Below, in pieces: positions 1 to 64,000 of a stretch of DNA of 64,000 bases; position 1 is the stretch's first letter, and every line of letters starts with the position of its first letter. Under the pieces are notes generated by a model that saw only the letters and a program-made list of their open reading frames with translations, was not told the DNA's origin and made no database searches. The translations under genes were made by a program, and so were the position numbers. Source of the DNA: Comamonas terrae (lineage in GTDB: Bacteria; Pseudomonadota; Gammaproteobacteria; Burkholderiales; Burkholderiaceae_C); NCBI RefSeq assembly GCF_001544075.1, contig NZ_BCNT01000009.1, forward strand, positions 1 to 64,000. Reading direction: 5' to 3'.

Positions 1-246
1 GGAACCATCGGCACCGCCAACGATGCCCCCGATCAGGCCACCGCCGTCAACGCCCCCGACCACACCGCCCAGCAGGCCGCCGGCATTGATGCCGCCAACC
101 ACGCTTTTGATTACTCCATGTTCACCAGCAACGGTGTTGATGACGCCGTTGACCAAGCCTCCAATGTTGACGCCAATCTCGACACTGCCCGAGAAGGAGC
201 CGCCTGCACCACTGGAATAACCGTTTTTTCCTTTATCTGCATTCAT
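1..246 (-). CDS. Glycine-rich hypothetical protein, N-terminal part (cut by window edge)
   Basis: The frame opens at an ATG at 246 and runs off the left edge without a stop, giving 82 visible residues. After a polar start (MNADKGKNGYSS) the protein is built of short hydrophobic segments separated by Gly-Gly pairs, such as VGGINAGGLLGGVVGGV. No signal peptide is seen at the N-terminus. The spacing of glycines resembles glycine-zipper or low-complexity surface proteins, but I do not recognise the family. A purine-rich stretch lies just ahead of the ATG. Function unknown. The gene is probably longer, because the repeats are still running at the edge. Confidence 0.55.
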   Translation of the reverse strand, partial: MNADKGKNGYSSGAGGSFSGSVEIGVNIGGLVNGVINTVAGEHGVIKSVVGGINAGGLLGGVVGGVDGGGLIGGIVGGADGS

Positions 247-795
247 ATGACTGTTCTTTCTGTCTTCGTTGCTACGTAGATATTGCGTATCTGCAATACG
301 CTGCCCGTGATTCAACTGTTTCTGATCGCTGCTCCGATGAACCCTTTCTTCTTACGGAGACCGCTATGCGGTCTCCTGCTATGCATCGGCAAGGCCGTTA
401 CTGTGAACAATCGGTCGAGATCAATCCTTGTCTCTCTATAACTGAGTAGAGAAATATTTCTGCTCATTCAAAATGGCGGGTCCATGGTGAGGAGCATTAA
501 TAGAAGTAATCTATGCAGATCTGTCGTTGAAATGCTCCTTTCCGTGAGCAATGCAATGGGTAGGAACTACCCAAAAATCGGCGCGTTTTTCTTGAATGCA
601 ACAAACATGCCATGACATGCCAAGAAGCCTGGAGCTTCTAAGCTGTTGAAGTTTCAGGAGTTATGCATGCGTGCCATGTACCCGGTCGTGGAAACGTTAC
701 GGGGTACGTTACGTAACCGTGGTTCCTGTGAGGGCCGAAGTGCAGATCCGGTAAAACGATGCATCCGGCTTTTTGAAGTCAGCTCCGAAATATAA
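247..795. other. Intergenic region with a perfect hairpin
   Basis: No credible gene is seen here. It is AT-richer than the rest of the window. The clearest structure is a perfect 9-bp hairpin, GGAGACCGC (356-364), loop TAT, GCGGTCTCC (368-376), without a T-run on either side. A 10-bp palindrome, GTTACGTAAC, lies at 708-717, with a related CGTTACG copy at 695-701. Their role is unknown. Confidence 0.4.
285..301. promoter_or_regulatory. Inverted repeat upstream of the glycine-rich gene
   Basis: GCGTAT (285-290) and ATACGC (296-301) form a perfect 6-bp inverted repeat with a 5-base spacer, about 40 bases ahead of the start at 246. Position and size would suit an operator. No regulator can be assigned. 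Confidence 0.25.
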
Positions 796-818
796 AAAGC
801 GCTCCATGGGAGCGCTTT
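796..818 (-). terminator. Rho-independent terminator of the MHYT gene
   Basis: AAAGCGCTCC (796-805), loop ATG, GGAGCGCTTT (809-818) is a perfect 10-bp stem. Read on the minus strand it is followed by a T-rich tail, about 100 bases past the stop of the MHYT gene. Confidence 0.75.
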
Positions 819-915
819 GTTCAGATATCCGGATACCGGTAGATCTATGGCCACTGAATAATGGCCTGAATCCTGTTCAGACCTTTGGTTTCAGGGTTAT
901 GGCATTGCGTCGCAA

Positions 916-1707
916 TCAGGGCAGCTGCGATACGGCAAAGTCCTTGCGGCGCGTGCCTTGGGCATGGCTTTGGAAGGACGTCAGTGCCAAGTCCAGCAGC
1001 AGAGCCAGGGACATGCCGAGGGCCAGCGTGATCACGACCATGGGCAGGCCCAATGTGCTCACGATATCGGGGCCTGAAGGGATGGCTCGGCGATTTTCGG
1101 TGGTGCAGATGAATTCGGCGGCACTCATGCCGGTGTAATGCATGGCGCAAACAGCAATCGCCATGATGGCGGCTGCCAGCAAGCGCACGCTCAGCTGACT
1201 GGTATGGAAAGCCAGCCACAGCGCTGCCGTCGCCGCTACCAGAGCAATCAGTACCGAGAGGCCGATGCGCCCGTAATCCCATTGGAAATAACCGCCAAAG
1301 CGCATGCCATACATGCCAAGGTAATGCATGACGACTGCGCCCATGCCAAGCATCATGCCTGCGGTGAGCAGGCGCCTGATGTTGTGCGGATCGCGGGCAA
1401 CGATGTGGAAGGCAAAAGCCGAAATGCAAATAGCGGCAATCAGCGAGATGCACGTCTCCCATAAGGAATAACCCAGGCCCATATCCATTCGCACTGCCAG
1501 CATGGCAATGAAATGCATGGACCACACCCCAATGCCGCCTAGCGCAATGCCTGCGCTGCCGAGATTTATCAAATAGGACTGGCGGTCTCGGGTGTCGGCA
1601 GTGAGCCGCTGAGCCGAAACCAGTGCGATGAAGGCGCCGATCATGGAGATCGCATAGGACAGCACGACAAGTTCCATGTTGTAACTGGTTTTGATCACTA
1701 CATCCAT
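916..1707 (-). CDS. Stand-alone MHYT-domain integral membrane sensor
   Basis: A 263-residue, almost entirely hydrophobic protein with about seven membrane spans. Three MHYT-type motifs are visible: WSMHFIAML, VVMHYLGMYGM and CAMHYTGM. In this family the Met and His residues are thought to bind a metal, probably copper, and sense a diatomic gas or redox state. Most MHYT proteins carry a C-terminal GGDEF/EAL or kinase domain; here only a short polar tail follows. The start at 1707 is chosen because GGGAGGAGAG stands four bases ahead; an upstream ATG at 1764 lacks such a site. It is monocistronic and has its own terminator at 796-818. The signalling partner is unknown. Confidence 0.85.
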   Translation of the reverse strand: MDVVIKTSYNMELVVLSYAISMIGAFIALVSAQRLTADTRDRQSYLINLGSAGIALGGIGVWSMHFIAMLAVRMDMGLGYSLWETCISLIAAICISAFAFHIVARDPHNIRRLLTAGMMLGMGAVVMHYLGMYGMRFGGYFQWDYGRIGLSVLIALVAATAALWLAFHTSQLSVRLLAAAIMAIAVCAMHYTGMSAAEFICTTENRRAIPSGPDIVSTLGLPMVVITLALGMSLALLLDLALTSFQSHAQGTRRKDFAVSQLP

Positions 1708-2218
1708 TTGGCTCTCCTCCCTGGAAAACAGAAGATGAAAATGTGGCTCGGGAATTTTTAACAAGATGATTCAAAAATCACAAATATAAGTTTTGCAAAG
1801 CTGTGTTCAACCCGATAGCGCTTTCCATGCCTGGGAAACTTGCAGGTTCATGGTGTATTGGGTTGACCTGGAAAAATCTGCCAAGGCGCTTGCAATGAAT
1901 TGACGGTTGATATGTAAACAATTCAGAAGCAGTGCTTTCTTGCGACAGCTATTCTTTTTTCATGATGTCCGGAAAAGGCGGTGGAACTCCTGCTTGCCAT
2001 TCAGGTGGCTGCAACCGGTGACGCGGTTTGTGGGTGAGTCCGTGCTGTGAAAGGCTATGTACGGAAAGGTCAGATGAAAGCAGGAATTTGCACATTTTTG
2101 TCAACACAGTTGTTTTCAATGATGTCTACAGTTTCGCTGGGGCGTGACGAAATGCTTGCAGCAAGAGGGCCAGACGCACCTCTTTTCTTCAGCGGTTCTT
2201 TCGATCACAGGAGTTCCC
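1708..2218. other. Divergent intergenic region, no gene seen
   Basis: About 510 bases separate the MHYT gene from the chemoreceptor gene. It must hold both promoters. I see no convincing small gene, structured RNA or flagellar-type sigma-28 promoter in it. Confidence 0.4.
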
Positions 2219-4051
2219 ATGCTTTCAACCCTCCGAGCACGCATGCTCGTGTCCTGCACCGCCATCGTGGCGGTGGCTCTGGCTCTTACAGGCGGGGCGA
2301 CCTACTACATCGTTCGCGGCAGCAGTCTCGATGCGGTGGAGCAGAACCTTGCGGCCGTGGCAAATGGCCATGCGCTCGCAGTCGATGAATGGGTGGCATC
2401 GCGCTCGGCCATGGTGGAGGCGGCGGTCCAGGCGTTGGGGCAGGGCGATGCCGGCACGGTGGTGCGGCAGCTCGAGCAATCGGGAGGGTTCCGTATCGTG
2501 ACTGCAGGCTGGCAGGACAGGACGGCGGTTTCCAGCAAACCCACTCCGCCGGGCTTCGATCCCACGAGCCGCCCCTGGTACAAGGAAGCCGTGGCGGCCG
2601 GCAAGCTGCTGGTAACCAAGCCATATGCCGACGCGAACACCGGCAAGGCCATGGTGTCCTTTGCCGCCCCGCTGCTCAAGGAAGGCAGGCCGGCAGGTGC
2701 CGTATCGGCTGCCGTGTTTCTGGACGGCGTGCGCGAGGTCGTGGCCGCAGTCCATCCCACGCCATCGAGCTTCGGCTTTGTGGTCGATGGCAGCGGCCAG
2801 TTGCTGGCACATCCCAATGCCGAACTGATGCGCAAGCCTGCCAGCACGTTGTCCGACCAACTGACTCCGCAGACCATGGCTGCGCTGGCCAAGGCGCAGG
2901 CATCGATCGAACTGGTGTTCGATGGGGTGCCCAAACTGCTGCGTGCCAAGCCTGTGCGTGGCACCGACTGGTCGTTGGTGGTGGCTCTGGATCGCGCGGA
3001 AGCAACCGAGGGCCTGGCCCATGTATTCCAGACCTCGGTTGCCGCCATTGTGCTGGTAGCCTTTGGCGCTGCAGTGGCGGTCGGCTTGCTGACCGCGCGT
3101 GCATTCCGGCGGCTTTCGGAGGTTCGTGATGCCATGAACGAGATCGGTTCGGGCGATGGCGATCTGAGCCGGCGCCTGCCGGTGCATGGCCAGGACGAAG
3201 TGGCACAGATCGCCGCGGCCTTCAACCGGTTTGTCGAGAAGATTGCCGCCGTCCTGCACGAGATCCGCGAAGGCAGCGAGTCGTTGCAGCAGGCCACGGT
3301 GGAAATCGAGGCGGGCAACCAGGATCTTTCGCGGCGCACCGAAGTTGCCGCAGGCCAGCTTCAGCAGACTGCCTCGGCCATGGAACAACTGGTGGGAAAT
3401 GTCAGGCAGAGCGCAGAAGCCGCCCAGCAAGCCCGGCGGCTTGCCGGCGATGCTTCCGAAGTCGCTGCCCAGGGCGGTGCAGTGGTCGGCCAGGTGGTAG
3501 CGACCATGGAGGAAATCAGCAACGGCTCCCGGCAGATTGCGGAAATCACGGGCGTGATCGACAGCCTGGCTTTCCAGACCAATATCCTGGCGCTCAATGC
3601 AGCGGTCGAGGCCGCACGTGCCGGCGAACAGGGCCGGGGCTTTGCGGTGGTGGCCGGCGAGGTGCGGCAACTGGCCCAGCGCAGTGCCCAGGCGGCCAAG
3701 GACATCCGCGGCCTGATCGGCAGCAGCGTGGAAAAGGTCGAGATGGGAGCGAGCCTGGTGAACAATGCCGGCAAGACCATGAACGATATCGTCCGGCAGG
3801 TCGAACGGGTGAGCAGCCTGATCGGCGAGATCACGCGCGCCAGCACCGAGCAGCGCGAGGGCATGGTTTCGGTCGGCGAGGCCGTGCGCCAGCTGGACGA
3901 TGTCACCCAGCAAAATGCTGCGCTGGTCGAGCAAAGTGCGGCTGCCGCCGAAAGCCTGCGCCAGCAGACGGGCAGGCTGGCACGTACCGTTGGCGTGTTC
4001 AAGCTTGGCGGCGGCCAGCCGCAGTCAATTCAGGCATTGGTGCAGGCATGA
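2219..4051 (+). CDS. Methyl-accepting chemotaxis protein with Cache sensor domain
   Basis: A 610-residue chemoreceptor. After a short basic N-terminus comes TM1 (about residues 8-30), a periplasmic Cache-type sensor (about 35-275, with SRPWYKEAV and KPYADANTGK typical of double-Cache receptors), TM2 (about 285-310), a HAMP linker, and a long cytoplasmic coiled coil. The conserved signalling hairpin is present (AFQTNILALNAAVEAARAGE followed by GRGFAVVAGEVR). Ligand unknown; Cache receptors of this type often bind small organic acids or amino acids. The start at 2219 follows a good site (ACAGGAG) at normal spacing. There is no CheB/CheR-binding pentapeptide at the C-terminus, which ends SIQALVQA. 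It is monocistronic, and no chemotaxis genes are nearby. Confidence 0.93.
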   Translation: MLSTLRARMLVSCTAIVAVALALTGGATYYIVRGSSLDAVEQNLAAVANGHALAVDEWVASRSAMVEAAVQALGQGDAGTVVRQLEQSGGFRIVTAGWQDRTAVSSKPTPPGFDPTSRPWYKEAVAAGKLLVTKPYADANTGKAMVSFAAPLLKEGRPAGAVSAAVFLDGVREVVAAVHPTPSSFGFVVDGSGQLLAHPNAELMRKPASTLSDQLTPQTMAALAKAQASIELVFDGVPKLLRAKPVRGTDWSLVVALDRAEATEGLAHVFQTSVAAIVLVAFGAAVAVGLLTARAFRRLSEVRDAMNEIGSGDGDLSRRLPVHGQDEVAQIAAAFNRFVEKIAAVLHEIREGSESLQQATVEIEAGNQDLSRRTEVAAGQLQQTASAMEQLVGNVRQSAEAAQQARRLAGDASEVAAQGGAVVGQVVATMEEISNGSRQIAEITGVIDSLAFQTNILALNAAVEAARAGEQGRGFAVVAGEVRQLAQRSAQAAKDIRGLIGSSVEKVEMGASLVNNAGKTMNDIVRQVERVSSLIGEITRASTEQREGMVSVGEAVRQLDDVTQQNAALVEQSAAAAESLRQQTGRLARTVGVFKLGGGQPQSIQALVQA

Positions 4052-4127
4052 GGCTGGCGCAAAGGCGGGCCGCAGCCGTGCACGAGGGTGTGGCTGCCAT
4101 GGCAGGCGTACCGCATGTCGCTGGCGC

Positions 4128-5060
4128 CTAGTGGCGCCTGGCTGCCTCGCCGCCCTGCAGCAGGGGATTCTTGGCAAACAGATCCACCACCCAGTCCACG
4201 AAGGCGCGCACCTTGGCGCTGAGGTGGGAGTTGGGCGGGTAGACCACATAGACCGGCAGCAGAGGATGCTTCCAGTCGTCCAGAATTCTCTGCAGGCGGC
4301 CGGCCTCCAGATGCTCGTGGACCTGGAAACGGCTGGCCTGCCCGATGCCCTGGCCTGCGAGAAGCGCACTGATGTAGGCATTGCCTTCGTTCACGCAGAG
4401 ATGGGCGGGGCTGGCGATCTCGATCACTTCGCCATTCTTGTGGAACTCCAGCGGATAGCGCCGTGCCGAAACCGGCGAGAAATAGATCACATTGCGGTGG
4501 CCGGACTCCAGCTCGCCGGGGTGGCAGGGAACACCGTGGCGCGCCAGATAGTCGGGGGCGGCGACGGTGATGAACTCCAGATTGCCGATGCGCCGCGCCA
4601 CCAGGGACTGGTCGGCCAGCTCGCCGCCGCGGATCACGCAGTCCACGTTGTCGCTGATGAGGTCCACGGTGCGGTCGCTCACGCCCAGGTCGATCTGTAT
4701 CTCGGGGTAGCGCGTCTGGAACTCGGCCAGGTGGGGGATGATGAGCAGGCGCGCCACGGTGGTGCCCACGTCCACGCGCAGCCGGCCGCGCGGCGTGGTG
4801 CGGGCCTGGCTCACGCTGGCTTCCAGATCGTCGAAATCGGCCAGCAGGCGCACGGCGCGGTCATAGTAGGCCGCGCCGTCGGCGGTCACCGTGACGCGGC
4901 GCGTGGTGCGGTTGAGCAGCTTCACGCGCAGGCGCTCCTCGAGTGCCTGGATGTTCTTGGTCACACTGGCTTTGGGCATCTGCAGCGAATCGGCTGCACG
5001 TGTGAATGTTCCTGCTTCCACAACACGCGCGAAAATACGCATCGCCTGAATCTGATCCAT
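4128..5060 (-). CDS. LysR-family transcriptional regulator
   Basis: A 310-residue LysR-type regulator. The N-terminal winged helix-turn-helix covers about residues 1-60 (MDQIQAMRIFARVVEAGTFT, then AADSLQMPKASVTKNI), followed by the linker helix and a periplasmic-binding-protein-like effector domain (about 90-300). The start at 5060 is preceded by AAGGAGATCTG. It is transcribed away from the alpha/beta-hydrolase gene at 5235 and sits next to the efflux operon at 6240-12198, the usual arrangement for a LysR activator or repressor of such a pump. The target and inducer are not deducible from sequence alone. Confidence 0.92.
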   Translation of the reverse strand: MDQIQAMRIFARVVEAGTFTRAADSLQMPKASVTKNIQALEERLRVKLLNRTTRRVTVTADGAAYYDRAVRLLADFDDLEASVSQARTTPRGRLRVDVGTTVARLLIIPHLAEFQTRYPEIQIDLGVSDRTVDLISDNVDCVIRGGELADQSLVARRIGNLEFITVAAPDYLARHGVPCHPGELESGHRNVIYFSPVSARRYPLEFHKNGEVIEIASPAHLCVNEGNAYISALLAGQGIGQASRFQVHEHLEAGRLQRILDDWKHPLLPVYVVYPPNSHLSAKVRAFVDWVVDLFAKNPLLQGGEAARRH

Positions 5061-5234
5061 CAGATCTCCTTGTCCTCGCGAAATCCCGGGCTCGCCGAGG
5101 ATGCGGATTCTCACACACGGGTCGGGCCATCATTATTCAGAGTTTGGAAACAGTGTGGCTGCGTTTGCGGGGTTTATGCCGCCAATGCGCACCGCTACAT
5201 TGCCATCACATCAACCGGTCAGTCCGGAAGCTCC

Positions 5235-6059
5235 ATGCCGAATACCAAAGCACCTGCATCGCCGACCTTCTCCCATACCGACACCACCATCGACGTGGCG
5301 GACGGCATGCAGGCCAGCGTGCGCATGTACGGCAGCAAGAAGCGGGGCGAGGTGTCCCCGCTGGTGGTGCACTTCCATGGCGGAGCCTTCGTGGCCGGGG
5401 ATCTGGACAATGGCTGCACGGTGGGCAGTGCTCTGGCTACTGCCGGCGCCTGCGTGGTGTCGGTGGCCTACCCGCTCGCGCCGGAGCATCCGTTTCCCCG
5501 TCCGCTGGAGCTGGGCTATGCAGTGCTGCAGTGGGCCTACCGGCAGCGCACTAGGCTGGCAGGCAAGGGCGCGCCGCTCTATCTGGCGGGCGAGGAGGCC
5601 GGCGCCAACCTGGCCGCCGGCGTGTGCCTGATGGCGCGCGACCAGCTGCATCCGCCGCTGGCCGGGCAGATCCTGATCTCGCCGATGCTGGACCCCTGCG
5701 CAGCCACGCCTTCGCAGCGTGCCGCGCAGGGCGAATCCGTCGAGTGCAAATGGGCTTCGGGCTGGTGCCAGTACCTGAGCAGCCCGCACGATGCCGAACA
5801 TCCCTATGCCGTCCCGGCGCGCGCGCGCCGCCTGGCAGGCCTGCCGCCCACGCTGATCCTGGCAGGGCAGGAAGATCCCATGCGCGATGAAGCGCAGAAC
5901 TACGCTGCACGCCTGCAAGCTGCCGGATTGACAGTCTTTCTGCATGTGTTTCCCGAAGTGGGGCAGTGGCCACAGGCGCTCATGGAGCCCCCCCCCGAGA
6001 CCTGTCCCTGCGAGGGGCAGCTGCGCAAGTTTTTCGAGACGACGCGATGTCGGCTCTGA
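5235..6059 (+). CDS. Alpha/beta-hydrolase of the HSL/acetyl-esterase family, catalytic Ser and His missing
   Basis: A 274-residue protein with the fold markers of the hormone-sensitive-lipase group: an oxyanion HGGAF at 48-52 and LYLAGEEAGANLAAG where active members have GDSAGGNLAA. The nucleophile serine is Glu121. The acid Asp is kept (DPMRDE, Asp214). The catalytic His region, usually xxHGF, reads EVGQWP, with Gln244 in the His place. Two of three catalytic residues are therefore absent and ester hydrolysis is not expected. A binding or regulatory role is possible. GGAAG stands ahead of the ATG. It is divergent from the LysR gene and followed after 180 bases by the efflux operon. A run of nine C (5988-5996) lies near the 3' end. 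Confidence 0.75.
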   Translation: MPNTKAPASPTFSHTDTTIDVADGMQASVRMYGSKKRGEVSPLVVHFHGGAFVAGDLDNGCTVGSALATAGACVVSVAYPLAPEHPFPRPLELGYAVLQWAYRQRTRLAGKGAPLYLAGEEAGANLAAGVCLMARDQLHPPLAGQILISPMLDPCAATPSQRAAQGESVECKWASGWCQYLSSPHDAEHPYAVPARARRLAGLPPTLILAGQEDPMRDEAQNYAARLQAAGLTVFLHVFPEVGQWPQALMEPPPETCPCEGQLRKFFETTRCRL

Positions 6060-6239
6060 CCTGACCCCATCCTGCTGAGACTGCCGACCTGATCCGGCCC
6101 CCGGGCCGGACTGGGCACAGCTGCGCCTTTTTCCTGCTTCTTCCCTTCGATTCCTGGCCCGGGTGCCGGAAGGGAGGAGGCTTGCCCGCCGCAGGAAGCG
6201 CTCTTCCTGCCTCCACCCATTGAATCTGAAGACCTTGCC

Positions 6240-7472
6240 ATGAACGACCATTCCAAACTTTCTAACCGTTGCCGGTGGGCTGCAGCCGGCGTTGCTGCGG
6301 CCGTGATAGCCACGACTGCGGCCATGCTGGGCCTGCAGGCATCGCATGCCGAGGCGCCCGCGCAGCAGGTGGCCCCGTCGGCCGTGCCGGTCTCCGTAGC
6401 GCAGGTCATGCAGCAGGATGTGACGCTGTGGAACGAGTTCTCCGGCCGGCTGGAGGCCGTGCAGCGCGTGGATGTGCGACCGCGGGTGTCGGGTGCCGTG
6501 CAGGCGGTGCACTTCAAGGAGGGCGCGCTGGTGAAGGCCGGCGATCTGCTGTTCACCGTGGACCCTGCTCCCTATGCGGCTGAGGTCGACCGCGCCGAGG
6601 CGCAGGTCGTTGCCGCGAGGGCGCGCATGGCTTACACGCAGAGCGAGTCCGAGCGCGCTGCGCGCCTGTGGGACGAGCGCGCGATCGCGCAGAAGGAATA
6701 CGACGAACGCGTGAATGCCCAGCGCGAGGCCGACGCGAACCTGCGCGCTGCCCAGGCGGCGCTGCAGACCGCCCGGCTGAACCTGGGCTACACGCAGGTG
6801 AAGGCTCCGGTCAACGGGCGCGTGGGGCGTATCGAGGTCACCGCCGGCAACCTGGTGGGCTCGGGCGCCGGTGCCCCGGTGCTGACCACCCTGGTGTCGG
6901 TGGACCCGATGTATGCCAGCTTCGACGTGGACGAGCAGGTGGTGGCCAGCGCCCTGCAGGGCACGCGCGAGGGCCGCAGTACGCGTGCGCTGATCGAGAG
7001 CATTCCCGTGCAGATGGGGGTGGGCACGGGTGACGGAACGCCCTATGCCGGCCACCTGCAGCTCATCGACAACCAGGTCGATGCGAAAAGCGGCACGGTG
7101 CGCGTGCGCGCGGTGTTCGGCAATGCCGACGGCACGCTCATGGCGGGGCAGTTCGCGCGCATCCGCATGGGCCAGCCACAGAGCACGCAGGCCGTGCTCA
7201 TCAACGAGCGCGCCGTGGGCACGGACCAGAGCAAGAAGTTCGTGCTGGTGATCGGCGACGGCAACAAGGCCGAGTACCGCGAGGTGCAGCTGGGCGCGCC
7301 GGTCAACGGTCTGCGCGTGGTCACCTCGGGCCTCAAGGCGGGCGAGCGCATCGTCGTCAACGGACTGCAGCGCGTGCGCCCCGGCGTGGTGGTCGCGCCG
7401 CAGGACGTGCCCATGGACGCCAAGGCCGAGCTGGCCGATGGCCGCAGCGCCGCCAAGCAACCCGCGGCCTGA
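6240..7472 (+). CDS. RND efflux periplasmic adaptor subunit (MexE/AcrA type)
   Basis: A 410-residue membrane-fusion protein that links the inner-membrane pump to the outer-membrane channel. An N-terminal membrane or signal segment (about residues 12-37) is followed by the first lipoyl half (RVDVRPRVSGAVQAVHFKEG), an alpha-helical hairpin (about 110-170), the second lipoyl half (LGYTQVKAPVNGRVGR), then beta-barrel and membrane-proximal domains (ERIVVNGLQRVRPG). There is no lipobox Cys, so it is anchored by the N-terminal helix or free in the periplasm. First gene of a three-gene operon, 21 bases ahead of the permease gene. The ribosome site is weak. Most like MexE/TtgA-type adaptors by eye; substrates unknown. 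Confidence 0.92.
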   Translation: MNDHSKLSNRCRWAAAGVAAAVIATTAAMLGLQASHAEAPAQQVAPSAVPVSVAQVMQQDVTLWNEFSGRLEAVQRVDVRPRVSGAVQAVHFKEGALVKAGDLLFTVDPAPYAAEVDRAEAQVVAARARMAYTQSESERAARLWDERAIAQKEYDERVNAQREADANLRAAQAALQTARLNLGYTQVKAPVNGRVGRIEVTAGNLVGSGAGAPVLTTLVSVDPMYASFDVDEQVVASALQGTREGRSTRALIESIPVQMGVGTGDGTPYAGHLQLIDNQVDAKSGTVRVRAVFGNADGTLMAGQFARIRMGQPQSTQAVLINERAVGTDQSKKFVLVIGDGNKAEYREVQLGAPVNGLRVVTSGLKAGERIVVNGLQRVRPGVVVAPQDVPMDAKAELADGRSAAKQPAA

Positions 7473-7493
7473 AAACCCTAACTTCGCTACGCC

Positions 7494-10400
7494 ATGAACC
7501 TTTCCCGATTTTTCATCGACCGCCCGATCTTCGCGGGCGTGCTGTCGGTGCTCATCTTTCTCGCGGGCCTGATCGCCATGCGGGCGTTGCCGATCTCGGA
7601 ATATCCCGAGGTCGCGCCGCCCTCGGTGGTGGTGCGCGCGCAGTATCCGGGCGCCAGCCCCAAGGTGATCGCCGAGACTGTGGCCACGCCGCTGGAGGAA
7701 TCCATCAACGGCGTGGAAGGCATGCTCTACATGGGCAGCCAGGCCACGACCGACGGGGTGATGACGCTCACCGTCACCTTCAAGCTCGGCACCGACCCCG
7801 ACAAGGCCCAGCAGCTGGTGCAGAACCGCGTCTCGCAGGCCGAGCCGCGCCTGCCCGAGGAAGTGCGCCGCCTGGGCGTGACCACGGTCAAGAGCGCGCC
7901 CGACCTGACCATGGTGGTGCACATGGTCTCGCCCAACGGCCGCTACGACATCGACTACCTGCGCAACTACGCGGTGCTCAACGTGAAGGACCGCTTGGCC
8001 CGCATCCCAGGCGTGGGGCAGGTGCAGATCTTCGGCGGCGGCGACTATTCCATGCGCGCCTGGCTCGACCCGCAGAAGGTGGCGCAGCGCGGCCTGTCGG
8101 CCAGCGACGTGGTGGCTGCCATCCGCAAGCAGAACGTGCAGGCGGCGGCCGGCGTGGTGGGCGCCTCGCCCGGGCTGCCCGGCGTGGACACGCAGATGTC
8201 GATCAACGCCCAGGGGCGGCTTTCCAGCCCCCAGGAGTTCGGCGACATCATCGTCAAGACCGGTGCGGACGGAGCCATCACCCGGCTGCGCGACATTGCC
8301 CGGCTGGAGCTGGGAGCGGCGGACTATTCGCTGCGCTCGCTGCTCAACAACGATCCGGCCGTGGGCATGGGCGTGTTCCAGGCGCCGGGCTCGAATGCAC
8401 TCGAGATCTCCGAGAACGTGCGCAAGACCATGGCCGAACTGGCCCAGCTCATGCCCGAGGGCGTGGAATACCGCATTGCGTACGACCCGACGCAGTTTGT
8501 GCGCGCCTCCATCGAGTCGGTAGTCCATACGCTGCTCGAGGCCATTGCGCTGGTGGTGATCGTGGTGATCCTGTTCCTGCAGACCTGGCGCGCTTCCATC
8601 ATCCCGCTGCTGGCGGTGCCCGTGTCCGTGGTGGGTACCTTCGCCGTGCTGCACCTGCTCGGCTTCTCGATCAACGCGCTGTCGCTGTTCGGCCTGGTGC
8701 TGGCCATCGGCATCGTGGTGGACGACGCCATCGTGGTGGTTGAAAACGTGGAGCGCAACATCGAGGCCGGGCTCACGCCACGCGAGGCCACCTACCGCGC
8801 CATGCGCGAGGTCTCGGGCCCCATCATCGCCATCGCGCTGGTGCTGGTGGCCGTGTTCGTGCCGCTGGCCTTCATCAGCGGCCTCACGGGGCAGTTCTAC
8901 CGCCAGTTCGCGGTGACCATCGCGATCTCCACGGTGATCTCGGCCATCAATTCGCTGACCCTCTCGCCGGCGCTGAGTGCATTGCTGCTCAAGGGCCACC
9001 ACGAGCCCAAGGACGCGCTCACGCGCGGCATGGACCGCGTGCTGGGCGGCTTCTTCAAGCGCTTCAACGCGGTATTCCACCGCGGCTCCGAGGCCTACAG
9101 CGGCGGTGTGCGGCGCGTGATCGGGCACAAGGCCGGCATGCTGGCCTTGTATCTGGCCCTGGTGGGCGCGACCTGGGGCCTGTTCCACCTGGTGCCGGGC
9201 GGTTTCGTGCCCATGCAGGACAAGCAGTACCTCGTCGGCTTTGCGCAACTGCCGGACGGCGCCACACTGGACCGCACCGATAACGTGATCCGCCGCATGG
9301 GCGAGATCGTCAAGCAGAATCCGAACGTGGAGGACGCCATTGCCTTCCCGGGCCTGTCGATCAACGGCTTCACCAACAGCTCCAACGCCGGCATCGTGTT
9401 CGTGACGCTCAAGCCCTTTGCCGAGCGCACGCGTGCCGACCAGAGCGGCGCGGCCGTGGCCGGTCAACTGAACCAGGCCTTCGGCCAGATCCAGGATGCC
9501 TTCATCGCCATGTTCCCGCCGCCGCCGGTGGCGGGGCTGGGCACCACGGGCGGCTTCAAGCTGCAGATCGAGGACCGGGGCTCGCTGGGCTACGCCGGCA
9601 TGGATGCCGCCGTGAAGGCCTTCATGGCCAAGGCCTACCAGACGCCCGAGCTGGCCGGCCTGTTCACCAGCTGGCAGGTCAACGTGCCGCAGCTCTATGC
9701 CGATATCGACCGCACCAAGGCGCGCCAGCTCGGCGTGCCGGTGGCGGATATCTTCGAGACGCTGCAGATCTACCTGGGCAGCCTGTATGCGAACGACTTC
9801 AACGAGTTCGGCCGTACCTACAGCGTACGCGTGCAGGCCGACGCGGCCTTCCGCGCGCGGCCCGAGGACGTGGGCCAGCTCAAGGTGCGCTCGATGACCG
9901 GCGAGATGGTGCCGCTGTCCGCGCTGATGAAGCTCGACCCCAGCTACGGCCCCGAGCGCACCATGCGCTACAACGGCTTCCTCGCGGCCGACGTGAACGG
10001 CGGCCCCGCGCCGGGCTTCTCGTCGGGGCAGGCACGCGCTGCCATCGAGCGGGTGGCGGCCGAGACGCTGCCGCCGGGCATAGGCTTCGAGTGGACGGAG
10101 CTGACCTACCAGGAGATCCTCGCGGGCAATTCGGCCGTGCTGGTGTTCCCCATCGCCATCCTGCTGGTGTTCCTGGTGCTGGCGGCGCAGTATGAAAGCC
10201 TCACGCTGCCCATCGCCATCATCCTGATCGTGCCCATGGGCCTGCTGGCTGCGATGACCGGCGTGTGGCTCTCGCACGGCGACAACAACGTGTTCACGCA
10301 GATCGGGCTCATCGTGCTGGTGGGGCTGTCGGCCAAGAACGCGATCCTGATCGTCGAATTCGCCCGCGAGCTGGAGTTCGCCGGGCGCACGCCGGTGCAG

Positions 10401-10724
10401 GCGGCCATCGAGGCCAGCCGCCTGCGCCTGCGGCCCATCCTGATGACCTCGATGGCTTTCATCATGGGTGTGCTGCCGCTGGTGCTGTCCACCGGCGCGG
10501 GCTCGGAGATGCGCAGCGCCATGGGCGTGGCCGTGTTCAGCGGAATGATCGGCGTGACGGCCTTCGGCCTCTTCCTGACGCCGGTGTTCTACGTGGCGCT
10601 GCGCCGCCTGGCCGGCAACCGGCCGCTGCAGCAGCACGGCAGCCATGTCGCGCCGATCAGCGAGTCCGGCGGCGGCGCATCGTCCTTGCCCCTGCCTGCT
10701 GCGCCACGTGCCCATGACGAATGA
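7494..10724 (+). CDS. RND multidrug efflux permease (HAE-1 family, MexF/AcrB type)
   Basis: A 1076-residue inner-membrane proton/drug antiporter. It starts with the typical MNLSRFFIDRPIFAGVLSVL and has 12 predicted membrane spans with two large periplasmic loops. The proton-relay Asp pair is present in TM4 (GIVVDDAIVVVENVERN, Asp410-Asp411). TM11/12 motifs (GLSAKNAILIVEFA) are also typical. It extrudes amphiphilic compounds through the adaptor upstream and the outer-membrane factor downstream. The end overlaps the next start by 11 bases, which points to translational coupling. Regulation is probably by the LysR protein at 4128-5060. Overall closest to MexF-like pumps, although substrate range cannot be read from the sequence. 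Confidence 0.95.
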   Translation: MNLSRFFIDRPIFAGVLSVLIFLAGLIAMRALPISEYPEVAPPSVVVRAQYPGASPKVIAETVATPLEESINGVEGMLYMGSQATTDGVMTLTVTFKLGTDPDKAQQLVQNRVSQAEPRLPEEVRRLGVTTVKSAPDLTMVVHMVSPNGRYDIDYLRNYAVLNVKDRLARIPGVGQVQIFGGGDYSMRAWLDPQKVAQRGLSASDVVAAIRKQNVQAAAGVVGASPGLPGVDTQMSINAQGRLSSPQEFGDIIVKTGADGAITRLRDIARLELGAADYSLRSLLNNDPAVGMGVFQAPGSNALEISENVRKTMAELAQLMPEGVEYRIAYDPTQFVRASIESVVHTLLEAIALVVIVVILFLQTWRASIIPLLAVPVSVVGTFAVLHLLGFSINALSLFGLVLAIGIVVDDAIVVVENVERNIEAGLTPREATYRAMREVSGPIIAIALVLVAVFVPLAFISGLTGQFYRQFAVTIAISTVISAINSLTLSPALSALLLKGHHEPKDALTRGMDRVLGGFFKRFNAVFHRGSEAYSGGVRRVIGHKAGMLALYLALVGATWGLFHLVPGGFVPMQDKQYLVGFAQLPDGATLDRTDNVIRRMGEIVKQNPNVEDAIAFPGLSINGFTNSSNAGIVFVTLKPFAERTRADQSGAAVAGQLNQAFGQIQDAFIAMFPPPPVAGLGTTGGFKLQIEDRGSLGYAGMDAAVKAFMAKAYQTPELAGLFTSWQVNVPQLYADIDRTKARQLGVPVADIFETLQIYLGSLYANDFNEFGRTYSVRVQADAAFRARPEDVGQLKVRSMTGEMVPLSALMKLDPSYGPERTMRYNGFLAADVNGGPAPGFSSGQARAAIERVAAETLPPGIGFEWTELTYQEILAGNSAVLVFPIAILLVFLVLAAQYESLTLPIAIILIVPMGLLAAMTGVWLSHGDNNVFTQIGLIVLVGLSAKNAILIVEFARELEFAGRTPVQAAIEASRLRLRPILMTSMAFIMGVLPLVLSTGAGSEMRSAMGVAVFSGMIGVTAFGLFLTPVFYVALRRLAGNRPLQQHGSHVAPISESGGGASSLPLPAAPRAHDE

Positions 10725-12198
10725 ACGCATTTCAAGAATGGATTCCGATATGAACGCGATGCAACGCATTCGATCCCTGGCGCTGCCCTTGAGCGCGCTG
10801 ATGGCGGCCCTGGTGCTTGCGGGCTGCGCCAGCGCGCCGCCCACGGTGGCCGAGCATGCCGGCGTTGCCGTGCCCGCGCGCTTCAGCGCCGGCAAGGACG
10901 CTGCAGCCCCTGGCTGGACGACAGCCGCCCCGGCCGAGGCCCAGCCGCGCGGCACCTGGTGGCTGGCGTTTGCCGACCCCGAGCTCAGCGCTCTCGTGGA
11001 GCGCGCCGGCCAGGCCAATACCGATGTGCAGGCCGCGGCGGCCCGCCTGGCCGAGGCCCGCGCGCTGCTGCGCTCGGCCGATGCGCAGCGCCAGCCGCAG
11101 ATCGGTGCCGCGGGCGGCGCCGTGCGCCAGGCCGGTGCCAACACCGCCAACGGCCTGCAGCCGGCGACCCTGGTCACGGCCGGCCTGAACTTCTCGTACG
11201 AGGCCGACCTGTTCGGCCGGCTGTCGCGCGCCAGCGAGGCCGCCCGCGAGGATGCCAACGCACGCGAGGCGCTGCTGCAGAGCACGCGCCTGATGGTGCA
11301 GGCCGACGTGGCGCAGACCTATCTGCAGCTGCGCTCGCTGCAGGCCGAGCGCCAGCTGGTGGAGCAGAGCCTGGCGGCCTACCGCGAGACACTGAAGCTG
11401 ATCGAGCGGCGCTACCGGGCCGGCGATGCGGCCGAGCTGGACGTGGCGCGCATGCAGACCGAGGTCTCCGCCACCGAGGCCGAGACGCTGGCGCTGGAGC
11501 GCCAGCAGGCCGCACTCACGCATGCCCTGGCCGTGCTGGTGGGCGACGTGGCTACCAACTTCACGCTGGCCTCGTCTGCCGCCGAGGCAACGCTGCCGGT
11601 GATTCCGCAGGGCGTGCCCGCCACCGTGCTGGCGCGCCGCCCCGACGTGGCTGCGGCCCAGGCCTCGGTGCTTGCCGCCCAGGCGCGCGTGGGCGTGGCA
11701 CAGGCCGCGTGGTTTCCGGCCATCACGCTCACGGGCAATGGCGGCTATGCGTCGCCGGAGCTGGGCGACCTGTTCAAGTGGTCGGCGCGGTCATGGGGCA
11801 TAGGCGCTCTGCTGTCGCTGCCCGTCTTCGACGGCGGCCAGCGGGCCGCGCAGGAAGAGGGCGCCCGTGCGCGGCTGGAGGCTGCCGTGGCAGCCCAGCG
11901 CGGCCAGGTGCTGGCAGCCTTGCGCGAGGTGGAAGACCAGCTCAGCGCCCTGCGCCTGCTGGCCGGCCAGGCCCAGGTGCTGGGGCAGGCCGTGCAATCG
12001 TCCGAGCGGGCCACGCACCTGTCGGATGTGCGCTACCGCAATGGCCTGGTGAGCCAGCTCGAACTGCTGGACGCGCGCCGCAACGAGCTGCGCAACCGGC
12101 GCCAGGCCCTGCAGGTGCGCACCGCGCAGTACACCGCGACGGTGGCCCTCATCCGGGCGCTGGGCGGTGGTTGGGATGCTGCGGCCAAGGCCGGATGA
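10714..12198 (+). CDS. Outer-membrane efflux lipoprotein (OprM/NodT family)
   Basis: Third component of the RND pump, the TolC-like channel. From the chosen start it is 494 residues. A lipoprotein signal is clear: hydrophobic core then LVLAGCAS, with acylation at the Cys. Two outer-membrane-efflux repeats follow (about residues 75-265 and 290-480), each with long helices rich in Ala and Gln, and the strand signatures LNFSYEADLFGRLSRA and SWGIGALLSLPVFDGG. Possible starts are 10714, 10738 and 10750, all leaving the signal peptide intact. 10714 is listed because it overlaps the permease stop, but none has a strong ribosome site. A GC-rich terminator hairpin follows. Confidence 0.92.
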   Translation: MTNERISRMDSDMNAMQRIRSLALPLSALMAALVLAGCASAPPTVAEHAGVAVPARFSAGKDAAAPGWTTAAPAEAQPRGTWWLAFADPELSALVERAGQANTDVQAAAARLAEARALLRSADAQRQPQIGAAGGAVRQAGANTANGLQPATLVTAGLNFSYEADLFGRLSRASEAAREDANAREALLQSTRLMVQADVAQTYLQLRSLQAERQLVEQSLAAYRETLKLIERRYRAGDAAELDVARMQTEVSATEAETLALERQQAALTHALAVLVGDVATNFTLASSAAEATLPVIPQGVPATVLARRPDVAAAQASVLAAQARVGVAQAAWFPAITLTGNGGYASPELGDLFKWSARSWGIGALLSLPVFDGGQRAAQEEGARARLEAAVAAQRGQVLAALREVEDQLSALRLLAGQAQVLGQAVQSSERATHLSDVRYRNGLVSQLELLDARRNELRNRRQALQVRTAQYTATVALIRALGGGWDAAAKAG

Positions 12199-12202
12199 AC
12201 GA

Positions 12203-12222
12203 AGCCGGGGCAGGCCCCGGCT
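12203..12222. terminator. GC-rich hairpin between convergent efflux operon and channel gene
   Basis: AGCCGGGGC (12203-12211) and GCCCCGGCT (12214-12222) form a perfect 9-bp stem with a 2-base spacer, five bases after the stop of the outer-membrane factor and 13 before the end of the minus-strand channel gene. It has no clear T-run, so its efficiency as an intrinsic terminator is uncertain. Confidence 0.55.
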
Positions 12223-12234
12223 CTGCTGCAGTGC

Positions 12235-15200
12235 TCAGTCCCGCTGTTGCGGCCGATACGGCCGGGATGCAGGCTCGGTCGGCAGGTCGCGCACATGGAT
12301 GTCCATCTGCGGGAAGGCAATGGCAATGCCGGCTGCCGTCAGCTGTTCGTTGATGCGCCGGTTGAGGTCGTTGCGCACCTGCAGGCGGTCGCCCACGGCG
12401 CCCACATAGGCGCGCAGCTCGAACTTCTGGCCGTTGCCCTCCAGCGCCATGAACCAGCAGTTCGGCGCCGGATCGCGCAGCACCTGCGGATGCTCGTTGG
12501 CAATGGCCAGCAGCATGTCGCGCACCCGGGCCGGATCGTTGCCATGGGCCACGGCGATGTCGATGACCAGGCGGGTCACGTCGTCGCTCAAGGTCCAGTT
12601 CGTCACCTGGCCGGTGATGAAGGTCTTGTTGGGGATGACGATTTCCTTGTTGTCGAAGTCCAGCACCGTGGTGGCACGGGTGCGGATGCGCGTGACCGTG
12701 CCGTCCAGCGTGTTGATGGTGATCACGTCGCCGACGCGGAAGGGCCGCTCCACCAGCAGGATCAGCCCCGAGACGAAGTTGGCGAAGATTTCCTGCAGCC
12801 CGAAGCCCAGGCCCACGGTCAGCGCGGCAGCCATCCACTGGAGCTGGCCCCAGCGCAGGCCCAGCAGCGAGAAGGCGCTGATGGCGCCCGCGATGGTGAT
12901 GACGTAGCGGGCCAGCGTGGCCGCGGTGTAGCGTGCGGAGTTGCTGATGCGCAGCGATGTCGACAGCATCACCTCCATCAGGCCCGGCAGATTGCGCGTC
13001 AGGCTGACGGTCAGCAGCAGGATGAGTGCGCTCAGCAGCACGTCCATCAGGCTCACGGGGGCGGAGTGCGGCACGCCGTCGGCTCCGGTATTGGTGGTGT
13101 ACCAGAGCACCACGCCCTCGAAGCGCAACAGGGCTGGCAGCACCTGCGACCAGGAATAGAGCAGGCTGAGCGCCACCAGCACCTGCTGCAGCAGGCCCAG
13201 CAGCCGGTGTGCCTGGGCGCTGACCGTGACCAGGGCCATCTGGCGCGCTTCATCGGGCGGCGGCGCCTTGCCGGCCTCGGAAGTGGCGGCCGGGCCCTGC
13301 ATGGCCGCCTCGCGCAGGCGGCGCAGCGCCAGGCGCCGTTCGCCCAGCAGCAGCCAGCGCCGCAGCAGGGCGACCACCACTTCGGAGGCCGCCAGGAACA
13401 CAAAGCTGCTCAGCAGCGCCTGGATGACTTCTGTGGCGGTGTAGACATAGCCCATGGCAATGCCGGCCACCACGACGGCCAGCAGCACCAGCAGCAGCAC
13501 GGCCAGCCATTGCGACCAGCGAAATCCCTGCTGCCGGGGCAGGGCGCTGTGCCGCAGATACCGCCAGGTCATCCAGGCCAGGCCCAGCGACATCACGAGA
13601 ATGGACAGCCGCCCCCAGGTGCTGATGGCGATGTCGTTGTGGCTGAAGAAGGCCAGCCCGCCCAGCAGCTCGGTGGGCACGATCAGCCAGGTGGCGCGCC
13701 GTATCAGCTGGCGCAGCGCCTGCACGCGCTCGGGTTCCCAGCCGAAGTGGGCCAGCGCCAGGCCGCCCGGGCGGAACAGCGCATTGAGCAGCGTGGCCAC
13801 GAAGATGAAGTCGCTGAGCTGCCCCAGCGTGCGCCCCAGCGGCTCCAGCGCGGCGCCATGCGTCTCCGAGGCCTGCATCAGGCCGCCCAGGCCGGCGGTG
13901 GCCACGCTCCAGGGCAGCGCGTACAGCAGGCTCCAGCCCAGCGCGACCAGGCTCAGGCCGAAATGGTCCTGCGCGAAATTGCCCACGCGCTGTGCCACGG
14001 CGTGCAGCTGCCGCGAGGCCCGGCGGCGCAAACCGAGCAGCAGCACCACGATGACGGCGACGGCGCCGTAGTCCAGCGGCGCCTCGCGCATGCTGGCGCC
14101 CAGGGCATGCAGCGTGGTCCAGGGCGATGGGCGGACGGCCGAAGGCTCGCCCTGCAGCGTCGCACCCCATTCGCCCAGCCAGGTGCGGTCCATGGGCCGG
14201 TGGCTGGGGAACCACAGCAGCTCCTTGTCCATGACCTGCAGCAGCTCGCTGCTGCTGCGCAGGGCCGACTGCAGCACTTCGTCGGTCTGCTCCAGCACGG
14301 CAATGCGGCGCAGCAGCACCGGCTGCAGCTGGTCGACCAGCGTCACCTGGCGGTTCTGCAGCGTGATGCGCTGGGCCGAGGCGGTGCCGGTTTCCACGGC
14401 GCTGTTGAGCTGGGCACGCCATTCGCTGGAGTTGAACAGGGCCAGGCGCAGTTCGGCCAGGCGGCGCTGCAGGTCCTTGCGCCGCGCCTTGACGGCGGTG
14501 TCCGTGGGCAGCGCCACCCATTGCTTCCACAGCCACTGGCCTACGGCCGCGCCCGTGCCGCCCAGGCGCAGGCGGGCCTGGGTGTCGCGCAGCGCGGCGG
14601 CAAGCTGGTCGCGGCGGTATTCGTCGCCAGCCAGGGTCTGGCGCTCCTGGGCCAGCCGGTTGGTGTAGTCCAGTATCTGGGCGGCCAGCGTGGCGTTTTG
14701 CTGCGCCAGTTCGCGGTTGGCGGGATCGGTCGCGCCGATCTGGGCGGCCGTATGCGCTGCTTCCTGGGCCTGCTGCTCCAGCCGCTGGCGGCTGCGCTCG
14801 GCGATCAGCTGGTTCAGCCAGGCCACGCGGGGCGTGCGCTCGAGCAGTTCGCGGCGCTGGGATTGCTGCTGGGCGTCCAGCAGGCGCTGGCGGGTTTCGG
14901 TGGTGGACTGCTCTTCCTGGCGCAGGGCCAGCTCCAGCGTGGCGCGCCGGTGTTCGGCGTTGCGCCGCAGCTGGCGCGCCTGTGTGAGCGCCGGCGGCTC
15001 GCCGGGCTCGGCCGTCACGGGTTCCGCGCTCTGCTGCACGCGCTGGCGCAGCGTGGCCATGTCCACCTGGCTGGGCTGGGAGACCAGGTTGACCTGGTCC
15101 GCCGCGGTCTTCTCGATGCCGGTCTTGAGTGCCGCGATGGCTTCGCGCTCCTCGGCCAGCAGGCGCTCCAGCACTTCCTGGCTGGCGTTGGCGGGAACGC

Positions 15201-15597
15201 GCTCCTTCCAGCGCGCGAGCTGGCCGGCCAGCTCCTCGTCGTTCGGCGTCGCGGGCATGGCCGGCACCTGGGCCTGGACCTTGGCGCGCAGGCTGTCCAG
15301 CTCCTGCGCAAAGCCGTCGGCTTCCTTGTTGGCGGCATCGGCTGCATCCAGCTGGGCCTGGATGGCGGTATGGCGCTCCTCGCTGGCGCTGGAGCCGTTG
15401 CCGAGGCCGGCCTGCAGTGCCCCGAGGGTGCCGGTCTGCGGCAGGGCCGGCGCGGCGCCTGCGGCCAGCGGCAGCAGCACGCAGGCCAGCCACAGCAGCC
15501 ATGCCGCCATGAAGGGGCCGCCGTGCCGGCGGCGCGCCGCAATGCCCGCAAGGCGGGGGGGCAGGGGCGGACGGACGGAGGATTCGGCTGGGCGCAT
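12235..15597 (-). CDS. mscK: Large mechanosensitive channel of the MscK/MscM type
   Basis: A 1120-residue protein, the size of E. coli MscK. Order: signal peptide (ending PLAAGAAPALPQ), a long periplasmic coiled-coil MscS-porin region rich in Gln, Arg and Glu (about residues 60-480), a block of some eight membrane spans, then the MscS core near the C-terminus. That core contains the pore helix and beta domain, seen as GLGFGLQEIFANFVSGLILL, ERPFRVGDVITI and NKEIVIPNKTFITGQVTNW. It opens under membrane tension to release solutes during hypo-osmotic shock. Start is uncertain: 15597, or 15510 directly before the signal peptide; neither has a good ribosome site. It is monocistronic and convergent with the efflux operon. 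The symbol is by family resemblance. Confidence 0.88.
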   Translation of the reverse strand: MRPAESSVRPPLPPRLAGIAARRRHGGPFMAAWLLWLACVLLPLAAGAAPALPQTGTLGALQAGLGNGSSASEERHTAIQAQLDAADAANKEADGFAQELDSLRAKVQAQVPAMPATPNDEELAGQLARWKERVPANASQEVLERLLAEEREAIAALKTGIEKTAADQVNLVSQPSQVDMATLRQRVQQSAEPVTAEPGEPPALTQARQLRRNAEHRRATLELALRQEEQSTTETRQRLLDAQQQSQRRELLERTPRVAWLNQLIAERSRQRLEQQAQEAAHTAAQIGATDPANRELAQQNATLAAQILDYTNRLAQERQTLAGDEYRRDQLAAALRDTQARLRLGGTGAAVGQWLWKQWVALPTDTAVKARRKDLQRRLAELRLALFNSSEWRAQLNSAVETGTASAQRITLQNRQVTLVDQLQPVLLRRIAVLEQTDEVLQSALRSSSELLQVMDKELLWFPSHRPMDRTWLGEWGATLQGEPSAVRPSPWTTLHALGASMREAPLDYGAVAVIVVLLLGLRRRASRQLHAVAQRVGNFAQDHFGLSLVALGWSLLYALPWSVATAGLGGLMQASETHGAALEPLGRTLGQLSDFIFVATLLNALFRPGGLALAHFGWEPERVQALRQLIRRATWLIVPTELLGGLAFFSHNDIAISTWGRLSILVMSLGLAWMTWRYLRHSALPRQQGFRWSQWLAVLLLVLLAVVVAGIAMGYVYTATEVIQALLSSFVFLAASEVVVALLRRWLLLGERRLALRRLREAAMQGPAATSEAGKAPPPDEARQMALVTVSAQAHRLLGLLQQVLVALSLLYSWSQVLPALLRFEGVVLWYTTNTGADGVPHSAPVSLMDVLLSALILLLTVSLTRNLPGLMEVMLSTSLRISNSARYTAATLARYVITIAGAISAFSLLGLRWGQLQWMAAALTVGLGFGLQEIFANFVSGLILLVERPFRVGDVITINTLDGTVTRIRTRATTVLDFDNKEIVIPNKTFITGQVTNWTLSDDVTRLVIDIAVAHGNDPARVRDMLLAIANEHPQVLRDPAPNCWFMALEGNGQKFELRAYVGAVGDRLQVRNDLNRRINEQLTAAGIAIAFPQMDIHVRDLPTEPASRPYRPQQRD

Positions 15598-15734
15598 GGA
15601 GGCAATATAGGGAATGTCGCAGCGACGCCGCGCGGGAAAGGGCAACTGCCGCAAGCAGGGCCGGCTATCAGAAATGATAGCGAATGGCGCTTGCTGCATC
15701 AGAATCTCTTGCCAATCCTCACAAAAGTCCTGCC

Positions 15735-16208
15735 TCAGGCGCGCAGCGGCACCTGCTGCCCGGCCTTGACGCGCTCCAGCGCGATCGAGGTGCTGTAGCG
15801 GCGGATGTTGTCGTCGCCTTCGAACAGGCGCCGCGTGATGGCCTGGTAGTCCTCCATGTCCGCGGCCGTGACGACCAGCACATAGTCCGTCTCGCCCGTC
15901 ACGTAGTAGCACTGCTGCACCGCCGTTTCCCCGGCGATGCGCGCGCGAAAGCCGCGCGACAGGTCGGGCCGGTCGTTGACCAGCTGCACGGTGATCACGG
16001 CCGTCAGCGTCTGGCCCACCTTGGCCGGTTCGAGCACGGCCACATTGGCCGCTATCACGCCTTCCTCGTGCAGGCGCTTGATGCGCCGCTGCACGGCCGG
16101 CGCCGAAAGGTTCACGCGCTCGGCGATCAGGCGCTGGGGCGTGAGATTGTTGCGCTGCAGTTCGGTCAGGATGGCGCGGTCGAAGGCGTCGAGGTCGGCG
16201 GCGGGCAT
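15735..16208 (-). CDS. Lrp/AsnC-family transcriptional regulator
   Basis: A 157-residue Lrp-type regulator. The N-terminal helix-turn-helix (about residues 5-60: LDAFDRAILTELQRNN, then LSAPAVQRRIKRLHEEGVI) is followed by an RAM/AsnC effector domain (about 70-150) with ETDYVLVVTAADMEDYQ, the usual amino-acid-binding segment. The start at 16208 (MPAADLD) is placed by domain length; an upstream ATG at 16286 would add 26 residues unlike the family. It is divergent from the RhtA-like exporter gene 92 bases away, so it probably controls amino-acid export in response to an amino acid. Confidence 0.92.
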   Translation of the reverse strand: MPAADLDAFDRAILTELQRNNLTPQRLIAERVNLSAPAVQRRIKRLHEEGVIAANVAVLEPAKVGQTLTAVITVQLVNDRPDLSRGFRARIAGETAVQQCYYVTGETDYVLVVTAADMEDYQAITRRLFEGDDNIRRYSTSIALERVKAGQQVPLRA

Positions 16209-16300
16209 GGCGGCAGGGAAAGGGCAAGAGAGCGAAACTTGCACGGAACAGGCAAAAATCAAGCAACTTCCGCGCGGCAGATGCAATATCGTACGCCGCT

Positions 16301-17218
16301 ATGTCGAAGAATCATTGGAATCACTGGTGGCCGCTGCTGGCCGTATTGGGCTCGGTCACCTCGCTGGGCGTGGGCACATCGCTGGCCAAGCAGCTGTTTC
16401 CGGTGGTGGGGGCCCAGGGCACTTCTGCCCTGCGCGTGGGCTTTGCGGCGCTGATCCTGGTGTGCGTGTGGCGGCCCTGGCGCTGGCCTCTGGACCGCCG
16501 GCAGGCCTGGTCGCTGCTGCGCTTCGGCGTGGCGCTGGGCGGCATGAACCTGATGTTCTACATGGCGCTGCGCAGCATTCCCTTCGGCCTGGCCGTGGCC
16601 ATCGAGTTCTCGGGGCCGCTGGCCGTGGCGATCTACCATTCCCGCCGCCCCGTGGACTTCGTCTGGCTGGCGCTGGCCGTGGCCGGGCTGGCCCTGATCC
16701 TGCCCGTGGGCCTGGGCGGCGGCGCCACCCTCGTGCTTTCGCCGGTGGGGATTGCCTGCGCGGTGGGCGCAGCCATCTGCTGGGCCTTGTACATCCTGCT
16801 GGGCCAGCGCCTGGACCATGTGCCCAGCGGCCAGGCCGTGTCGCTGGGCCTGGCCTGCGCGGCCCTGTTGGTGGTGCCGTTCGGCGTGGCCGAGGCCGGC
16901 GCCAGGCTGCTGGCGCCCGGCGTCCTGCTGTTCGGACTGATGGTGGCCGCCATCTCCAGTGCCTTGCCATACACGCTGGAGATGCTGGCGCTGCGCCGCC
17001 TGCCGCCTGCAACCTTCGGCATCGCCCTGGCCACGGAGCCTGCGGTGGCGGCCTTCATGGGTATGCTGCTGCTCAATGAGCACCTGACGCCGCTGCAGTG
17101 GCTGGCCATTGCCTGCATCATGGGCGCTGCCATGGGCAGCGCGATGACGCGCCCCGGGGCCAGGAGCACCTCGCCCGATGCGGCCGCGGCTCCGGCGGGC
17201 CAAGGCATGGAGGCATGA
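16301..17218 (+). CDS. rhtA: EamA/DMT-family exporter, RhtA-like (threonine/homoserine efflux)
   Basis: A 305-residue inner-membrane protein with ten predicted spans forming two EamA repeats. The N-terminus resembles RhtA (GTSLAKQLFPVVGAQGTSAL, with E. coli RhtA having a similar AKQLFP..GAQG pattern). RhtA exports threonine, homoserine and related amino acids. There is no clear ribosome site ahead of the ATG. The divergent Lrp regulator supports an amino-acid export role. A strong bidirectional terminator follows at 17338-17378. The exact substrate is inferred from resemblance only. Confidence 0.8.
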   Translation: MSKNHWNHWWPLLAVLGSVTSLGVGTSLAKQLFPVVGAQGTSALRVGFAALILVCVWRPWRWPLDRRQAWSLLRFGVALGGMNLMFYMALRSIPFGLAVAIEFSGPLAVAIYHSRRPVDFVWLALAVAGLALILPVGLGGGATLVLSPVGIACAVGAAICWALYILLGQRLDHVPSGQAVSLGLACAALLVVPFGVAEAGARLLAPGVLLFGLMVAAISSALPYTLEMLALRRLPPATFGIALATEPAVAAFMGMLLLNEHLTPLQWLAIACIMGAAMGSAMTRPGARSTSPDAAAAPAGQGMEA

Positions 17219-17337
17219 AGGTGCTATTGAAACAGTTGCTGCCGGCGCCGGGCATGCCTTGATTTCCCTGCTTATTGACCCTGGAAATGAGAGGGATAAG
17301 GCGCCCCAAGCTCCTTTTTCTGTAGTCGCGAATCGAA

Positions 17338-17378
17338 AAAAAAGCGCTGCCGCCACGGATGCTGGACAGCGCTTTTTT
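17338..17378. terminator. Bidirectional rho-independent terminator after rhtA
   Basis: The arms AAAAAAGCGCTG (17338-17349) and CAGCGCTTTTTT (17367-17378) form a perfect 12-bp stem around a 17-base loop, with a run of T at the 3' side and of A at the 5' side. The rest of the gap between rhtA and prkA (17219-17570) shows nothing else recognisable, although it must contain the prkA promoter. Confidence 0.85.
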
Positions 17379-17570
17379 GCTGGCCTGGCGCGGCTGCGGC
17401 GCCCGTGCCGCGCCTGATGCCGGCCGCTCGCATACTGGTTGGCGCACAGGCGTGTAGGACGTATGAGCTGTTCAATCCGCAGGCAAGGTGCTACAACGAA
17501 TTCGTATGGTCGCGAATGCCTTGCAACTCAGCGGCACGATTCGCCCCCGAGTGCCGCCACGGGAGGTTCT

Positions 17571-19493
17571 ATGGATGTCATCAGCAACTCAGCTGCACGC
17601 TACGTTCGTCTGCGCGAAGAGGAGATGTCGATCGACGAGTACCTTGCTCTGTGCCAGCGTGATCCCATGGCCTACGAGAGCGCTGCCCAGCGCATGCTGG
17701 CGGCCATCGGCGAGCCCGAGATGGTGGACACGCGCAATGATCCGCATCTGTCGCGCCTGTTCGCCAACAAGGTGATCCGCCGCTATCCGGCCTTTGCCGA
17801 GTTCTACGGCATGGAGGAATCCATCGAGCAGGTGGTGAGCTTCTTTCGCCATGCGGCCCAGGGACTGGAGGAGCGCAAGCAGATCCTGTACCTGCTGGGA
17901 CCGGTGGGCGGCGGCAAGAGCTCGATCGCCGAGCGGCTGAAGTACCTGATGCAGAAGGTGCCGTTCTACGCGCTCAAGGGATCGCCGGTGAACGAGTCGC
18001 CGCTGGGGCTGTTCGACCCCATGGAGGATGGGCCGGTGCTGGAGGAGCAGTTCGGCATTCCGCGCCGCTGCCTGAACCATGTGCTCTCGCCCTGGGCCGT
18101 CAAGCGCCTGGAGGAGCTGGGCGGCGACATCCGCCAGTTCCGCGTGGTCAAGCGCTATCCGAGCATTCTCAAGCAGATCGCCATCGCCAAGACCGAGCCC
18201 GGCGACGAGAACAACCAGGACATCTCCAGCCTGGTGGGCAAGGTGGACATCCGCAAGCTGGAGAACTTCGCCCAGGACGATACCGACGCCTACAGCTACT
18301 CGGGCGGCCTGTGCCTGGCCAACCAGGGCCTGCTGGAGTTCGTGGAGATGTTCAAGGCGCCGATCAAGGTGCTGCATCCGCTGCTCACCGCCACGCAGGA
18401 GGGCAACTACAAGGGCACGGAGGGCTTCGGCGCCATTCCGTTCGACGGCCTGGTGCTGGCGCACAGCAACGAGAGCGAGTGGAAGGCCTTCCGCAACAAC
18501 AAGAACAACGAGGCCTTCCTGGACCGCATCTACATCGTCAAGGTGCCGTACTGCCTGCGCGTGTCCGAGGAGGTGAAGATCTACGAGAAGCTGATCCGCG
18601 AATCCTCGCTGGCCAAGGCGGTATGCGCGCCCGGCACGCTCAAGATGATGGCGCAGTTCGCCGTGCTCACGCGGCTGAAGGAGCCCGAGAACTCCAGCAT
18701 CTTCAGCAAGATGCAGGTCTACGACGGCGAAAGCCTGAAGGACACGGACCCGCGCGCCAAGAGCTACCAGGAGTACCGCGACTACGCCGGCGTGGACGAG
18801 GGCATGTCGGGCATCTCCACACGCTTCGCGTTCAAGATCCTGTCCAAGGTCTTCAACTACGACAGCACCGAAGTCGCCGCCAACCCCGTGCACCTGATGT
18901 ACGTGCTGGAGCAGCAGATCGAGCGCGAGCAGTTCCCGGCCGAGCTCGAGACCAAGTACACCAGCTACATCAAGGAATACCTGTCGCCGCACTACGCCGA
19001 GTTCATCGGCAAGGAGATCCAGACCGCCTACCTGGAAAGCTACAGCGAGTACGGCCAGAACATCTTCGACCGCTACGTCACCTATGCCGACTACTGGATC
19101 CAGGACAGCGAGTACCGCGACACCGACACCGGCGAGGTGTTCGACCGCAATGCACTCAATGCCGAGCTGGAGAAGGTCGAGAAACCCGCCGGCATCGCCA
19201 ATGCCAAGGACTTCCGCAACGAGATCGTCAACTTCGTGCTGCGCGCGCGCGCCAACAACCAGGGCAAGAACCCGAGCTGGACCAGCTACGAGAAGCTGCG
19301 CCTGGTGATCGAGAAGAAGATGTTCTCCAACACCGAGGAGCTGCTGCCCGTCATCAGCTTCAATGCCAAGGCCAGCGCCGAGGATGCGCGCAAGCACGAG
19401 GACTTCGTCACCCGCATGGAGGCCAAGGGCTATACGCCCAAGCAGGTGCGCCTGCTGTGCGAGTGGTACCTGCGCGTGCGCAAGAGCAGTTGA
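17571..19493 (+). CDS. prkA: PrkA family serine protein kinase (YeaG)
   Basis: A 640-residue protein matching the full length of PrkA/YeaG. The N-terminal AAA-type domain has a Walker A motif GPVGGGKSS (Lys116) after ERKQILYLL. The C-terminal third is the PrkA kinase domain. PrkA is a nutrient- and stress-induced Ser/Thr kinase or AAA ATPase, described in Bacillus spores and in the nitrogen-starvation and stationary-phase response of E. coli. The start at 17571 follows GGGAGGTTCT. It is the first gene of a prkA-yeaH-spoVR operon, 66 bases ahead of yeaH. Only a short promoter region is left after the upstream terminator, so the operon likely has its own promoter. I found no convincing sigma-54 site. 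Confidence 0.96.
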   Translation: MDVISNSAARYVRLREEEMSIDEYLALCQRDPMAYESAAQRMLAAIGEPEMVDTRNDPHLSRLFANKVIRRYPAFAEFYGMEESIEQVVSFFRHAAQGLEERKQILYLLGPVGGGKSSIAERLKYLMQKVPFYALKGSPVNESPLGLFDPMEDGPVLEEQFGIPRRCLNHVLSPWAVKRLEELGGDIRQFRVVKRYPSILKQIAIAKTEPGDENNQDISSLVGKVDIRKLENFAQDDTDAYSYSGGLCLANQGLLEFVEMFKAPIKVLHPLLTATQEGNYKGTEGFGAIPFDGLVLAHSNESEWKAFRNNKNNEAFLDRIYIVKVPYCLRVSEEVKIYEKLIRESSLAKAVCAPGTLKMMAQFAVLTRLKEPENSSIFSKMQVYDGESLKDTDPRAKSYQEYRDYAGVDEGMSGISTRFAFKILSKVFNYDSTEVAANPVHLMYVLEQQIEREQFPAELETKYTSYIKEYLSPHYAEFIGKEIQTAYLESYSEYGQNIFDRYVTYADYWIQDSEYRDTDTGEVFDRNALNAELEKVEKPAGIANAKDFRNEIVNFVLRARANNQGKNPSWTSYEKLRLVIEKKMFSNTEELLPVISFNAKASAEDARKHEDFVTRMEAKGYTPKQVRLLCEWYLRVRKSS

Positions 19494-19559
19494 GGCAGTT
19501 GAACGGTGCGCCGGCGCTGGCCTTCAGCGCGGCGCACCGTGCCATGCATGGGAGTACAG

Positions 19560-20831
19560 ATGGCATTGCAAATCATCGACCGCAGGCTCGCAGGCAAGAA
19601 CAAATCGGTGGGCAACCGCGAGCGCTTCGTACGCCGCTACAAGCAGCAGATTGCCGAGGCGGTGCGCCGGGCCGTTTCCCAGCGCGACATCCGCCATATC
19701 GAGCAGGACGAGAATATCACCATACCGCGCAAGGACATCCGCGAGCCGATGTTCCGCCACGGCCAGGGCGGCATCCGCGACACCGTGCATCCGGGCAACA
19801 CCGAGCATGTGCGCGGCGACCGCATTCCGCGGCCCCAGGGCGGCGCGGGCGGTGGCAGTGGCTCGCAGGCCAGCGACAGCGGCGAGGGGGAGGACGACTT
19901 CACCTTCACGCTGACCAAGGAAGAATTCATGGAGCTGTTCTTCGAGGACCTGGCCCTGCCGCGCCTGCTGCGCACCTATCTGGGCGACACGCTGCAGTAC
20001 AAGACGCGCCGCGCCGGCTACAGCCATGACGGCACGCCGCACAACCTGGCGGTGCTGCGCACCATGCGCGGCGCCCTGGGCCGGCGCATGGCGCTGACCA
20101 AGGCGCCGTACCGCGAGCTCAAGGGCCTGGAAGCGCAGCTCGAAGCCCTGCTGGCGCAGGACGACGGCACCAGCGAGGCCGTGGCCGAGCTGCAGCGGCG
20201 CATCGATGCACTGAAGGCCAGCATAGGCAAGGTGGCGTTTCTCGACCCCATAGACCTGCGCTTTCGCAGTCGCACCAAGGTGCCCGAGCCCAGCAGCCAG
20301 GCCGTGATGTTCTGCGTGATGGACGTGTCCGGCTCCATGGACCAGGAGCGCAAGGACCTGGCCAAGCGCTTCTTCATCCTGCTGTACCTGTTCCTCACGC
20401 GCCATTACGAAAAGATCGACATCGTCTTCATCCGCCACCACACCCAGGCGGCCGAGGTGAACGAGGACGAGTTCTTCCACTCCACGGAAAGCGGCGGCAC
20501 GGTGGTCAGCAGCGCGCTGGTTCTGCTCGACCAGATCATGCGCACGCGCTATCTCGCGGGCGACTGGAACATCTACGTGGCCCAGGCCAGCGACGGCGAC
20601 AACTTCGGCGAGGACGGCGCCATCTGCCGCACTCTGCTGGCCGACAAGATCCTGCCGCTGGTGCGCTACTTCGCCTATGTGCAGGTGGTCGAGGAAGAGC
20701 AGAACCTGTGGGAGGAGTACAGCCAGCTGGTGCCGCTGTTCTCGCATTTCGCCATGCGCAAGGTATCGGAGCCGGCCGACATCTATCCGGTGTTTCGCGA
20801 CCTGTTCAAGAAAGAGGGGGTATCGGTATGA
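19560..20831 (+). CDS. yeaH: UPF0229/YeaH protein with VWA-like domain
   Basis: A 423-residue protein, the usual partner of PrkA. The N-terminal half is charged, with a conserved start (MALQIIDRRLAGKNKSVGNR) and a disordered Gly/Ser/Asp-rich stretch (about 95-118). The C-terminal half is a von Willebrand A-like fold with a MIDAS motif MDVSGSM (Asp255). YeaH works with PrkA and SpoVR in stress and starvation responses; its biochemical role is not settled. The start at 19560 follows GGGAGTACAG. The last four bases, ATGA, overlap the spoVR start, indicating coupled translation. Confidence 0.95.
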   Translation: MALQIIDRRLAGKNKSVGNRERFVRRYKQQIAEAVRRAVSQRDIRHIEQDENITIPRKDIREPMFRHGQGGIRDTVHPGNTEHVRGDRIPRPQGGAGGGSGSQASDSGEGEDDFTFTLTKEEFMELFFEDLALPRLLRTYLGDTLQYKTRRAGYSHDGTPHNLAVLRTMRGALGRRMALTKAPYRELKGLEAQLEALLAQDDGTSEAVAELQRRIDALKASIGKVAFLDPIDLRFRSRTKVPEPSSQAVMFCVMDVSGSMDQERKDLAKRFFILLYLFLTRHYEKIDIVFIRHHTQAAEVNEDEFFHSTESGGTVVSSALVLLDQIMRTRYLAGDWNIYVAQASDGDNFGEDGAICRTLLADKILPLVRYFAYVQVVEEEQNLWEEYSQLVPLFSHFAMRKVSEPADIYPVFRDLFKKEGVSV

Positions 20832-22456
20832 ACCTCTCTCAGTATCCGGTGCTGGCCCCGCGTCAGGGATCTCACCACGCAAGGCATTCCGCGGCGGCCG
20901 AGCGCGCCCAGCGCGGCGTTCCCTCCGTGCCGTTGCCGCCCGGCAAGCGGCCCACGCGCCCGCTGCCGGACCCCAGCGACTGGACTTTCGAACTGATCGA
21001 GCGCTACCACGCCGCCATTGCCGCGACGGCCGAGCGCTTCGGCCTCGACACCTACCCCAACCAGCTGGAGGTGATCTCGGCCGAGCAGATGATGGATGCC
21101 TACGCCAGTGCGGGCATGCCGGTGGGCTACCGCCACTGGAGCTATGGCAAGGAGTACCTGGCCACCGAGCGGCGCTACCGGCGCGGCCACATGGGCCTGG
21201 CCTACGAGATCGTCATCAATTCCAACCCCTGCATCAGCTATCTGATGGAGGAGAACACCACCGCCATGCAGGCGCTGGTGATCGCCCATGCGGCCTACGG
21301 GCACAACAGCTTCTTCAAGAACAACTACCTGTTCGGCATGTGGACCGATGCGGGCAGCATCATCGACTACCTGGTCTATGCCCGGGACTTCATCGCCCAG
21401 TGCGAGGAAAAACACGGGCTGGACACCGTGGAGCAGTGGCTCGATTCCTGCCATGCGCTGGCCAACCTCGGCGTGGACCGCTACCACCGGCCGTCCAAGA
21501 AAAGCCTGGCGCGCGAGCGCGCCGAGCGCGAGCAGCGCGAGGCCTATGCCCAGCAGCAGGTCAACGAGCTGTGGCGCACGCTGCCGGTGCGCCCCGACAA
21601 GGACAGCACCGTGCCGGAGAATCTGCGCTTTCCGAAGGAGCCCGAGGAAAACATCCTGTATTTCATCGAGAAGAACGCGCCGCTGCTCGAGCCCTGGCAG
21701 CGCGAGATCGTGCGCATCGTGCGCAAGACCGCCCAGTATTTCTATCCGCAGCGCCAGACCCAGGTGATGAACGAGGGCTGGGCCACCTTCTGGCACTACA
21801 CGCTGCTCAACACCATGTACGACGAGGGCTGGTTGACCGACGGCGTGATGATCGAATGGCTGTCCTCGCACACCAACGTGATCTACCAGCCGCCCGCCGG
21901 CCACCGCGCCTACAGCGGCATCAACCCCTATGCGCTGGGCTTTGCGATGTACCGCGACATCCGGCGCATCTGCCAGGAGCCCACCGAGGAGGACCGGCGC
22001 TGGTTTCCCGACATGGCGGGCACGCCCTGGCTGCCGGCGCTGCACCATGCGATGCAGAACTACAAGGACGAGAGCTTCATCGGCCAGTTCCTGAGCCCCA
22101 AGCTGATGCGCGACATGCGCCTGTTCGCCATTCACGACGATGCCAAGGAGCGCGAGCTGCTGGTCAGCGCCATCCACAACGAGGACGGCTACCGCATGCT
22201 GCGCCAGACGCTGTCGCAGCAGTACGACCTGGGCGTGCGCGAGCCCAACATCCAGGTATGGAACGTGAACCTGCGCGGCGACCGCTGCCTCACGCTGCGC
22301 CACACCCAGTACCAGGGCCGCCCGCTGGCCGAGGATGCGCTCGAAGTGCTCAAGCACACGGCACGCCTGTGGGGCTTCGGCGTGCAGCTGGAAACCGTCA
22401 ACGGCGATGGCGAGACGCCGGTGCTGCTGCATTCCGTGCCGGCGCCGCCGCCTTGA
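20828..22456 (+). CDS. spoVR: SpoVR family protein
   Basis: A 542-residue SpoVR/YcgB-type protein. It contains the typical core segments: LDTYPNQLEVISAEQMMDAY, then MPVGYRHWSYGKEY, NSNPCISYLMEENTT and HAAYGHNSFFKNNYLF. The first 45 residues are a poorly conserved basic and Pro-rich extension. SpoVR proteins take part in spore cortex formation in Bacillus; in Proteobacteria they are found with prkA and yeaH and are induced under stress. The start at 20828 is in an ATGA overlap with yeaH and has GAGGGGG ahead. Last gene of the operon, ended by the terminator at 22537-22563. Confidence 0.95.
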   Translation: MNLSQYPVLAPRQGSHHARHSAAAERAQRGVPSVPLPPGKRPTRPLPDPSDWTFELIERYHAAIAATAERFGLDTYPNQLEVISAEQMMDAYASAGMPVGYRHWSYGKEYLATERRYRRGHMGLAYEIVINSNPCISYLMEENTTAMQALVIAHAAYGHNSFFKNNYLFGMWTDAGSIIDYLVYARDFIAQCEEKHGLDTVEQWLDSCHALANLGVDRYHRPSKKSLARERAEREQREAYAQQQVNELWRTLPVRPDKDSTVPENLRFPKEPEENILYFIEKNAPLLEPWQREIVRIVRKTAQYFYPQRQTQVMNEGWATFWHYTLLNTMYDEGWLTDGVMIEWLSSHTNVIYQPPAGHRAYSGINPYALGFAMYRDIRRICQEPTEEDRRWFPDMAGTPWLPALHHAMQNYKDESFIGQFLSPKLMRDMRLFAIHDDAKERELLVSAIHNEDGYRMLRQTLSQQYDLGVREPNIQVWNVNLRGDRCLTLRHTQYQGRPLAEDALEVLKHTARLWGFGVQLETVNGDGETPVLLHSVPAPPP

Positions 22457-22536
22457 CAAGATCCAGGGATTCTTGCGGTTTTGAGCCGCAAGCCTTGCGG
22501 ATACGGCGCAGTGCGCTATCGAAATGAAGAGTAAAA

Positions 22537-22563
22537 AAAAACGCTGCCACCGGCAGCGTTTTT
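22537..22563. terminator. Bidirectional terminator between spoVR and the MetQ-like gene
   Basis: AACGCTGCC (22540-22548), loop ACC, GGCAGCGTT (22552-22560), extended on both sides by A:T pairs. It serves the spoVR operon on the plus strand and the gene ending at 22585 on the minus strand. Confidence 0.9.
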
Positions 22564-22584
22564 CTTTGAGTTGACGGCAGTCGC

Positions 22585-23370
22585 TCAGAACGCAGGCACC
22601 ACGGCGCCCTTGTATTTTTCGAGGATGAATTTCTTCACATCGGGGGTATGCAGGGCATTCATCAGCTTGGCGATGTCGGCGCCGCCCGCGCGGTCCTTGC
22701 GGGCCACGACGATGTTGGTGTAGGGCGAGTCCGCGCCTTCGATGAACAGCGCATCCTTGGTGGGGTTGAGCTTGGCCTCGATGGCGTAGTTGGTGTTGAT
22801 CAGCGCCAGATCCACGTCGGCCAGGGCGCGCGGCAGCAGAGGCGCTTCCAGTTCCTTGAACTTGAGCTTCTTGGGGTTCTTGACGACGTCCAGCGGCGTG
22901 GGGGTCAGGCTCTTGGGGTCCTTGAGCTCGATCAGGCCCTGCTTGGCCAGCAGGATCAGGGCGCGGCCGCCGTTGGAGGGGTCGTTGGGGATGGCGATGG
23001 TGGCGCCGTCCTTCAGCTCCTTGAGGTTCTTGATCTTGCTGGAGTAGGCGCCGAAGGGCTCCACATGCACCTTGCCGTCCGGCACGGCCACCAGCGAGGT
23101 CTTGCGGTCCTTGTTGAAGCTGTCCAGGTAGGGCTGGTGCTGGAAGAAGTTGGCGTCCAGCTGCTTGTCTTCCACCGCCGAGTTGGGCTGCACGTAATCG
23201 CTGAACTCCTTGACCTCCAGGTCGATGCCCTGGACCTTGAGGGCGGGCTTGATGTGGTTGAGGATTTCAGCGTGGGGAACGGCAGTGGCACCGACCTTGA
23301 GCACTTCGCCGGCCTGGGCCGTCAAGGCCAGCGTGGCAATAGCGATGGCAGAAAGAGCTTGCTTGAACAT
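22585..23370 (-). CDS. MetQ/NlpA-family periplasmic substrate-binding protein
   Basis: A 261-residue binding protein of the NlpA/MetQ family, which delivers methionine or related compounds to a MetNI-type ABC importer. Visible: a cleavable signal peptide (MFKQALSAIAIATLALTAQA), then LKVGATAVPHAEILNHIKPA, DANFFQHQPYLDSFN and the end KGAVVPAF. Most MetQ proteins are lipoproteins, but here no Cys stands at the cleavage site, so it is predicted to be a free periplasmic protein. GGAAG lies ahead of the ATG. No ABC permease or ATPase gene adjoins it, so its transporter must be elsewhere. Convergent with spoVR and sharing its terminator. Confidence 0.92.
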   Translation of the reverse strand: MFKQALSAIAIATLALTAQAGEVLKVGATAVPHAEILNHIKPALKVQGIDLEVKEFSDYVQPNSAVEDKQLDANFFQHQPYLDSFNKDRKTSLVAVPDGKVHVEPFGAYSSKIKNLKELKDGATIAIPNDPSNGGRALILLAKQGLIELKDPKSLTPTPLDVVKNPKKLKFKELEAPLLPRALADVDLALINTNYAIEAKLNPTKDALFIEGADSPYTNIVVARKDRAGGADIAKLMNALHTPDVKKFILEKYKGAVVPAF

Positions 23371-23568
23371 GGATCTTCCAGACTTTCTTCAGCAGGTTGC
23401 AATGAATTTCCAGGGCCGTGAGGAGTGAGGCAACGCCTCGGGCACCGGTGTAACAAGACGCATAGTCTAGTGCGATTGGTGCGGGTGTACAGGACATTTT
23501 TCTTATTTGGTTATAAGAATGTCGCTTTTTATTCTTCATTGGCGGTCACCGACCTCTACCATGGCTGC

Positions 23569-23805
23569 ATGAATCCTGAAATGCTGCAGCGCCTGGTGCA
23601 GGTGCAAATGCCCTATGGCAAATACAAGGGGCGCCTGATCGCCGACCTGCCCGGCAACTACCTGAACTGGTTCGCCCGCGAGGGCTTCCCCAAGGGCGAA
23701 CTCGGGCAGCTGCTGGCCCTGATGCAGGAGCTGGACCACAACGGCCTGGCGCATCTGCTGGCGCCGCTGCGCGGGGCCGCCGGCCTGCCGCTGCCCGGGG
23801 GCTAG
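23569..23805 (+). CDS. DUF3820 family small protein
   Basis: A 78-residue protein with the DUF3820 (quorum-sensing-regulated virulence factor type) pattern: MPYGKYKGRLIADLPGNYLN and WFAREGFPKGELGQLLALM. These small proteins resemble the C-terminal region fused to some DNA polymerase III epsilon-like exonucleases, but their role is unknown. The start at 23569 gives the family's usual length; the frame is open further upstream, into sequence unlike the family. It is alone on the plus strand between two minus-strand genes. No signal peptide. Confidence 0.85.
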   Translation: MNPEMLQRLVQVQMPYGKYKGRLIADLPGNYLNWFAREGFPKGELGQLLALMQELDHNGLAHLLAPLRGAAGLPLPGG

Positions 23806-23878
23806 GGATACTCTGCACGCCTCGTCGCGCCCTCTACCGCGCGAGCCGTGCAGCGCACCTTTGGCGGCAGCCCGAAGT

Positions 23879-25294
23879 TCAGGAGCGCTGCGAAGCCAGC
23901 ATGTAGTCCACGGCCATGTTCGACAATGCGCGCACGCCGTAGATCAGCGCCGACTCGTCCGCGTAGAACAGCGGCGAGTGGTTGTTGGGCGCGGTGTTCG
24001 GGTCCTTGTCCTTGGGCGTCACGCCCAGGTAGAAAAACATGCCGGGCGCTTCCTGCTGGTAGAACGAGAAGTCTTCCGAGGCCGAGGACTTGGGCTGCAC
24101 GCCGAAGTTGCCCGGACCGGCCACGCGCTCCAGCGTGGGGCCCATCTTCGCGACCAGGTCGGGCGGGTTGACCACGGCGTTGTACAGCTCCACCACCTTG
24201 ACCCTGGCCTTGGCGCCCGAGCTCTCGGCGATGTGCTCGGCCGTGGTGGCCAGGCGCTTGTGGATGTCCTTCTTCATGCCCTCGTCGTAGGTGCGGATGG
24301 TGCCGATCATCGAGACCTTGTCGGGGATGATGTTCATGCGGTTGCCGCCGTTGATGGCGCCCACCGTCACCACCGCGGGCTCCAGCGCGATATTGGACTG
24401 GCGGCTGATGATGCTCTGGATGCCGGTGATGATCTGGGCGCTGGCCACGATGGGATCGATGCCCGACCAGGGGCGCGCGCCGTGCGTCTGCTTGCCGGTC
24501 ACGTCGATCCAGAACTGGTCGGCGGACGACATGGCCGGGCCCGGGCGCCAGGCGATCCAGCCCGCGGGATAGCTGCTGGACACATGCAGGCCGAAGACGG
24601 CATCGACCTTGGGGTTGGCCATCACGCCTTCCTTGACCATCTGCCTGGCGCCCCAGATCTTCTCGCCGTCGGGCTCGAAGTTGGCGGGCGACTCCTCGGC
24701 CGGCTGGAAGATGAACTTCACGCTGCCGGGCAGCTGGTCCTTCATGCCGGCCAGCACCTCGGCCGTGGCCATCAGCATGGCGGTGTGGGTGTCGTGGCCG
24801 CAGGCGTGCATCACGTCCACTTCCTTGCCCAGGTACATGCCCTTGGCCTTGGAGGCGAAGGGCAGGTCCACCTGCTCCTTGACCGGCAGGGCGTCCATGT
24901 CGGCGCGCAGCGCCACCACCGGACCGCTCTTGCCGCCCTTGAGCAGGCCGACCACCCCGGTCACGGCCACGCCGGTCTTGACCTCCATGCCCAGCTTGCG
25001 CAGGTGATCGGCCACCAGCGCGGCGGTGCGCGTCTCGAGGTTGCCCAGCTCGGGGTGCTGGTGGATGTCGCGGCGCCAGGCGATGAGCTTTTGCTCTATG
25101 GCCTTGGCGCGCTCGTCGATCTGGGCATGCAGGGCCTGGGCCTGTGGCGAGGAAGTGGCGGCGGGCGCAGCTGCGGCAGACGGCACGGCCTGCGCGTGCA
25201 CGGCCATGCTGGCGGCCGACAGCGCGGCAGCCATGGCGCCGGCAAGCGCCAGCTTCCTGAAGCCAGGGCGGGAAAGAAGGGGCAAAGTCTGCAT
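23879..25294 (-). CDS. Exported M20-family amidohydrolase (hippurate hydrolase/IAA-amino-acid hydrolase type)
   Basis: A 471-residue metal-dependent amidohydrolase. A signal peptide (basic start, LALAGAMAAALSAASMA, then VHAQA) points to export. The M20D markers are present: WRRDIHQHPELGN, VALRADMDALPV, MHACGHDTHTAMLMATAEVL and FQPAEE, with zinc ligands in the HACGHD and QPAEE motifs. Family members cleave N-acyl amino acids such as hippurate or IAA conjugates. Most are cytoplasmic of about 390 residues, so the exported, longer form is notable. The start at 25294 follows AAGGAGACCCGC. Substrate unknown. Confidence 0.93.
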   Translation of the reverse strand: MQTLPLLSRPGFRKLALAGAMAAALSAASMAVHAQAVPSAAAAPAATSSPQAQALHAQIDERAKAIEQKLIAWRRDIHQHPELGNLETRTAALVADHLRKLGMEVKTGVAVTGVVGLLKGGKSGPVVALRADMDALPVKEQVDLPFASKAKGMYLGKEVDVMHACGHDTHTAMLMATAEVLAGMKDQLPGSVKFIFQPAEESPANFEPDGEKIWGARQMVKEGVMANPKVDAVFGLHVSSSYPAGWIAWRPGPAMSSADQFWIDVTGKQTHGARPWSGIDPIVASAQIITGIQSIISRQSNIALEPAVVTVGAINGGNRMNIIPDKVSMIGTIRTYDEGMKKDIHKRLATTAEHIAESSGAKARVKVVELYNAVVNPPDLVAKMGPTLERVAGPGNFGVQPKSSASEDFSFYQQEAPGMFFYLGVTPKDKDPNTAPNNHSPLFYADESALIYGVRALSNMAVDYMLASQRS

Positions 25295-25401
25295 GCGGGT
25301 CTCCTTGTTCTGTATGAAAGCCAAGGATGCTAGCAAGCGCGTCGGCCTCGCCATGCCGCATCGGGGACTGGTTTCAAGGGGCAGGCCATGCCGAAACAGA
25401 A

Positions 25402-25432
25402 CAGCCCCATGCGCGCGAGCGCGATGGGGCTG
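25402..25432 (-). terminator. Hairpin after the Ala-rich glycine-zipper gene
   Basis: CAGCCCCAT (25402-25410) and ATGGGGCTG (25424-25432) form a 9-bp stem, with further GC pairing inside the loop. On the minus strand it lies about 45 bases past the stop at 25478 and is followed by a moderately T-rich tail. Confidence 0.6.
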
Positions 25433-25477
25433 GTGAGCAGGGCGGCCGAGGCGGGCTGCCGCATGCAGGCGGGACGT

Positions 25478-25972
25478 TTACTTGGCTGCGGCGCGGGCGG
25501 CTTCCGCCTTGGCCTTGGCGGCATCGGCCTTGCGCTGCAGTTCGGCAGCTTCGGCCTCGGCGGCCTTGGCTTCGGCTTCCTTCTTGGCGGCAGCCTCCTT
25601 TTCCGAAGGCGTCATGGCACCCGCAATCGCACTGCCTGCCATGGTGCCCGCCACGGCACCCACGGCTGCCGCACCCATGGTGCCCATCATGCCGGGGCCC
25701 CTGGCCGCGGGTGCTGCAGCGGCGGCGGGGGCCGCAGCGGCTGCCGGTGCCGCAGTGGCTGGGACTGCGGGCTTGGCCGCGGCGGGGGCCACGGGAGCGG
25801 CCGGCTGGGCAGGCGCCTTGCCGATGGCTGCCGGACGCACGGACTTGCCGCCGCCCAGACGCTTGGCCTGGGCCAGCGAAGGCACGGTCAGCGAGGCGAT
25901 CGCCAGGGCGATGACGGAGGCAGTGGCACGGTACGAAGTCTTCACTCGATTTTTTCCAATCATGGTTGTCAT
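25478..25972 (-). CDS. Exported Ala-rich protein with glycine zipper and charged helix
   Basis: A 164-residue protein not recognised as a named family. It has a signal peptide (VIALAIASLTVPSLAQA), a basic segment (KRLGGGKSVRPAAIGK), a long Ala/Pro-rich linker (about residues 48-85), a glycine-zipper stretch (MGAAAVGAVAGTMAGSAIAG, about 95-115) that could insert in or lie against a membrane, and a C-terminal Ala/Lys/Glu helix with coiled-coil character. Composition is extreme, over a third Ala. Start could be 25972 or the ATG nine bases later at 25963. Probably an envelope protein. Function unknown. Confidence 0.65.
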   Translation of the reverse strand: MTTMIGKNRVKTSYRATASVIALAIASLTVPSLAQAKRLGGGKSVRPAAIGKAPAQPAAPVAPAAAKPAVPATAAPAAAAAPAAAAAPAARGPGMMGTMGAAAVGAVAGTMAGSAIAGAMTPSEKEAAAKKEAEAKAAEAEAAELQRKADAAKAKAEAARAAAK

Positions 25973-26253
25973 ATGCAGGTCCGCATGGCTGGCCGGCACG
26001 GCCAGGGGAATGCGGCGACAGCCGGGCTGCGCGAGCATGCCCTTGTGATGCATATGGGGTGGGAAGGGTGGTTTCCAAGACGCCGGGCGAAGGCTGCCTG
26101 CTGGCAGGGCCCGGGCTGGCGAAGCCGCTTGTTGTGGTGCGTTTTGTCGGCTGCAGCGCCATTGTAGAAAACGCAGCCGCAGCATTGCCCGGGATTCCCG
26201 TGTGCGCGGACTGTTTTTTGCCGGCGTGGCAAGGCCGCCGGCGCCCGGGCATG

Positions 26254-26284
26254 AAAAATCCCGCAGCCGGGGCGGGTGCGGGAT
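26254..26284 (-). terminator. Rho-independent terminator of the FMN reductase gene
   Basis: ATCCCGCA (26258-26265) and TGCGGGAT (26277-26284) pair over 8 bp, and on the minus strand a run of T follows directly. It stands about 60 bases past the stop at 26344. Confidence 0.75.
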
Positions 26285-26343
26285 CGGGTAGCGCGTGAGC
26301 AACGGCGGACCGTACGCGCAGGCCGCCGGGTCCCGGAGACGGA

Positions 26344-26901
26344 TCAGTGTTTCTGGTGCAGCTGCACCCAGGCCAGGAACTTGCTCATGTACTTGGCCAG
26401 GAACTCCTTGCTGGCCGGGCCGATGTTGCCCTCGGCATCGATCAGGCCGTCCTTCCACTGCACAAAGCCTTCGGGCTGCTGCATGGTGGGCATGTCCGCA
26501 AAGACGAAGATGTTGCGCAGGTGCTGCTGGGCCATGGAGGTGGCGGGACCGCCCGGCGAGGTGCCGATGATGGCCGCGGGAATGCCGGCCCAGGCCGAGT
26601 CCCCATAGGGGCGGCTGCCGCCGTCGATGGCGTTCTTGAGCACCGCGGGCACGGAGCGGTTGTGCTCGGGCGTGACGAACAGCAGGCCGTTGCAGCTGCG
26701 GATCTTCTGCTTGAAGTCCTGGAAGGGCTTGGAGGCGGGCGTTCCGTCGAAGTCGCGGTTGTAAAGGGGCAGGTGGGAGATGTCGAGGAACTCGAAATCC
26801 GCCTGGTCCTGTGCCAGCTTGACCAGACCTTGCGCCAGCTGGCGGTTGATCGATTGCTGGCTGTTGCTGCCGACGATGACGCCAATCTTCAACTTGCTCA
26901 T
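26344..26901 (-). CDS. NADPH-dependent FMN reductase (flavodoxin-like)
   Basis: A 185-residue flavodoxin-fold oxidoreductase of the NADPH-dependent FMN reductase family (ChrR, azoreductase and ArsH relatives). The phosphate-binding loop GSNSQQSINRQLA (about residues 11-23) and the conserved VTPEHNRSVPAVLKNAIDGG (about 76-95) are visible, as is the late GTSPGGPATSMAQQHLR. It is expected to bind FMN and reduce flavin, quinones or chromate with NADPH. The start at 26901 fits the family, with AAAGGTG ahead. A terminator follows. It is separated by 113 bases from serB upstream and is probably its own unit. Confidence 0.93.
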   Translation of the reverse strand: MSKLKIGVIVGSNSQQSINRQLAQGLVKLAQDQADFEFLDISHLPLYNRDFDGTPASKPFQDFKQKIRSCNGLLFVTPEHNRSVPAVLKNAIDGGSRPYGDSAWAGIPAAIIGTSPGGPATSMAQQHLRNIFVFADMPTMQQPEGFVQWKDGLIDAEGNIGPASKEFLAKYMSKFLAWVQLHQKH

Positions 26902-27014
26902 TTCAGACACCTTTGCATGCATGGGAGTGGGTAAAAGCCAGGACCAGTGTATTGCAGCCGGGCGGCACAGACGTGACAGTTTGCACGACATCGTGCCGTG
27001 CTGCAGGCGGCTGC

Positions 27015-27728
27015 TTAGCGCAGGACTTCCAGCAGGCGGTCCAGCCCCCCTTCGTTGATGGAGACCTTGGCCTCGTTGCGCACGCGCGGCTTGGCGTGGT
27101 AGGCCACGGACAGGCCGGCGGCCTGCATCATGGGGATGTCGTTGCTGCCGTCCCCCACGGCAATGCACTGCGAGGGCGAGATGCCGATCAGCGAGGCGAC
27201 TTCCAGCAGCGTGCGGCGCTTTTCGGCGCCGTCGCAGATGTCGCCCCAGGCCTGCTCGACCAGACCGCCGGTCAGCGCGCCATCCTTGACTTCGAGCACG
27301 TTGGCGCGCACGAAATCGATGCCCAGCATGCCGCGCACATGCTCGGCGAAATAGGTGAAGCCGCCCGAGACCAGCAGCACCTTCAGGCCCGCGGCCTGGG
27401 TCGCCTTGACAAGGGTTTCGGCGCCCGGCGAAAGCTTGAGGCGTTCGGCGCGCACGCGCTCCATGTCGGCCTCGGTCACGCCGACGAGCTTGCCCACGCG
27501 CTGGCGCAGGCTGTCCTTGAAGTCGGTGATCTCGCCGCGCATGGTGGCTTCGGTGATGGCGGCCACTTCCGCCTTCTTGCCCGTGGCGTCGGCGATCTCG
27601 TCGATGCACTCGATGGTGATCAGCGTCGAGTCCATGTCGAAGGCGATGAGCTTGTAGTCGGACAGTTTCTGCGGGGCGGTGATGCCGCGGATCATCAGTC
27701 CGGGGGCGAATTCGGTAGCGTCGGTCAT
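27015..27728 (-). CDS. serB: Phosphoserine phosphatase
   Basis: A 237-residue HAD-family enzyme that removes phosphate from O-phosphoserine, the last step of serine synthesis. HAD motifs: I, AFDMDST (nucleophile Asp31, general acid Asp33); II, LLVSGGFTYF; III/IV, the Lys of AEKRRTL and GDGSNDIPMM. SerB-specific ECIDEIAD stands after motif I. The N-terminal ACT-like domain of E. coli SerB is absent, which is common in Betaproteobacteria. It is upstream of the FMN reductase gene and downstream of the membrane protein gene at 27795, with 66 bases between. Confidence 0.96.
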   Translation of the reverse strand: MTDATEFAPGLMIRGITAPQKLSDYKLIAFDMDSTLITIECIDEIADATGKKAEVAAITEATMRGEITDFKDSLRQRVGKLVGVTEADMERVRAERLKLSPGAETLVKATQAAGLKVLLVSGGFTYFAEHVRGMLGIDFVRANVLEVKDGALTGGLVEQAWGDICDGAEKRRTLLEVASLIGISPSQCIAVGDGSNDIPMMQAAGLSVAYHAKPRVRNEAKVSINEGGLDRLLEVLR

Positions 27729-27794
27729 GAAAGGCTCATCAAGAGGAAAGATCGGTTCGCATCATAGCCAGCGCGGGCGGCCTGCCAGGCAAAT

Positions 27795-28460
27795 TCAGGC
27801 CTGCGGGGGCTGGCGCAGGTAGATGGCATCGGACCAGGTGGCCATCCACTGCGGCCGGAAGACCACGAAGACCGCCGTCAGCATGCCCGTGGTCACGCCG
27901 TCGCCCCAGGCCATGAGCCAGCGCGCCAGCCGCGAGAGGTCTTCGTTCACGCCGGGCAGCGCATGGCCGGCGGCCTGGCCCAGCAGCGTGGCGGCAAAGA
28001 CGCTGAGCACCGTGCCCAGGAAGCCGCGCGCCAGGATGAAGACAAAGATGTTGTGCCAGCACCAGCGCCTGAGCATCGCCCCCCACAGCAGGGCCAGCGT
28101 GGCCGGCACCACGCCCTGCCAGACGGCCAGGCCCAGCGCGTCATCCCAGCCCAGGGCCGGAGAGAGCATATGCGCGAGGGCCGCCACCAGCAGCAGGGCG
28201 GGAATGGCCAGCGGCCAGCCCAGCATCAGCAGCACCAGCGGCGCTGCCGACCATTGCAGCTGCAGCGGCATGCGGTGCAGCGTGGGCAGGGCCCAGACCC
28301 AGGGCAGCAGGACCAGCACGCCCAGCAGCGGCGTGATCAGCGGCGAGGCGACGGGATCGTCCTTGCCGCCGGGCCCGGGCCGGCTGCCCAGCATGCGCCA
28401 GGGGCGCAGCCACAGGGCTGTGGCCAGGGCGATGCAGGCGATGGCCGCTTCCGGGAACAT
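27795..28460 (-). CDS. CbiM-like integral membrane protein (COG3235 type)
   Basis: A 221-residue protein with six to seven predicted membrane spans. The late segment GDGVTTGMLTAVFVVFRPQW followed by YLRQPPQA resembles the uncharacterised CbiM-related membrane proteins (PF01891/COG3235), whose relatives are S or M components of energy-coupling-factor transporters for cobalt or nickel. No ECF ATPase or T component is nearby. The assignment is from memory of the pattern and is moderate. The gene starts four bases after the mfd stop, so it is likely co-transcribed with mfd. Confidence 0.6.
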   Translation of the reverse strand: MFPEAAIACIALATALWLRPWRMLGSRPGPGGKDDPVASPLITPLLGVLVLLPWVWALPTLHRMPLQLQWSAAPLVLLMLGWPLAIPALLLVAALAHMLSPALGWDDALGLAVWQGVVPATLALLWGAMLRRWCWHNIFVFILARGFLGTVLSVFAATLLGQAAGHALPGVNEDLSRLARWLMAWGDGVTTGMLTAVFVVFRPQWMATWSDAIYLRQPPQA

Positions 28461-28464
28461 GGCT

Positions 28465-31400
28465 TCAGCTGTGGGCCGGCGCGTCGGCCGAAGTCGAAGC
28501 CTTGAGCGGCTGGCCCAGGCTGCGCAGCACGTCGCGCACCATCTGCGCGCGGGCCTTGGGGTCTTCCAGGGCTTTTTCTATGCGCAGCTTCTCGTTGCCG
28601 GCCAGCTTGATGTGCCTGTTCTTCTGGATCAGCTGGATGATGTTCATCGGGTCGATGGGCGGCTGGGGCTTGAAGGTGATGTTGATCACGCCGGGCGCGG
28701 CATCCACCTTGACCACGCCATAGGGCTGGGACAGCACGCGCAGGCGGTGCACGTCGATCAGCGTCTGGGCCTGGGGCGGCAGCTTGCCGAAGCGGTCCAC
28801 GATTTCCTCCAGCAGCGTGTCGATCTGGTCCGCCGTCCTGGCCGTGGCCAGCTTCTTGTAGAAGGACAGGCGCAGGTGCACGTCGCCGCAGTAGTCGTTG
28901 GGCAGCAGGGCCGGGGCGTGCAGATTGATGTCGGTGGAGGCGGACAGCGGCGCCAGCAGGTCGGGCTCCTTGCCGGCCTTGAGGCTGCGCACGGCCTCGG
29001 ACAGCATCTCGTTGTAGAGCTGGAAGCCCACCTCCATCATGTTGCCGCTCTGGTTCTCGCCCAGCACCTCGCCGGCGCCGCGGATCTCCAGGTCGTGCAT
29101 GGCCAGGTAAAAGCCCGAGCCCAGTTCCTCCATCTGCTGGATGGCTTCCAGCCGCTGCTGGGCCTGCTTGGTCAGGCCGTCCAGGTCGGGCACCATCAGA
29201 TAGGCATAGGCCTGGTGGTGGCTGCGGCCCACGCGTCCGCGCAGCTGGTGCAGCTGGGCCAGGCCGAACTTGTCGGCACGGCTGATGAGGATGGTGTTGG
29301 CGCTGGGCACGTCGATGCCGGTCTCGATGATGGTCGAGCACAGCAGGATGTTGTAGCGCTGGGCCACGAAGTCGCGCATCACCTTTTCCAGCTCGCGCTC
29401 GGGCATCTGGCCGTGGGCCACGGCGATGCGGGCCTCGGGCAGGATTTCCTCGAGCTTTTGCTTGCGGTTCTCTATGGTCTCGACCTCGTTGTGCAGGAAG
29501 TAGACCTGGCCGCCGCGCTTGAGCTCGCGCAGCACGGCCTCGCGGATCACGCCCGTGCCTTCGTTGCGCACAAAGGTCTTGATGGCCAGGCGGCGCTGCG
29601 GCGCCGTGGCGATGACGGACAGGTCGCGCAGGCCTTCGAGCGCCATGCCCATGGTGCGCGGGATCGGCGTGGCCGTGAGCGTGAGCACGTCCACCTCGGC
29701 GCGCATGGCCTTCATGGCCTCCTTGTGGCGCACGCCGAAGCGGTGCTCCTCGTCGATGATGAGCAGGCCCAGGTTCTTGAACTGGGTGGACTCGGACAGC
29801 AGCTTGTGCGTGCCCACCACGATGTCCACCGTGCCTTCGGCAATGCCCTTGACGGCGGCCGAAATCTCCTTGCCCGAACGGAAGCGCGAGACCTCGGCCA
29901 CCTTGATCGGCCATTTGGAGAAACGGTCCACCAGGGTCTGGTAGTGCTGCTCGGCCAGCAGCGTGGTCGGAGCCAGGAAGGCCACCTGCTTGCCGCCCAT
30001 GGCCGCCACGAAGGCCGCGCGCAGCGCGACCTCGGTCTTGCCGAAGCCCACGTCGCCGCAGACCAGCCGGTCCATGGGCCGGGGGCTGATCATGTCCTGC
30101 ACCACGGCATGGATGGCCGCGCGCTGGTCGGCGGTCTCCTCGAAGCCGAAGTCGGCCACGAACTGCTCGTAGTCGGCTGCGGGAAAGCGGAAGGCATGGC
30201 CCTGGCGCGCGGCGCGGCGCGCGTAGATGTTGAGCAGCTCGGCGGCCGAGTCGCGCACCTGCTCGGCGGCCTTGCGCTTGGCCTTTTCCCACTGCGAGCC
30301 GCCCAGCTTGTGCAGCGGCGCATCCTCGGGCGAGACGCCGGTGTAGCGGCTGATGAGCTGCAGCTGGCTCACGGGCACGTAGAGCACGGCGTCGCTTGCG
30401 TACTCCAGGTGCAGGAACTCCTGCAGCGCGGGCGTGCCATCGGGGTTCTTCTGGCCCATGTCCATGTTGACGAGGCCGCGGTAGCGGCCTATGCCGTGGT
30501 CGGCATGGACCACGGGGTCGCCCACCTTCAGCTCGGACAGGTCCTTGATCAGCGCCTCCACGTCGCTGACCTGTTCCTGGCGGCGCCGGCGGCGGCCCGT
30601 GGGCGCGGTGGCGAACAGCTCGGTCTCGGTGACGAAGTCCAGGCCTTCCTCGACCCAGGCGAAGCCGTTCATCAGGCTGGAGGTGGCGATGCCGACCTTC
30701 TCCTGCGTATCGGCCTGGAACTCGGCCAGCGAGTCGAAGACCGGCGGATTCACGCCCGAGGCGCGGAAGAAGTCCAGCAGGCTTTCGCGCCGGCCGTCGG
30801 ATTCGGCCAGGAGCAAGACCCGGTGCGCGCTGGATGCTATATGTTTCTGCAGCCTGGCCAGCGGGTCCTCGGCGCCGCGCATGACCGACAGGTCCTCGAG
30901 TTTCTGGAAGAGGGCGCTGTCCTGCACGTCCTCGGCGCCCGGGCGCAGGGCGAGCTGGGCATGCTCCCTGGAGCGGGTGTAGAACTGCTCGGCCGTGAGG
31001 AACAGCGCCTCGGGCGGCAGGGCCGGGTGGTCGGGGTCGCCCTGCACCAGGCGGTAGCGGTCCCTGGTATCCTGCCAGAAGCGCTGGAAGGCCGGTTCCA
31101 GCTCGCCGTGCAGCACCACGGTGGCGTCATCGCCCAGGTAGTCGAATACGGTGGCGGTCTCGTCGAAGAACAGCGGCAGGTAGTACTCGATGCCGGCCGT
31201 GGCAATGCCCTGGCCCATGTCCTTGTAGATGCGGCTGCGCGTGGGATCGCCCTCGAGCAGCTCGCGCCAGCGGCTGCGGAACTTGGCGCGCGCCTCCTCG
31301 TCCATGGGGAATTCGCGCCCCGGCAGCAGGCGCACCTCGGGCACGGGGTAGAGGCTGCGCTGGGTGTCGGGATCGAAGGTGCGGATGGAGTCGATCTCGT

Positions 31401-31968
31401 CGTCGAACAGGTCCACGCGGTAGGGCTGGGGCGAGCCCATGGGGAACAGGTCGATCAGGCCGCCGCGCACCGCGTATTCGCCGTGGCTCACGACCTGGGA
31501 CACATGCTGGTAGCCGGCCAGCGTGAGCTGGGCGCGCAGCCGGGCCTCGTCGAGCTTCTGGCCGGTCTTGAACTCGAAGGTGTAGCCCGCCAGGAAGGAG
31601 GGCGGCGCCAGCCGGTACAGCGCCGTGGTGGCGGGCACGACGACCACGTCGGCGCCGTGCTCGCGGTCGCGCTGGTTGATGCGCCACAGCGTGGCCAGGC
31701 GTTCGCTGATCAGGTCCTGGTGCGGCGAGAAGCTGTCGTAGGGCAGGGTTTCCCAGTCGGGAAACAGCGCGCAGCGCAGCCCGGGCGCGAAAAAAGCCAT
31801 CTCGTCGATCAGCCGCTGGGCATCCGCGGCGTCGGCCGTCACGATGGCCGTGACCCGCCCGGCGGCTTTCTCGCGTTCGCCCAGGCGGGCCAGCAGCAGG
31901 GCGTCGGCGCTGCCGGTGGGGCGGGGCAGGGTGAAGCGTTTACCGGGAGTGAGCTTGGGCAGTTGCAT
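28465..31968 (-). CDS. mfd: Transcription-repair coupling factor
   Basis: A 1167-residue Mfd. It displaces RNA polymerase stalled at DNA lesions and recruits UvrA. Order: UvrB-like N-terminal domains (about 1-340), the CarD-like RNA-polymerase interaction domain (about 470-570, with KVGDPVVHADHGIGRYRGL), the RecG-like motor with Walker A GDVGFGKTEVALRAAF, the DEEH box (IIDEEHRFGVRH) and motif VI (HQLRGRVGRS), then the TRCF C-terminal autoinhibitory domain. Length is normal for the family. The start at 31968 (MQLPKLTPGK) is preferred over a second ATG seven codons upstream. It is divergent from ispD. A GC hairpin lies in the leader at 32003-32024. Confidence 0.97.
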   Translation of the reverse strand: MQLPKLTPGKRFTLPRPTGSADALLLARLGEREKAAGRVTAIVTADAADAQRLIDEMAFFAPGLRCALFPDWETLPYDSFSPHQDLISERLATLWRINQRDREHGADVVVVPATTALYRLAPPSFLAGYTFEFKTGQKLDEARLRAQLTLAGYQHVSQVVSHGEYAVRGGLIDLFPMGSPQPYRVDLFDDEIDSIRTFDPDTQRSLYPVPEVRLLPGREFPMDEEARAKFRSRWRELLEGDPTRSRIYKDMGQGIATAGIEYYLPLFFDETATVFDYLGDDATVVLHGELEPAFQRFWQDTRDRYRLVQGDPDHPALPPEALFLTAEQFYTRSREHAQLALRPGAEDVQDSALFQKLEDLSVMRGAEDPLARLQKHIASSAHRVLLLAESDGRRESLLDFFRASGVNPPVFDSLAEFQADTQEKVGIATSSLMNGFAWVEEGLDFVTETELFATAPTGRRRRRQEQVSDVEALIKDLSELKVGDPVVHADHGIGRYRGLVNMDMGQKNPDGTPALQEFLHLEYASDAVLYVPVSQLQLISRYTGVSPEDAPLHKLGGSQWEKAKRKAAEQVRDSAAELLNIYARRAARQGHAFRFPAADYEQFVADFGFEETADQRAAIHAVVQDMISPRPMDRLVCGDVGFGKTEVALRAAFVAAMGGKQVAFLAPTTLLAEQHYQTLVDRFSKWPIKVAEVSRFRSGKEISAAVKGIAEGTVDIVVGTHKLLSESTQFKNLGLLIIDEEHRFGVRHKEAMKAMRAEVDVLTLTATPIPRTMGMALEGLRDLSVIATAPQRRLAIKTFVRNEGTGVIREAVLRELKRGGQVYFLHNEVETIENRKQKLEEILPEARIAVAHGQMPERELEKVMRDFVAQRYNILLCSTIIETGIDVPSANTILISRADKFGLAQLHQLRGRVGRSHHQAYAYLMVPDLDGLTKQAQQRLEAIQQMEELGSGFYLAMHDLEIRGAGEVLGENQSGNMMEVGFQLYNEMLSEAVRSLKAGKEPDLLAPLSASTDINLHAPALLPNDYCGDVHLRLSFYKKLATARTADQIDTLLEEIVDRFGKLPPQAQTLIDVHRLRVLSQPYGVVKVDAAPGVINITFKPQPPIDPMNIIQLIQKNRHIKLAGNEKLRIEKALEDPKARAQMVRDVLRSLGQPLKASTSADAPAHS

Positions 31969-32002
31969 GTTCGGATGAAGGCGCGGCAAGGTAACGACAA
32001 AA

Positions 32003-32024
32003 CCCCTCGGCGCAGGCAGAGGGG
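32003..32024 (-). terminator. Terminator-like hairpin in the mfd leader
   Basis: CCCCTC (32003-32008) and GAGGGG (32019-32024) pair around a 10-base loop. On the minus strand the stem is followed by TTTTG, the look of an intrinsic terminator, yet it lies about 35 bases ahead of the mfd start. It may stop antisense transcription from ispD or attenuate mfd. Confidence 0.45.
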
Positions 32025-32068
32025 ATGCGCCACATTCTACGCAGCCGTCTTTTGCGCATGGCAGACCC

Positions 32069-32074
32069 TAGAAT
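32069..32074 (+). promoter_or_regulatory. Likely -10 box of ispD, almost touching the start codon
   Basis: TAGAAT (32069-32074) is a good -10 hexamer. The start codon of ispD is at 32083, only eight bases further, and no ribosome site precedes it. No good -35 box is seen. Confidence 0.35.
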
Positions 32075-32082
32075 TCGCTCCT

Positions 32083-32892
32083 ATGACAGAGATGCAAGCG
32101 ACAGCCCCGCGCCCGGTACGTTTATGGGCCCTGATTCCCTGCGCCGGCACGGGCACGCGGGCCGTGGCGGCCGGCGCGCTGGCGCCGGAGCTGCCCAAGC
32201 AGTACCAGCCGGTGGCCGGCCAGCCCATGGTCATGCACACGCTGGCGGCCTTTGCCGCGGTCGCGCGTATCCATCACACCCTGCTGGTGATTGCTCCGGG
32301 CGACGGCTTCTGGAACGGCCGCGCGCCGGCTGCCCGCTGTTCGGTGGCGGCGTGCGGCGGCGCAAGCCGCGCGCAGACCGTGGGCAACGGCCTGCAGGCT
32401 CTGCTCGGGCGGGGCGCGAGCCCGCAGGACTGGGTGCTGGTGCACGATGCGGCGCGCTGCCTGGTGACGCCGCAGCTCATCGACGCACTGATCGATGCCT
32501 GCGAGCACGATGCCGTGGGCGGGCTGCTGGCCCACAAGCTGCCCGACACCCTCAAGACCGCGACCGTCGGGCCCGGCGGCGTGCGCGTGGCCGAGACCGT
32601 GGACCGCAGCGACAAATGGCTGGCGCAGACGCCGCAGATGTTCCGCATCGGCCCGCTGCAGCAGGCCCTGCACCAGGCCGGCGCCGAAGTGACCGACGAG
32701 GCCAGCGCCATGGAGGCTGCGGGCCTGCATCCGCGCCTGGTGCCGGGCGGGGCGCAGAATTTCAAGGTCACCTATCCCGACGATTTCGCGCTCGCCGCGG
32801 CCGTGCTGTCCCAGCGCCAGAACCAGGCCACTCTGGCGCGCTACAAGGGGCTGCGCGACCAGCCCCAGCCCCAGGGCAATCCATTTTTCTGA
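32083..32892 (+). CDS. ispD: 2-C-methyl-D-erythritol 4-phosphate cytidylyltransferase
   Basis: A 269-residue enzyme of the MEP isoprenoid pathway that joins CTP to methylerythritol phosphate. Nucleotide-binding start WALIPCAGTGTRA, the Lys of LPKQYQPV, LVHDAARCLV, LAQTPQMFR and TDEASAMEAAG are all in place. The P-C-A-G-T-G form replaces the P-A-A-G of E. coli, which I regard as normal in Burkholderiales. About seven extra residues stand between the glycine loop and PKQY. The ispF gene follows after 123 bases that hold a palindromic element. The two proteins act two steps apart in the pathway. Start codon lies close to a -10-like box, so the mRNA may be leaderless. Confidence 0.95.
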   Translation: MTEMQATAPRPVRLWALIPCAGTGTRAVAAGALAPELPKQYQPVAGQPMVMHTLAAFAAVARIHHTLLVIAPGDGFWNGRAPAARCSVAACGGASRAQTVGNGLQALLGRGASPQDWVLVHDAARCLVTPQLIDALIDACEHDAVGGLLAHKLPDTLKTATVGPGGVRVAETVDRSDKWLAQTPQMFRIGPLQQALHQAGAEVTDEASAMEAAGLHPRLVPGGAQNFKVTYPDDFALAAAVLSQRQNQATLARYKGLRDQPQPQGNPFF

Positions 32893-32902
32893 TCGAAAAA
32901 GG

Positions 32903-32978
32903 AGCTGCCGGCGCTTGCGGTGCGTGGTTTTCAGATGGAAAACCATCTGAAAGCATTGAATAGCAGGCGCTGACAGCT
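32903..32978. repeat. Palindromic intergenic element with inner hairpin (copy 1)
   Basis: An outer stem is made by AGCTGCCGGCGCTT (32903-32916) and AGGCGCTGACAGCT (32965-32978), 11 of 14 positions paired. Inside it is a perfect 10-bp hairpin, TTTCAGATGG (32929-32938), loop AAAA, CCATCTGAAA (32943-32952). It resembles the element at 37636-37713 in plan and in outer-arm sequence. Located between ispD and ispF. Confidence 0.6.
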
Positions 32979-33015
32979 ACTTTGATTGATGGTCAACACG
33001 TTCCAAGGATTTGAG

Positions 33016-33495
33016 ATGAATTTTCGTATTGGTGAAGGCTGGGATGTGCACGCGCTGGTGCCGGGCCGCAAGCTGATCCTGGGCGGCATCGAGGTGCCGC
33101 ATACCCTGGGCCTGCTCGGCCATTCGGATGCCGACGTGCTGCTGCACGCCATCACCGACGCCTTGCTGGGCGCCGCGGCGCTGGGCGACATCGGCCGCCA
33201 TTTCCCCGATACCGATGCGCAGTTCAAGGGCGCCGATTCCGTGGCGCTGCTGGCCGAGGCCGCCCGCCGCGTGCGCGCCACGGGGCTGGAGATCGGCAAT
33301 ATCGACAGCACCATCGTGGCCCAGGCGCCCAAGCTGGCGCCGCATATCGACGCCATGCGCACTCGCATCGCCCAGGCCCTGGGGCTGGACGCGGGCCAGG
33401 TCAACGTCAAGGCCAAGACGGCCGAGAAAATGGGCCCGGTGGGCCAGCAGCAGGCCATGGAAGCGCGTGCCGTAGCCCTGCTGTACAAGGCCTGA
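33016..33495 (+). CDS. ispF: 2-C-methyl-D-erythritol 2,4-cyclodiphosphate synthase
   Basis: A 159-residue trimeric enzyme of the MEP pathway that forms the cyclic diphosphate with loss of CMP. Metal ligands are in GWDVHAL (Asp10, His12) and in [20 protein letters not shown]. The signature [20 protein letters not shown] and the end [19 protein letters not shown] are typical. The start at 33016 has AAGGA ahead; an upstream in-frame ATG at 32989 is less likely. Probably in one transcription unit with ispD. Confidence 0.97.
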
Positions 33496-33799
33496 AAAGC
33501 TTTCACGACGCGTTTCCGATCTCCGCGCGCCCCGACAGCGGCTTTGCGGGAGGGGCGCCCAGGCGCAGCACCGCAGCAACAGCCACGCTATCGCGAGCAT
33601 TGGCGCGGCCGGCTAGGCAACGCCGCAGGCCGCCCATCATCCGGGCGGCCGCCAAGCCACCGCCCCGCAGGGCTGGAGCGCCATCGGGCGATGTCTTCGC
33701 ACTGTCTCTTGCCTGCCCCCGGTGCAAGCTGCGAACCGTTGCTTTGAATTCATCCCGATGGCGCACCAGCGCAGCTGCGTAGAGACCGCAAACACGTTC
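33496..33799. other. Intergenic region with a GC hairpin, no gene supported
   Basis: Between the convergent ispF and methyltransferase genes. A strong stem, GGCCGCCC (33628-33635) and GGGCGGCC (33643-33650) around a 7-base loop, is the only clear structure. It lacks a T-run. A short minus-strand frame (33503-33766) has no ribosome site or recognisable family, so I do not call it. Confidence 0.4.
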
Positions 33800-34756
33800 T
33801 CAGGCCTGGGATAGCGCAGGCGCGCGGTAGACCAGCACCTTGAGGCTGCGCTCCTCGTCCACATCGGCAAACACGGGCGGATTGGCCACGCGCTCCACCC
33901 ATTGCAGCTCGGGTGCGAACTCCTGCATCTGGGCTGTGAGAAACCGGGTATCGAGTTCGGGCGCGTTCAGGCACAGCAGCACCTGGCCTTCGGGCAGCAG
34001 TAGGTCGGGCAGGCGGCGCATCAGGCGGGCGTAGTCCTTGGTCGCCACGAAGCTGCCCTTCTGGTAGCTCGGAGGGTCCACGATGATGAGGTCGTAGGGG
34101 CCGCCGCGCGTGATCTTGCCCCAGCTGCTGAAGATGTCGTGGGCCGCAAAGCTGGCGCCGTTCTTGACGCCGTTGAGCTGGTGGTTCTGCTGGCCGATGG
34201 CCAGGGCGCCCTTGCTCATGTCCATGTTGAGCACCTGGCCCGCGCCCGCCAGCCGGGCCACGACGGAAAAGGCGCAGGTATAGGCAAAGAGGTTGAGCAC
34301 CTTCATGCGCGCGGGGCGCGGATGGGCCTGCACCTGCCGGCGCACCCATTCGCGGCCGGCCGCCATGTCCAGGAACAGGCCGTGGTTCTGCCCGCGTGCC
34401 AGATGCACCAGATAGCGGGCGCCGTTTTCCGTGACCACATGGGGTTCGGGCACGGCGCCGGCCATGATGCGGATGTCGAACTTGCCGCCCACTTCGCGCG
34501 TCTGCAGCAGCCAGTTCAGCGGCTGGGCATCGGAGGCGATCCGGGCCCAGCGCGCGCGCAGGGCCTGGTCGACGGTGGCGACCGCCTGCTCGGCCAGCGG
34601 CTCGAAGCTGGTGAGCACGATGACCGGCGGGTAGGCATCCAGCGATAGCTGCTCGCAGCCCGGATGCCGGCCGCCACGCCCATGGAAGATGCGCCGGGCA
34701 TCCGTGGGGTAGGGCATGGCGGCGATGGCATCGAGCAGGGGCTGCAGTGCTTGCAT
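33800..34756 (-). CDS. Class I SAM-dependent methyltransferase, RlmI/RlmK-like
   Basis: A 318-residue methyltransferase related to the 23S rRNA cytosine/guanine methyltransferases RlmI and RlmK. The SAM-binding motif I is MKVLNLFAYTCAFSVVARLAG and the catalytic DPPSYQKGSF stands later (VDPPSYQK), with LLLPEGQVLLCLNAPELD following. An N-terminal PUA domain, as in RlmI, is not evident. The start at 34756 is the best of several; the frame is open for another 30 residues without family resemblance, and no start has a good ribosome site. Target nucleotide not assignable. Confidence 0.82.
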   Translation of the reverse strand: MQALQPLLDAIAAMPYPTDARRIFHGRGGRHPGCEQLSLDAYPPVIVLTSFEPLAEQAVATVDQALRARWARIASDAQPLNWLLQTREVGGKFDIRIMAGAVPEPHVVTENGARYLVHLARGQNHGLFLDMAAGREWVRRQVQAHPRPARMKVLNLFAYTCAFSVVARLAGAGQVLNMDMSKGALAIGQQNHQLNGVKNGASFAAHDIFSSWGKITRGGPYDLIIVDPPSYQKGSFVATKDYARLMRRLPDLLLPEGQVLLCLNAPELDTRFLTAQMQEFAPELQWVERVANPPVFADVDEERSLKVLVYRAPALSQA

Positions 34757-34860
34757 GGAAATACGGCTCTGGCGGTTCTGGTGAAAGCCGCCAAGTGTAT
34801 GTCCGTGCAATGCCCTCCAAACGGGCGCGGTCCGGACCGCAGGCATCAGGCTGGGACCTG

Positions 34861-34925
34861 GACGGGCCGCGCCGCCGCGCAGCGCGGAGGTCGTCCCCCT
34901 TGGGAGAAGGGCGCGAAGCGCCTCA
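34861..34925 (-). repeat. Stop-codon-linked intergenic element, copy A
   Basis: Starting with the TGA of the 101-residue protein gene, the minus strand reads TGAGGCGCTTCGCGCCCTTC, then AAGGGGGACGAC, then GC-rich arms. Copies B, C and D of the same design start at the stops at 38823, 39874 and 43661. Confidence 0.6.
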
Positions 34926-35228
34926 GGGCGCCACCTTCCTCACTTCGAAGAAGCAGGACTCGGTGCCGCCGATTCCCTGCAGCCCGGCTTCGGCTGCGGC
35001 GCGGGCAGCCTTCATCCAGCGCGTGAAGACCTGCTTGGCTTCCTCGGTGATTTCCTCCGGCGGCGTGTCCTCCAGCCTTTGCACGAGAGACAGGGCTTGT
35101 GTCACTTCGGCCTCGCCACCGAACTGGCGGGCCAGCACGCGGGCATAGCGGGCTTCGGCCTGCTGGCGCTGCGGCTCGGGCAGCTCGGGGTAGTCGCAAA
35201 GCGTGACGGTGAAAATGGCTTCTTGCAT
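34923..35228 (-). CDS. Conserved hypothetical protein, 101 residues, next to a LexA-like box
   Basis: A small soluble protein (start MQEAIFTVTLCDYPELPEPQ, end CFFEVRKVAP) of mixed alpha/beta character, rich in Ala, Glu and Gln. No signal peptide, membrane span or known motif. The start at 35228 is supported by AAGGAC nine bases ahead. It is divergent from ogt; the shared region holds a LexA-like box 25 bases ahead of this start and an 18-copy hexamer tract. Its stop codon is the first codon of a dispersed element (copy A). I do not recognise it. If the LexA-like box is real, a DNA-damage role is possible. Confidence 0.7.
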   Translation of the reverse strand: MQEAIFTVTLCDYPELPEPQRQQAEARYARVLARQFGGEAEVTQALSLVQRLEDTPPEEITEEAKQVFTRWMKAARAAAEAGLQGIGGTESCFFEVRKVAP

Positions 35229-35252
35229 GTCCTTGGGTTCACTGTGTTGAGA

Positions 35253-35268
35253 CTGTGTAAATATACAG
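35253..35268. promoter_or_regulatory. LexA (SOS) box-like operator
   Basis: CTGTGTAAATATACAG (35253-35268) fits the gamma/betaproteobacterial LexA pattern CTGT-N8-ACAG exactly, with an AT-rich core. The core could supply -10 hexamers on either strand (TATATT on minus, TGTAAA on plus), the usual overlap of an SOS box with a promoter. It is 25 bases ahead of the 101-residue protein gene and 167 ahead of ogt. Confidence 0.6.
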
Positions 35269-35313
35269 CAAACAACTGTTGTTGCATCCAGTGTTTTTGC
35301 CGTGGCATGCTTT

Positions 35314-35421
35314 CCACCTCCACCTCCACCTCCACCTCCACCTCCACCTCCACCTCCACCTCCACCTCCACCTCCACCTCCACCTCCACCTCCACCTCCA
35401 CCTCCACCTCCACCTCCACCT
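35314..35421. repeat. (CCACCT)18 hexanucleotide tandem repeat
   Basis: Eighteen perfect copies of CCACCT, 108 bases without a mismatch, end 13 bases before the ogt ATG. All six frames are open through it. In the ogt frame it reads (His-Leu)n, in the others Thr-Ser or Pro; on the minus strand Gly, Trp-Arg or Glu-Val. One strand is purely A/G except for T in each unit. A perfect array of this length is prone to copy-number change by strand slippage; because the unit is six bases the frame would be kept. Confidence 0.97.
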
Positions 35422-35434
35422 GCTGTTGCTGCCC

Positions 35435-36163
35435 ATGTCCGAGCCCTCGCTTTTTCCCGTCTGCGGCCATGCCGTGTTTGCCACGCGCATCGGCCTGTGC
35501 GCGCTGGCCTGGCGCGATGCGCGCATTGCGGCCGTGCAGTTGCCCGAGGGCGCGGCCGAGCCGACGCGCGCCCGCCTGCTGCGGGGCTTGCGCCAGCGCT
35601 GGCCCGGCGTGGCGGACGGGCAATGGACGGCGGTGGATGATGCTGGCGCCTTGCCGTCCGTGGCCCTGCAAGCGGTGGCCGGCGTCCAGGTCCTGATGGC
35701 GGGCCATGGGGCGTTCCATGCACAGGAGCACGAGGCGGACGGCGTGCTGCCCGATCTGCGCTCTGCCTTCCAGCCTGCAGGTGCCGTGGGAGGTGGCGTG
35801 CCGGGCGTCGATACGCCGGGTGCCGGTGCGCTGCCCCTCCTGGGCGAAATCGAGCTGGACTGGCATGGCGTCTCCGACTTTCACCGCCAGGTCTATGAAT
35901 GGGCGCGTGGCATTGCGCCCGGGCGCACCGCCACCTATGGCGAGGTGGCCAGGGCGCTGGGCGATGCCGCCCTGGCGCGCGCCGTGGGCCAGGCACTGGG
36001 CGCCAATCCGTTCGCGCCCATCGTGCCCTGCCACCGGGTGCTGGCCGCCGGGGGGCGGCCGGGCGGTTTTTCGGGCGGCCAGGGGCCGTTGACCAAGCTG
36101 CGCATGCTGGAGCTGGAAGGGGCCGCCTGGGGCGGTTCGCGCTCGCTGTTCGAAGGCCTCTGA
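35435..36163 (+). CDS. ogt: Methylated-DNA--protein-cysteine methyltransferase
   Basis: A 242-residue suicide repair protein that takes alkyl groups from O6-alkylguanine. The C-terminal domain has the helix-turn-helix WARGIAPGRTATYGEVARAL and the acceptor IVPCHRVLAAGGRPGGFSGG (Cys199). The N-terminal part (about 1-130) is longer and less conserved than usual. The ATG at 35435 has no ribosome site: the bases ahead are the end of the CCACCT tract. The frame is open through the tract, so a longer form starting at a TTG or GTG (35279-35291) with a (His-Leu)18 leader cannot be excluded. A LexA-like box lies upstream. Confidence 0.92.
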   Translation: MSEPSLFPVCGHAVFATRIGLCALAWRDARIAAVQLPEGAAEPTRARLLRGLRQRWPGVADGQWTAVDDAGALPSVALQAVAGVQVLMAGHGAFHAQEHEADGVLPDLRSAFQPAGAVGGGVPGVDTPGAGALPLLGEIELDWHGVSDFHRQVYEWARGIAPGRTATYGEVARALGDAALARAVGQALGANPFAPIVPCHRVLAAGGRPGGFSGGQGPLTKLRMLELEGAAWGGSRSLFEGL

Positions 36164-36264
36164 AGAGAGGGCGCCCGGCTCGACACGCAGGTGACAACGC
36201 GGCGCATGCGCCGCCTGCAAAATGGCCGGCAGATTTTTTGCATGGAATCCAAGGAGACAAGCGC

Positions 36265-37056
36265 ATGACACGCAAGGTGCAGCAACTTTTTGATCTGACG
36301 GGCAAGACCGCCTTGGTGACCGGCGGCTCGCGCGGCCTGGGCCTGCAGATGGCCCATGCCCTGGGCGAGGTCGGGGCCCGCATTCTGCTGACGTCGCGCA
36401 AGGCGGCCGATCTGCAGGAGGCGGCGGCCGAGCTCAAGGCCGCGGGCATCGAGGCCGACTGGATCGCGGCCGACTGCGCCGACGAGGCCGACATCGCGCG
36501 CCTGGCCAAGGAGGCCGTGCAGCGCCTGGGCCATGTGGACATCCTGGTCAACAACGCGGGCGCCAGCTGGGGCGCGCCGGCCGAAGACCATCCGACGGCG
36601 GCCTGGGACAAGGTGATGAACCTCAATGTGCGCGGCTACTTCCTGCTGAGCCAGCAGATCGCGCGGCTGAGCATGATCCCGCGCGGCAGCGGCCGCATCA
36701 TCAATCTGGCCTCCATCGCGGCGCTGGGCGGCAATCCCGTCGGCATGAAGACCATTGCCTACAACACCTCCAAGGGGGCCGTGCTCAACTTCACGCGGGC
36801 GCTGGCCGGCGAGTGGGGCGTGCACGGCATCACCGTCAACGCGATCTGCCCGGGCTTCTTCAAGACCAAGATGGCGGCCGTGCTGATCGAGACCCTGGGC
36901 GAGGACGAGATGAAGTCGCATGCGCCGCTGCGCCGCCTGGGCGACGACGAGGATCTCAAGGGCATCACGCTGCTGTACGCCAGCGACGCGGGCAAGCACA
37001 TCACGGGCCAGTGGATGGCCGTCGACGGCGGCGTGAGCGCCCTGGTCGGCGGCTGA
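36265..37056 (+). CDS. Short-chain dehydrogenase/reductase
   Basis: A 263-residue classical SDR. The NAD(P)-binding start is TALVTGGSRGLGLQ (Gly-rich loop at about 20-26), then NNAG (ILVNNAGASWG), catalytic Ser in NLASIAAL, and the Tyr-Lys pair in YNTSKGA. The end GQWMAVDGGVSALVGG is the usual SDR C-terminus. TSR after the second strand suggests NADP(H). The start at 36265 follows AAGGAGACAAGCGC. First of four CoA or carbonyl metabolism genes in the same direction (36265-39876). Substrate unknown; an acyl-ACP/CoA or gluconate-type substrate would fit. Confidence 0.93.
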   Translation: MTRKVQQLFDLTGKTALVTGGSRGLGLQMAHALGEVGARILLTSRKAADLQEAAAELKAAGIEADWIAADCADEADIARLAKEAVQRLGHVDILVNNAGASWGAPAEDHPTAAWDKVMNLNVRGYFLLSQQIARLSMIPRGSGRIINLASIAALGGNPVGMKTIAYNTSKGAVLNFTRALAGEWGVHGITVNAICPGFFKTKMAAVLIETLGEDEMKSHAPLRRLGDDEDLKGITLLYASDAGKHITGQWMAVDGGVSALVGG

Positions 37057-37189
37057 GCGCGGCAGCAAACCACCACGGCTTACGCAGATCAGTTCCGGGC
37101 GCGGGCCTTGCCTCGGGAAAAACATTCAGGCGCCTCCTGGCTTGCGTAAGTCCTCACAATATTCATCCATCACCCTGGAAAGGTCGCAC

Positions 37190-37621
37190 GTGCCGTCTTT
37201 TGGAGCAGAAATTCCCTTTGTGCATGAGTTGGGCTTCATGCTCCGGAAAATGGAAGGCGGCCAGTCCGAGCTGCACTACATGGCCCGGCCGGAGCACCTG
37301 AATTCCTTTGGCGTGACCCATGGCGGCGCATCCATGACGCTGCTGGACGTGACCATGGCCGTGGCCGCGCGCAGCGTGCAGGCGGACATGGGCGTGGTGA
37401 CGGTGGAGATGAAGACCTCGTTCATGCAGCCTGCCCGCGGCGCCCTGGTCGCCCGGGGCCGGCTGCTGCACCGCACGAGCCAGATGGCCTTCACCGAAGG
37501 CCATATCTACGATGCCGAAGGCAGGCTGTGCGCCCATGCCACGGGCACCTTCAAGTACATGCGCCGCAAGAGCGCGCCGGATGCCGGCGGCGCGGGCGAA
37601 ACGGTCCTGGTGACCGATTGA
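37190..37621 (+). CDS. PaaI-type hotdog thioesterase
   Basis: A 143-residue hotdog-fold protein. The conserved HGGASMTLLDVTMAVAAR (about residues 45-62) carries the active-site His-Gly-Gly and Asp of PaaI-type thioesterases, and VTVEMKTSFMQPARG gives the central strand. It would hydrolyse aromatic or medium-chain acyl-CoA esters in the cytoplasm. The start is taken as GTG at 37190 because GGAAAGG stands ahead; a longer open frame to 37142 has only a TTG and no ribosome site. It lies between an SDR and a reductase gene. Confidence 0.88.
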   Translation: MPSFGAEIPFVHELGFMLRKMEGGQSELHYMARPEHLNSFGVTHGGASMTLLDVTMAVAARSVQADMGVVTVEMKTSFMQPARGALVARGRLLHRTSQMAFTEGHIYDAEGRLCAHATGTFKYMRRKSAPDAGGAGETVLVTD

Positions 37622-37635
37622 CTCTTTAGAAACGG

Positions 37636-37713
37636 TAGCGGCCAGCGCACGAAATGCCTTGCTTTCAAGGCGATGGAGCATTGAAAGCTCCGAACAGCGA
37701 GCGCTGGCCGCTA
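37636..37713. repeat. Three-stem palindromic intergenic element (copy 2)
   Basis: A perfect 13-bp outer stem, TAGCGGCCAGCGC (37636-37648) with GCGCTGGCCGCTA (37701-37713), encloses two further hairpins: GCCTTG (37656-37661) with CAAGGC (37666-37671), and GGAGC (37675-37679) with GCTCC (37687-37691). Folded, it is a three-way junction. The outer arms share the motif GC(T/G)G(C/A)CAGCGC with the element at 32903-32978. No coding capacity. Confidence 0.75.
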
Positions 37714-37805
37714 TCGAAAAATCAGCCTGCGGCGATGAGGCATGGTCATCTCCGCAGCCCTTGCAAGGCGCTGCACTGCGCTGCCAATACTCCAGGAGAT
37801 ATGCC

Positions 37806-38825
37806 ATGACCGCGAACCAGCAGATTATTTTGGACAACCGCCCCCAGGGCGAAGCCGTGGAGAGCAATTTCAAGCTGGTGCAGGGCACGGTGCCCGCACT
37901 GCAGGACGGGCAGGTGCTGGTGCGCCACCACTACCTGAGCCTGGACCCCTACATGCGCGGCCGCATGAACGATGCCAAGAGCTATGCGGCACCCCAGCCC
38001 CTGGGCGAAGTCATGCAGGGCGGCACCGTGGGCGAGGTGGTGGACAGCCGCCACCCCAAGTACCAGGCCGGCGACAAGGTGGTCGGCATGGGCGGCTGGC
38101 AGGAGTATTCGGTGGTCGACGGCAACGCGCCGGGCGCGCTGCGCAAGGTCGATACCACGCACGTGCCGCTGTCCTACTACCTGGGCGCCGTGGGCATGCC
38201 CGGCGTGACCGCCTGGTACGGCCTGGTGAAGATCATCAACCCCAAGGCCGGCGAGACCGTGGTGGTCAGTGCCGCCACGGGGGCCGTGGGCAGCGCGTTT
38301 GCGGCGCTGGCCAAGGCGCGCGGCTGCCGCGTGGTGGGCATCGCGGGTGGCCCCGACAAGTGCCGCTACGCGACCGAGGAGCTGGGCTTCGACGCCTGCA
38401 TCGACTACCGCGAGCATCCCGACCTCAAGAGCATGGCCAGGGCCTTGAAGGAGGCCTGCCCCGACGGCATCGACGGCTATTTCGAGAACGTGGGCGGCTA
38501 CATCTTCGACGCCGTGCTGCTGCGCACCAACGCCTTTGCGCGCGTGGCCCTGTGCGGCATGATCGCCGGCTACGACGGCCAGCCGCTGCCGCTGGCCAAT
38601 CCCGCGCTGATCCTGGTCAACCGGCTCAAGATCGAAGGCTTCATTGTCAGCGAGCACATGGAGGTCTGGGGCGAGGCGCTGGCCGAGCTGGCCGGCCTGG
38701 TCGCCGCCGGCAAACTGCGTCCGCGCGAAACCATCTCCGAAGGCCTGGCCTCGGCACCCTCGGCCTTCCTGGGGCTGCTCAAGGGCAAGAACTTCGGCAA
38801 GCAACTTGTGAAACTCACCCCCTGA
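37806..38825 (+). CDS. Zinc-free NADP-dependent reductase of the MDR family (CurA/leukotriene reductase-like)
   Basis: A 339-residue medium-chain reductase. N-terminal GroES-like domain with LSLDPYMRGRMND, a hallmark of the prostaglandin reductase/CurA/YncB group, and a Rossmann domain with VVVSAATGAVGSAFAALAK (about 150-168). The zinc ligands of alcohol dehydrogenases are absent. These enzymes reduce the double bond of alpha,beta-unsaturated ketones or aldehydes with NADPH. The start at 37806 follows CAGGAG. An out-of-frame ATG five bases earlier ends at once. The stop codon begins repeat copy B. Confidence 0.93.
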   Translation: MTANQQIILDNRPQGEAVESNFKLVQGTVPALQDGQVLVRHHYLSLDPYMRGRMNDAKSYAAPQPLGEVMQGGTVGEVVDSRHPKYQAGDKVVGMGGWQEYSVVDGNAPGALRKVDTTHVPLSYYLGAVGMPGVTAWYGLVKIINPKAGETVVVSAATGAVGSAFAALAKARGCRVVGIAGGPDKCRYATEELGFDACIDYREHPDLKSMARALKEACPDGIDGYFENVGGYIFDAVLLRTNAFARVALCGMIAGYDGQPLPLANPALILVNRLKIEGFIVSEHMEVWGEALAELAGLVAAGKLRPRETISEGLASAPSAFLGLLKGKNFGKQLVKLTP

Positions 38826-38892
38826 GGCGCTGCGCGCCTTCCCCCTCTCTCGCTGCGCGGGAGGGGGACGATGCCTTCGCCGCGAGGCGGCT
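38823..38892 (+). repeat. Stop-codon-linked intergenic element, copy B
   Basis: It starts with the reductase stop codon: TGAGGCGCTGCGCGCCTTCC, then a stem of CCCCCTC with GAGGGGG, then CGCCGCGAGGCGG. Inverted parts could fold into two or three hairpins. Related to copies A, C and D. Confidence 0.65.
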
Positions 38893-38961
38893 CTTGCTCG
38901 GCATCTCTGGTCTGGACTGTGCCTGCTTCAAGTGCAGGGCTTCAAAAATACGGAGACATGG

Positions 38962-39876
38962 ATGATCACAAATTTCAAGGGAAAGACGGCGGTGCTGACC
39001 GGCGCGGGCTCGGGCTTCGGGCTGGAGTGCGCGCGCATAGGCGCGGCGCGGGGCATGAACCTGGTGCTCGTCGATGTGCAGCAGGAGGCGCTGGACAAGG
39101 CCGAGGCCGAGATGAAGGCCGCGGGCGCCAAGGTGCTGGCGCGGCGGGTCGACGTTTCGGACGCCGCGCAGATGGAGGCCCTGGCCGCCGAGGTCAAGGC
39201 CACCTTCGGTGCGCCGCACTTCGTGTTCAACAACGCCGGCGTGGGCGCGGGCGGCCTGGTCTGGGAAAACTCCGTGGCCGACTGGCAATGGGTGCTGGGC
39301 GTCAACCTCTGGGGCGTGATCCATGGCGTGCGCCTGTTCACGCCCATGATGCTGGAGGCCGCCAAGGCCGACCCGTCATTCGAGGGCCATATCGTCAACA
39401 CGGCCAGCATGGCGGGCCTGCTCACGCCGCCCAACATGGGCATCTACAACGTGAGCAAGCACGCGGTGGTGAGCCTGACCGAGACGCTGTACCAGGACCT
39501 GGCCCTGGTGTCCGACCAGATCAGCGCCAGCGTGCTGTGCCCGTTCTTCGTGGCCACGGGCATCAGCCACAGCGAGCGCAACCGCCCGGCCCACCTCGCG
39601 GCCCAGCCGCTGACGGCCAGCCAGAAGATCGGCCAGGCCATGACCGACAAGGCCGTGGGCTCGGGCAAGGTGACGGCGCCCGATGTGGCGCAGAAGGTGT
39701 TCGACGCCATTGCCGCCAACCAGTTCTACATCTACAGCCACCCGCATGCGCTGGGCTCGGTGCAGGTGCGGCTGGAGGACGTGGTGCAGGGCCGCAACCC
39801 CACCGATCCGTTCGCCCACAAGCCCGAACTGGGCGCCAGCCTCAAGGCCTCGTTGAGAGGAGCCGCCGCCTCCTGA
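38962..39876 (+). CDS. SDR family oxidoreductase
   Basis: A 304-residue short-chain dehydrogenase. NAD(P) loop TAVLTGAGSGFGLECARIG (about 10-28), NNAGVGAGG, catalytic Ser in NTASMAGL and YNVSKHA with Tyr and Lys. About 40 extra C-terminal residues compared with classical SDRs (SHPHALGSVQ to the end), as seen in SDR proteins annotated as acting on acyl or steroid-like substrates. The start at 38962 follows ACGGAGACATGG. Separated from the upstream reductase by repeat copy B and followed by copy C, whose first bases are the stop codon. Confidence 0.92.
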   Translation: MITNFKGKTAVLTGAGSGFGLECARIGAARGMNLVLVDVQQEALDKAEAEMKAAGAKVLARRVDVSDAAQMEALAAEVKATFGAPHFVFNNAGVGAGGLVWENSVADWQWVLGVNLWGVIHGVRLFTPMMLEAAKADPSFEGHIVNTASMAGLLTPPNMGIYNVSKHAVVSLTETLYQDLALVSDQISASVLCPFFVATGISHSERNRPAHLAAQPLTASQKIGQAMTDKAVGSGKVTAPDVAQKVFDAIAANQFYIYSHPHALGSVQVRLEDVVQGRNPTDPFAHKPELGASLKASLRGAAAS

Positions 39877-39940
39877 AGCGCTGCGCGCCTTCATCCTGGA
39901 AGGGGGCGGCATCGCCTCTGCGAGGCGGTGCGGCCGGCCC
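39874..39940 (+). repeat. Stop-codon-linked intergenic element, copy C
   Basis: It starts with the SDR stop codon: TGAAGCGCTGCGCGCCTTCA, then GGAAGGGGGCGGCATCGCC and TGCGAGGCGGTGCGGCC. The first 18 bases differ from copy B at a single position. Confidence 0.65.
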
Positions 39941-40025
39941 GGGCCCTTGTTCCATGTCCATGCTTCGGCACATGCCGGCTTGGCGGCACCTGGGCGGCGC
40001 GGGCGCCACCCGCAGCGGAGGCCGG

Positions 40026-40697
40026 TCAGGGCCGGGGCAGGTCCGCGTCCTGCATGGGACGCACCAGCCGCACCATGAGCTGGTTGCCGCGGCCCATGTC
40101 CGGGGCGGTTTCCAGCGTGTCCAGGTTGATGGCCCAGGCCTGCTGCGCGGCCAGCTGGGAGATCGGGCTCTGGCCCGAGATCTGGCTGTAGTTGTACGGG
40201 TTGGAAGGGCGCGCGTTGACGGCTGCCGAGCCCGTCCAGTGCCAGCCGCGCGGCGCATCCGGGAACAGGACGGGATGCAGTCCCTGGGGGCGCACGCTGC
40301 GGTCTATCAGGCGGCGCATCTCGTTCACGCGCGGCATGCGCCAGCGCACATCGCCAGTGCGGCTTTGTTCCTGGGCCCGGGCCTGGGCCTGCTTGTAGGT
40401 CAGCAGGTCGGGCAGCCCCTGGCAATGCTGCCCGTCCCATTGCATGCCTTCCACGCAGCGCGGCCAGGCCAGGCGCGCGCGCATGTCCAGCACGAAGCGG
40501 CCATCCTGGGAGAGCTGGAATGCGGGCGGGGCGGTTTCCGCCTGGCTCGTCGCTGCCGCTGCGGGTTCTTGGGTGTCGGCGGCGGGGCTGGCACATACCG
40601 GCATGGCCTGAAGACTGGCCAGGGCCAGCAGGACGGCGGCTTGGCGAAAAGGGCGGGGCAGTGAGGAGGCAAGGCTTGTGACGGGCATGGCAGGCAT
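40026..40697 (-). CDS. Exported DUF1566 (Lcl C-terminal type) domain protein
   Basis: A 223-residue protein with a signal peptide (PFRQAAVLLALASLQAMPVCASPA) and, after a low-complexity segment, a DUF1566-type domain: FVLDMRARLAWPRCVEGMQW, then YKQAQARAQ, WRMPRVNEMRRLIDRS and a late WAINLDT..LMVRLVRP. Such domains resemble C-type-lectin-like folds of Legionella Lcl and are found in secreted or surface proteins. Two Cys (in PRCVEG and QHCQG) may form a disulfide. Start at 40697 or 40688; no strong ribosome site. Function unknown. Confidence 0.75.
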   Translation of the reverse strand: MPAMPVTSLASSLPRPFRQAAVLLALASLQAMPVCASPAADTQEPAAAATSQAETAPPAFQLSQDGRFVLDMRARLAWPRCVEGMQWDGQHCQGLPDLLTYKQAQARAQEQSRTGDVRWRMPRVNEMRRLIDRSVRPQGLHPVLFPDAPRGWHWTGSAAVNARPSNPYNYSQISGQSPISQLAAQQAWAINLDTLETAPDMGRGNQLMVRLVRPMQDADLPRP

Positions 40698-40964
40698 GAC
40701 AGAGGCGGCGAAGCGAAGTGAAGGGCGGCGTTCGCAAAAGCCATGGCAAAAGCGATGGCGAATGGTGGCCGCATTGAACGATTGTGTGGGACTTTTGCAC
40801 AGGACATGGCTGTGATCAGCAAGGCGATTGCCCTGCAATTGGACGCTTGGGCCGCGCAGATGCCGGTTTGCCTGCGCTTCCATCGCCATATGTGCAGGCC
40901 GGATGGCCGCTCAAAGCCAGCGCCGCAAGCGTGCAACGGCACAAGCCGCGACAATGCAGGCTCT

Positions 40965-42206
40965 ATGCAAGCGACTGTTTCTCTGCGCCTGGTGTTGATC
41001 CTCGGGCTTTTGTCGGCCATCGGGCCTTTTGCCATCGATATGTATCTGCCTGCCTTGCCCCAGATCGGCGCAAGCCTGGGCGCGCAGGTGGGGGCCGTTC
41101 AGGCCAGCCTCACGGCGTTCTTTCTTTCCGTGGGCGTGGGCCAGCTGCTCTACGGGCCGGTTTCGGACATGCTGGGGCGCAAGCTGCCGCTGTACTTCGG
41201 CCTGCTGGTGTTCGCGCTGGCCAGCGTCGGCTGTGCGCTGGCCACCAGCATCGACACGCTGATCGTGCTGCGCTTCATCCAGGGCTTGGGCGCCGCGGCC
41301 TGCATGGTCGTGCCGCGCGCCGTGGTGCGGGATCTGCACACCGGCCACGCGGCGGCGCGCATGATGTCGCTTCTGATGCTGGTGTTCAGCGTGTCTCCCA
41401 TCCTGGCGCCGCTGGCCGGCAGCGGAGTGATTGCCGTCAGCAGCTGGCGCGGCGTGTTCTGGGTCGTCATGGCCGCGGCCGTGCTGGGCCTGCTGCTGGT
41501 GTGGCGCGGCGTGGAGGAAACCCGCGGCGCCGAGGCCCGGCTGGACAGCAGCCTGTCAGGCGCCATCAAGGCCTACGGCGTGCTGATGCGCGACTGGCAT
41601 TACCTGGGACTGGTGTTCGTAGGCGGTTGCGCCATGGCGGGCTTTTTCGTCTACCTGGCCGGCTCGCCCTTTGTGCTCATCAACCACTACGGCCTGTCGT
41701 CCACCCAGTACAGCATGGCGTTTGCGCTCAACGCCATTGCCTTCATCGGAGCGGCCCAGTTCACGGGCCGGCTGGGCCAGCGCTTCGGCCTGGTGCCGGT
41801 GGTCAAGGTGGCGGCCACGGCCTCGGGCGTGGTCATGGCGTCGCTGCTGGCCTATTACCTGCTGGGGGGAGAGCGGCTGGCGGTGCTGGTCGGCCTGTAT
41901 TTCGTGGCCAGCGCGCTGATGGGGCTGGTGATTCCCACGACCTCGGTGCTGGCGCTGGAGGAGCATGGCGCCATTGCCGGCACGGCCTCGGCCTTGCTGG
42001 GCACGCTGCAGATGCTCACGGGCGCTGCGGCCATGCAGATCGTGGGCCATTTCTCCAACGGCAAGCCGCTGCCCATGGTGGTGGGCATGGCCGCGGGCGC
42101 CCTGCTTGGCGTGGCGCTGACCTGGCTCACGCTGGGCGGCGCGCAGGCGCGGTATGCCCATGCCACGGCCGGCCATGGGGCCGATCCGAAAGGACCGCAG
42201 CAATGA
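40965..42206 (+). CDS. Bcr/CflA-family MFS drug exporter
   Basis: A 413-residue, 12-span transporter of the DHA1 group. Signature segments: LSAIGPFAIDMYLPALPQIG (TM1), the loop motif GPVSDMLGRKLPLYFGL (MFS motif A), and RFIQGLGAAACMVVPRAVVRD (motif B), typical of Bcr/CflA proteins that export bicyclomycin, sulfonamides, chloramphenicol or dipeptides. The start at 40965 fits the family; no strong ribosome site. Its stop overlaps the start of a second MFS gene (ATGA), so the two are coupled. Two exporters of different subfamilies in one operon is unusual. Confidence 0.93.
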   Translation: MQATVSLRLVLILGLLSAIGPFAIDMYLPALPQIGASLGAQVGAVQASLTAFFLSVGVGQLLYGPVSDMLGRKLPLYFGLLVFALASVGCALATSIDTLIVLRFIQGLGAAACMVVPRAVVRDLHTGHAAARMMSLLMLVFSVSPILAPLAGSGVIAVSSWRGVFWVVMAAAVLGLLLVWRGVEETRGAEARLDSSLSGAIKAYGVLMRDWHYLGLVFVGGCAMAGFFVYLAGSPFVLINHYGLSSTQYSMAFALNAIAFIGAAQFTGRLGQRFGLVPVVKVAATASGVVMASLLAYYLLGGERLAVLVGLYFVASALMGLVIPTTSVLALEEHGAIAGTASALLGTLQMLTGAAAMQIVGHFSNGKPLPMVVGMAAGALLGVALTWLTLGGAQARYAHATAGHGADPKGPQQ

Positions 42207-43663
42207 CGGCCGCCATGCAGGCCCCGGACGGGCGCGACATGGGCGGCGCAGCGGTGGCCGACGGCATGCCTGCGGGTCCGCGCGGCAAGGCCATGTTGGT
42301 CATCGTGCTGGGCCTGATCCTGGCGGTGCTGGACAGCAGCATCGTCAATCTGGCCCTGCCGGCCATCGCGCGGGAGCTGCAGGCCAGCTCGGCCCACACG
42401 CTGTGGGTGGTGAATGCCTACCAGCTGGCCAGCCTGGTGCTGCTGCTGCCGCTGGCGGCCCTGGGCGAGCGGCTGGGCTACCGCCGTGTGTATCTGGTGG
42501 GCATGGCCGTGTTCGTCGTGGCCTCGCTGGGCGCCATGCTGGCCGATTCGCTGGCCACGCTGATCGCGGCGCGCACCTTCCAGGGCGTGGGCGCGGCCGG
42601 CATCATGAGCGTGAATGCCGCCATGGTGCGCCTGATCTATCCGCGCGCCATGCTGGGCCGCGGCATGGCCATCAATTCCCTGGTCGTGGCCACGTCCTCG
42701 CTGGCCGGACCTTCGGTGGCGGCGGCCATTCTGTCGGTGGCCCACTGGCACTGGCTGTTCGCCATCAATCTGCCGCTGGGCCTGTTCACCTGGTGGCTGG
42801 GGCGCACGGCCCTGCCCGTGAATCCGGTGCGCAACACCGCGCACGAGGCGATTGCGCCGCTGGATGTGTTGCTCAACATCCTGATGTTTGCACTGCTGTT
42901 CCTGGGTGGAGAACAGCTGGGCGCGCGTGCCGGCGGCGGCGTCCATGCCGCAGCTTCGGCCCTGCCTTCGGGCTGGTGGCTGCTGGGCGCGGGCCTGGTG
43001 GTGGCCGTGTTCTACATCCGCCGGCAACTGGGCAAGACCGCGCCGCTGTTTCCGGTGGACCTGCTGCGCATTCCCGTGTTCGCGCTGTCCATGTGCGGCT
43101 CGGTCAGCGCGTTCTGCGCCCAGATGCTGGCCTATCTGGCGTTGCCGTTCCTGCTGCTTGAATCGCGCGGCCTGTCGCCCATGGAGGCCGGCCTGCTGAT
43201 CACGGCCTGGCCGCTGGCCACCATGATCACGGCGCCGGTTGCCGGCCGCCTGATCGGCAGGTATCCCGATGGCCTGCTGGGCGGCATAGGCATGGCCATG
43301 TTTGCCTGCGGGCTCTGGCTGCTGGCCGCCATGCCAGAGGCCACGGCCGGCTGGGACATGGTCTGGCGCATGGCCCTGGCGGGCTCGGGCTTTGCGCTGT
43401 ACCAGTCGCCCAACAACCACACCATCGTGACTTCGGCGCCGCTGGCGCGCAGCGGGGCGGCCAGCGGCATGCTGGGCTCGGCGCGGCTGACGGGGCAGAC
43501 CCTGGGCGCCGTGGTGCTGGGCACCATTTTCACGGTCACAGGCGGCCATGGCGGGCATGCGGAAACGCTGGCCCTGGCCGTTGCGGGCTTTTTTGCCGCG
43601 CTGGCCGGCGTGTTCAGCACCTTGCGCGTGAGCCGCGCGGCCTCCGCGGGGCATGGCGGCTGA
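42203..43663 (+). CDS. MFS transporter of the DHA2 (14-span) type
   Basis: A 486-residue transporter with about 14 spans. MFS motifs: LAVLDSSIVNLALPAIAREL (motif D1), LWVVNAYQLASLVLLLPLAA, GERLGYRRVYLVG (motif A), RTFQGVGAAGIMSVN (motif B) and GPSVAAAILS (motif C). Such DHA2 drug:H+ antiporters export quaternary ammonium compounds, dyes or antibiotics. The ATG at 42203 overlaps the bcr-type stop, with AAAGGA ahead. Last gene of the operon; its stop codon begins repeat copy D. Substrate unknown. Confidence 0.93.
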   Translation: MTAAMQAPDGRDMGGAAVADGMPAGPRGKAMLVIVLGLILAVLDSSIVNLALPAIARELQASSAHTLWVVNAYQLASLVLLLPLAALGERLGYRRVYLVGMAVFVVASLGAMLADSLATLIAARTFQGVGAAGIMSVNAAMVRLIYPRAMLGRGMAINSLVVATSSLAGPSVAAAILSVAHWHWLFAINLPLGLFTWWLGRTALPVNPVRNTAHEAIAPLDVLLNILMFALLFLGGEQLGARAGGGVHAAASALPSGWWLLGAGLVVAVFYIRRQLGKTAPLFPVDLLRIPVFALSMCGSVSAFCAQMLAYLALPFLLLESRGLSPMEAGLLITAWPLATMITAPVAGRLIGRYPDGLLGGIGMAMFACGLWLLAAMPEATAGWDMVWRMALAGSGFALYQSPNNHTIVTSAPLARSGAASGMLGSARLTGQTLGAVVLGTIFTVTGGHGGHAETLALAVAGFFAALAGVFSTLRVSRAASAGHGG

Positions 43664-43705
43664 GCGCATTCTAGAAGGGGGCGGCTTCGCTACGCCGGCA
43701 GGTGC
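43661..43705 (+). repeat. Stop-codon-linked intergenic element, copy D (shortened)
   Basis: It starts with the MFS stop codon: TGAGCGCATTCTAGAAGGGG, then GCGGCTTCGCTACGCCGGC. The order TGA, GCGC, GAAGGGGGCGGC matches copy C, with about 10 bases missing. Confidence 0.5.
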
Positions 43706-43826
43706 CGGGCAATATTTGTCACTCAATTGTCCGTTTGGAACGGCGGCTGCCACGGATAATTTCCCGTTGCGCGGCAGGCTCGCCTGCCGCAAGCGGCATA
43801 CCCACAATCCAAAGGAGCGACAAGCC

Positions 43827-44930
43827 ATGGCAGAGACCCTGCTCAATCCCCAGTCCGATGTGATCGCCGAGGTGCGCGGCCGGCTGGGCATGATCACGCT
43901 GAACCGGGCCAAGGCGCTCAATGCGCTGTCCCTGGGCATGGTGCGCGATCTGCTGGCCGCCTTGCTCGCATGGCAGAACGACGACAAGGTCATGGCCGTG
44001 GCCATCCGCGGCATGGGCAAGGAGGGCGCATTCGGCGCCTTCTGCGCGGGCGGCGACATCCGCTTTCTGCATGCGGCAGGCAGCACCGGCAACCCGCAGC
44101 TGGAGGATTTCTTCACCGAGGAATACACGCTCAACCACCTGATCCACCACTACGGCAAGCCCTATATCGCCTTCATGGACGGCATCGTCATGGGCGGCGG
44201 CATGGGCATCAGCCAGGGCGGCTCGCTGCGCATCGTGACCGAGCGCACCAAGATGGCCATGCCCGAGACGGCGATCGGCCTGTTTCCCGATGTGGGCGGC
44301 GGCTACTTTCTCTCGCGCTGCCCCGGCCATGTGGGCGAGTGGCTGGCCCTGACCGGCGAGACCATCGCTGCGGGCGATGCGGTGGCCTTCGGACTTGCGG
44401 ACGGCTGCATTCCGTCCGACCAGCAGGCCGTTCTCTGGGAGACGCTGGCGACCACCGACTTTGCCAATGTCCAGGCACTGGATGCCGTGGTGCGGGCCCG
44501 CTTTGTCGAGATGCCGGCCAGGAACGCGGCCCGTCGCGAGGAGATCGACGCCTGCTTTGCCAGGCCCTCGGTGCTGGAGATCGAGCAGTCGCTGCGGGCG
44601 GGCAGCGACTGGGCGCAGACGCAGGCGGATGTCCTGCGCAAGCGCTCTCCGCTGATGCTGCATGTGGTGCTGGAGCAGATCCGCCGGGCGCGCGGCATGA
44701 CGCTGGCCGAGGACCTGCGCATGGAGCGCGACATGGTGCGCCACTGCTTCTACCTGCGCCCCGGCCAGAGCGAGACCGTGGAAGGCATTCGCGCACTGGC
44801 GGTGGACAAGGACCACCAGCCGCGCTGGAACCCCGCGCGCATCGAGGATGTGCAGGAGGCGCAGTGGCAGGCCTTCTTCGACAGCCCCTGGCCGGCATTT
44901 GCCCATCCGCTGCGCTATCTGCGCCACTGA
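43827..44930 (+). CDS. Enoyl-CoA hydratase/isomerase family, 3-hydroxyisobutyryl-CoA hydrolase type
   Basis: A 367-residue crotonase-fold protein. The oxyanion segments are RGMGKEGAFGAFCAGGDIRFL and GIVMGGGMGISQGGSLRIVTE, with Glu residues in MPETAIGLFPDVGGGYFLSR as in HIBYL-CoA hydrolases (ECH_2 family), whose length (about 360) it matches rather than the 260 of simple hydratases. It would act in valine breakdown, releasing 3-hydroxyisobutyrate. The start at 43827 follows AAAGGAGCGACAAGCC. It stands alone; no other valine pathway gene is in the window. Confidence 0.9.
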   Translation: MAETLLNPQSDVIAEVRGRLGMITLNRAKALNALSLGMVRDLLAALLAWQNDDKVMAVAIRGMGKEGAFGAFCAGGDIRFLHAAGSTGNPQLEDFFTEEYTLNHLIHHYGKPYIAFMDGIVMGGGMGISQGGSLRIVTERTKMAMPETAIGLFPDVGGGYFLSRCPGHVGEWLALTGETIAAGDAVAFGLADGCIPSDQQAVLWETLATTDFANVQALDAVVRARFVEMPARNAARREEIDACFARPSVLEIEQSLRAGSDWAQTQADVLRKRSPLMLHVVLEQIRRARGMTLAEDLRMERDMVRHCFYLRPGQSETVEGIRALAVDKDHQPRWNPARIEDVQEAQWQAFFDSPWPAFAHPLRYLRH

Positions 44931-44996
44931 TCCTGCCCCGGCGGGCAGGGGCGACGGGCGCCGCCTTTTTCACAGGGTGGCGGACGGGAGCGCAGG

Positions 44997-45407
44997 TCAA
45001 TCGCCGCCGACTTCGCGTTCTTCTTCCCACTCCCCGCTTTCATCGGCCTGCGCCGCAGCCAGGGCCAGCATGCGGTCGAATGTGGCCTCCAGCGTGAGCC
45101 TACGGTTGTGCCTGTAGTCGGCATCGGGCTCCAGGGCGTCGATGCTGGCATCCCAGGCAGCCAGAAAGGTTTCTTTCCACCGGGCCAGCGTTGCGCTGGC
45201 GGGCCACTGGGGCTCCATGCCGTTTTCGGCCATCACGCACAGCAGTTCGATCCGGCAGGGCACCAGGTCGGCGTCCGGCTCGTCGGCCCCCTGCGATTGC
45301 GGCGAGGCCATGGCTTCGGCAATCTCATCAAGCAGCTGGCCCGTGATGTCGTCCAGCCAGTCCAGTGCGGTGTCGTTGTCGAAGTTCCCGTGCGACCAAG
45401 TGCCCAT
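44997..45407 (-). CDS. DUF4259 domain protein
   Basis: A 136-residue acidic protein starting MGTWSHGNFDNDTALDWLDD, the hallmark of DUF4259, in which N-D/E-x-A-L-D-W is strongly conserved. No signal peptide or membrane segment. It ends in a Glu-rich tail (EWEEEREVGGD). The start at 45407 has a perfect AGGAGGT six bases ahead. Family function unknown; members have been noticed as neighbours of immunity and stress genes, which is not evident here. A GC-rich hairpin (44932-44949) with nearby T residues lies between it and the convergent crotonase gene. Confidence 0.85.
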   Translation of the reverse strand: MGTWSHGNFDNDTALDWLDDITGQLLDEIAEAMASPQSQGADEPDADLVPCRIELLCVMAENGMEPQWPASATLARWKETFLAAWDASIDALEPDADYRHNRRLTLEATFDRMLALAAAQADESGEWEEEREVGGD

Positions 45408-45616
45408 ATGACCTCCTGTTGCTGCTTGGCTTGGACAGGAGCCCACCTTAGGTCGCGCCGATGTCAAAGCCGTGTCAGAGAACATCGGCAGGCAGGGGCG
45501 GTGCGCAGCCGTGGACTGCGGTGTTCTGGCTTTCTTGCTGCAGATCAATCGGGGTCCGGGTTTCACCTGATATATGTAGGGTGTCACCATCAATGGCATC
45601 CGAGAAAGGCAAGACC

Positions 45617-47596
45617 ATGAATCGTGCAGACTTCAACACCCCCAGCCAACCCAGGGCTTCTGTTCGTGTCGAGGCGAATGTCGGGGAGGGCTTCTGGCGC
45701 AAGAGCGCGAAAGACACCCTGCCCCCGCCGGACATGGTGGGCCCGTACATGCGCAATCGTCCGGTACCCGCAGCGCCGGTGCCGGGGCGCAAGGCATGGA
45801 TCATCGGCAGCGGCATCGCCGGGCTGGCAGCGGCTTTCTACCTGATCCGCGACGGCGGCATGAAGGGGGAGGACATCACCATCCTCGACACCCAGCGCGT
45901 GGCCGGCGGCTCTCTCGATGGCGCGGGCAATGCCGAGGACGGCTACATCGTGCGCGGCGGCCGTGAAATGAACTGGAACTATGACAACTTCTGGGATCTG
46001 TTCCAGGATGTGCCGGCACTGGAGTTGCCCGCAGGCTTCAGCGTGCTCGACGAGTACCGCTGGGTCAACGACAACGACCCCAACTGGTCCAAGGCGCGGC
46101 TGATGCACAAGCAGGGCCAGATCCGCGATTTCTCGACACTGGGCCTGAGCAAGTCGCACCAGTGGGAGATCGTCAAGCTGCTGCTCAAGCGCAAGGAGGA
46201 CCTGGACGACATCACGATCGAGCAGTATTTCAGCAAGAGCTTCCTCGAGACCAATTTCTGGTACCTGTGGCGTTCGATGTTCGCCTTCGAGAACTGGCAA
46301 AGCCTGCTGGAGATGAAGCTGTACATGCACCGCTTCCTCGACGCCATCGACGGCCTGACCGACATGTCGGCCCTGGTGTTCCCCAAGTACAACCAGTACG
46401 ACAGCTTTGTCGTGCCGCTGACCCGCATGCTGCGGGAGCAGGGCGTGCGGGTGCAGTTCGATACCCGGGCCCATGACCTGGACCTGCGCGAGGAGGGTGG
46501 CAGCCGCACCGTGACCGCGATCCGCTGCAAGGTGGCGGGCCGCGAGGAGACCATTGAAGTCGACGCCAACGACGTGGTGTTCGCGCTCACGGGATCGATG
46601 ACCGAGGGCACGGCCTATGGCGACATGGATACGGTGCCGGTGCTGGCGCGCGCCAACGAAGAGCCGGGCGAGGACAGCGACTGGATGCTGTGGAAGAACC
46701 TGGCGAAGAAATCGCCGGTCTTCGGCAGGCCCGAGAAGTTCTGCGGCGATGTCTCTCGTTCGATGTGGGAGTCGGCCACGCTGACCTGCAGGCCTTCGCC
46801 GCTCATCGACAAGCTCAAGGAGCTGGCCGTCAACGATCCGTATTCGGGCAAAACCGTCACCGGCGGCATCATCACCTTCACCGACTCCAACTGGGTGATG
46901 AGCTTTACCTGCAACCGCCAGCCGCACTTTCCCGACCAGCCGGACGACGTGCTGGTGCTGTGGGTCTATGCGCTGCTGATGGACAAGGACGGCAACCATG
47001 TCAAGAAGCCCATGCCGGCCTGCACCGGGCGCGAGATCCTGGCCGAGCTGTGCCATCACCTGGGCATCGCCGACCAGCTCGACGCGGTGGCCGCCAACAC
47101 CAAGGTGCGCCTGGCGCTGATGCCCTACATCACCGCGCAGTTCATGCCGCGCGCGGCGGGCGACCGGCCCCGTGTGGTGCCGCAAGGCTGCACCAACCTG
47201 GCCTTGCTGGGCCAGTTCGTGGAGACCAGCAACGACGTCATCTTCACGATGGAGAGCTCGGTACGCACCGCGCGCATCGGCGTCTACACGCTGCTGGGCT
47301 TGCCCAAGCAGGTGCCCGACATCAGCCCCACACAGTACGACATCCGCAACATCCTCAAGGGCGCGCGGGCGCTGAACAACAACGAGCCTTTCCCGGGCGA
47401 GCGCCTGCTGCACCGGGTGCTGGGCAATAGCTATTACGCCCATGTGCTGCCGCCGCTGCCCGAAGGCGAGGAGACGCTGCGCGAGCGCGCCGAGGCGGAG
47501 CTGTCCACGCTGCTGGGCAAGGGCAGCCAGGCGCTGGCGGCAGCCTCGGGCTGGCTGGAGCGCTGGCGTAGCGGCCTGCGCGACAAAGCCAAATAA
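45617..47596 (+). CDS. ohyA: Oleate hydratase
   Basis: A 659-residue FAD-dependent enzyme that adds water to the cis-9 double bond of oleate, giving 10-hydroxystearate. The FAD-binding start is [19 protein letters not shown] (about 55-73), then [20 protein letters not shown], a conserved family block, and [20 protein letters not shown] later. Length and order fit the OhyA family. It detoxifies unsaturated fatty acids at the membrane. The ATG at 45617 has AAAGGC ahead; another in-frame ATG at 45596 could add seven residues. It is monocistronic, with about 210 bases of promoter region in which nothing specific was recognised. Confidence 0.95.
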
Positions 47597-47759
47597 CGGC
47601 GGTCAGCCGGTGTCTGTGGGGCCGGGGAGCCGCAGTCTCCATGCTCCCCAGAGGCCTTGAGACCTGGGGCTGGTCTGCTGCCCTTGAGGCGAGGGCGTAA
47701 TGCACAGGGCAGCTGCGTAAGCATCCAGGTATGCCAGCCCTGGGGGTGCGTCGTGCAGG

Positions 47760-48233
47760 TTAGCGGCTGCGGTTCTTCATGGCGCGTTCGACCTCCCGCT
47801 TGCCTTCGCGGTCCTTGATCACGTCGCGCTTGTCGTGCTCGGCCTTGCCCTTGGCCAGCGCGATATCGCATTTCACGAAGCCGTTCTTCCAGTGCAGGTT
47901 GACGGGCACCAGGGTGTAGCCCTTTTGCTCGACCTTGCCGATCAGGCGGCGGATGTCGTCCTTCTTCATCAGGAGCTTCTTGATGCGCGCTGCATCAGGA
48001 TTGACATGGGTGGAGGCGGTCTTGAGCGGGTTGATCTGGCAGCCCAGCAGAAACAGCTCGCCGTCCTTGATGATCACATAGCCATCCGTGAGCTGGACCT
48101 TGCCGCTGCGCAAGGCCTTGACTTCCCAGCCGTGCAGCACGATGCCTGCCTCGTGGCGTTCCTCGAAGAAATAGTTGAATGCAGCTTTTTTGTTGTCGGC
48201 AATGCGCGACGAAGTTTCTGGTTTCTTGGCCAT
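47760..48233 (-). CDS. smpB: SsrA-binding protein SmpB
   Basis: A 157-residue tmRNA-binding protein for rescue of stalled ribosomes. Conserved segments: [50 protein letters not shown]-like [18 protein letters not shown], and the basic tail [19 protein letters not shown]. Full length for the family. No tmRNA gene (ssrA) was seen nearby. It is divergent from ratA, the usual arrangement in Proteobacteria. Confidence 0.97.
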
Positions 48234-48392
48234 GGAGTATTAAGTGCGGCGCGAACCCGGAGATAAAAGCTCTCCCTACAATACTGGATTGCCGTCTCGC
48301 CTCTGGGTGGGATTTTAGTTTCGCATGGCGGCTTTGGGGGCAAAGGCCTGCACGATGCCCTGGAACCGCGGCCATGCTGATTGCTCTTGTCC

Positions 48393-48845
48393 ATGAAAAA
48401 CGTCAACAAGTCCGTCCTGATCTGGTACAGCCCCGAAGAAATGTTTGCCCTCGTGACGGACGTGGCCCACTATGCCGACTTCCTGCCCTGGTGCGACCAG
48501 GCCCGGGTGCTGGAGCAGGACGAGACGGGCATGACGGCCGAAGTGGGCATCGCCTTCGGCGGCCTGCGCAAGTCGTTCGTGACGCGCAACACGCACAGCG
48601 ATCTGGAAGGGGGCGGCAAGCAGGTACGCATCCGGCTGGTCAAGGGGCCTTTCTCGCGCCTGGAAGGCGATTGGCGTTTCCGCCCGGTGGGCGACGGCAA
48701 GCAGCGCGCGTGCCGGGTGGAACTGCAGCTGGACTATGGCTTTGAAAGCGGCGCCCTTGCCGCAGTGATCGGTCCGGTGTTCGATCGCATTGCCGGCTCC
48801 ATGGTCGATGCCTTCATCAAGCGCGCCGAACAGGTCTATGGCTGA
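48393..48845 (+). CDS. ratA: RatA/COQ10-type START-domain protein
   Basis: A 150-residue member of the RatA/Coq10 START family. Segments: SVLIWYSPEEMFALVTDVAH, then YADFLPWCDQARVLEQ, RNTHSDLEGGG..KGPFSRLEGDWRF and GPVFDRIAGSMVDAFIKRAE. The family binds hydrophobic ligands such as ubiquinone; E. coli RatA was also described as blocking 70S ribosome assembly. The start at 48393 is by family length. It overlaps rnfH by eight bases and is divergent from smpB. A TACAAT box at 48277-48282 may be its -10. Confidence 0.92.
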   Translation: MKNVNKSVLIWYSPEEMFALVTDVAHYADFLPWCDQARVLEQDETGMTAEVGIAFGGLRKSFVTRNTHSDLEGGGKQVRIRLVKGPFSRLEGDWRFRPVGDGKQRACRVELQLDYGFESGALAAVIGPVFDRIAGSMVDAFIKRAEQVYG

Positions 48846-49191
48846 AGCCGCGGTGCTGAAGATCACGCTGGCCTACAGCCCATGCGCGGGCAGCGTGCAT
48901 GAACGGCTTCTGGAGCTGGCGCCTGGGGCAAAGGTCGAGGACGCAATAGCCGCAGCCGGCGGATGGGCGGCGCTGGGTCTTGCGGGAGTGAGGGAGGGCG
49001 CTTCCATGGTAGGCATCTGGGGGAAGCGCGTGCGGCCAGAGCAGCTTCTGGCCGATGGCGACCGCGTGGAATGCTACCGGCCCTTGAGCGTGGATCCCAA
49101 GGTCGCACGCCGTGAGCGTTTTGCCCGGCAAGGCGTGCGCGGTGCGGGCCTTTTCAAGCGGCAGCGCCCGGGCGCCAAGGCCGGCTACTAG
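48838..49191 (+). CDS. rnfH: RnfH family ubiquitin-like protein
   Basis: A 117-residue protein of the RnfH (UPF0125) family, beta-grasp fold. Segments: LKITLAYSPCAGSVHERLLE, VGIWGKRVRPEQLLADGDRV and ECYRPLSVDPKVARRERF, the conserved C-terminal ERVEIYRPL-type motif. Role unknown; always linked to ratA. The ATG at 48838 lies within the ratA end, so translation is coupled. A terminator follows at 49226. Confidence 0.93.
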   Translation: MAEAAVLKITLAYSPCAGSVHERLLELAPGAKVEDAIAAAGGWAALGLAGVREGASMVGIWGKRVRPEQLLADGDRVECYRPLSVDPKVARRERFARQGVRGAGLFKRQRPGAKAGY

Positions 49192-49225
49192 CATCGCACA
49201 GCTGCTGCAAAGCGCCGGCCCACCA

Positions 49226-51393
<2,168 letters not shown>

Positions 51394-51405
51394 GTGCGGT
51401 GACTC

Positions 51406-51430
51406 TGACCAGATTGCGATGATCTGGTCA
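51406..51430. promoter_or_regulatory. Inverted repeat between guaB and the antitoxin gene (possible operator or attenuator arm)
   Basis: TGACCAGAT (51406-51414) and ATCTGGTCA (51422-51430) are perfect 9-bp arms with a 7-base spacer. The right arm with its next four bases (ATCTGGTCAGAAT) is repeated with two changes at 51441-51453 (ATCTGGCCTGAAT), start to start 19 bases apart, about two helix turns. This suits cooperative binding of an antitoxin dimer. A second reading is an RNA switch with the terminator that follows. Confidence 0.45.
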
Positions 51431-51438
51431 GAATGCTA

Positions 51439-51472
51439 AAATCTGGCCTGAATCTAAATTCAGGCCAGATTT
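51439..51472 (+). terminator. Strong rho-independent terminator of guaB
   Basis: AAATCTGGCCTGAAT (51439-51453), loop CTAA, ATTCAGGCCAGATTT (51458-51472): a perfect 15-bp stem, then TTTTG. It ends 15 bases before the antitoxin start codon. Confidence 0.92.
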
Positions 51473-51487
51473 TTTGTTTTCCAGCCC

Positions 51488-51748
51488 ATGCAATCTGTCG
51501 GTATCTACGAAGCCAAGACCCGTTTCTCCGCCTTGATCGAACTGGTGGAGCAGGGCGAGGAGGTGCGCATCACGCGCCACGGCAAGGAGGTCGTGCGCAT
51601 GCTGCCGGTGCGCCGCAAGCCCGTGATCACCGACGAGCAGATTGCCCGGGAGCTGAAGCAGATCCAGGCGCTGCAGCAAACCATTCAAGCACCGAAAGCT
51701 ACGGATTCCGTAGCAGTTCTGCGCCGGACAGGCCGGAGCGACGCATGA
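51488..51748 (+). CDS. Type II antitoxin of the Phd/YefM family
   Basis: An 86-residue antitoxin. The N-terminal part has the Phd/YefM pattern: VGIYEAKTRFSALIELVEQG, then EEVRITRHGKEVVRMLPV, which forms the DNA-binding fold. The C-terminal half (about 50-86) is polar and would wrap the toxin. Antitoxins of this type repress their own operon together with the toxin. The ATG is 15 bases after the guaB terminator stem, with no ribosome site. The stop overlaps the toxin start (ATGA). Confidence 0.9.
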   Translation: MQSVGIYEAKTRFSALIELVEQGEEVRITRHGKEVVRMLPVRRKPVITDEQIARELKQIQALQQTIQAPKATDSVAVLRRTGRSDA

Positions 51749-52185
51749 GCGCCGCGGCTTTCGTCCTCGATGCCTCGGTCACCGCAGCATGGCTGCTGCC
51801 CGATAGCGCCAGCGAACACACCCAGCGCCTGTACGCCCGCATCCGCCGCGATGAGGTCGACCCCCAGGCACCCAACCTGTGGCAGTGGGAATGCGGAAAT
51901 CTGATCGCCTCGGGCGTGAATAACGGCCGTATCCCGCATGCCAGTGTCGAAGGCCTGTGGAGCGTGCTGGAGGCCATTCGCCATCGCGTGGAGCTGCACG
52001 ATCTGGCCCCCGCCCAGCACAAGGCCGTGCTCGATGTGGCGCTCGATACCGGCCTGCCTGCTTACGATGCCGCCTACCTGTGGCTGGCGCAGTCCTTGCG
52101 CCTGCCGCTGGCCACTTTTGACGAAGCCCAGATGGCGGCTGCCAGGAAACGAGGCATTGCACTGCTGGCCCCTGAAGATTTCTAG
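51745..52185 (+). CDS. PIN-domain toxin, VapC type
   Basis: A 146-residue PIN-domain ribonuclease. The four acidic metal-binding residues are Asp9 (FVLDAS), Glu49 (WQWECGN), Asp108 ([11 protein letters not shown]) and Asp126 (ATFDEAQ), all retained, so the toxin should be active. VapC proteins cleave tRNA or rRNA and stop translation. Translation is coupled to the antitoxin through ATGA. It ends 32 bases before guaA, so transcription from its promoter would reach guaA. Confidence 0.92.
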
Positions 52186-52217
52186 AACCTTTCTTCCCTC
52201 TCTTGCCCTTGAACACC

Positions 52218-53834
52218 ATGCAACACGACAAGATTCTCATTCTGGACTTTGGCTCCCAGGTCACGCAGCTGATTGCACGCCGCGTGCGCGAGGCCCATGT
52301 GTACTGCGAAGTCCATCCCTGCGACGTGAGCAGCGACTGGGTGCGCGAATTTGCCGCCGACGGCAAGCTCAAGGGCATCATCCTGTCCGGCAGCCATGCC
52401 AGCGTTTACGAAGTGGACGACCGAGCCCCCGACGCCGTGTTCGAGCTGGGCCTGCCCGTTTTGGGCATCTGCTACGGCATGCAGACCATGGCGACCCAGC
52501 TGGGCGGCAAGGTCGAGGGCTCCAACAGCCGCGAATTCGGCTATGCCGAAGTCCGCGCGCACGGCCACACCGAACTGCTCAAGGGCATCGAGGACTTCGT
52601 CACGCCCGAAGGCCACGGCATGCTCAAGGTCTGGATGAGCCATGGCGACAAGGTCACCGAACTGCCTCCGGGCTTCAAGGTCATGGCTTCCACGCCGTCC
52701 TGCCCCATCGCCGGCATGGCCGACGAGGCGCGCCGCTACTATGCGGTGCAATTCCACCCCGAAGTCACCCACACCGTGCAGGGCCAGGCGTTGCTCAATC
52801 GCTTCGTGCTGGACATCTGCGCAACCAGGGCAGACTGGATCATGGGCGACTACATCGAGGAAGCCGTGGCCAGGATTCGCGAGCAGGTTGGCGACGAGGA
52901 AGTGATCCTGGGCCTGTCCGGCGGCGTGGACTCCTCCGTGGCCGCGGCGCTGATCCACCGCGCCATCGGCGACCAGCTGACCTGCGTGTTCGTGGACCAC
53001 GGCCTGCTGCGCCTGAACGAAGGCGACATGGTCATGGACATGTTCGAAGGCAAGCTGCATGCCAAGGTGGTGCGCGTCGATGCTTCCGAGCTGTTCCTGG
53101 GCGAACTGGCCGGCGTTTCGGATCCCGAGCAGAAGCGCAAGATCATCGGCCGCCTGTTCGTGGACGTGTTCAAGGCCGAAGCGGCCAAGCTCAAGGCCGC
53201 CACGGCCGGCAGCAAGGGCGCGACGTTCCTGGCCCAGGGCACGATCTATCCCGACGTGATCGAATCGGGCGGCGCCAAGAGCAAGAAGGCCGTGACCATC
53301 AAGAGCCACCACAACGTGGGCGGCCTGCCCGAGCAGCTGGGCCTGAAGCTGCTGGAGCCGCTGCGCGACCTGTTCAAGGACGAAGTGCGCGAACTCGGCG
53401 TGGCCCTGGGCCTGCCCCGCGGCATGGTGTATCGCCATCCCTTCCCCGGCCCCGGCCTGGGCGTGCGCATCCTGGGCGAAGTGAAGAAGGAATATGCCGA
53501 CCTGCTGCGCCGTGCCGACGCCATCTTTATCGAAGAGCTGAACAACTGGATCGACGAAAAGACCGGCAAGAGCTGGTACGACCTGACCAGCCAGGCCTTC
53601 ACCGTCTTCCTGCCCGTCAAGAGCGTGGGCGTGATGGGCGATGGCCGCACCTACGACTACGTCGTGGCCCTGCGCGCCGTGCAGACCAGCGACTTCATGA
53701 CCGCCGACTGGGCCGAGCTGCCCTATGGCCTGCTGAAAAAGGTCTCCGGCCGCATCATCAACGAAGTGCGCGGCATCAACCGCGTGACCTACGACGTCTC
53801 GACCAAGCCGCCGGCAACCATCGAGTGGGAGTGA
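52218..53834 (+). CDS. guaA: GMP synthase (glutamine-hydrolysing)
   Basis: A 538-residue enzyme making GMP from XMP, glutamine and ATP. The N-terminal class I glutamine amidotransferase has its nucleophile in LGICYGMQ (Cys85) and the His-Glu pair in VQFHPEVTH. The ATP pyrophosphatase domain has the P-loop [17 protein letters not shown]. The dimerisation domain ends [17 protein letters not shown], the usual C-terminus. The start at 52218 is by family; no good ribosome site stands ahead. It is separated from guaB by the toxin-antitoxin genes and lies only 32 bases after the toxin. Confidence 0.98.
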
Positions 53835-53920
53835 TCTTGAAGCCGGCATAGCCCGCGGCAAGAACAATCAAGCACTTTTTCAGCGCTGATTGAGATTAAG
53901 GAGAGAAGGAAATACTGGCG

Positions 53921-54316
53921 TCACTGCACGGGACGCGCTTCGGAAGAATCTGTCTGTATGGGCTTGTCATACAGCTTGCTGCAGGACATGCTGATCAGGG
54001 ACGTTGCAAGATTGCTTCGAGTCTCCTTGCCTTTTGCCACCAGGCATTCGAAACCCGTGCCGTATGAGGAAGGAGTCCGGCCCGATCCTTGGGGCACGGC
54101 CTGCATGCCGCCAGGATATTCTTTGGCACAGCCCAGCCGTACCAGCTGAGCCGCAGCGTCATCCGTTGCATGAGGGGCTTTGTCAAGCAGGCAAGTGGCG
54201 TAGTTCGCCGCGATCGCCTGGTTCGCCAAAACACTCAGTACAAAAAAATCCACACAGGTTTTTGTGGTGACCTGCCGACAAGCTTGGCGCATTGCGGCAT
54301 AGGCAAAGTCGTGCAT
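53921..54316 (-). CDS. Small Cys-rich hypothetical protein
   Basis: A 131-residue protein with six Cys (about positions 13, 21, 42, 63, 90 and 107). A moderately hydrophobic segment, FFVLSVLANQAIAANYA, near residues 24-40 may be an atypical signal peptide, in which case the last four Cys could form two disulfides outside the cytoplasm. AAGGGAG stands ahead of the ATG, which supports that it is real. I recognise no family. It is convergent with guaA and borders a gene-poor stretch. Confidence 0.55.
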   Translation of the reverse strand: MHDFAYAAMRQACRQVTTKTCVDFFVLSVLANQAIAANYATCLLDKAPHATDDAAAQLVRLGCAKEYPGGMQAVPQGSGRTPSSYGTGFECLVAKGKETRSNLATSLISMSCSKLYDKPIQTDSSEARPVQ

Positions 54317-54994
54317 GGCAGCTCCCTTGGCTGTATTAAATGCAAAAATCTATCGACATTCAATGTCAATAGTATTTAGATTTAAAAGCCAAAGGATCAA
54401 GGCATCAAGTCGGATTTCAAAGGCATCGCGATGCAGTGGGTATTGGCGGCGCGGCTGCATACCTGCGCTGCCTGGGAATGCCTGTGGAAAAGTACGCAGG
54501 CAGAGGCTCTTCCCTTCAATCACCAGCAGGGTGCCGTGACCTCGTGGGAAAGCCCAGTGCTGAAAACGTGGCGGTGGGCACCAAGGCGAGGCCTGTTTTG
54601 CTGGCTGCTGCGGAATTCGCTTCATCTTCCCTACCTCGCTAAGGTTCTTGTATTTGATGGTAGAAGCGACGGGTAGCCTGGAATGGCTGCTGCAGTTTCA
54701 CTGCACCGAACGGGCGCTTCGCTTGTGATGTGACGAGGACCATGCCGCAGAACTTTACGGCTTCATTCCTCATTTCACTTTCCGACTCCGGTCTGCATTG
54801 CAGAGGAAGGCAAAAAGCGAGCGTGCTGTGCGCGCAGCTTATACGCGCCGGGCCGGTCAAGCGGCCGATGGAGCGTGGAGTGGCGGCGCAGAACGTGCTT
54901 GCCAAAAAGCCGACAAGCGGGCCTGCCGCGCCCGCAGCCAGGGTAACAAGCGGGGTATTGCGGCTCCGTGCCGCTTTGACTACGGGAGCATGGC
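54317..54994. other. Gene-poor stretch, no feature supported
   Basis: About 680 bases with only short overlapping frames in several directions and no ribosome site, RNA gene or repeat that I can support. Base composition is mixed, with an AT-rich start (54330-54400). It may hold remnants of a lost gene and must carry the promoter for the PIG-L gene. Confidence 0.35.
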
Positions 54995-55726
54995 GTGGCC
55001 AATTTGCAGGAAAAAAGCGGAAAGAACATTTCCAGTCTGTTGCTGGTTTTTTCCCCTCATCTTGACGATGCGGTATTTTCATGTGGTGAACTGATGGCCC
55101 GGTGTCCCGGTGCTTCGGTGGCCACGGTATTTGCTGCCGCACCATCCGGCTTTCCATCGCTGACAGGATGGGATAAGGCTTGTGGTTTCAAAAATGCACA
55201 GGAAGCGGTTTTTTTCCGCAGGGAGGAAGACCTTCGTGCGCTGGCCGTACTGAAGGCCAGGCCGTCCTGGATGGATTTCTGCGATGACCAATACCAGGCT
55301 TCCCCATCATTTGCAGAGCTGTCTCACGCGGTGGATGAGATATTGCGCATCCATGCAACTTACGCTGTCCTACTGCCGGCCGGGCTTTTCCATGCCGATC
55401 ATTTGCAGTTGCACGACGCATTGCTGTCGTTGCACGCCCGATATTCGGAAAGGACATGGATCATGTACGAAGATGCGCTTTACCGCCGCATCCCCGGACT
55501 GCTGCAGCGTCGGCTTGCCACCTTGCATTCAGCCGGGTTTTGCGCCACGCCGCTTTCCATGCCGCAGGATATGGACGCACGAGAGCTCAAGCGGGAGGCT
55601 GTCTGCTGCTATGCCAGCCAGTTGCGTGCCCTGGACAAGGCGGCCAACGGCCATGCCGACGCCTGCGCACCGGAAGGCTATTGGTTGCTGGAGACCGGTC
55701 TTGCGAGTGAAGAGGGAGCGGGGTGA
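54995..55726 (+). CDS. PIG-L family N-acyl-sugar deacetylase
   Basis: A 243-residue protein of the PIG-L/LmbE family, zinc-dependent deacetylases of N-acetylglucosamine-type compounds. The zinc motif is SPHLDDAVFSCGEL (His and Asp-Asp) and the second one FHADHLQLHDAL. The start is taken as GTG at 54995 with GGGAG six bases ahead; an ATG at 54990 is out of frame. The stop overlaps the glycosyltransferase start by one base (TGATG), so the two are coupled. The pair probably modifies a glycan or glycolipid. Confidence 0.88.
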   Translation: MANLQEKSGKNISSLLLVFSPHLDDAVFSCGELMARCPGASVATVFAAAPSGFPSLTGWDKACGFKNAQEAVFFRREEDLRALAVLKARPSWMDFCDDQYQASPSFAELSHAVDEILRIHATYAVLLPAGLFHADHLQLHDALLSLHARYSERTWIMYEDALYRRIPGLLQRRLATLHSAGFCATPLSMPQDMDARELKREAVCCYASQLRALDKAANGHADACAPEGYWLLETGLASEEGAG

Positions 55727-56604
55727 TGGACAGGCAACAGCATGTGGAACTCATGCGGCGTATTGCCGTGGTCGTTCTTACCTATAACCGCGCTGGCGAA
55801 CTGCGCCGCACGCTGGATAAACTGCTGGCGCTGCCGGTGCCTCCGGCTATTGTCGTCGTTGACAACGGTTCGACCGACGGCACAGCGCAAATGATGCACT
55901 CATGCTTTGCGACGGTCCGCTACATCCGGCAGGCGCGGAATCTCGGAGCGGCAGCGCGCAATGCCGGTGTTCTGGCCGTAGAGACGCCTTACGTGGCTTT
56001 TTGCGATGACGATACCTGGTGGGCACCGGGGGCGCTCGAACGTGCAGTCGCGCTGATGGATGCCTATCCACATGTCTCAGTCCTTTGTGCACGCGTGCTG
56101 GTCGGGATCAAGGAGCGCGAGGATCCCACTTGCACGGCCATGGCAAAAAGCCCTTTACCATGCGAGCAGTTGCCAGGGCCGGCCCTGTTGGGCTTTCTGG
56201 CAGGGGCGTCGGTGATGCGCCGCCATGCCTTTCTGGAAGCGGGCGGCTATGAGCCACGGCTTTTCATCGGTGGTGAAGAGGGATTGCTTGCATTGGACAT
56301 GGCCGCCGGAGGGTGGAAGATGGCCTATGTCCCTGAGCTCATCGTTCATCACCATCCTTCTTCGCTGCGTGACAGCAGCACGCGCAACAAGCACCTTGCG
56401 CGCAATGCCTTATGGGTTTGCTGGATGAGATTGCCCTATGGTGCGGCGTTGCGCCAGTCCTGGCGCATTCTGCGCGAGGCGTCGCGCAGCGGGATATTGA
56501 AGCCGGTCCTTGCCGAGGCTCTGAGCGGAATCCCATGGGCCTTGAAGCATCGGCGCAGGGTACCGCCGCAGGTGGCCCGATGGCATCAGTGGTTGCATGG
56601 CTGA
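55726..56604 (+). CDS. Family 2 glycosyltransferase
   Basis: A 292-residue GT-A fold enzyme. Start of the nucleotide-sugar domain: IAVVVLTYNRAGELRRTL, then IVVVDNGSTDGTAQMM and the metal-binding DDD (YVAFCDDDTWWAPGALERA). The acceptor side shows FLAGASVMRRHAFLEAGGY and FIGGEEGLLALDMAAGGWKM, the ED-like catalytic region. Soluble, perhaps membrane-associated through the basic C-terminus. Translationally coupled to the PIG-L gene. Donor and acceptor are unknown. Confidence 0.92.
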   Translation: MDRQQHVELMRRIAVVVLTYNRAGELRRTLDKLLALPVPPAIVVVDNGSTDGTAQMMHSCFATVRYIRQARNLGAAARNAGVLAVETPYVAFCDDDTWWAPGALERAVALMDAYPHVSVLCARVLVGIKEREDPTCTAMAKSPLPCEQLPGPALLGFLAGASVMRRHAFLEAGGYEPRLFIGGEEGLLALDMAAGGWKMAYVPELIVHHHPSSLRDSSTRNKHLARNALWVCWMRLPYGAALRQSWRILREASRSGILKPVLAEALSGIPWALKHRRRVPPQVARWHQWLHG

Positions 56605-56741
56605 TCCGGAAATGTCTGCAAGGCACGCTGCAGCGCGAAACGGGCCCAGTCATCCTTCTGATGCCGAGATCCTTTCAGCTGAAGGCCATTTCGCGGGCGG
56701 TACCGCCCTGTTCGGCTGAGCGATGAGAAAGCGACAGCAAT

Positions 56742-56766
56742 AAAAAGGAGGCCAAGGCCTCCTTTC
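56742..56766 (-). terminator. Probable terminator of the DUF1328 gene
   Basis: A stem of AAGGAGGCC (56745-56753) with GGCCTTCCTT (56756-56765), one base bulged, has a T-run after it on the minus strand. It lies about 25 bases past the stop at 56789. Confidence 0.6.
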
Positions 56767-56788
56767 TCCGGTCATTCCTGCAAACGTC

Positions 56789-56962
56789 TATGAAACGGCG
56801 CCAATTCCCAGCACTGCCAGCACCACAAAGACGATGGCAATGATGATGAAGATGCCGAACAGGACCTTGGCAACACCGGCCGCGCCACTTGCAATGCCGG
56901 TAAAGCCGAACAGACCGGCAATGAGTGAGATGACTGCAAAGATGATCGCCCATTTCAGCATG
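56789..56962 (-). CDS. DUF1328 small membrane protein (YtjA type)
   Basis: A 57-residue protein with two membrane spans: MLKWAIIFAVISLIAGLFGF, then TGIASGAAGVAKVLFGIFII and a second hydrophobic run to the end. This is the full pattern and length of DUF1328/YtjA. A perfect AGGAGGT stands seven bases ahead of the ATG. These small inner-membrane proteins are common in stress-induced gene sets; function unknown. It is convergent with the glycosyltransferase gene. Confidence 0.92.
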
Positions 56963-57451
56963 AGTACCTCCTGTGGTTCGTATTGGAGAGATAAGGCAGT
57001 ATCCCAACTCTTCTATCAACCGGTGCCGTGAAGAAAGAGGATGGCTTTGTGCCTTTCCGCGACGTTTCCAAGAGTCTCAAGAATCACCGGATGGCGCTGT
57101 AGGAGAGGAGACGTAACACTTGTCCCCAGGGGAAGGCGTGGCCTTACAAGCTCTGGTGAAGTAAAGGAGATTGCTTGCCGCGCCGCTTCTTGCATTGAGG
57201 GCGTCATGGCAAGTTGCAATTGCGTTGCGTGCCGGCAGGGTGTTTTCCATGTCCGACACGAGCGCATGAACGTTGGTACGCGTATGTCTTTGCCATCGCA
57301 TACGGTGCGAGGGAAGGGGCAAGGCGCTTGGCAAGCCTGTATGTCCGCGCCGACAGGCTGACAGGGCATATTGCAGCTTGCAGTTCTGCCCGGACCAGCT
57401 AACACTCGATGCCTGCGCAACCTGCATATCTGACAGCCTGGCCTGAGTGTG
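56963..57451. other. Intergenic region between DUF1328 and the hybrid kinase
   Basis: About 490 bases with no gene that I can support. It must contain both divergent promoters. No clear operator or structured RNA was found. Confidence 0.35.
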
Positions 57452-60400
57452 ATGCATCAACGGGAGAATTTTTTGCACCCTGAAGCTGGATTCGGTTTTT
57501 TGCCCGAGCGTGGCGAAATGGCGCAGCGCATCAGGGCATTTGATTGGAGAGCAACGTCGCTGGGAGAGCCGGAGCAATGGCCTGAAAATCTGCGGACTTC
57601 GTTAAGCCTGTGTCTGAGCTCGCGTTTTCCCATTCTCATCTGGTGGGGTCCCGATATGCGGGTGCTCTACAACGATGCCTACATACCTTTTCTGGGGACC
57701 ACCAAGCATCCTGCTGCATTGGGTCAGCCGGGAGCGCAGTGCTGGAGTGAGATCTGGGGTGGCATCGGCCCCATGCTGGAAAGCGTTTACCGCACCGGCG
57801 AAGCGACCTGGTCGCAGGATGAACAGTACTTCTTCGACCGAGCGCTCCCGCGCGAGGAGGTGTATGTCACTTTCACCTACGGTCCGATTCTGTCCACCGA
57901 CGGCATAACCGTTGAAGGGGTGTTCTGTCCCTGTACCGAGACTACCGAAAAAATCCTTGGTGCCCGGCGGCTGGAAACTTTGCGTCGGCTCGGCCTTCGG
58001 TCTACCGAAGCGCGCGGTGTGCAGCAAGCCTGCGAAAAGATATGCGATGTGCTCGCCGAGAGCCGGCATGACGTGCCTTTTGTGCTCATATACCGTTGCT
58101 GCGTGGAAGAGGAGGACTATGAGCTACAGGCAGCTGCCGGTTTGGAGCCGTGGCAGGCGACGGGCATGGCCGCCTGGCCGTTCAAGCAGGCCATAGACAG
58201 CCAGCAGGCCGTCAATGTGGACTTGCTCCTGATGGGGCAGCAGTTGCCGGGCGCGCCCTGGCCCGAATGTGCGAGCTGGGCGCGCGTAGTGCCGCTCAAC
58301 TGGGCCGATGACGGAAAGATCAACGGCTTCATGGTGCTGGGGGTCAGTCCGCGCCGCCCGCTGGATGCTGGCTATTGCGCATTCCTCGACCTGGTTGCCA
58401 GCCATTCCGCAGCGCAGCTGCGGCAGGCTTGGCGGGTGCAGGCAATGGCGGAGCTGGACCGGGCGAAAACCGTGTTCTTTTCCAATGTCAGCCACGAATT
58501 CCGTACGCCGCTCACGCTCATGCTGGGGCCGCTGGAAGATGCCATTCATGCGCCCGGCGGCGAACTGCAGCCTGGACAAACGGTGTTGCTTCACCGCAAT
58601 GCCCTGCGCTTGCAAAAGCTTGTCAATACCTTGCTCGATTTCTCTCGTGTCGAAGCGCAGCGTTTGAAAGCAAGCTTCGAACCCGTGGATCTGAAGGTGC
58701 TGACCGAGGAGCTTGCCGGAGTCTTCCGGTCGGCCATTGAAGATGCCGGGCTGCAGCTGTATGTACGGTGTGAATCGCTGCCCGAGCTCCTGTATGTGGA
58801 CCGGGACATGTACGAGAAGATCGTGCTGAACCTGATCTCCAACGCCTTCAAGTTCACGCTGCAAGGCTGTATCGAGGTGGTTCTGGAGGATGCTGGCGAG
58901 CATGTGGAGCTTCGGGTCAGCGACACAGGCTGTGGTATTGCGGATGAAAACCTGCCTCGTGTCTTCGAGCGCTTTTATCGCATCGAAGGCCAGGCTGCGC
59001 GTACGCACGAAGGTACCGGCATCGGCTTGGCTTTGGTGCAGGAGCTTGTGCGTCTGCATGCCGGCAGCCTGCAGGTACACAGCCAGCTGGCCCAGGGCAG
59101 CACCTTCACTGTCAGGCTTCGCAAGGGATGCCAGCATCTGCCCGGCGAGTGCATCCGCACGGTGCCCATGCTGTCGCCAACTACCCTGAAGGGACAGCAC
59201 TATCTGCAGGAGGCATTGCGCTGGCTGCCATCGGCATTGCCCGCAGGCAAGGCTGGCAGTGCGCCCGGAAGAGGCGATGCCCAGCTGTCCCGCGATGCAC
59301 GTGCCCGTATTGTCTGTGCAGATGACAACGCCGACATGCGTGAATACCTGCAAGGCCTGCTCGCTGCATTCTACGAAGTGGAAGCAGTATCGGACGGGTT
59401 GCAGGCCCTTGAATTGATACGACAGCGTCCGCCCCAATTGGTGATTGCCGATGTCATGATGCCCGGCCTCGATGGCTTCGGCCTGCTGCAGGCCCTGCGC
59501 AACAATGCGCTGACCCGGAATGTGCCCGTGCTCCTGCTTTCAGCGCGTGCCGGAGAAGAGGCTCAGATTGAAGGCATACATTCAGGGGCGGATGACTATC
59601 TGATCAAACCGTTTTCGTCGCGCGAGCTTCTTGCCCGAGTGAAAGCGCAATTGCGCCTGGCCAGCCTGCGCGAGCAGACCAATGCCGCACTCCGTGCCAA
59701 TGAAAGGCGATTGAGAGCCATCATCGAGCAGCTGCCTGCCGGAGTCGGCGTCTCCGATCTCGATGGAAGATGGGTGCTGACCAATACACTGATGGAGCGC
59801 TTTGCTCCAGGCGTCATGCCCTCTACCTTGCCGGATGCCGAGCGCCACTGGTCCAGCTGGGATGCACATGGTATTGCCGTTCCTCGGGAAAACTGGCCTG
59901 GCCGGCGCGCGCTGCGCGGCGAAATGGTCCTGCCTGGCATGGAGATGCTCCATCACCCGGAGCCGGACAAGGAGCAATGGGTGCGCATGAGTGCGGCTCC
60001 CTTGATTGACGACAGCGGCAATGTGGTGGGTGCCTGTTCGATCATCCAGGACATACATCAGCTCAAGCAGGCGGAGCAGGAGTTGCGCAATGCGGATCGC
60101 CGCAAGAATGAATTCCTTGCCGTGCTCGCGCACGAGCTGCGCAATCCGCTGGCTCCGATCATGAACGGCCTGGAACTGTTGCGTCTGGCCGATGGAGATG
60201 CCGACAAGTTAAGGCTGAGCCATGTGGTGCTGGAGCGGCAGGTCAACCATATGGCGCGGCTCGTCGACGACTTGCTGGATATCTCGCGCATCACGGTGGG
60301 AAAGATCCAGCTGCACAAGGAAGTGGTGGATGCCACGCAGATTGTCCGGCATGCCGTTGAGGCCAGCCGCAACCTGATCGAGTCCCGTGGGCACCAGCTC

Positions 60401-61225
60401 ATCCTGAAAATGCCGCAAGAAGGCATTGTGCTCTATGCGGATGCTGTCCGCCTTACCCAGGTCATCGTCAATCTACTGAACAATGCAGCCAAGTACACGC
60501 CTGACGCGGGCGCGATTGTGGTGACGGCGCACGTGGAACCGGATCATGCCATCCTGTGCATCAGCGATAGCGGCATCGGTATTCCAAGCGATCAGCTGGC
60601 CGGGATTTTCGAAATGTTCACACAGGTGGAGCTGCCGGATCACCTTGGCAAGGGCGGTCTGGGAGTGGGGCTCACGCTGGCCAGAACCTTGGTGGAACTG
60701 CATGGCGGCAGCATCGAAGCGCGCAGTGCTGGAGTGGGGCAGGGCAGCCAGTTCCTGATCCGGCTGCCCCTGTACGAGCTTTCCGCCATACCAGTGAATG
60801 AGAACTCGCAGGCAAGCGACGGCACACCATCACGGATCAGACGCGTGCTCATTGTCGATGACAACCGCGATGCCGCTGAAATTCTGGCCATGCTGCTCGA
60901 CGAATTTGGCGCGGACACCCAGACAGCACATGATGGACCTGGAGCCATTGAACTGGCGCAGACCTGGATTCCGGATGTGGTCCTGCTGGATATAGGATTG
61001 CCTGGCATGAACGGCTTTGAAGTTGCAGAAGTGCTCCGCTCCGATCCGAAGTTCGACCGGACGGCACTCATTGCCGTCACAGGGTGGGCGCAAAGCCAGT
61101 TGCATCAGAGCTTCAGCGAGGCGGGCTTCCAGCACCATCTGGTGAAGCCGGTGAAGGCGGAAGCACTTGAGAGAATCCTGCTTCAACTCTCCATCCCGCA
61201 AAGCCAGGATTCTTCCGTGCATTGA
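57452..61225 (+). CDS. Hybrid sensor histidine kinase with two kinase cores and two receivers
   Basis: A 1257-residue soluble protein with no membrane span. Order: PAS-like domain (about 25-170), GAF-like domain (about 185-325), HisKA with FSNVSHEFRTPLTLML (His348), HATPase (NLISNAFKF; DTGCGIA; GTGIGLALV), receiver 1 (ARIVCADDNADMREYL; phospho-Asp667), PAS (about 745-875), second HisKA with AVLAHELRNPLAPIM (His894), second HATPase (NLLNNAAKY; DSGIGIP; GLGVGLTL), receiver 2 (VLIVDDNRDAAEILAM; Asp1180). All phospho-sites are kept. It should sense a cytoplasmic signal and run an internal relay. The start may be 57449-57452, or TTG at 57473, which has GGGAG ahead. No output regulator gene adjoins. 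Confidence 0.93.
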   Translation: MHQRENFLHPEAGFGFLPERGEMAQRIRAFDWRATSLGEPEQWPENLRTSLSLCLSSRFPILIWWGPDMRVLYNDAYIPFLGTTKHPAALGQPGAQCWSEIWGGIGPMLESVYRTGEATWSQDEQYFFDRALPREEVYVTFTYGPILSTDGITVEGVFCPCTETTEKILGARRLETLRRLGLRSTEARGVQQACEKICDVLAESRHDVPFVLIYRCCVEEEDYELQAAAGLEPWQATGMAAWPFKQAIDSQQAVNVDLLLMGQQLPGAPWPECASWARVVPLNWADDGKINGFMVLGVSPRRPLDAGYCAFLDLVASHSAAQLRQAWRVQAMAELDRAKTVFFSNVSHEFRTPLTLMLGPLEDAIHAPGGELQPGQTVLLHRNALRLQKLVNTLLDFSRVEAQRLKASFEPVDLKVLTEELAGVFRSAIEDAGLQLYVRCESLPELLYVDRDMYEKIVLNLISNAFKFTLQGCIEVVLEDAGEHVELRVSDTGCGIADENLPRVFERFYRIEGQAARTHEGTGIGLALVQELVRLHAGSLQVHSQLAQGSTFTVRLRKGCQHLPGECIRTVPMLSPTTLKGQHYLQEALRWLPSALPAGKAGSAPGRGDAQLSRDARARIVCADDNADMREYLQGLLAAFYEVEAVSDGLQALELIRQRPPQLVIADVMMPGLDGFGLLQALRNNALTRNVPVLLLSARAGEEAQIEGIHSGADDYLIKPFSSRELLARVKAQLRLASLREQTNAALRANERRLRAIIEQLPAGVGVSDLDGRWVLTNTLMERFAPGVMPSTLPDAERHWSSWDAHGIAVPRENWPGRRALRGEMVLPGMEMLHHPEPDKEQWVRMSAAPLIDDSGNVVGACSIIQDIHQLKQAEQELRNADRRKNEFLAVLAHELRNPLAPIMNGLELLRLADGDADKLRLSHVVLERQVNHMARLVDDLLDISRITVGKIQLHKEVVDATQIVRHAVEASRNLIESRGHQLILKMPQEGIVLYADAVRLTQVIVNLLNNAAKYTPDAGAIVVTAHVEPDHAILCISDSGIGIPSDQLAGIFEMFTQVELPDHLGKGGLGVGLTLARTLVELHGGSIEARSAGVGQGSQFLIRLPLYELSAIPVNENSQASDGTPSRIRRVLIVDDNRDAAEILAMLLDEFGADTQTAHDGPGAIELAQTWIPDVVLLDIGLPGMNGFEVAEVLRSDPKFDRTALIAVTGWAQSQLHQSFSEAGFQHHLVKPVKAEALERILLQLSIPQSQDSSVH

Positions 61226-61396
61226 ATTCCTGCTATGCATGGCCCTGAAGCACCTGGGCGCCTCGCCTTCAGAAGCAGAGCCCTGTCTGATGGAGAAGCC
61301 TCCTCTCTGTTCGCCGCCCACATTCTCTCCACGGACGCTCCATACATCAGAAGTGGTGGATGCCGTGGCTTGGCCTTGCGGTTTTCATGAACGTCG

Positions 61397-61421
61397 CAAA
61401 AAGCCCAGCGTCGGCTGGGCT
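61397..61421 (-). terminator. Rho-independent terminator of the lipoprotein gene
   Basis: AGCCCAGC (61402-61409), loop GTCG, GCTGGGCT (61414-61421) is a perfect 8-bp stem, followed on the minus strand by TTTTT. It stands about 20 bases past the stop at 61442. Confidence 0.85.
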
Positions 61422-61441
61422 CGAGGCTCATGTACGGCAAT

Positions 61442-62002
61442 TCACTTGGCCGTCTTGTTGCATGCGTCATCGCGGCTCTTCTCATCAGGCAGATTGATGG
61501 TTCCCGAAAGTTCGACGGAGTTGTTGCTGCCGTCCTTCGCCATGAGGTTGCTGAAAGTGATGGTGCCGGTCGTCAGGTTGACCTTGGCCTTGCCCAGGTT
61601 GCCACCGTCCTTGACGAAGTTGAAGGTGGTGTCCCGGATCTTGATGTGATCGCCATTCAGTGGAGGGGTGCTGCTGCCGTTGGAGTAGGCATAGCGTATG
61701 TCGCCGCTCATGGCCAGGGTTCTATCACCCACAAGCTTGCTGAAGTTGTCGAAGTTGAATGCACATTCATCGGGGCCGACTTTTCCGTCGCCGGTGTCTT
61801 TGACGCCAGTCAGTCCCACGTTGCCGCTTCCATACCAGCCGTTCAGGGTGGTGTCAGTGGCATTGGAGATGCTGAGAATCCCGATATTGCCGGAAGGCTC
61901 GGGATCGTCGTCATTGCCGCCGCCGCAAGCGGCAAGTGCAAGCGTGGCGCCGAAAGCTGCTGCATAGAAGAACTTTCGCTTTGTCCAATGGATTTTGTTC
62001 AT
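61442..62002 (-). CDS. Lipoprotein of unknown function
   Basis: A 186-residue lipoprotein: basic start (MNKIHWTKRKFFYAAAF), hydrophobic core and lipobox LALAACGGG, then an acidic linker (NDDDPEPS). The mature part is rich in Asn, Gly, Thr and Asp and has alternating short strands, suggesting a beta-sandwich (TDTTLNGWYGSGNVGLTGVK; GTITFSNLMAKDGSNN). Two Cys (DECAF, DDACNK) may pair. AGGAG lies seven bases ahead of the ATG. Not recognised as a known family. It has its own terminator and is convergent with the hybrid kinase. Confidence 0.8.
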   Translation of the reverse strand: MNKIHWTKRKFFYAAAFGATLALAACGGGNDDDPEPSGNIGILSISNATDTTLNGWYGSGNVGLTGVKDTGDGKVGPDECAFNFDNFSKLVGDRTLAMSGDIRYAYSNGSSTPPLNGDHIKIRDTTFNFVKDGGNLGKAKVNLTTGTITFSNLMAKDGSNNSVELSGTINLPDEKSRDDACNKTAK

Positions 62003-63386
62003 TGTCTGCTCCTGATGGGGCTGCCTGTGTGAGTGATATGTGCAAGTGGCTACTTCCACGCGGCACCAATCAATGGTCCCAAATACCTCTTTCCTTGTGA
62101 AATCGACAAATTGGACAATGTTTGCCGGTCAACATGGCAAATGGCTGAGGATGCAGTCCTACGATGGCGTAGTGTTAGGTAGATAGTTGCTTCCATGGTT
62201 TGAGAAGAGAAGCTCTATGAAGAAATGATGCCAACGGTTTCCGCATTGCTGCAGTCCGGAAATGTCGGCTGGAAGCAGCTTGGCTTTCGCAGATGGCGAC
62301 GGACCTACCCATCACTTTTCATTGAATTTCTGGAAATCCATTGCAAGCGAAGAACACTGTCGAGAGAGCGTCAGGCTTTGAACTTGTTGACGGATGGCAT
62401 TGCCGCAGATGCCTGGCTGGGATTGCCCTGCATCGTTGCCATGGCGGCTCCGCCGATACAGCTGTGGAGCCTTGCTTCAGTCATATTGGAAAGGCAGGCC
62501 TTGCCATAGACATGACTTGTGACAGCGGACCATCTGCCCAGCGGAAGAAGTCCGGAAGCCGAATTGCACTAGGCCGATGGCTTCAGAAAGATGAAAAGGG
62601 ACCGGGGTGGGCGTCTACGCGTCAAGCAAAAATGATGCGCAGCCATTGATGAAATTGCTGTTATGAAAGTTTCATTTTCAAAGTTTCATGAGTTTTTTCA
62701 TGGGCTTAGTAAATTTATTGGAATAATCAATATTTTTAATATATTGACTTTTGAAAAATGAAGAGTATGAAAACCAGCAGAAACAATAAGAAAAAGAAGA
62801 ACTGTCTATGCTGGTTGTTTTCTCTTTTATCGTATTTTTTGTTTTTCGGAAATTTACGCAGGCATGGTCTTTGGGTGCGTGTCCTGCTCCATGAACATGG
62901 CTTTTGTTTGATCATGGCACAGTAATATTTCTGCGGAATGGAAAAATTTCTGCAAGAATTTCCTGCATCCTGTAGAACCTGAAAAATTTTTATTTGCTTG
63001 TCCGAGGTTTTGGTAGTTCAGCAGCGATCGGCCGGCCTTTCGGATGGTTGGTAATTTTCCTTTGTCTTTGCTCTGGTGCAGACTTTCTCTCTTGGTCTGC
63101 AATGATGACGCCATGCTTGGCAGTCTTGCTTTTGGAGGAAATATTTCTTTCCATGATGCGCCTCGACATTTTTCATGTTTGCTGGTGACTGTGCAAGGTT
63201 GGGTGCATATATGCCGCACCATTGCGGCAATATTCATGCCAGTCATCCTGAACGACATGGGGCAGAGAGGAATATGTGGATGTTGCTTCTCCGGCGAACA
63301 AGAGTTTTTATGGTCGATGGAATAAGAAGATCTGAATCAGGAATGCCGATTGCCTGACAGGTTTTTTAAACTCATGGGAGCATGAA
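62003..63386. other. AT-rich gene-poor region with a repeated palindrome
   Basis: Nearly 1.4 kb with no gene I can support; the open frames overlap each other, lack ribosome sites and look like noise. From about 62,640 the AT content is far above the rest of the window. ATGAAAGTTTCAT (62663-62675) is a palindrome around a central G, and its 3' part AAAGTTTCAT is repeated at 62680-62689, 14 bases on. This could be an operator. Part of the region must be the promoter for the DUF4142 gene. Confidence 0.4.
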
Positions 63387-64000
63387 ATGCGCTCTGATCT
63401 ATTCAAGATGAAAGAAAAGGCGGAGTACAAGACCGCAATAGCTGAACCAGCTCTATGCATGGCATTGTTGCTGGGCTTTCCAGCCGCTGCGCAGCCCGCC
63501 GTCATCCACGGAACAACGGGTCAAAGGACCGAGACAACTCGTCCGCAGACAGGAAGTGAAAACGGGGCCGTTGCAACCCAGCAAAAGCTTGCTCACAAGG
63601 ATGTGGCATTCCTCAAGCAGGCTGCGGAAAACAATCATGCGGAGATAGAAAGTAGCCGGCTTGCCGTACAGAAATCCTCGGATAACCGGATAAAGACATT
63701 TGCTCAGCAAATGATAGAAGACCATGGAAAAACTGCAGAAGAGCTGAATCGGCTGGCTGCAGCCAAGGTGGTTGATTTACCGGAAGGGCCCTCCGTGCTG
63801 CAAAAGGCCAAGATCAAGTTGCTGAGTTCTGCAGAGGGCTCGAATTTTGATCATCTCTACAGTGAAAACATGGGAATTACAGCCCATAGGGAAACATTGG
63901 AGCTATTCCAGAAGGCGATGGACAATGTGAAAGATGGTGAAGTCAGGGACTTCGTTGCCAAGACCTTGCCAACCTTGCGTCATCATCTTGAAATGGCACG
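63387..64000 (+). CDS. DUF4142 domain protein (cut at the right edge)
   Basis: The frame starts at 63387 with GGGAG ahead, and runs off the window after 204 full codons. A signal peptide (ALCMALLLGFPAAAQPA) precedes a helical DUF4142 domain: DVAFLKQAAENNHAEIESSR, then VKTFAQ-like IKTFAQQMIEDHGKTAEEL and LRHHLEMA, the usual end of the domain, so only a few residues should be missing. DUF4142 proteins are exported, ferritin-like four-helix proteins of unknown role, often found in stress regions. AT content is higher than in the core genes. Confidence 0.88.
   Translation, partial: MRSDLFKMKEKAEYKTAIAEPALCMALLLGFPAAAQPAVIHGTTGQRTETTRPQTGSENGAVATQQKLAHKDVAFLKQAAENNHAEIESSRLAVQKSSDNRIKTFAQQMIEDHGKTAEELNRLAAAKVVDLPEGPSVLQKAKIKLLSSAEGSNFDHLYSENMGITAHRETLELFQKAMDNVKDGEVRDFVAKTLPTLRHHLEMA

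Follow-up and report, generated by a model that had tools for sequence, protein, structure and literature searches.

Short tandem repeats are, on average, not enriched in bacterial genomes, and those that occur are enriched at indels, according to the available part of PMC12699852; only three hexanucleotide repeats were counted in E. coli K12 in the corresponding part of PMC7015867. The closest described relatives of the array reported here are the VNTR loci of Burkholderia pseudomallei, a member of the same order, which are used here as described in the available text of PMC1853098. These MLVA loci have repeat units mostly of 6-9 bp, are mostly intergenic and change in repeat number, with mutation rates of 5.3e-5 to 1.7e-4 per generation (one table row gives 2.3e-4), and several hundred arrays are present per genome, many of them duplicated. 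A second set of comparable systems is formed by contingency loci of the spacing type, namely the nadA TAAA, porA poly-G and hifA/hifB TA repeats (PMC3899988) and the hmw1a/hmw2a heptamer (PMC2651432). In the portions of these two sources at hand, the repeat lies near regulatory elements before the gene, its length can set expression, and the genes that change in expression specify surface structures of host-associated bacteria. The LexA/SOS operator of Betaproteobacteria is given as CTGT-N8-ACAG in the available part of PMC6595937.

The window, by which we mean the whole 64-kb stretch of DNA analysed, taken from a bacterium of the Comamonas group, contains a hexanucleotide array that resembles the first group in its unit and intergenic position and the second in lying before a gene, where its length could set expression. 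The elements of this locus, with the basis on which each was placed, are as follows.

34923 to 35228, minus strand: P0002, a divergent gene of 101 aa that shares the LexA-type boxes with ogt (orthologue conservation)
35238 to 35267, plus strand: TTCACT-18-TATACA, the best promoter-like site toward ogt (predicted, crude score 7.0)
35253 to 35268, no strand assigned: LexA-type box 1, CTGTGTAAATATACAG (CTGT-N8-ACAG match, conservation)
35276 to 35291, no strand assigned: LexA-type box 2, imperfect, CTGTTGTTGCATCCAG, 23 bp after box 1 (conserved spacing)
35314 to 35421, plus strand: perfect tandem array (CCACCT)18 (direct match, Tandem Repeats Finder, chance comparisons)
35422 to 35434, plus strand: 13-base spacer GCTGTTGCTGCCC from array to ATG (sequence reading, crude promoter score)
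35435 to 36163, plus strand: ogt-like gene, 242 aa (PF01035, TIGR00589, PDB alignments)

An earlier note on this DNA had described a perfect 18-copy CCACCT tract placed between a LexA-like box and the ogt start and ending 13 bases before the ATG, and all of this was confirmed. The array is exact over 108 of 108 bases, with the copy number read from a 40-contig draft assembly alone, and the ogt ATG occupies 35435-35437. T35313 is in register and extends the perfect period-6 run to 109 bases; Tandem Repeats Finder reports 35313-35421 as period 6, 18.2 copies and 100% matches with a score of 218, which ranks first among 17 rows for the window and is followed by 76. On the ogt sense strand the array is free of G and rich in C, and the opposite strand consists of GGAGGT repeats. 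A perfect array of this length is far beyond chance, since 200 mononucleotide shuffles of the window produced perfect period-6 runs of 18 bases at most. Real sequence gave similar limits: other perfect period-6 runs reached 19 bases at most in a 400-kb sample of the window genome (about 8.5% of 4.72 Mb), and the longest in 754 kb from 80 relatives' loci was also 19 bases. When the whole 4.72-Mb genome was searched with a three-copy pattern, 16 overlapping matches were found, every one at the array; the reversed-pattern control is uninformative for CCACCT, whose reversed unit is a rotation of itself. In contrast to B. pseudomallei with its several hundred arrays, the 400-kb sample held no second perfect hexamer array of four or more copies. 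The array was not mentioned among the literature matches listed, and viral contigs scanned with its left flank gave 0 matches.

The gene downstream encodes a protein with the 6-O-methylguanine-DNA methyltransferase DNA-binding domain (PF01035, E 2.9e-26) that also scores over the TIGR00589 cut-off. It is full-length and intact, and its VPCHRV, which contains the PCHRV active-site motif with the PCHR cysteine, is aligned in alignments to the solved alkyltransferases 4wxc and 4bhb. Methyltransf_1N was not found in this protein at E 0.001. The start codon at 35435 is supported by the relatives, since in 10 of 33 the frame is closed by a stop codon that begins 9-12 bases ahead of the ATG (this count, like the spacing and TAnACT counts over 25 relatives given below, includes L006, whose start was taken at an internal ATG). 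The window genome encodes two further alkyltransferase homologues. One (L201 1498-2478, minus strand) is a 326-aa protein with an AraC-type HTH and an alkyltransferase domain, in which no N-terminal Ada zinc domain was matched at E 0.001, and the other (L202 1153-1737, minus strand) is a 194-aa Ogt with both MGMT domains. What the earlier note called a mutation-avoidance gene is thus one of three homologues, and an effect on its expression could be buffered.

Upstream of the array, box 1 is the only CTGT-N8-ACAG match in the 64-kb window, against 0.67 expected; because this count is not significant alone, the case for box 1 rests on conservation. Two boxes of the form CTG-N10-CAG precede ogt in 25 of the 33 relatives from the same genus whose orthologue is full-length, spaced 21-23 bp apart in all 25 relatives with the arrangement, and box 1 is perfect in the window but not always in the relatives. 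Searched with a stricter form of box 1, the window genome gave 5 places and the reversed control 0; two of the five precede genes that we take to be umuDC-like and SRAP-like. As with the betaproteobacterial LexA/SOS operator, the motif lies before ogt in most of the genus set and before umuDC-like and SRAP-like genes of the same genome. Unlike that operator, the boxes here form a pair 23 bp apart between divergent genes, and the lexA and recA genes present in the window genome are each preceded by imperfect tandem boxes only, with no perfect CTGT-N8-ACAG at either locus.

P0002, on the other side of the boxes, has an orthologue at the same place and on the same strand in 25 of the 33 relatives. 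Its start lies 24 bases from the boxes, a distance shared by 13 of the 25 and ranging from 22 to 31 in the rest. No Pfam or NCBIfam match was found at E 0.001 and no PHROGs match at E 0.01; one analysis of its orthologues took in 11 of the 25. The AlphaFold model (pLDDT 89.2) has a beta-helix-helix-helix-beta arrangement, for which a structure search returned no PDB match at E 0.001 or better and, as the best match in a viral library, an uncharacterised phage protein (E 3.6e-3, TM 0.65/0.74). From its position and conservation, P0002 is a candidate new SOS gene for an uncharacterised protein. Read by eye, box 1 also overlaps TATATT, a -10-like sequence for P0002. Further along the minus strand, the gene at 28465-31989, about 3 kb from P0002/ogt, is presumably mfd; nearest relatives match a 3,001-base fragment of it at near-full coverage and 92%. 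With this label, repair genes lie close together within 28465-36163, mfd first and then P0002/ogt.

The comparison with relatives suggests that the surroundings of the array are old and that the array itself is new. An ogt protein search of 53 genus genomes, the window genome included, found a full-length orthologue in 34, and in 26 of these (25 of the 33 relatives) the P0002-like divergent gene, the two LexA-type boxes and ogt occur together; the remaining eight loci (L019-L024, L151 and L152) have no P0002 relative at that place. No array was found before ogt in 113 relatives' loci, 105 of them distinct since 8 named loci repeat genus loci, within up to 1,000 bases upstream (the available sequence falls short of 1,000 bases in 8 of the 113 and of 400 in 3 of those 8). 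The scan was run over 1,000 bases because some loci match only the C-terminal part and 400 bases stop short of the intergenic region. The longest perfect repeat in the 105 distinct loci was 19 bases, in collections that have one genome per species and may leave out the window genome's own and very near records. When five chosen relatives are aligned with the window, the match is good through box 2 and is lost at the array, and the distance from box 2 to the ATG, 143 bases in the window or 35 without the array, compares with 49-103 in the 25 relatives. Elsewhere in relatives' flanks, perfect arrays of a 9-base unit (31 bases, L088 3538) and an 11-base unit (43 bases, L101 3195) were seen.

To place the array relative to transcription, promoter-like sites were scored with a crude sigma-70 table. 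The upstream site TTCACT-18-TATACA overlaps box 1, with its -10 inside the box, and scores 7.0, versus a best score of 0.9 inside or after the array; 18 of the 33 relatives were scored in the same way, and no single site stands out among them. A stock sigma-70 consensus scan of 34900-36300 returned 0 sites. Because no promoter-like site was found inside or after the array with the crude score, the array is probably transcribed as a G-free, C-rich and unstructured 5' leader of ogt, and its RNA has a predicted minimum free energy of 0.0 kcal/mol. It is also probably non-coding. Two observations count against a leader. The window does not have the TAnACT hexamer of 16 of 25 relatives, and if that hexamer is a real promoter, ogt may be barely expressed. 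In addition, the frame into ogt is open, which makes an N-terminal extension conceivable, and three other arrays of the same unit are coding.

Taken together, we consider it likely that the array is a VNTR-type hexanucleotide microsatellite, lineage-specific and of recent expansion, that lies in the 5' leader of ogt, an SOS-box-associated gene. The microsatellite part of this reading is drawn from an array that is exact, unique in the genome and absent before ogt in relatives, and the leader part from the upstream promoter-like score (7.0 vs 0.9) and the supported Ogt start. The array would have grown through slippage during replication, in the poorly conserved sequence from box 2 to the start codon, and by analogy it may still change in length. 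The earlier note's proposal of slippage is upheld in this sense, in that the array is a strong candidate by analogy with the B. pseudomallei VNTR loci. If transcription of ogt begins in the LexA-box region and runs on through the array, the leader gains 6 unstructured, G-free bases with every copy. A change in length would affect neither the operators nor P0002 nor the Ogt protein, and its effect on ogt output could only be modest. The array is ordinary in kind and unusual in length and position.

An alternative that we regard as rather unlikely is that the array overwrote an ogt-proximal promoter, so that ogt would be expressed weakly or would depend on the SOS-box region farther upstream. 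A TAnACT hexamer stands 6-8 bases before the ATG in 16 of the 25 relatives with the arrangement and is absent from the window, and its position in these relatives would suit a possible leaderless promoter; the other 9 relatives, however, also do without it. Among the 13 TAnACT relatives that were scored, TTGACT-17-TTAACT or -TAAGCT, overlapping the boxes, is the top site in 6, and TAGACT beside the ATG ranks in the top four in 5. From the array to the ATG, the window has neither a Shine-Dalgarno-like motif nor a -10-like site by the crude score, and the 16 TAnACT relatives likewise have no Shine-Dalgarno-like motif among the matches listed. The terminal branch of the window Ogt is the longest of 34 (0.50), which counts in favour of this alternative. 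Ogt-specific decay is not clear, because this branch touches the midpoint root and the P0002 branch is also longish (0.11, third of 26), and the protein remains intact at full length with its PCHRV kept. There are thus two readings: the array is part of a leader transcribed from the SOS-box region, or it displaced a proximal promoter. Under both, the effect of the array would fall on ogt and not on P0002, whose start is as far from the boxes as in 13 of 25 relatives.

A more specific version of the leader reading is that the transcribed array is a near-ideal rut site at which Rho terminates a fraction of the ogt transcripts, and a larger one once the array exceeds about 70-80 nt; we consider this unlikely, although it is the most specific mechanism that the anatomy of the locus suggests. 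Rho prefers unstructured, ribosome-free, C-rich and G-poor RNA of at least 70-80 nt, as stated in the available text of PMC6407284, and the array offers 108 nt of G-free, C-rich RNA folding to 0.0 kcal/mol, in what is probably an untranslated leader, in a genome that has a rho gene. As to freedom from ribosomes, the relatives support the Ogt start at 35435, yet the frames are open through the array. Among 924,766 78-nt segments taken from the two strands of 464 kb, the array has the highest C-minus-G (52 C, 0 G), while the best value in the other 41 sequence-strands is 34, elsewhere on the window plus strand it is 25, and near ogt in 24 relatives (L006 left out, as its start was taken at an internal ATG) it ranges from -3 to 18. 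Segments with three or fewer G occur at one other place besides the array, as 5 segments in L161. In the same part of PMC6407284, the C/G ratio does not correlate strongly with read drop and the largest drops occur at ratios below 2, so the extreme ratio of the array should not be over-read. Unlike in rut leaders, the composition of the array is dictated by its repeat unit and may be a by-product of it rather than selected; the array is a candidate rut site. It is quite doubtful that slippage in steps of 6 nt around a Rho footprint of about 78 nt would let copy number set SOS-induced read-through to ogt, which would give heritable and reversible cell-to-cell differences in alkylation repair while operator, P0002 and Ogt all stay the same.

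The earlier note had gone further and proposed a rheostat-like contingency locus. In the full form of this reading, variation in copy number is under selection and determines how strongly ogt is expressed, and thereby the level of mutation or alkylation sensitivity. We do not think that the array is a selected switch, and this proposal is improbable in our view. The array is perfect and long and sits between the LexA-type boxes and the ogt ATG, where a change in length can alter expression, and spacing-type loci such as nadA, porA and hifA/hifB on the one hand (PMC3899988, available part) and hmw1a/hmw2a on the other (PMC2651432, available part) establish that such systems exist. A contingency locus would be expected to be retained or to recur at orthologous loci, but 0 of the 113 relatives' loci (105 distinct) have a run over 19 bases before ogt. 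Unlike the known examples, this array precedes a repair gene and is present in none of the relatives examined. It is single in its genome and lineage-specific and stands beside a gene with two further homologues, so that we see no sign of its maintenance; the hexanucleotide repeats of H. influenzae likewise gave no evidence of phase-variable expression in the available part of PMC2651432. The array therefore fits the VNTR kind in its sequence features and fails the contingency kind on recurrence. Of the tuning routes that had been suggested, a change in leader length or promoter-to-start distance follows from the position of the array between an SOS-type operator and the ogt start, while an effect through the RNA structure of the array itself is unlikely because its fold is 0.0 kcal/mol. 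The argument that a hexamer keeps the reading frame is moot, as the array most likely lies outside the ogt frame, given the stops close before the ATG in relatives.

The same unit occurs elsewhere in coding sequence. A five-copy pattern was found in 2 of 53 genus genomes and a seven-copy pattern in 3 of 399 family genomes, the window genome included in each case, and the three other arrays so identified (G062 in the genus, G374 and G427 in the family) all lie in long ORFs in the poly-Gly frame. In G374, which belongs to another genus, a 102-base period-6 run of the CCACCT unit stands beside a 72-base run of a GGTCCA unit (L181 1400-1640), and towards the end of a 557-aa ORF the two read as poly-Gly followed by Pro-Gly. 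Shorter arrays form a poly-Gly linker after what we take to be a lipoprotein-like signal in G427 (L179 1497-1548) and a poly-Gly insert in a presumably CobW-like protein in G062 (L127 1501-1536). In the window, the His-Leu frame of the array is open for 58 codons upstream of ogt and the poly-Gly frame enters P0002 without a stop, being open for at least 120 codons; translation of the array, be it as His-Leu repeats added to Ogt or as poly-Gly in a longer P0002, is nevertheless very unlikely, as the frame upstream of P0002 is closed by an in-frame stop no more than 54 codons away in 23 of 25 relatives and after 104-105 codons in the remaining two, stops precede the ogt ATG in relatives as described above, the LexA boxes would fall inside the coding region, and no start with a good Shine-Dalgarno sequence was seen by eye upstream of the array.

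Several structural properties of the array were also considered. An RNA hairpin is ruled out by the fold of 0.0 kcal/mol. The mean score of the array in G4Hunter-type scoring is -1.33, the most negative 108-base value in the window, where the highest positive value is 0.94; a G-quadruplex on the GGAGGT strand is possible, and nothing ties it to function. Counted without overlaps, the sense RNA contains CACCUCC and the other strand GGAGGUG 9 times each, sequences with a likeness to the 16S rRNA end, and no partner was found for anti-Shine-Dalgarno mimicry by the array. Despite the mirror symmetry of the array, triplex DNA is not expected, because neither strand is a pure purine strand.

We therefore return to the young leader microsatellite as the likely reading, and its meaning for the organism depends on whether length matters. 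If array length tunes ogt, heritable differences in alkylation repair would exist among the cells of a single clone, and the array would offer a clean test, provided by nature, of whether Rho-dependent read-through can be set by a repeat. If length does not tune ogt, the array would still serve as a typing marker, and what would last is the conserved arrangement itself, in which ogt and the gene for a 101-aa protein form a candidate SOS-controlled pair in much of the genus.
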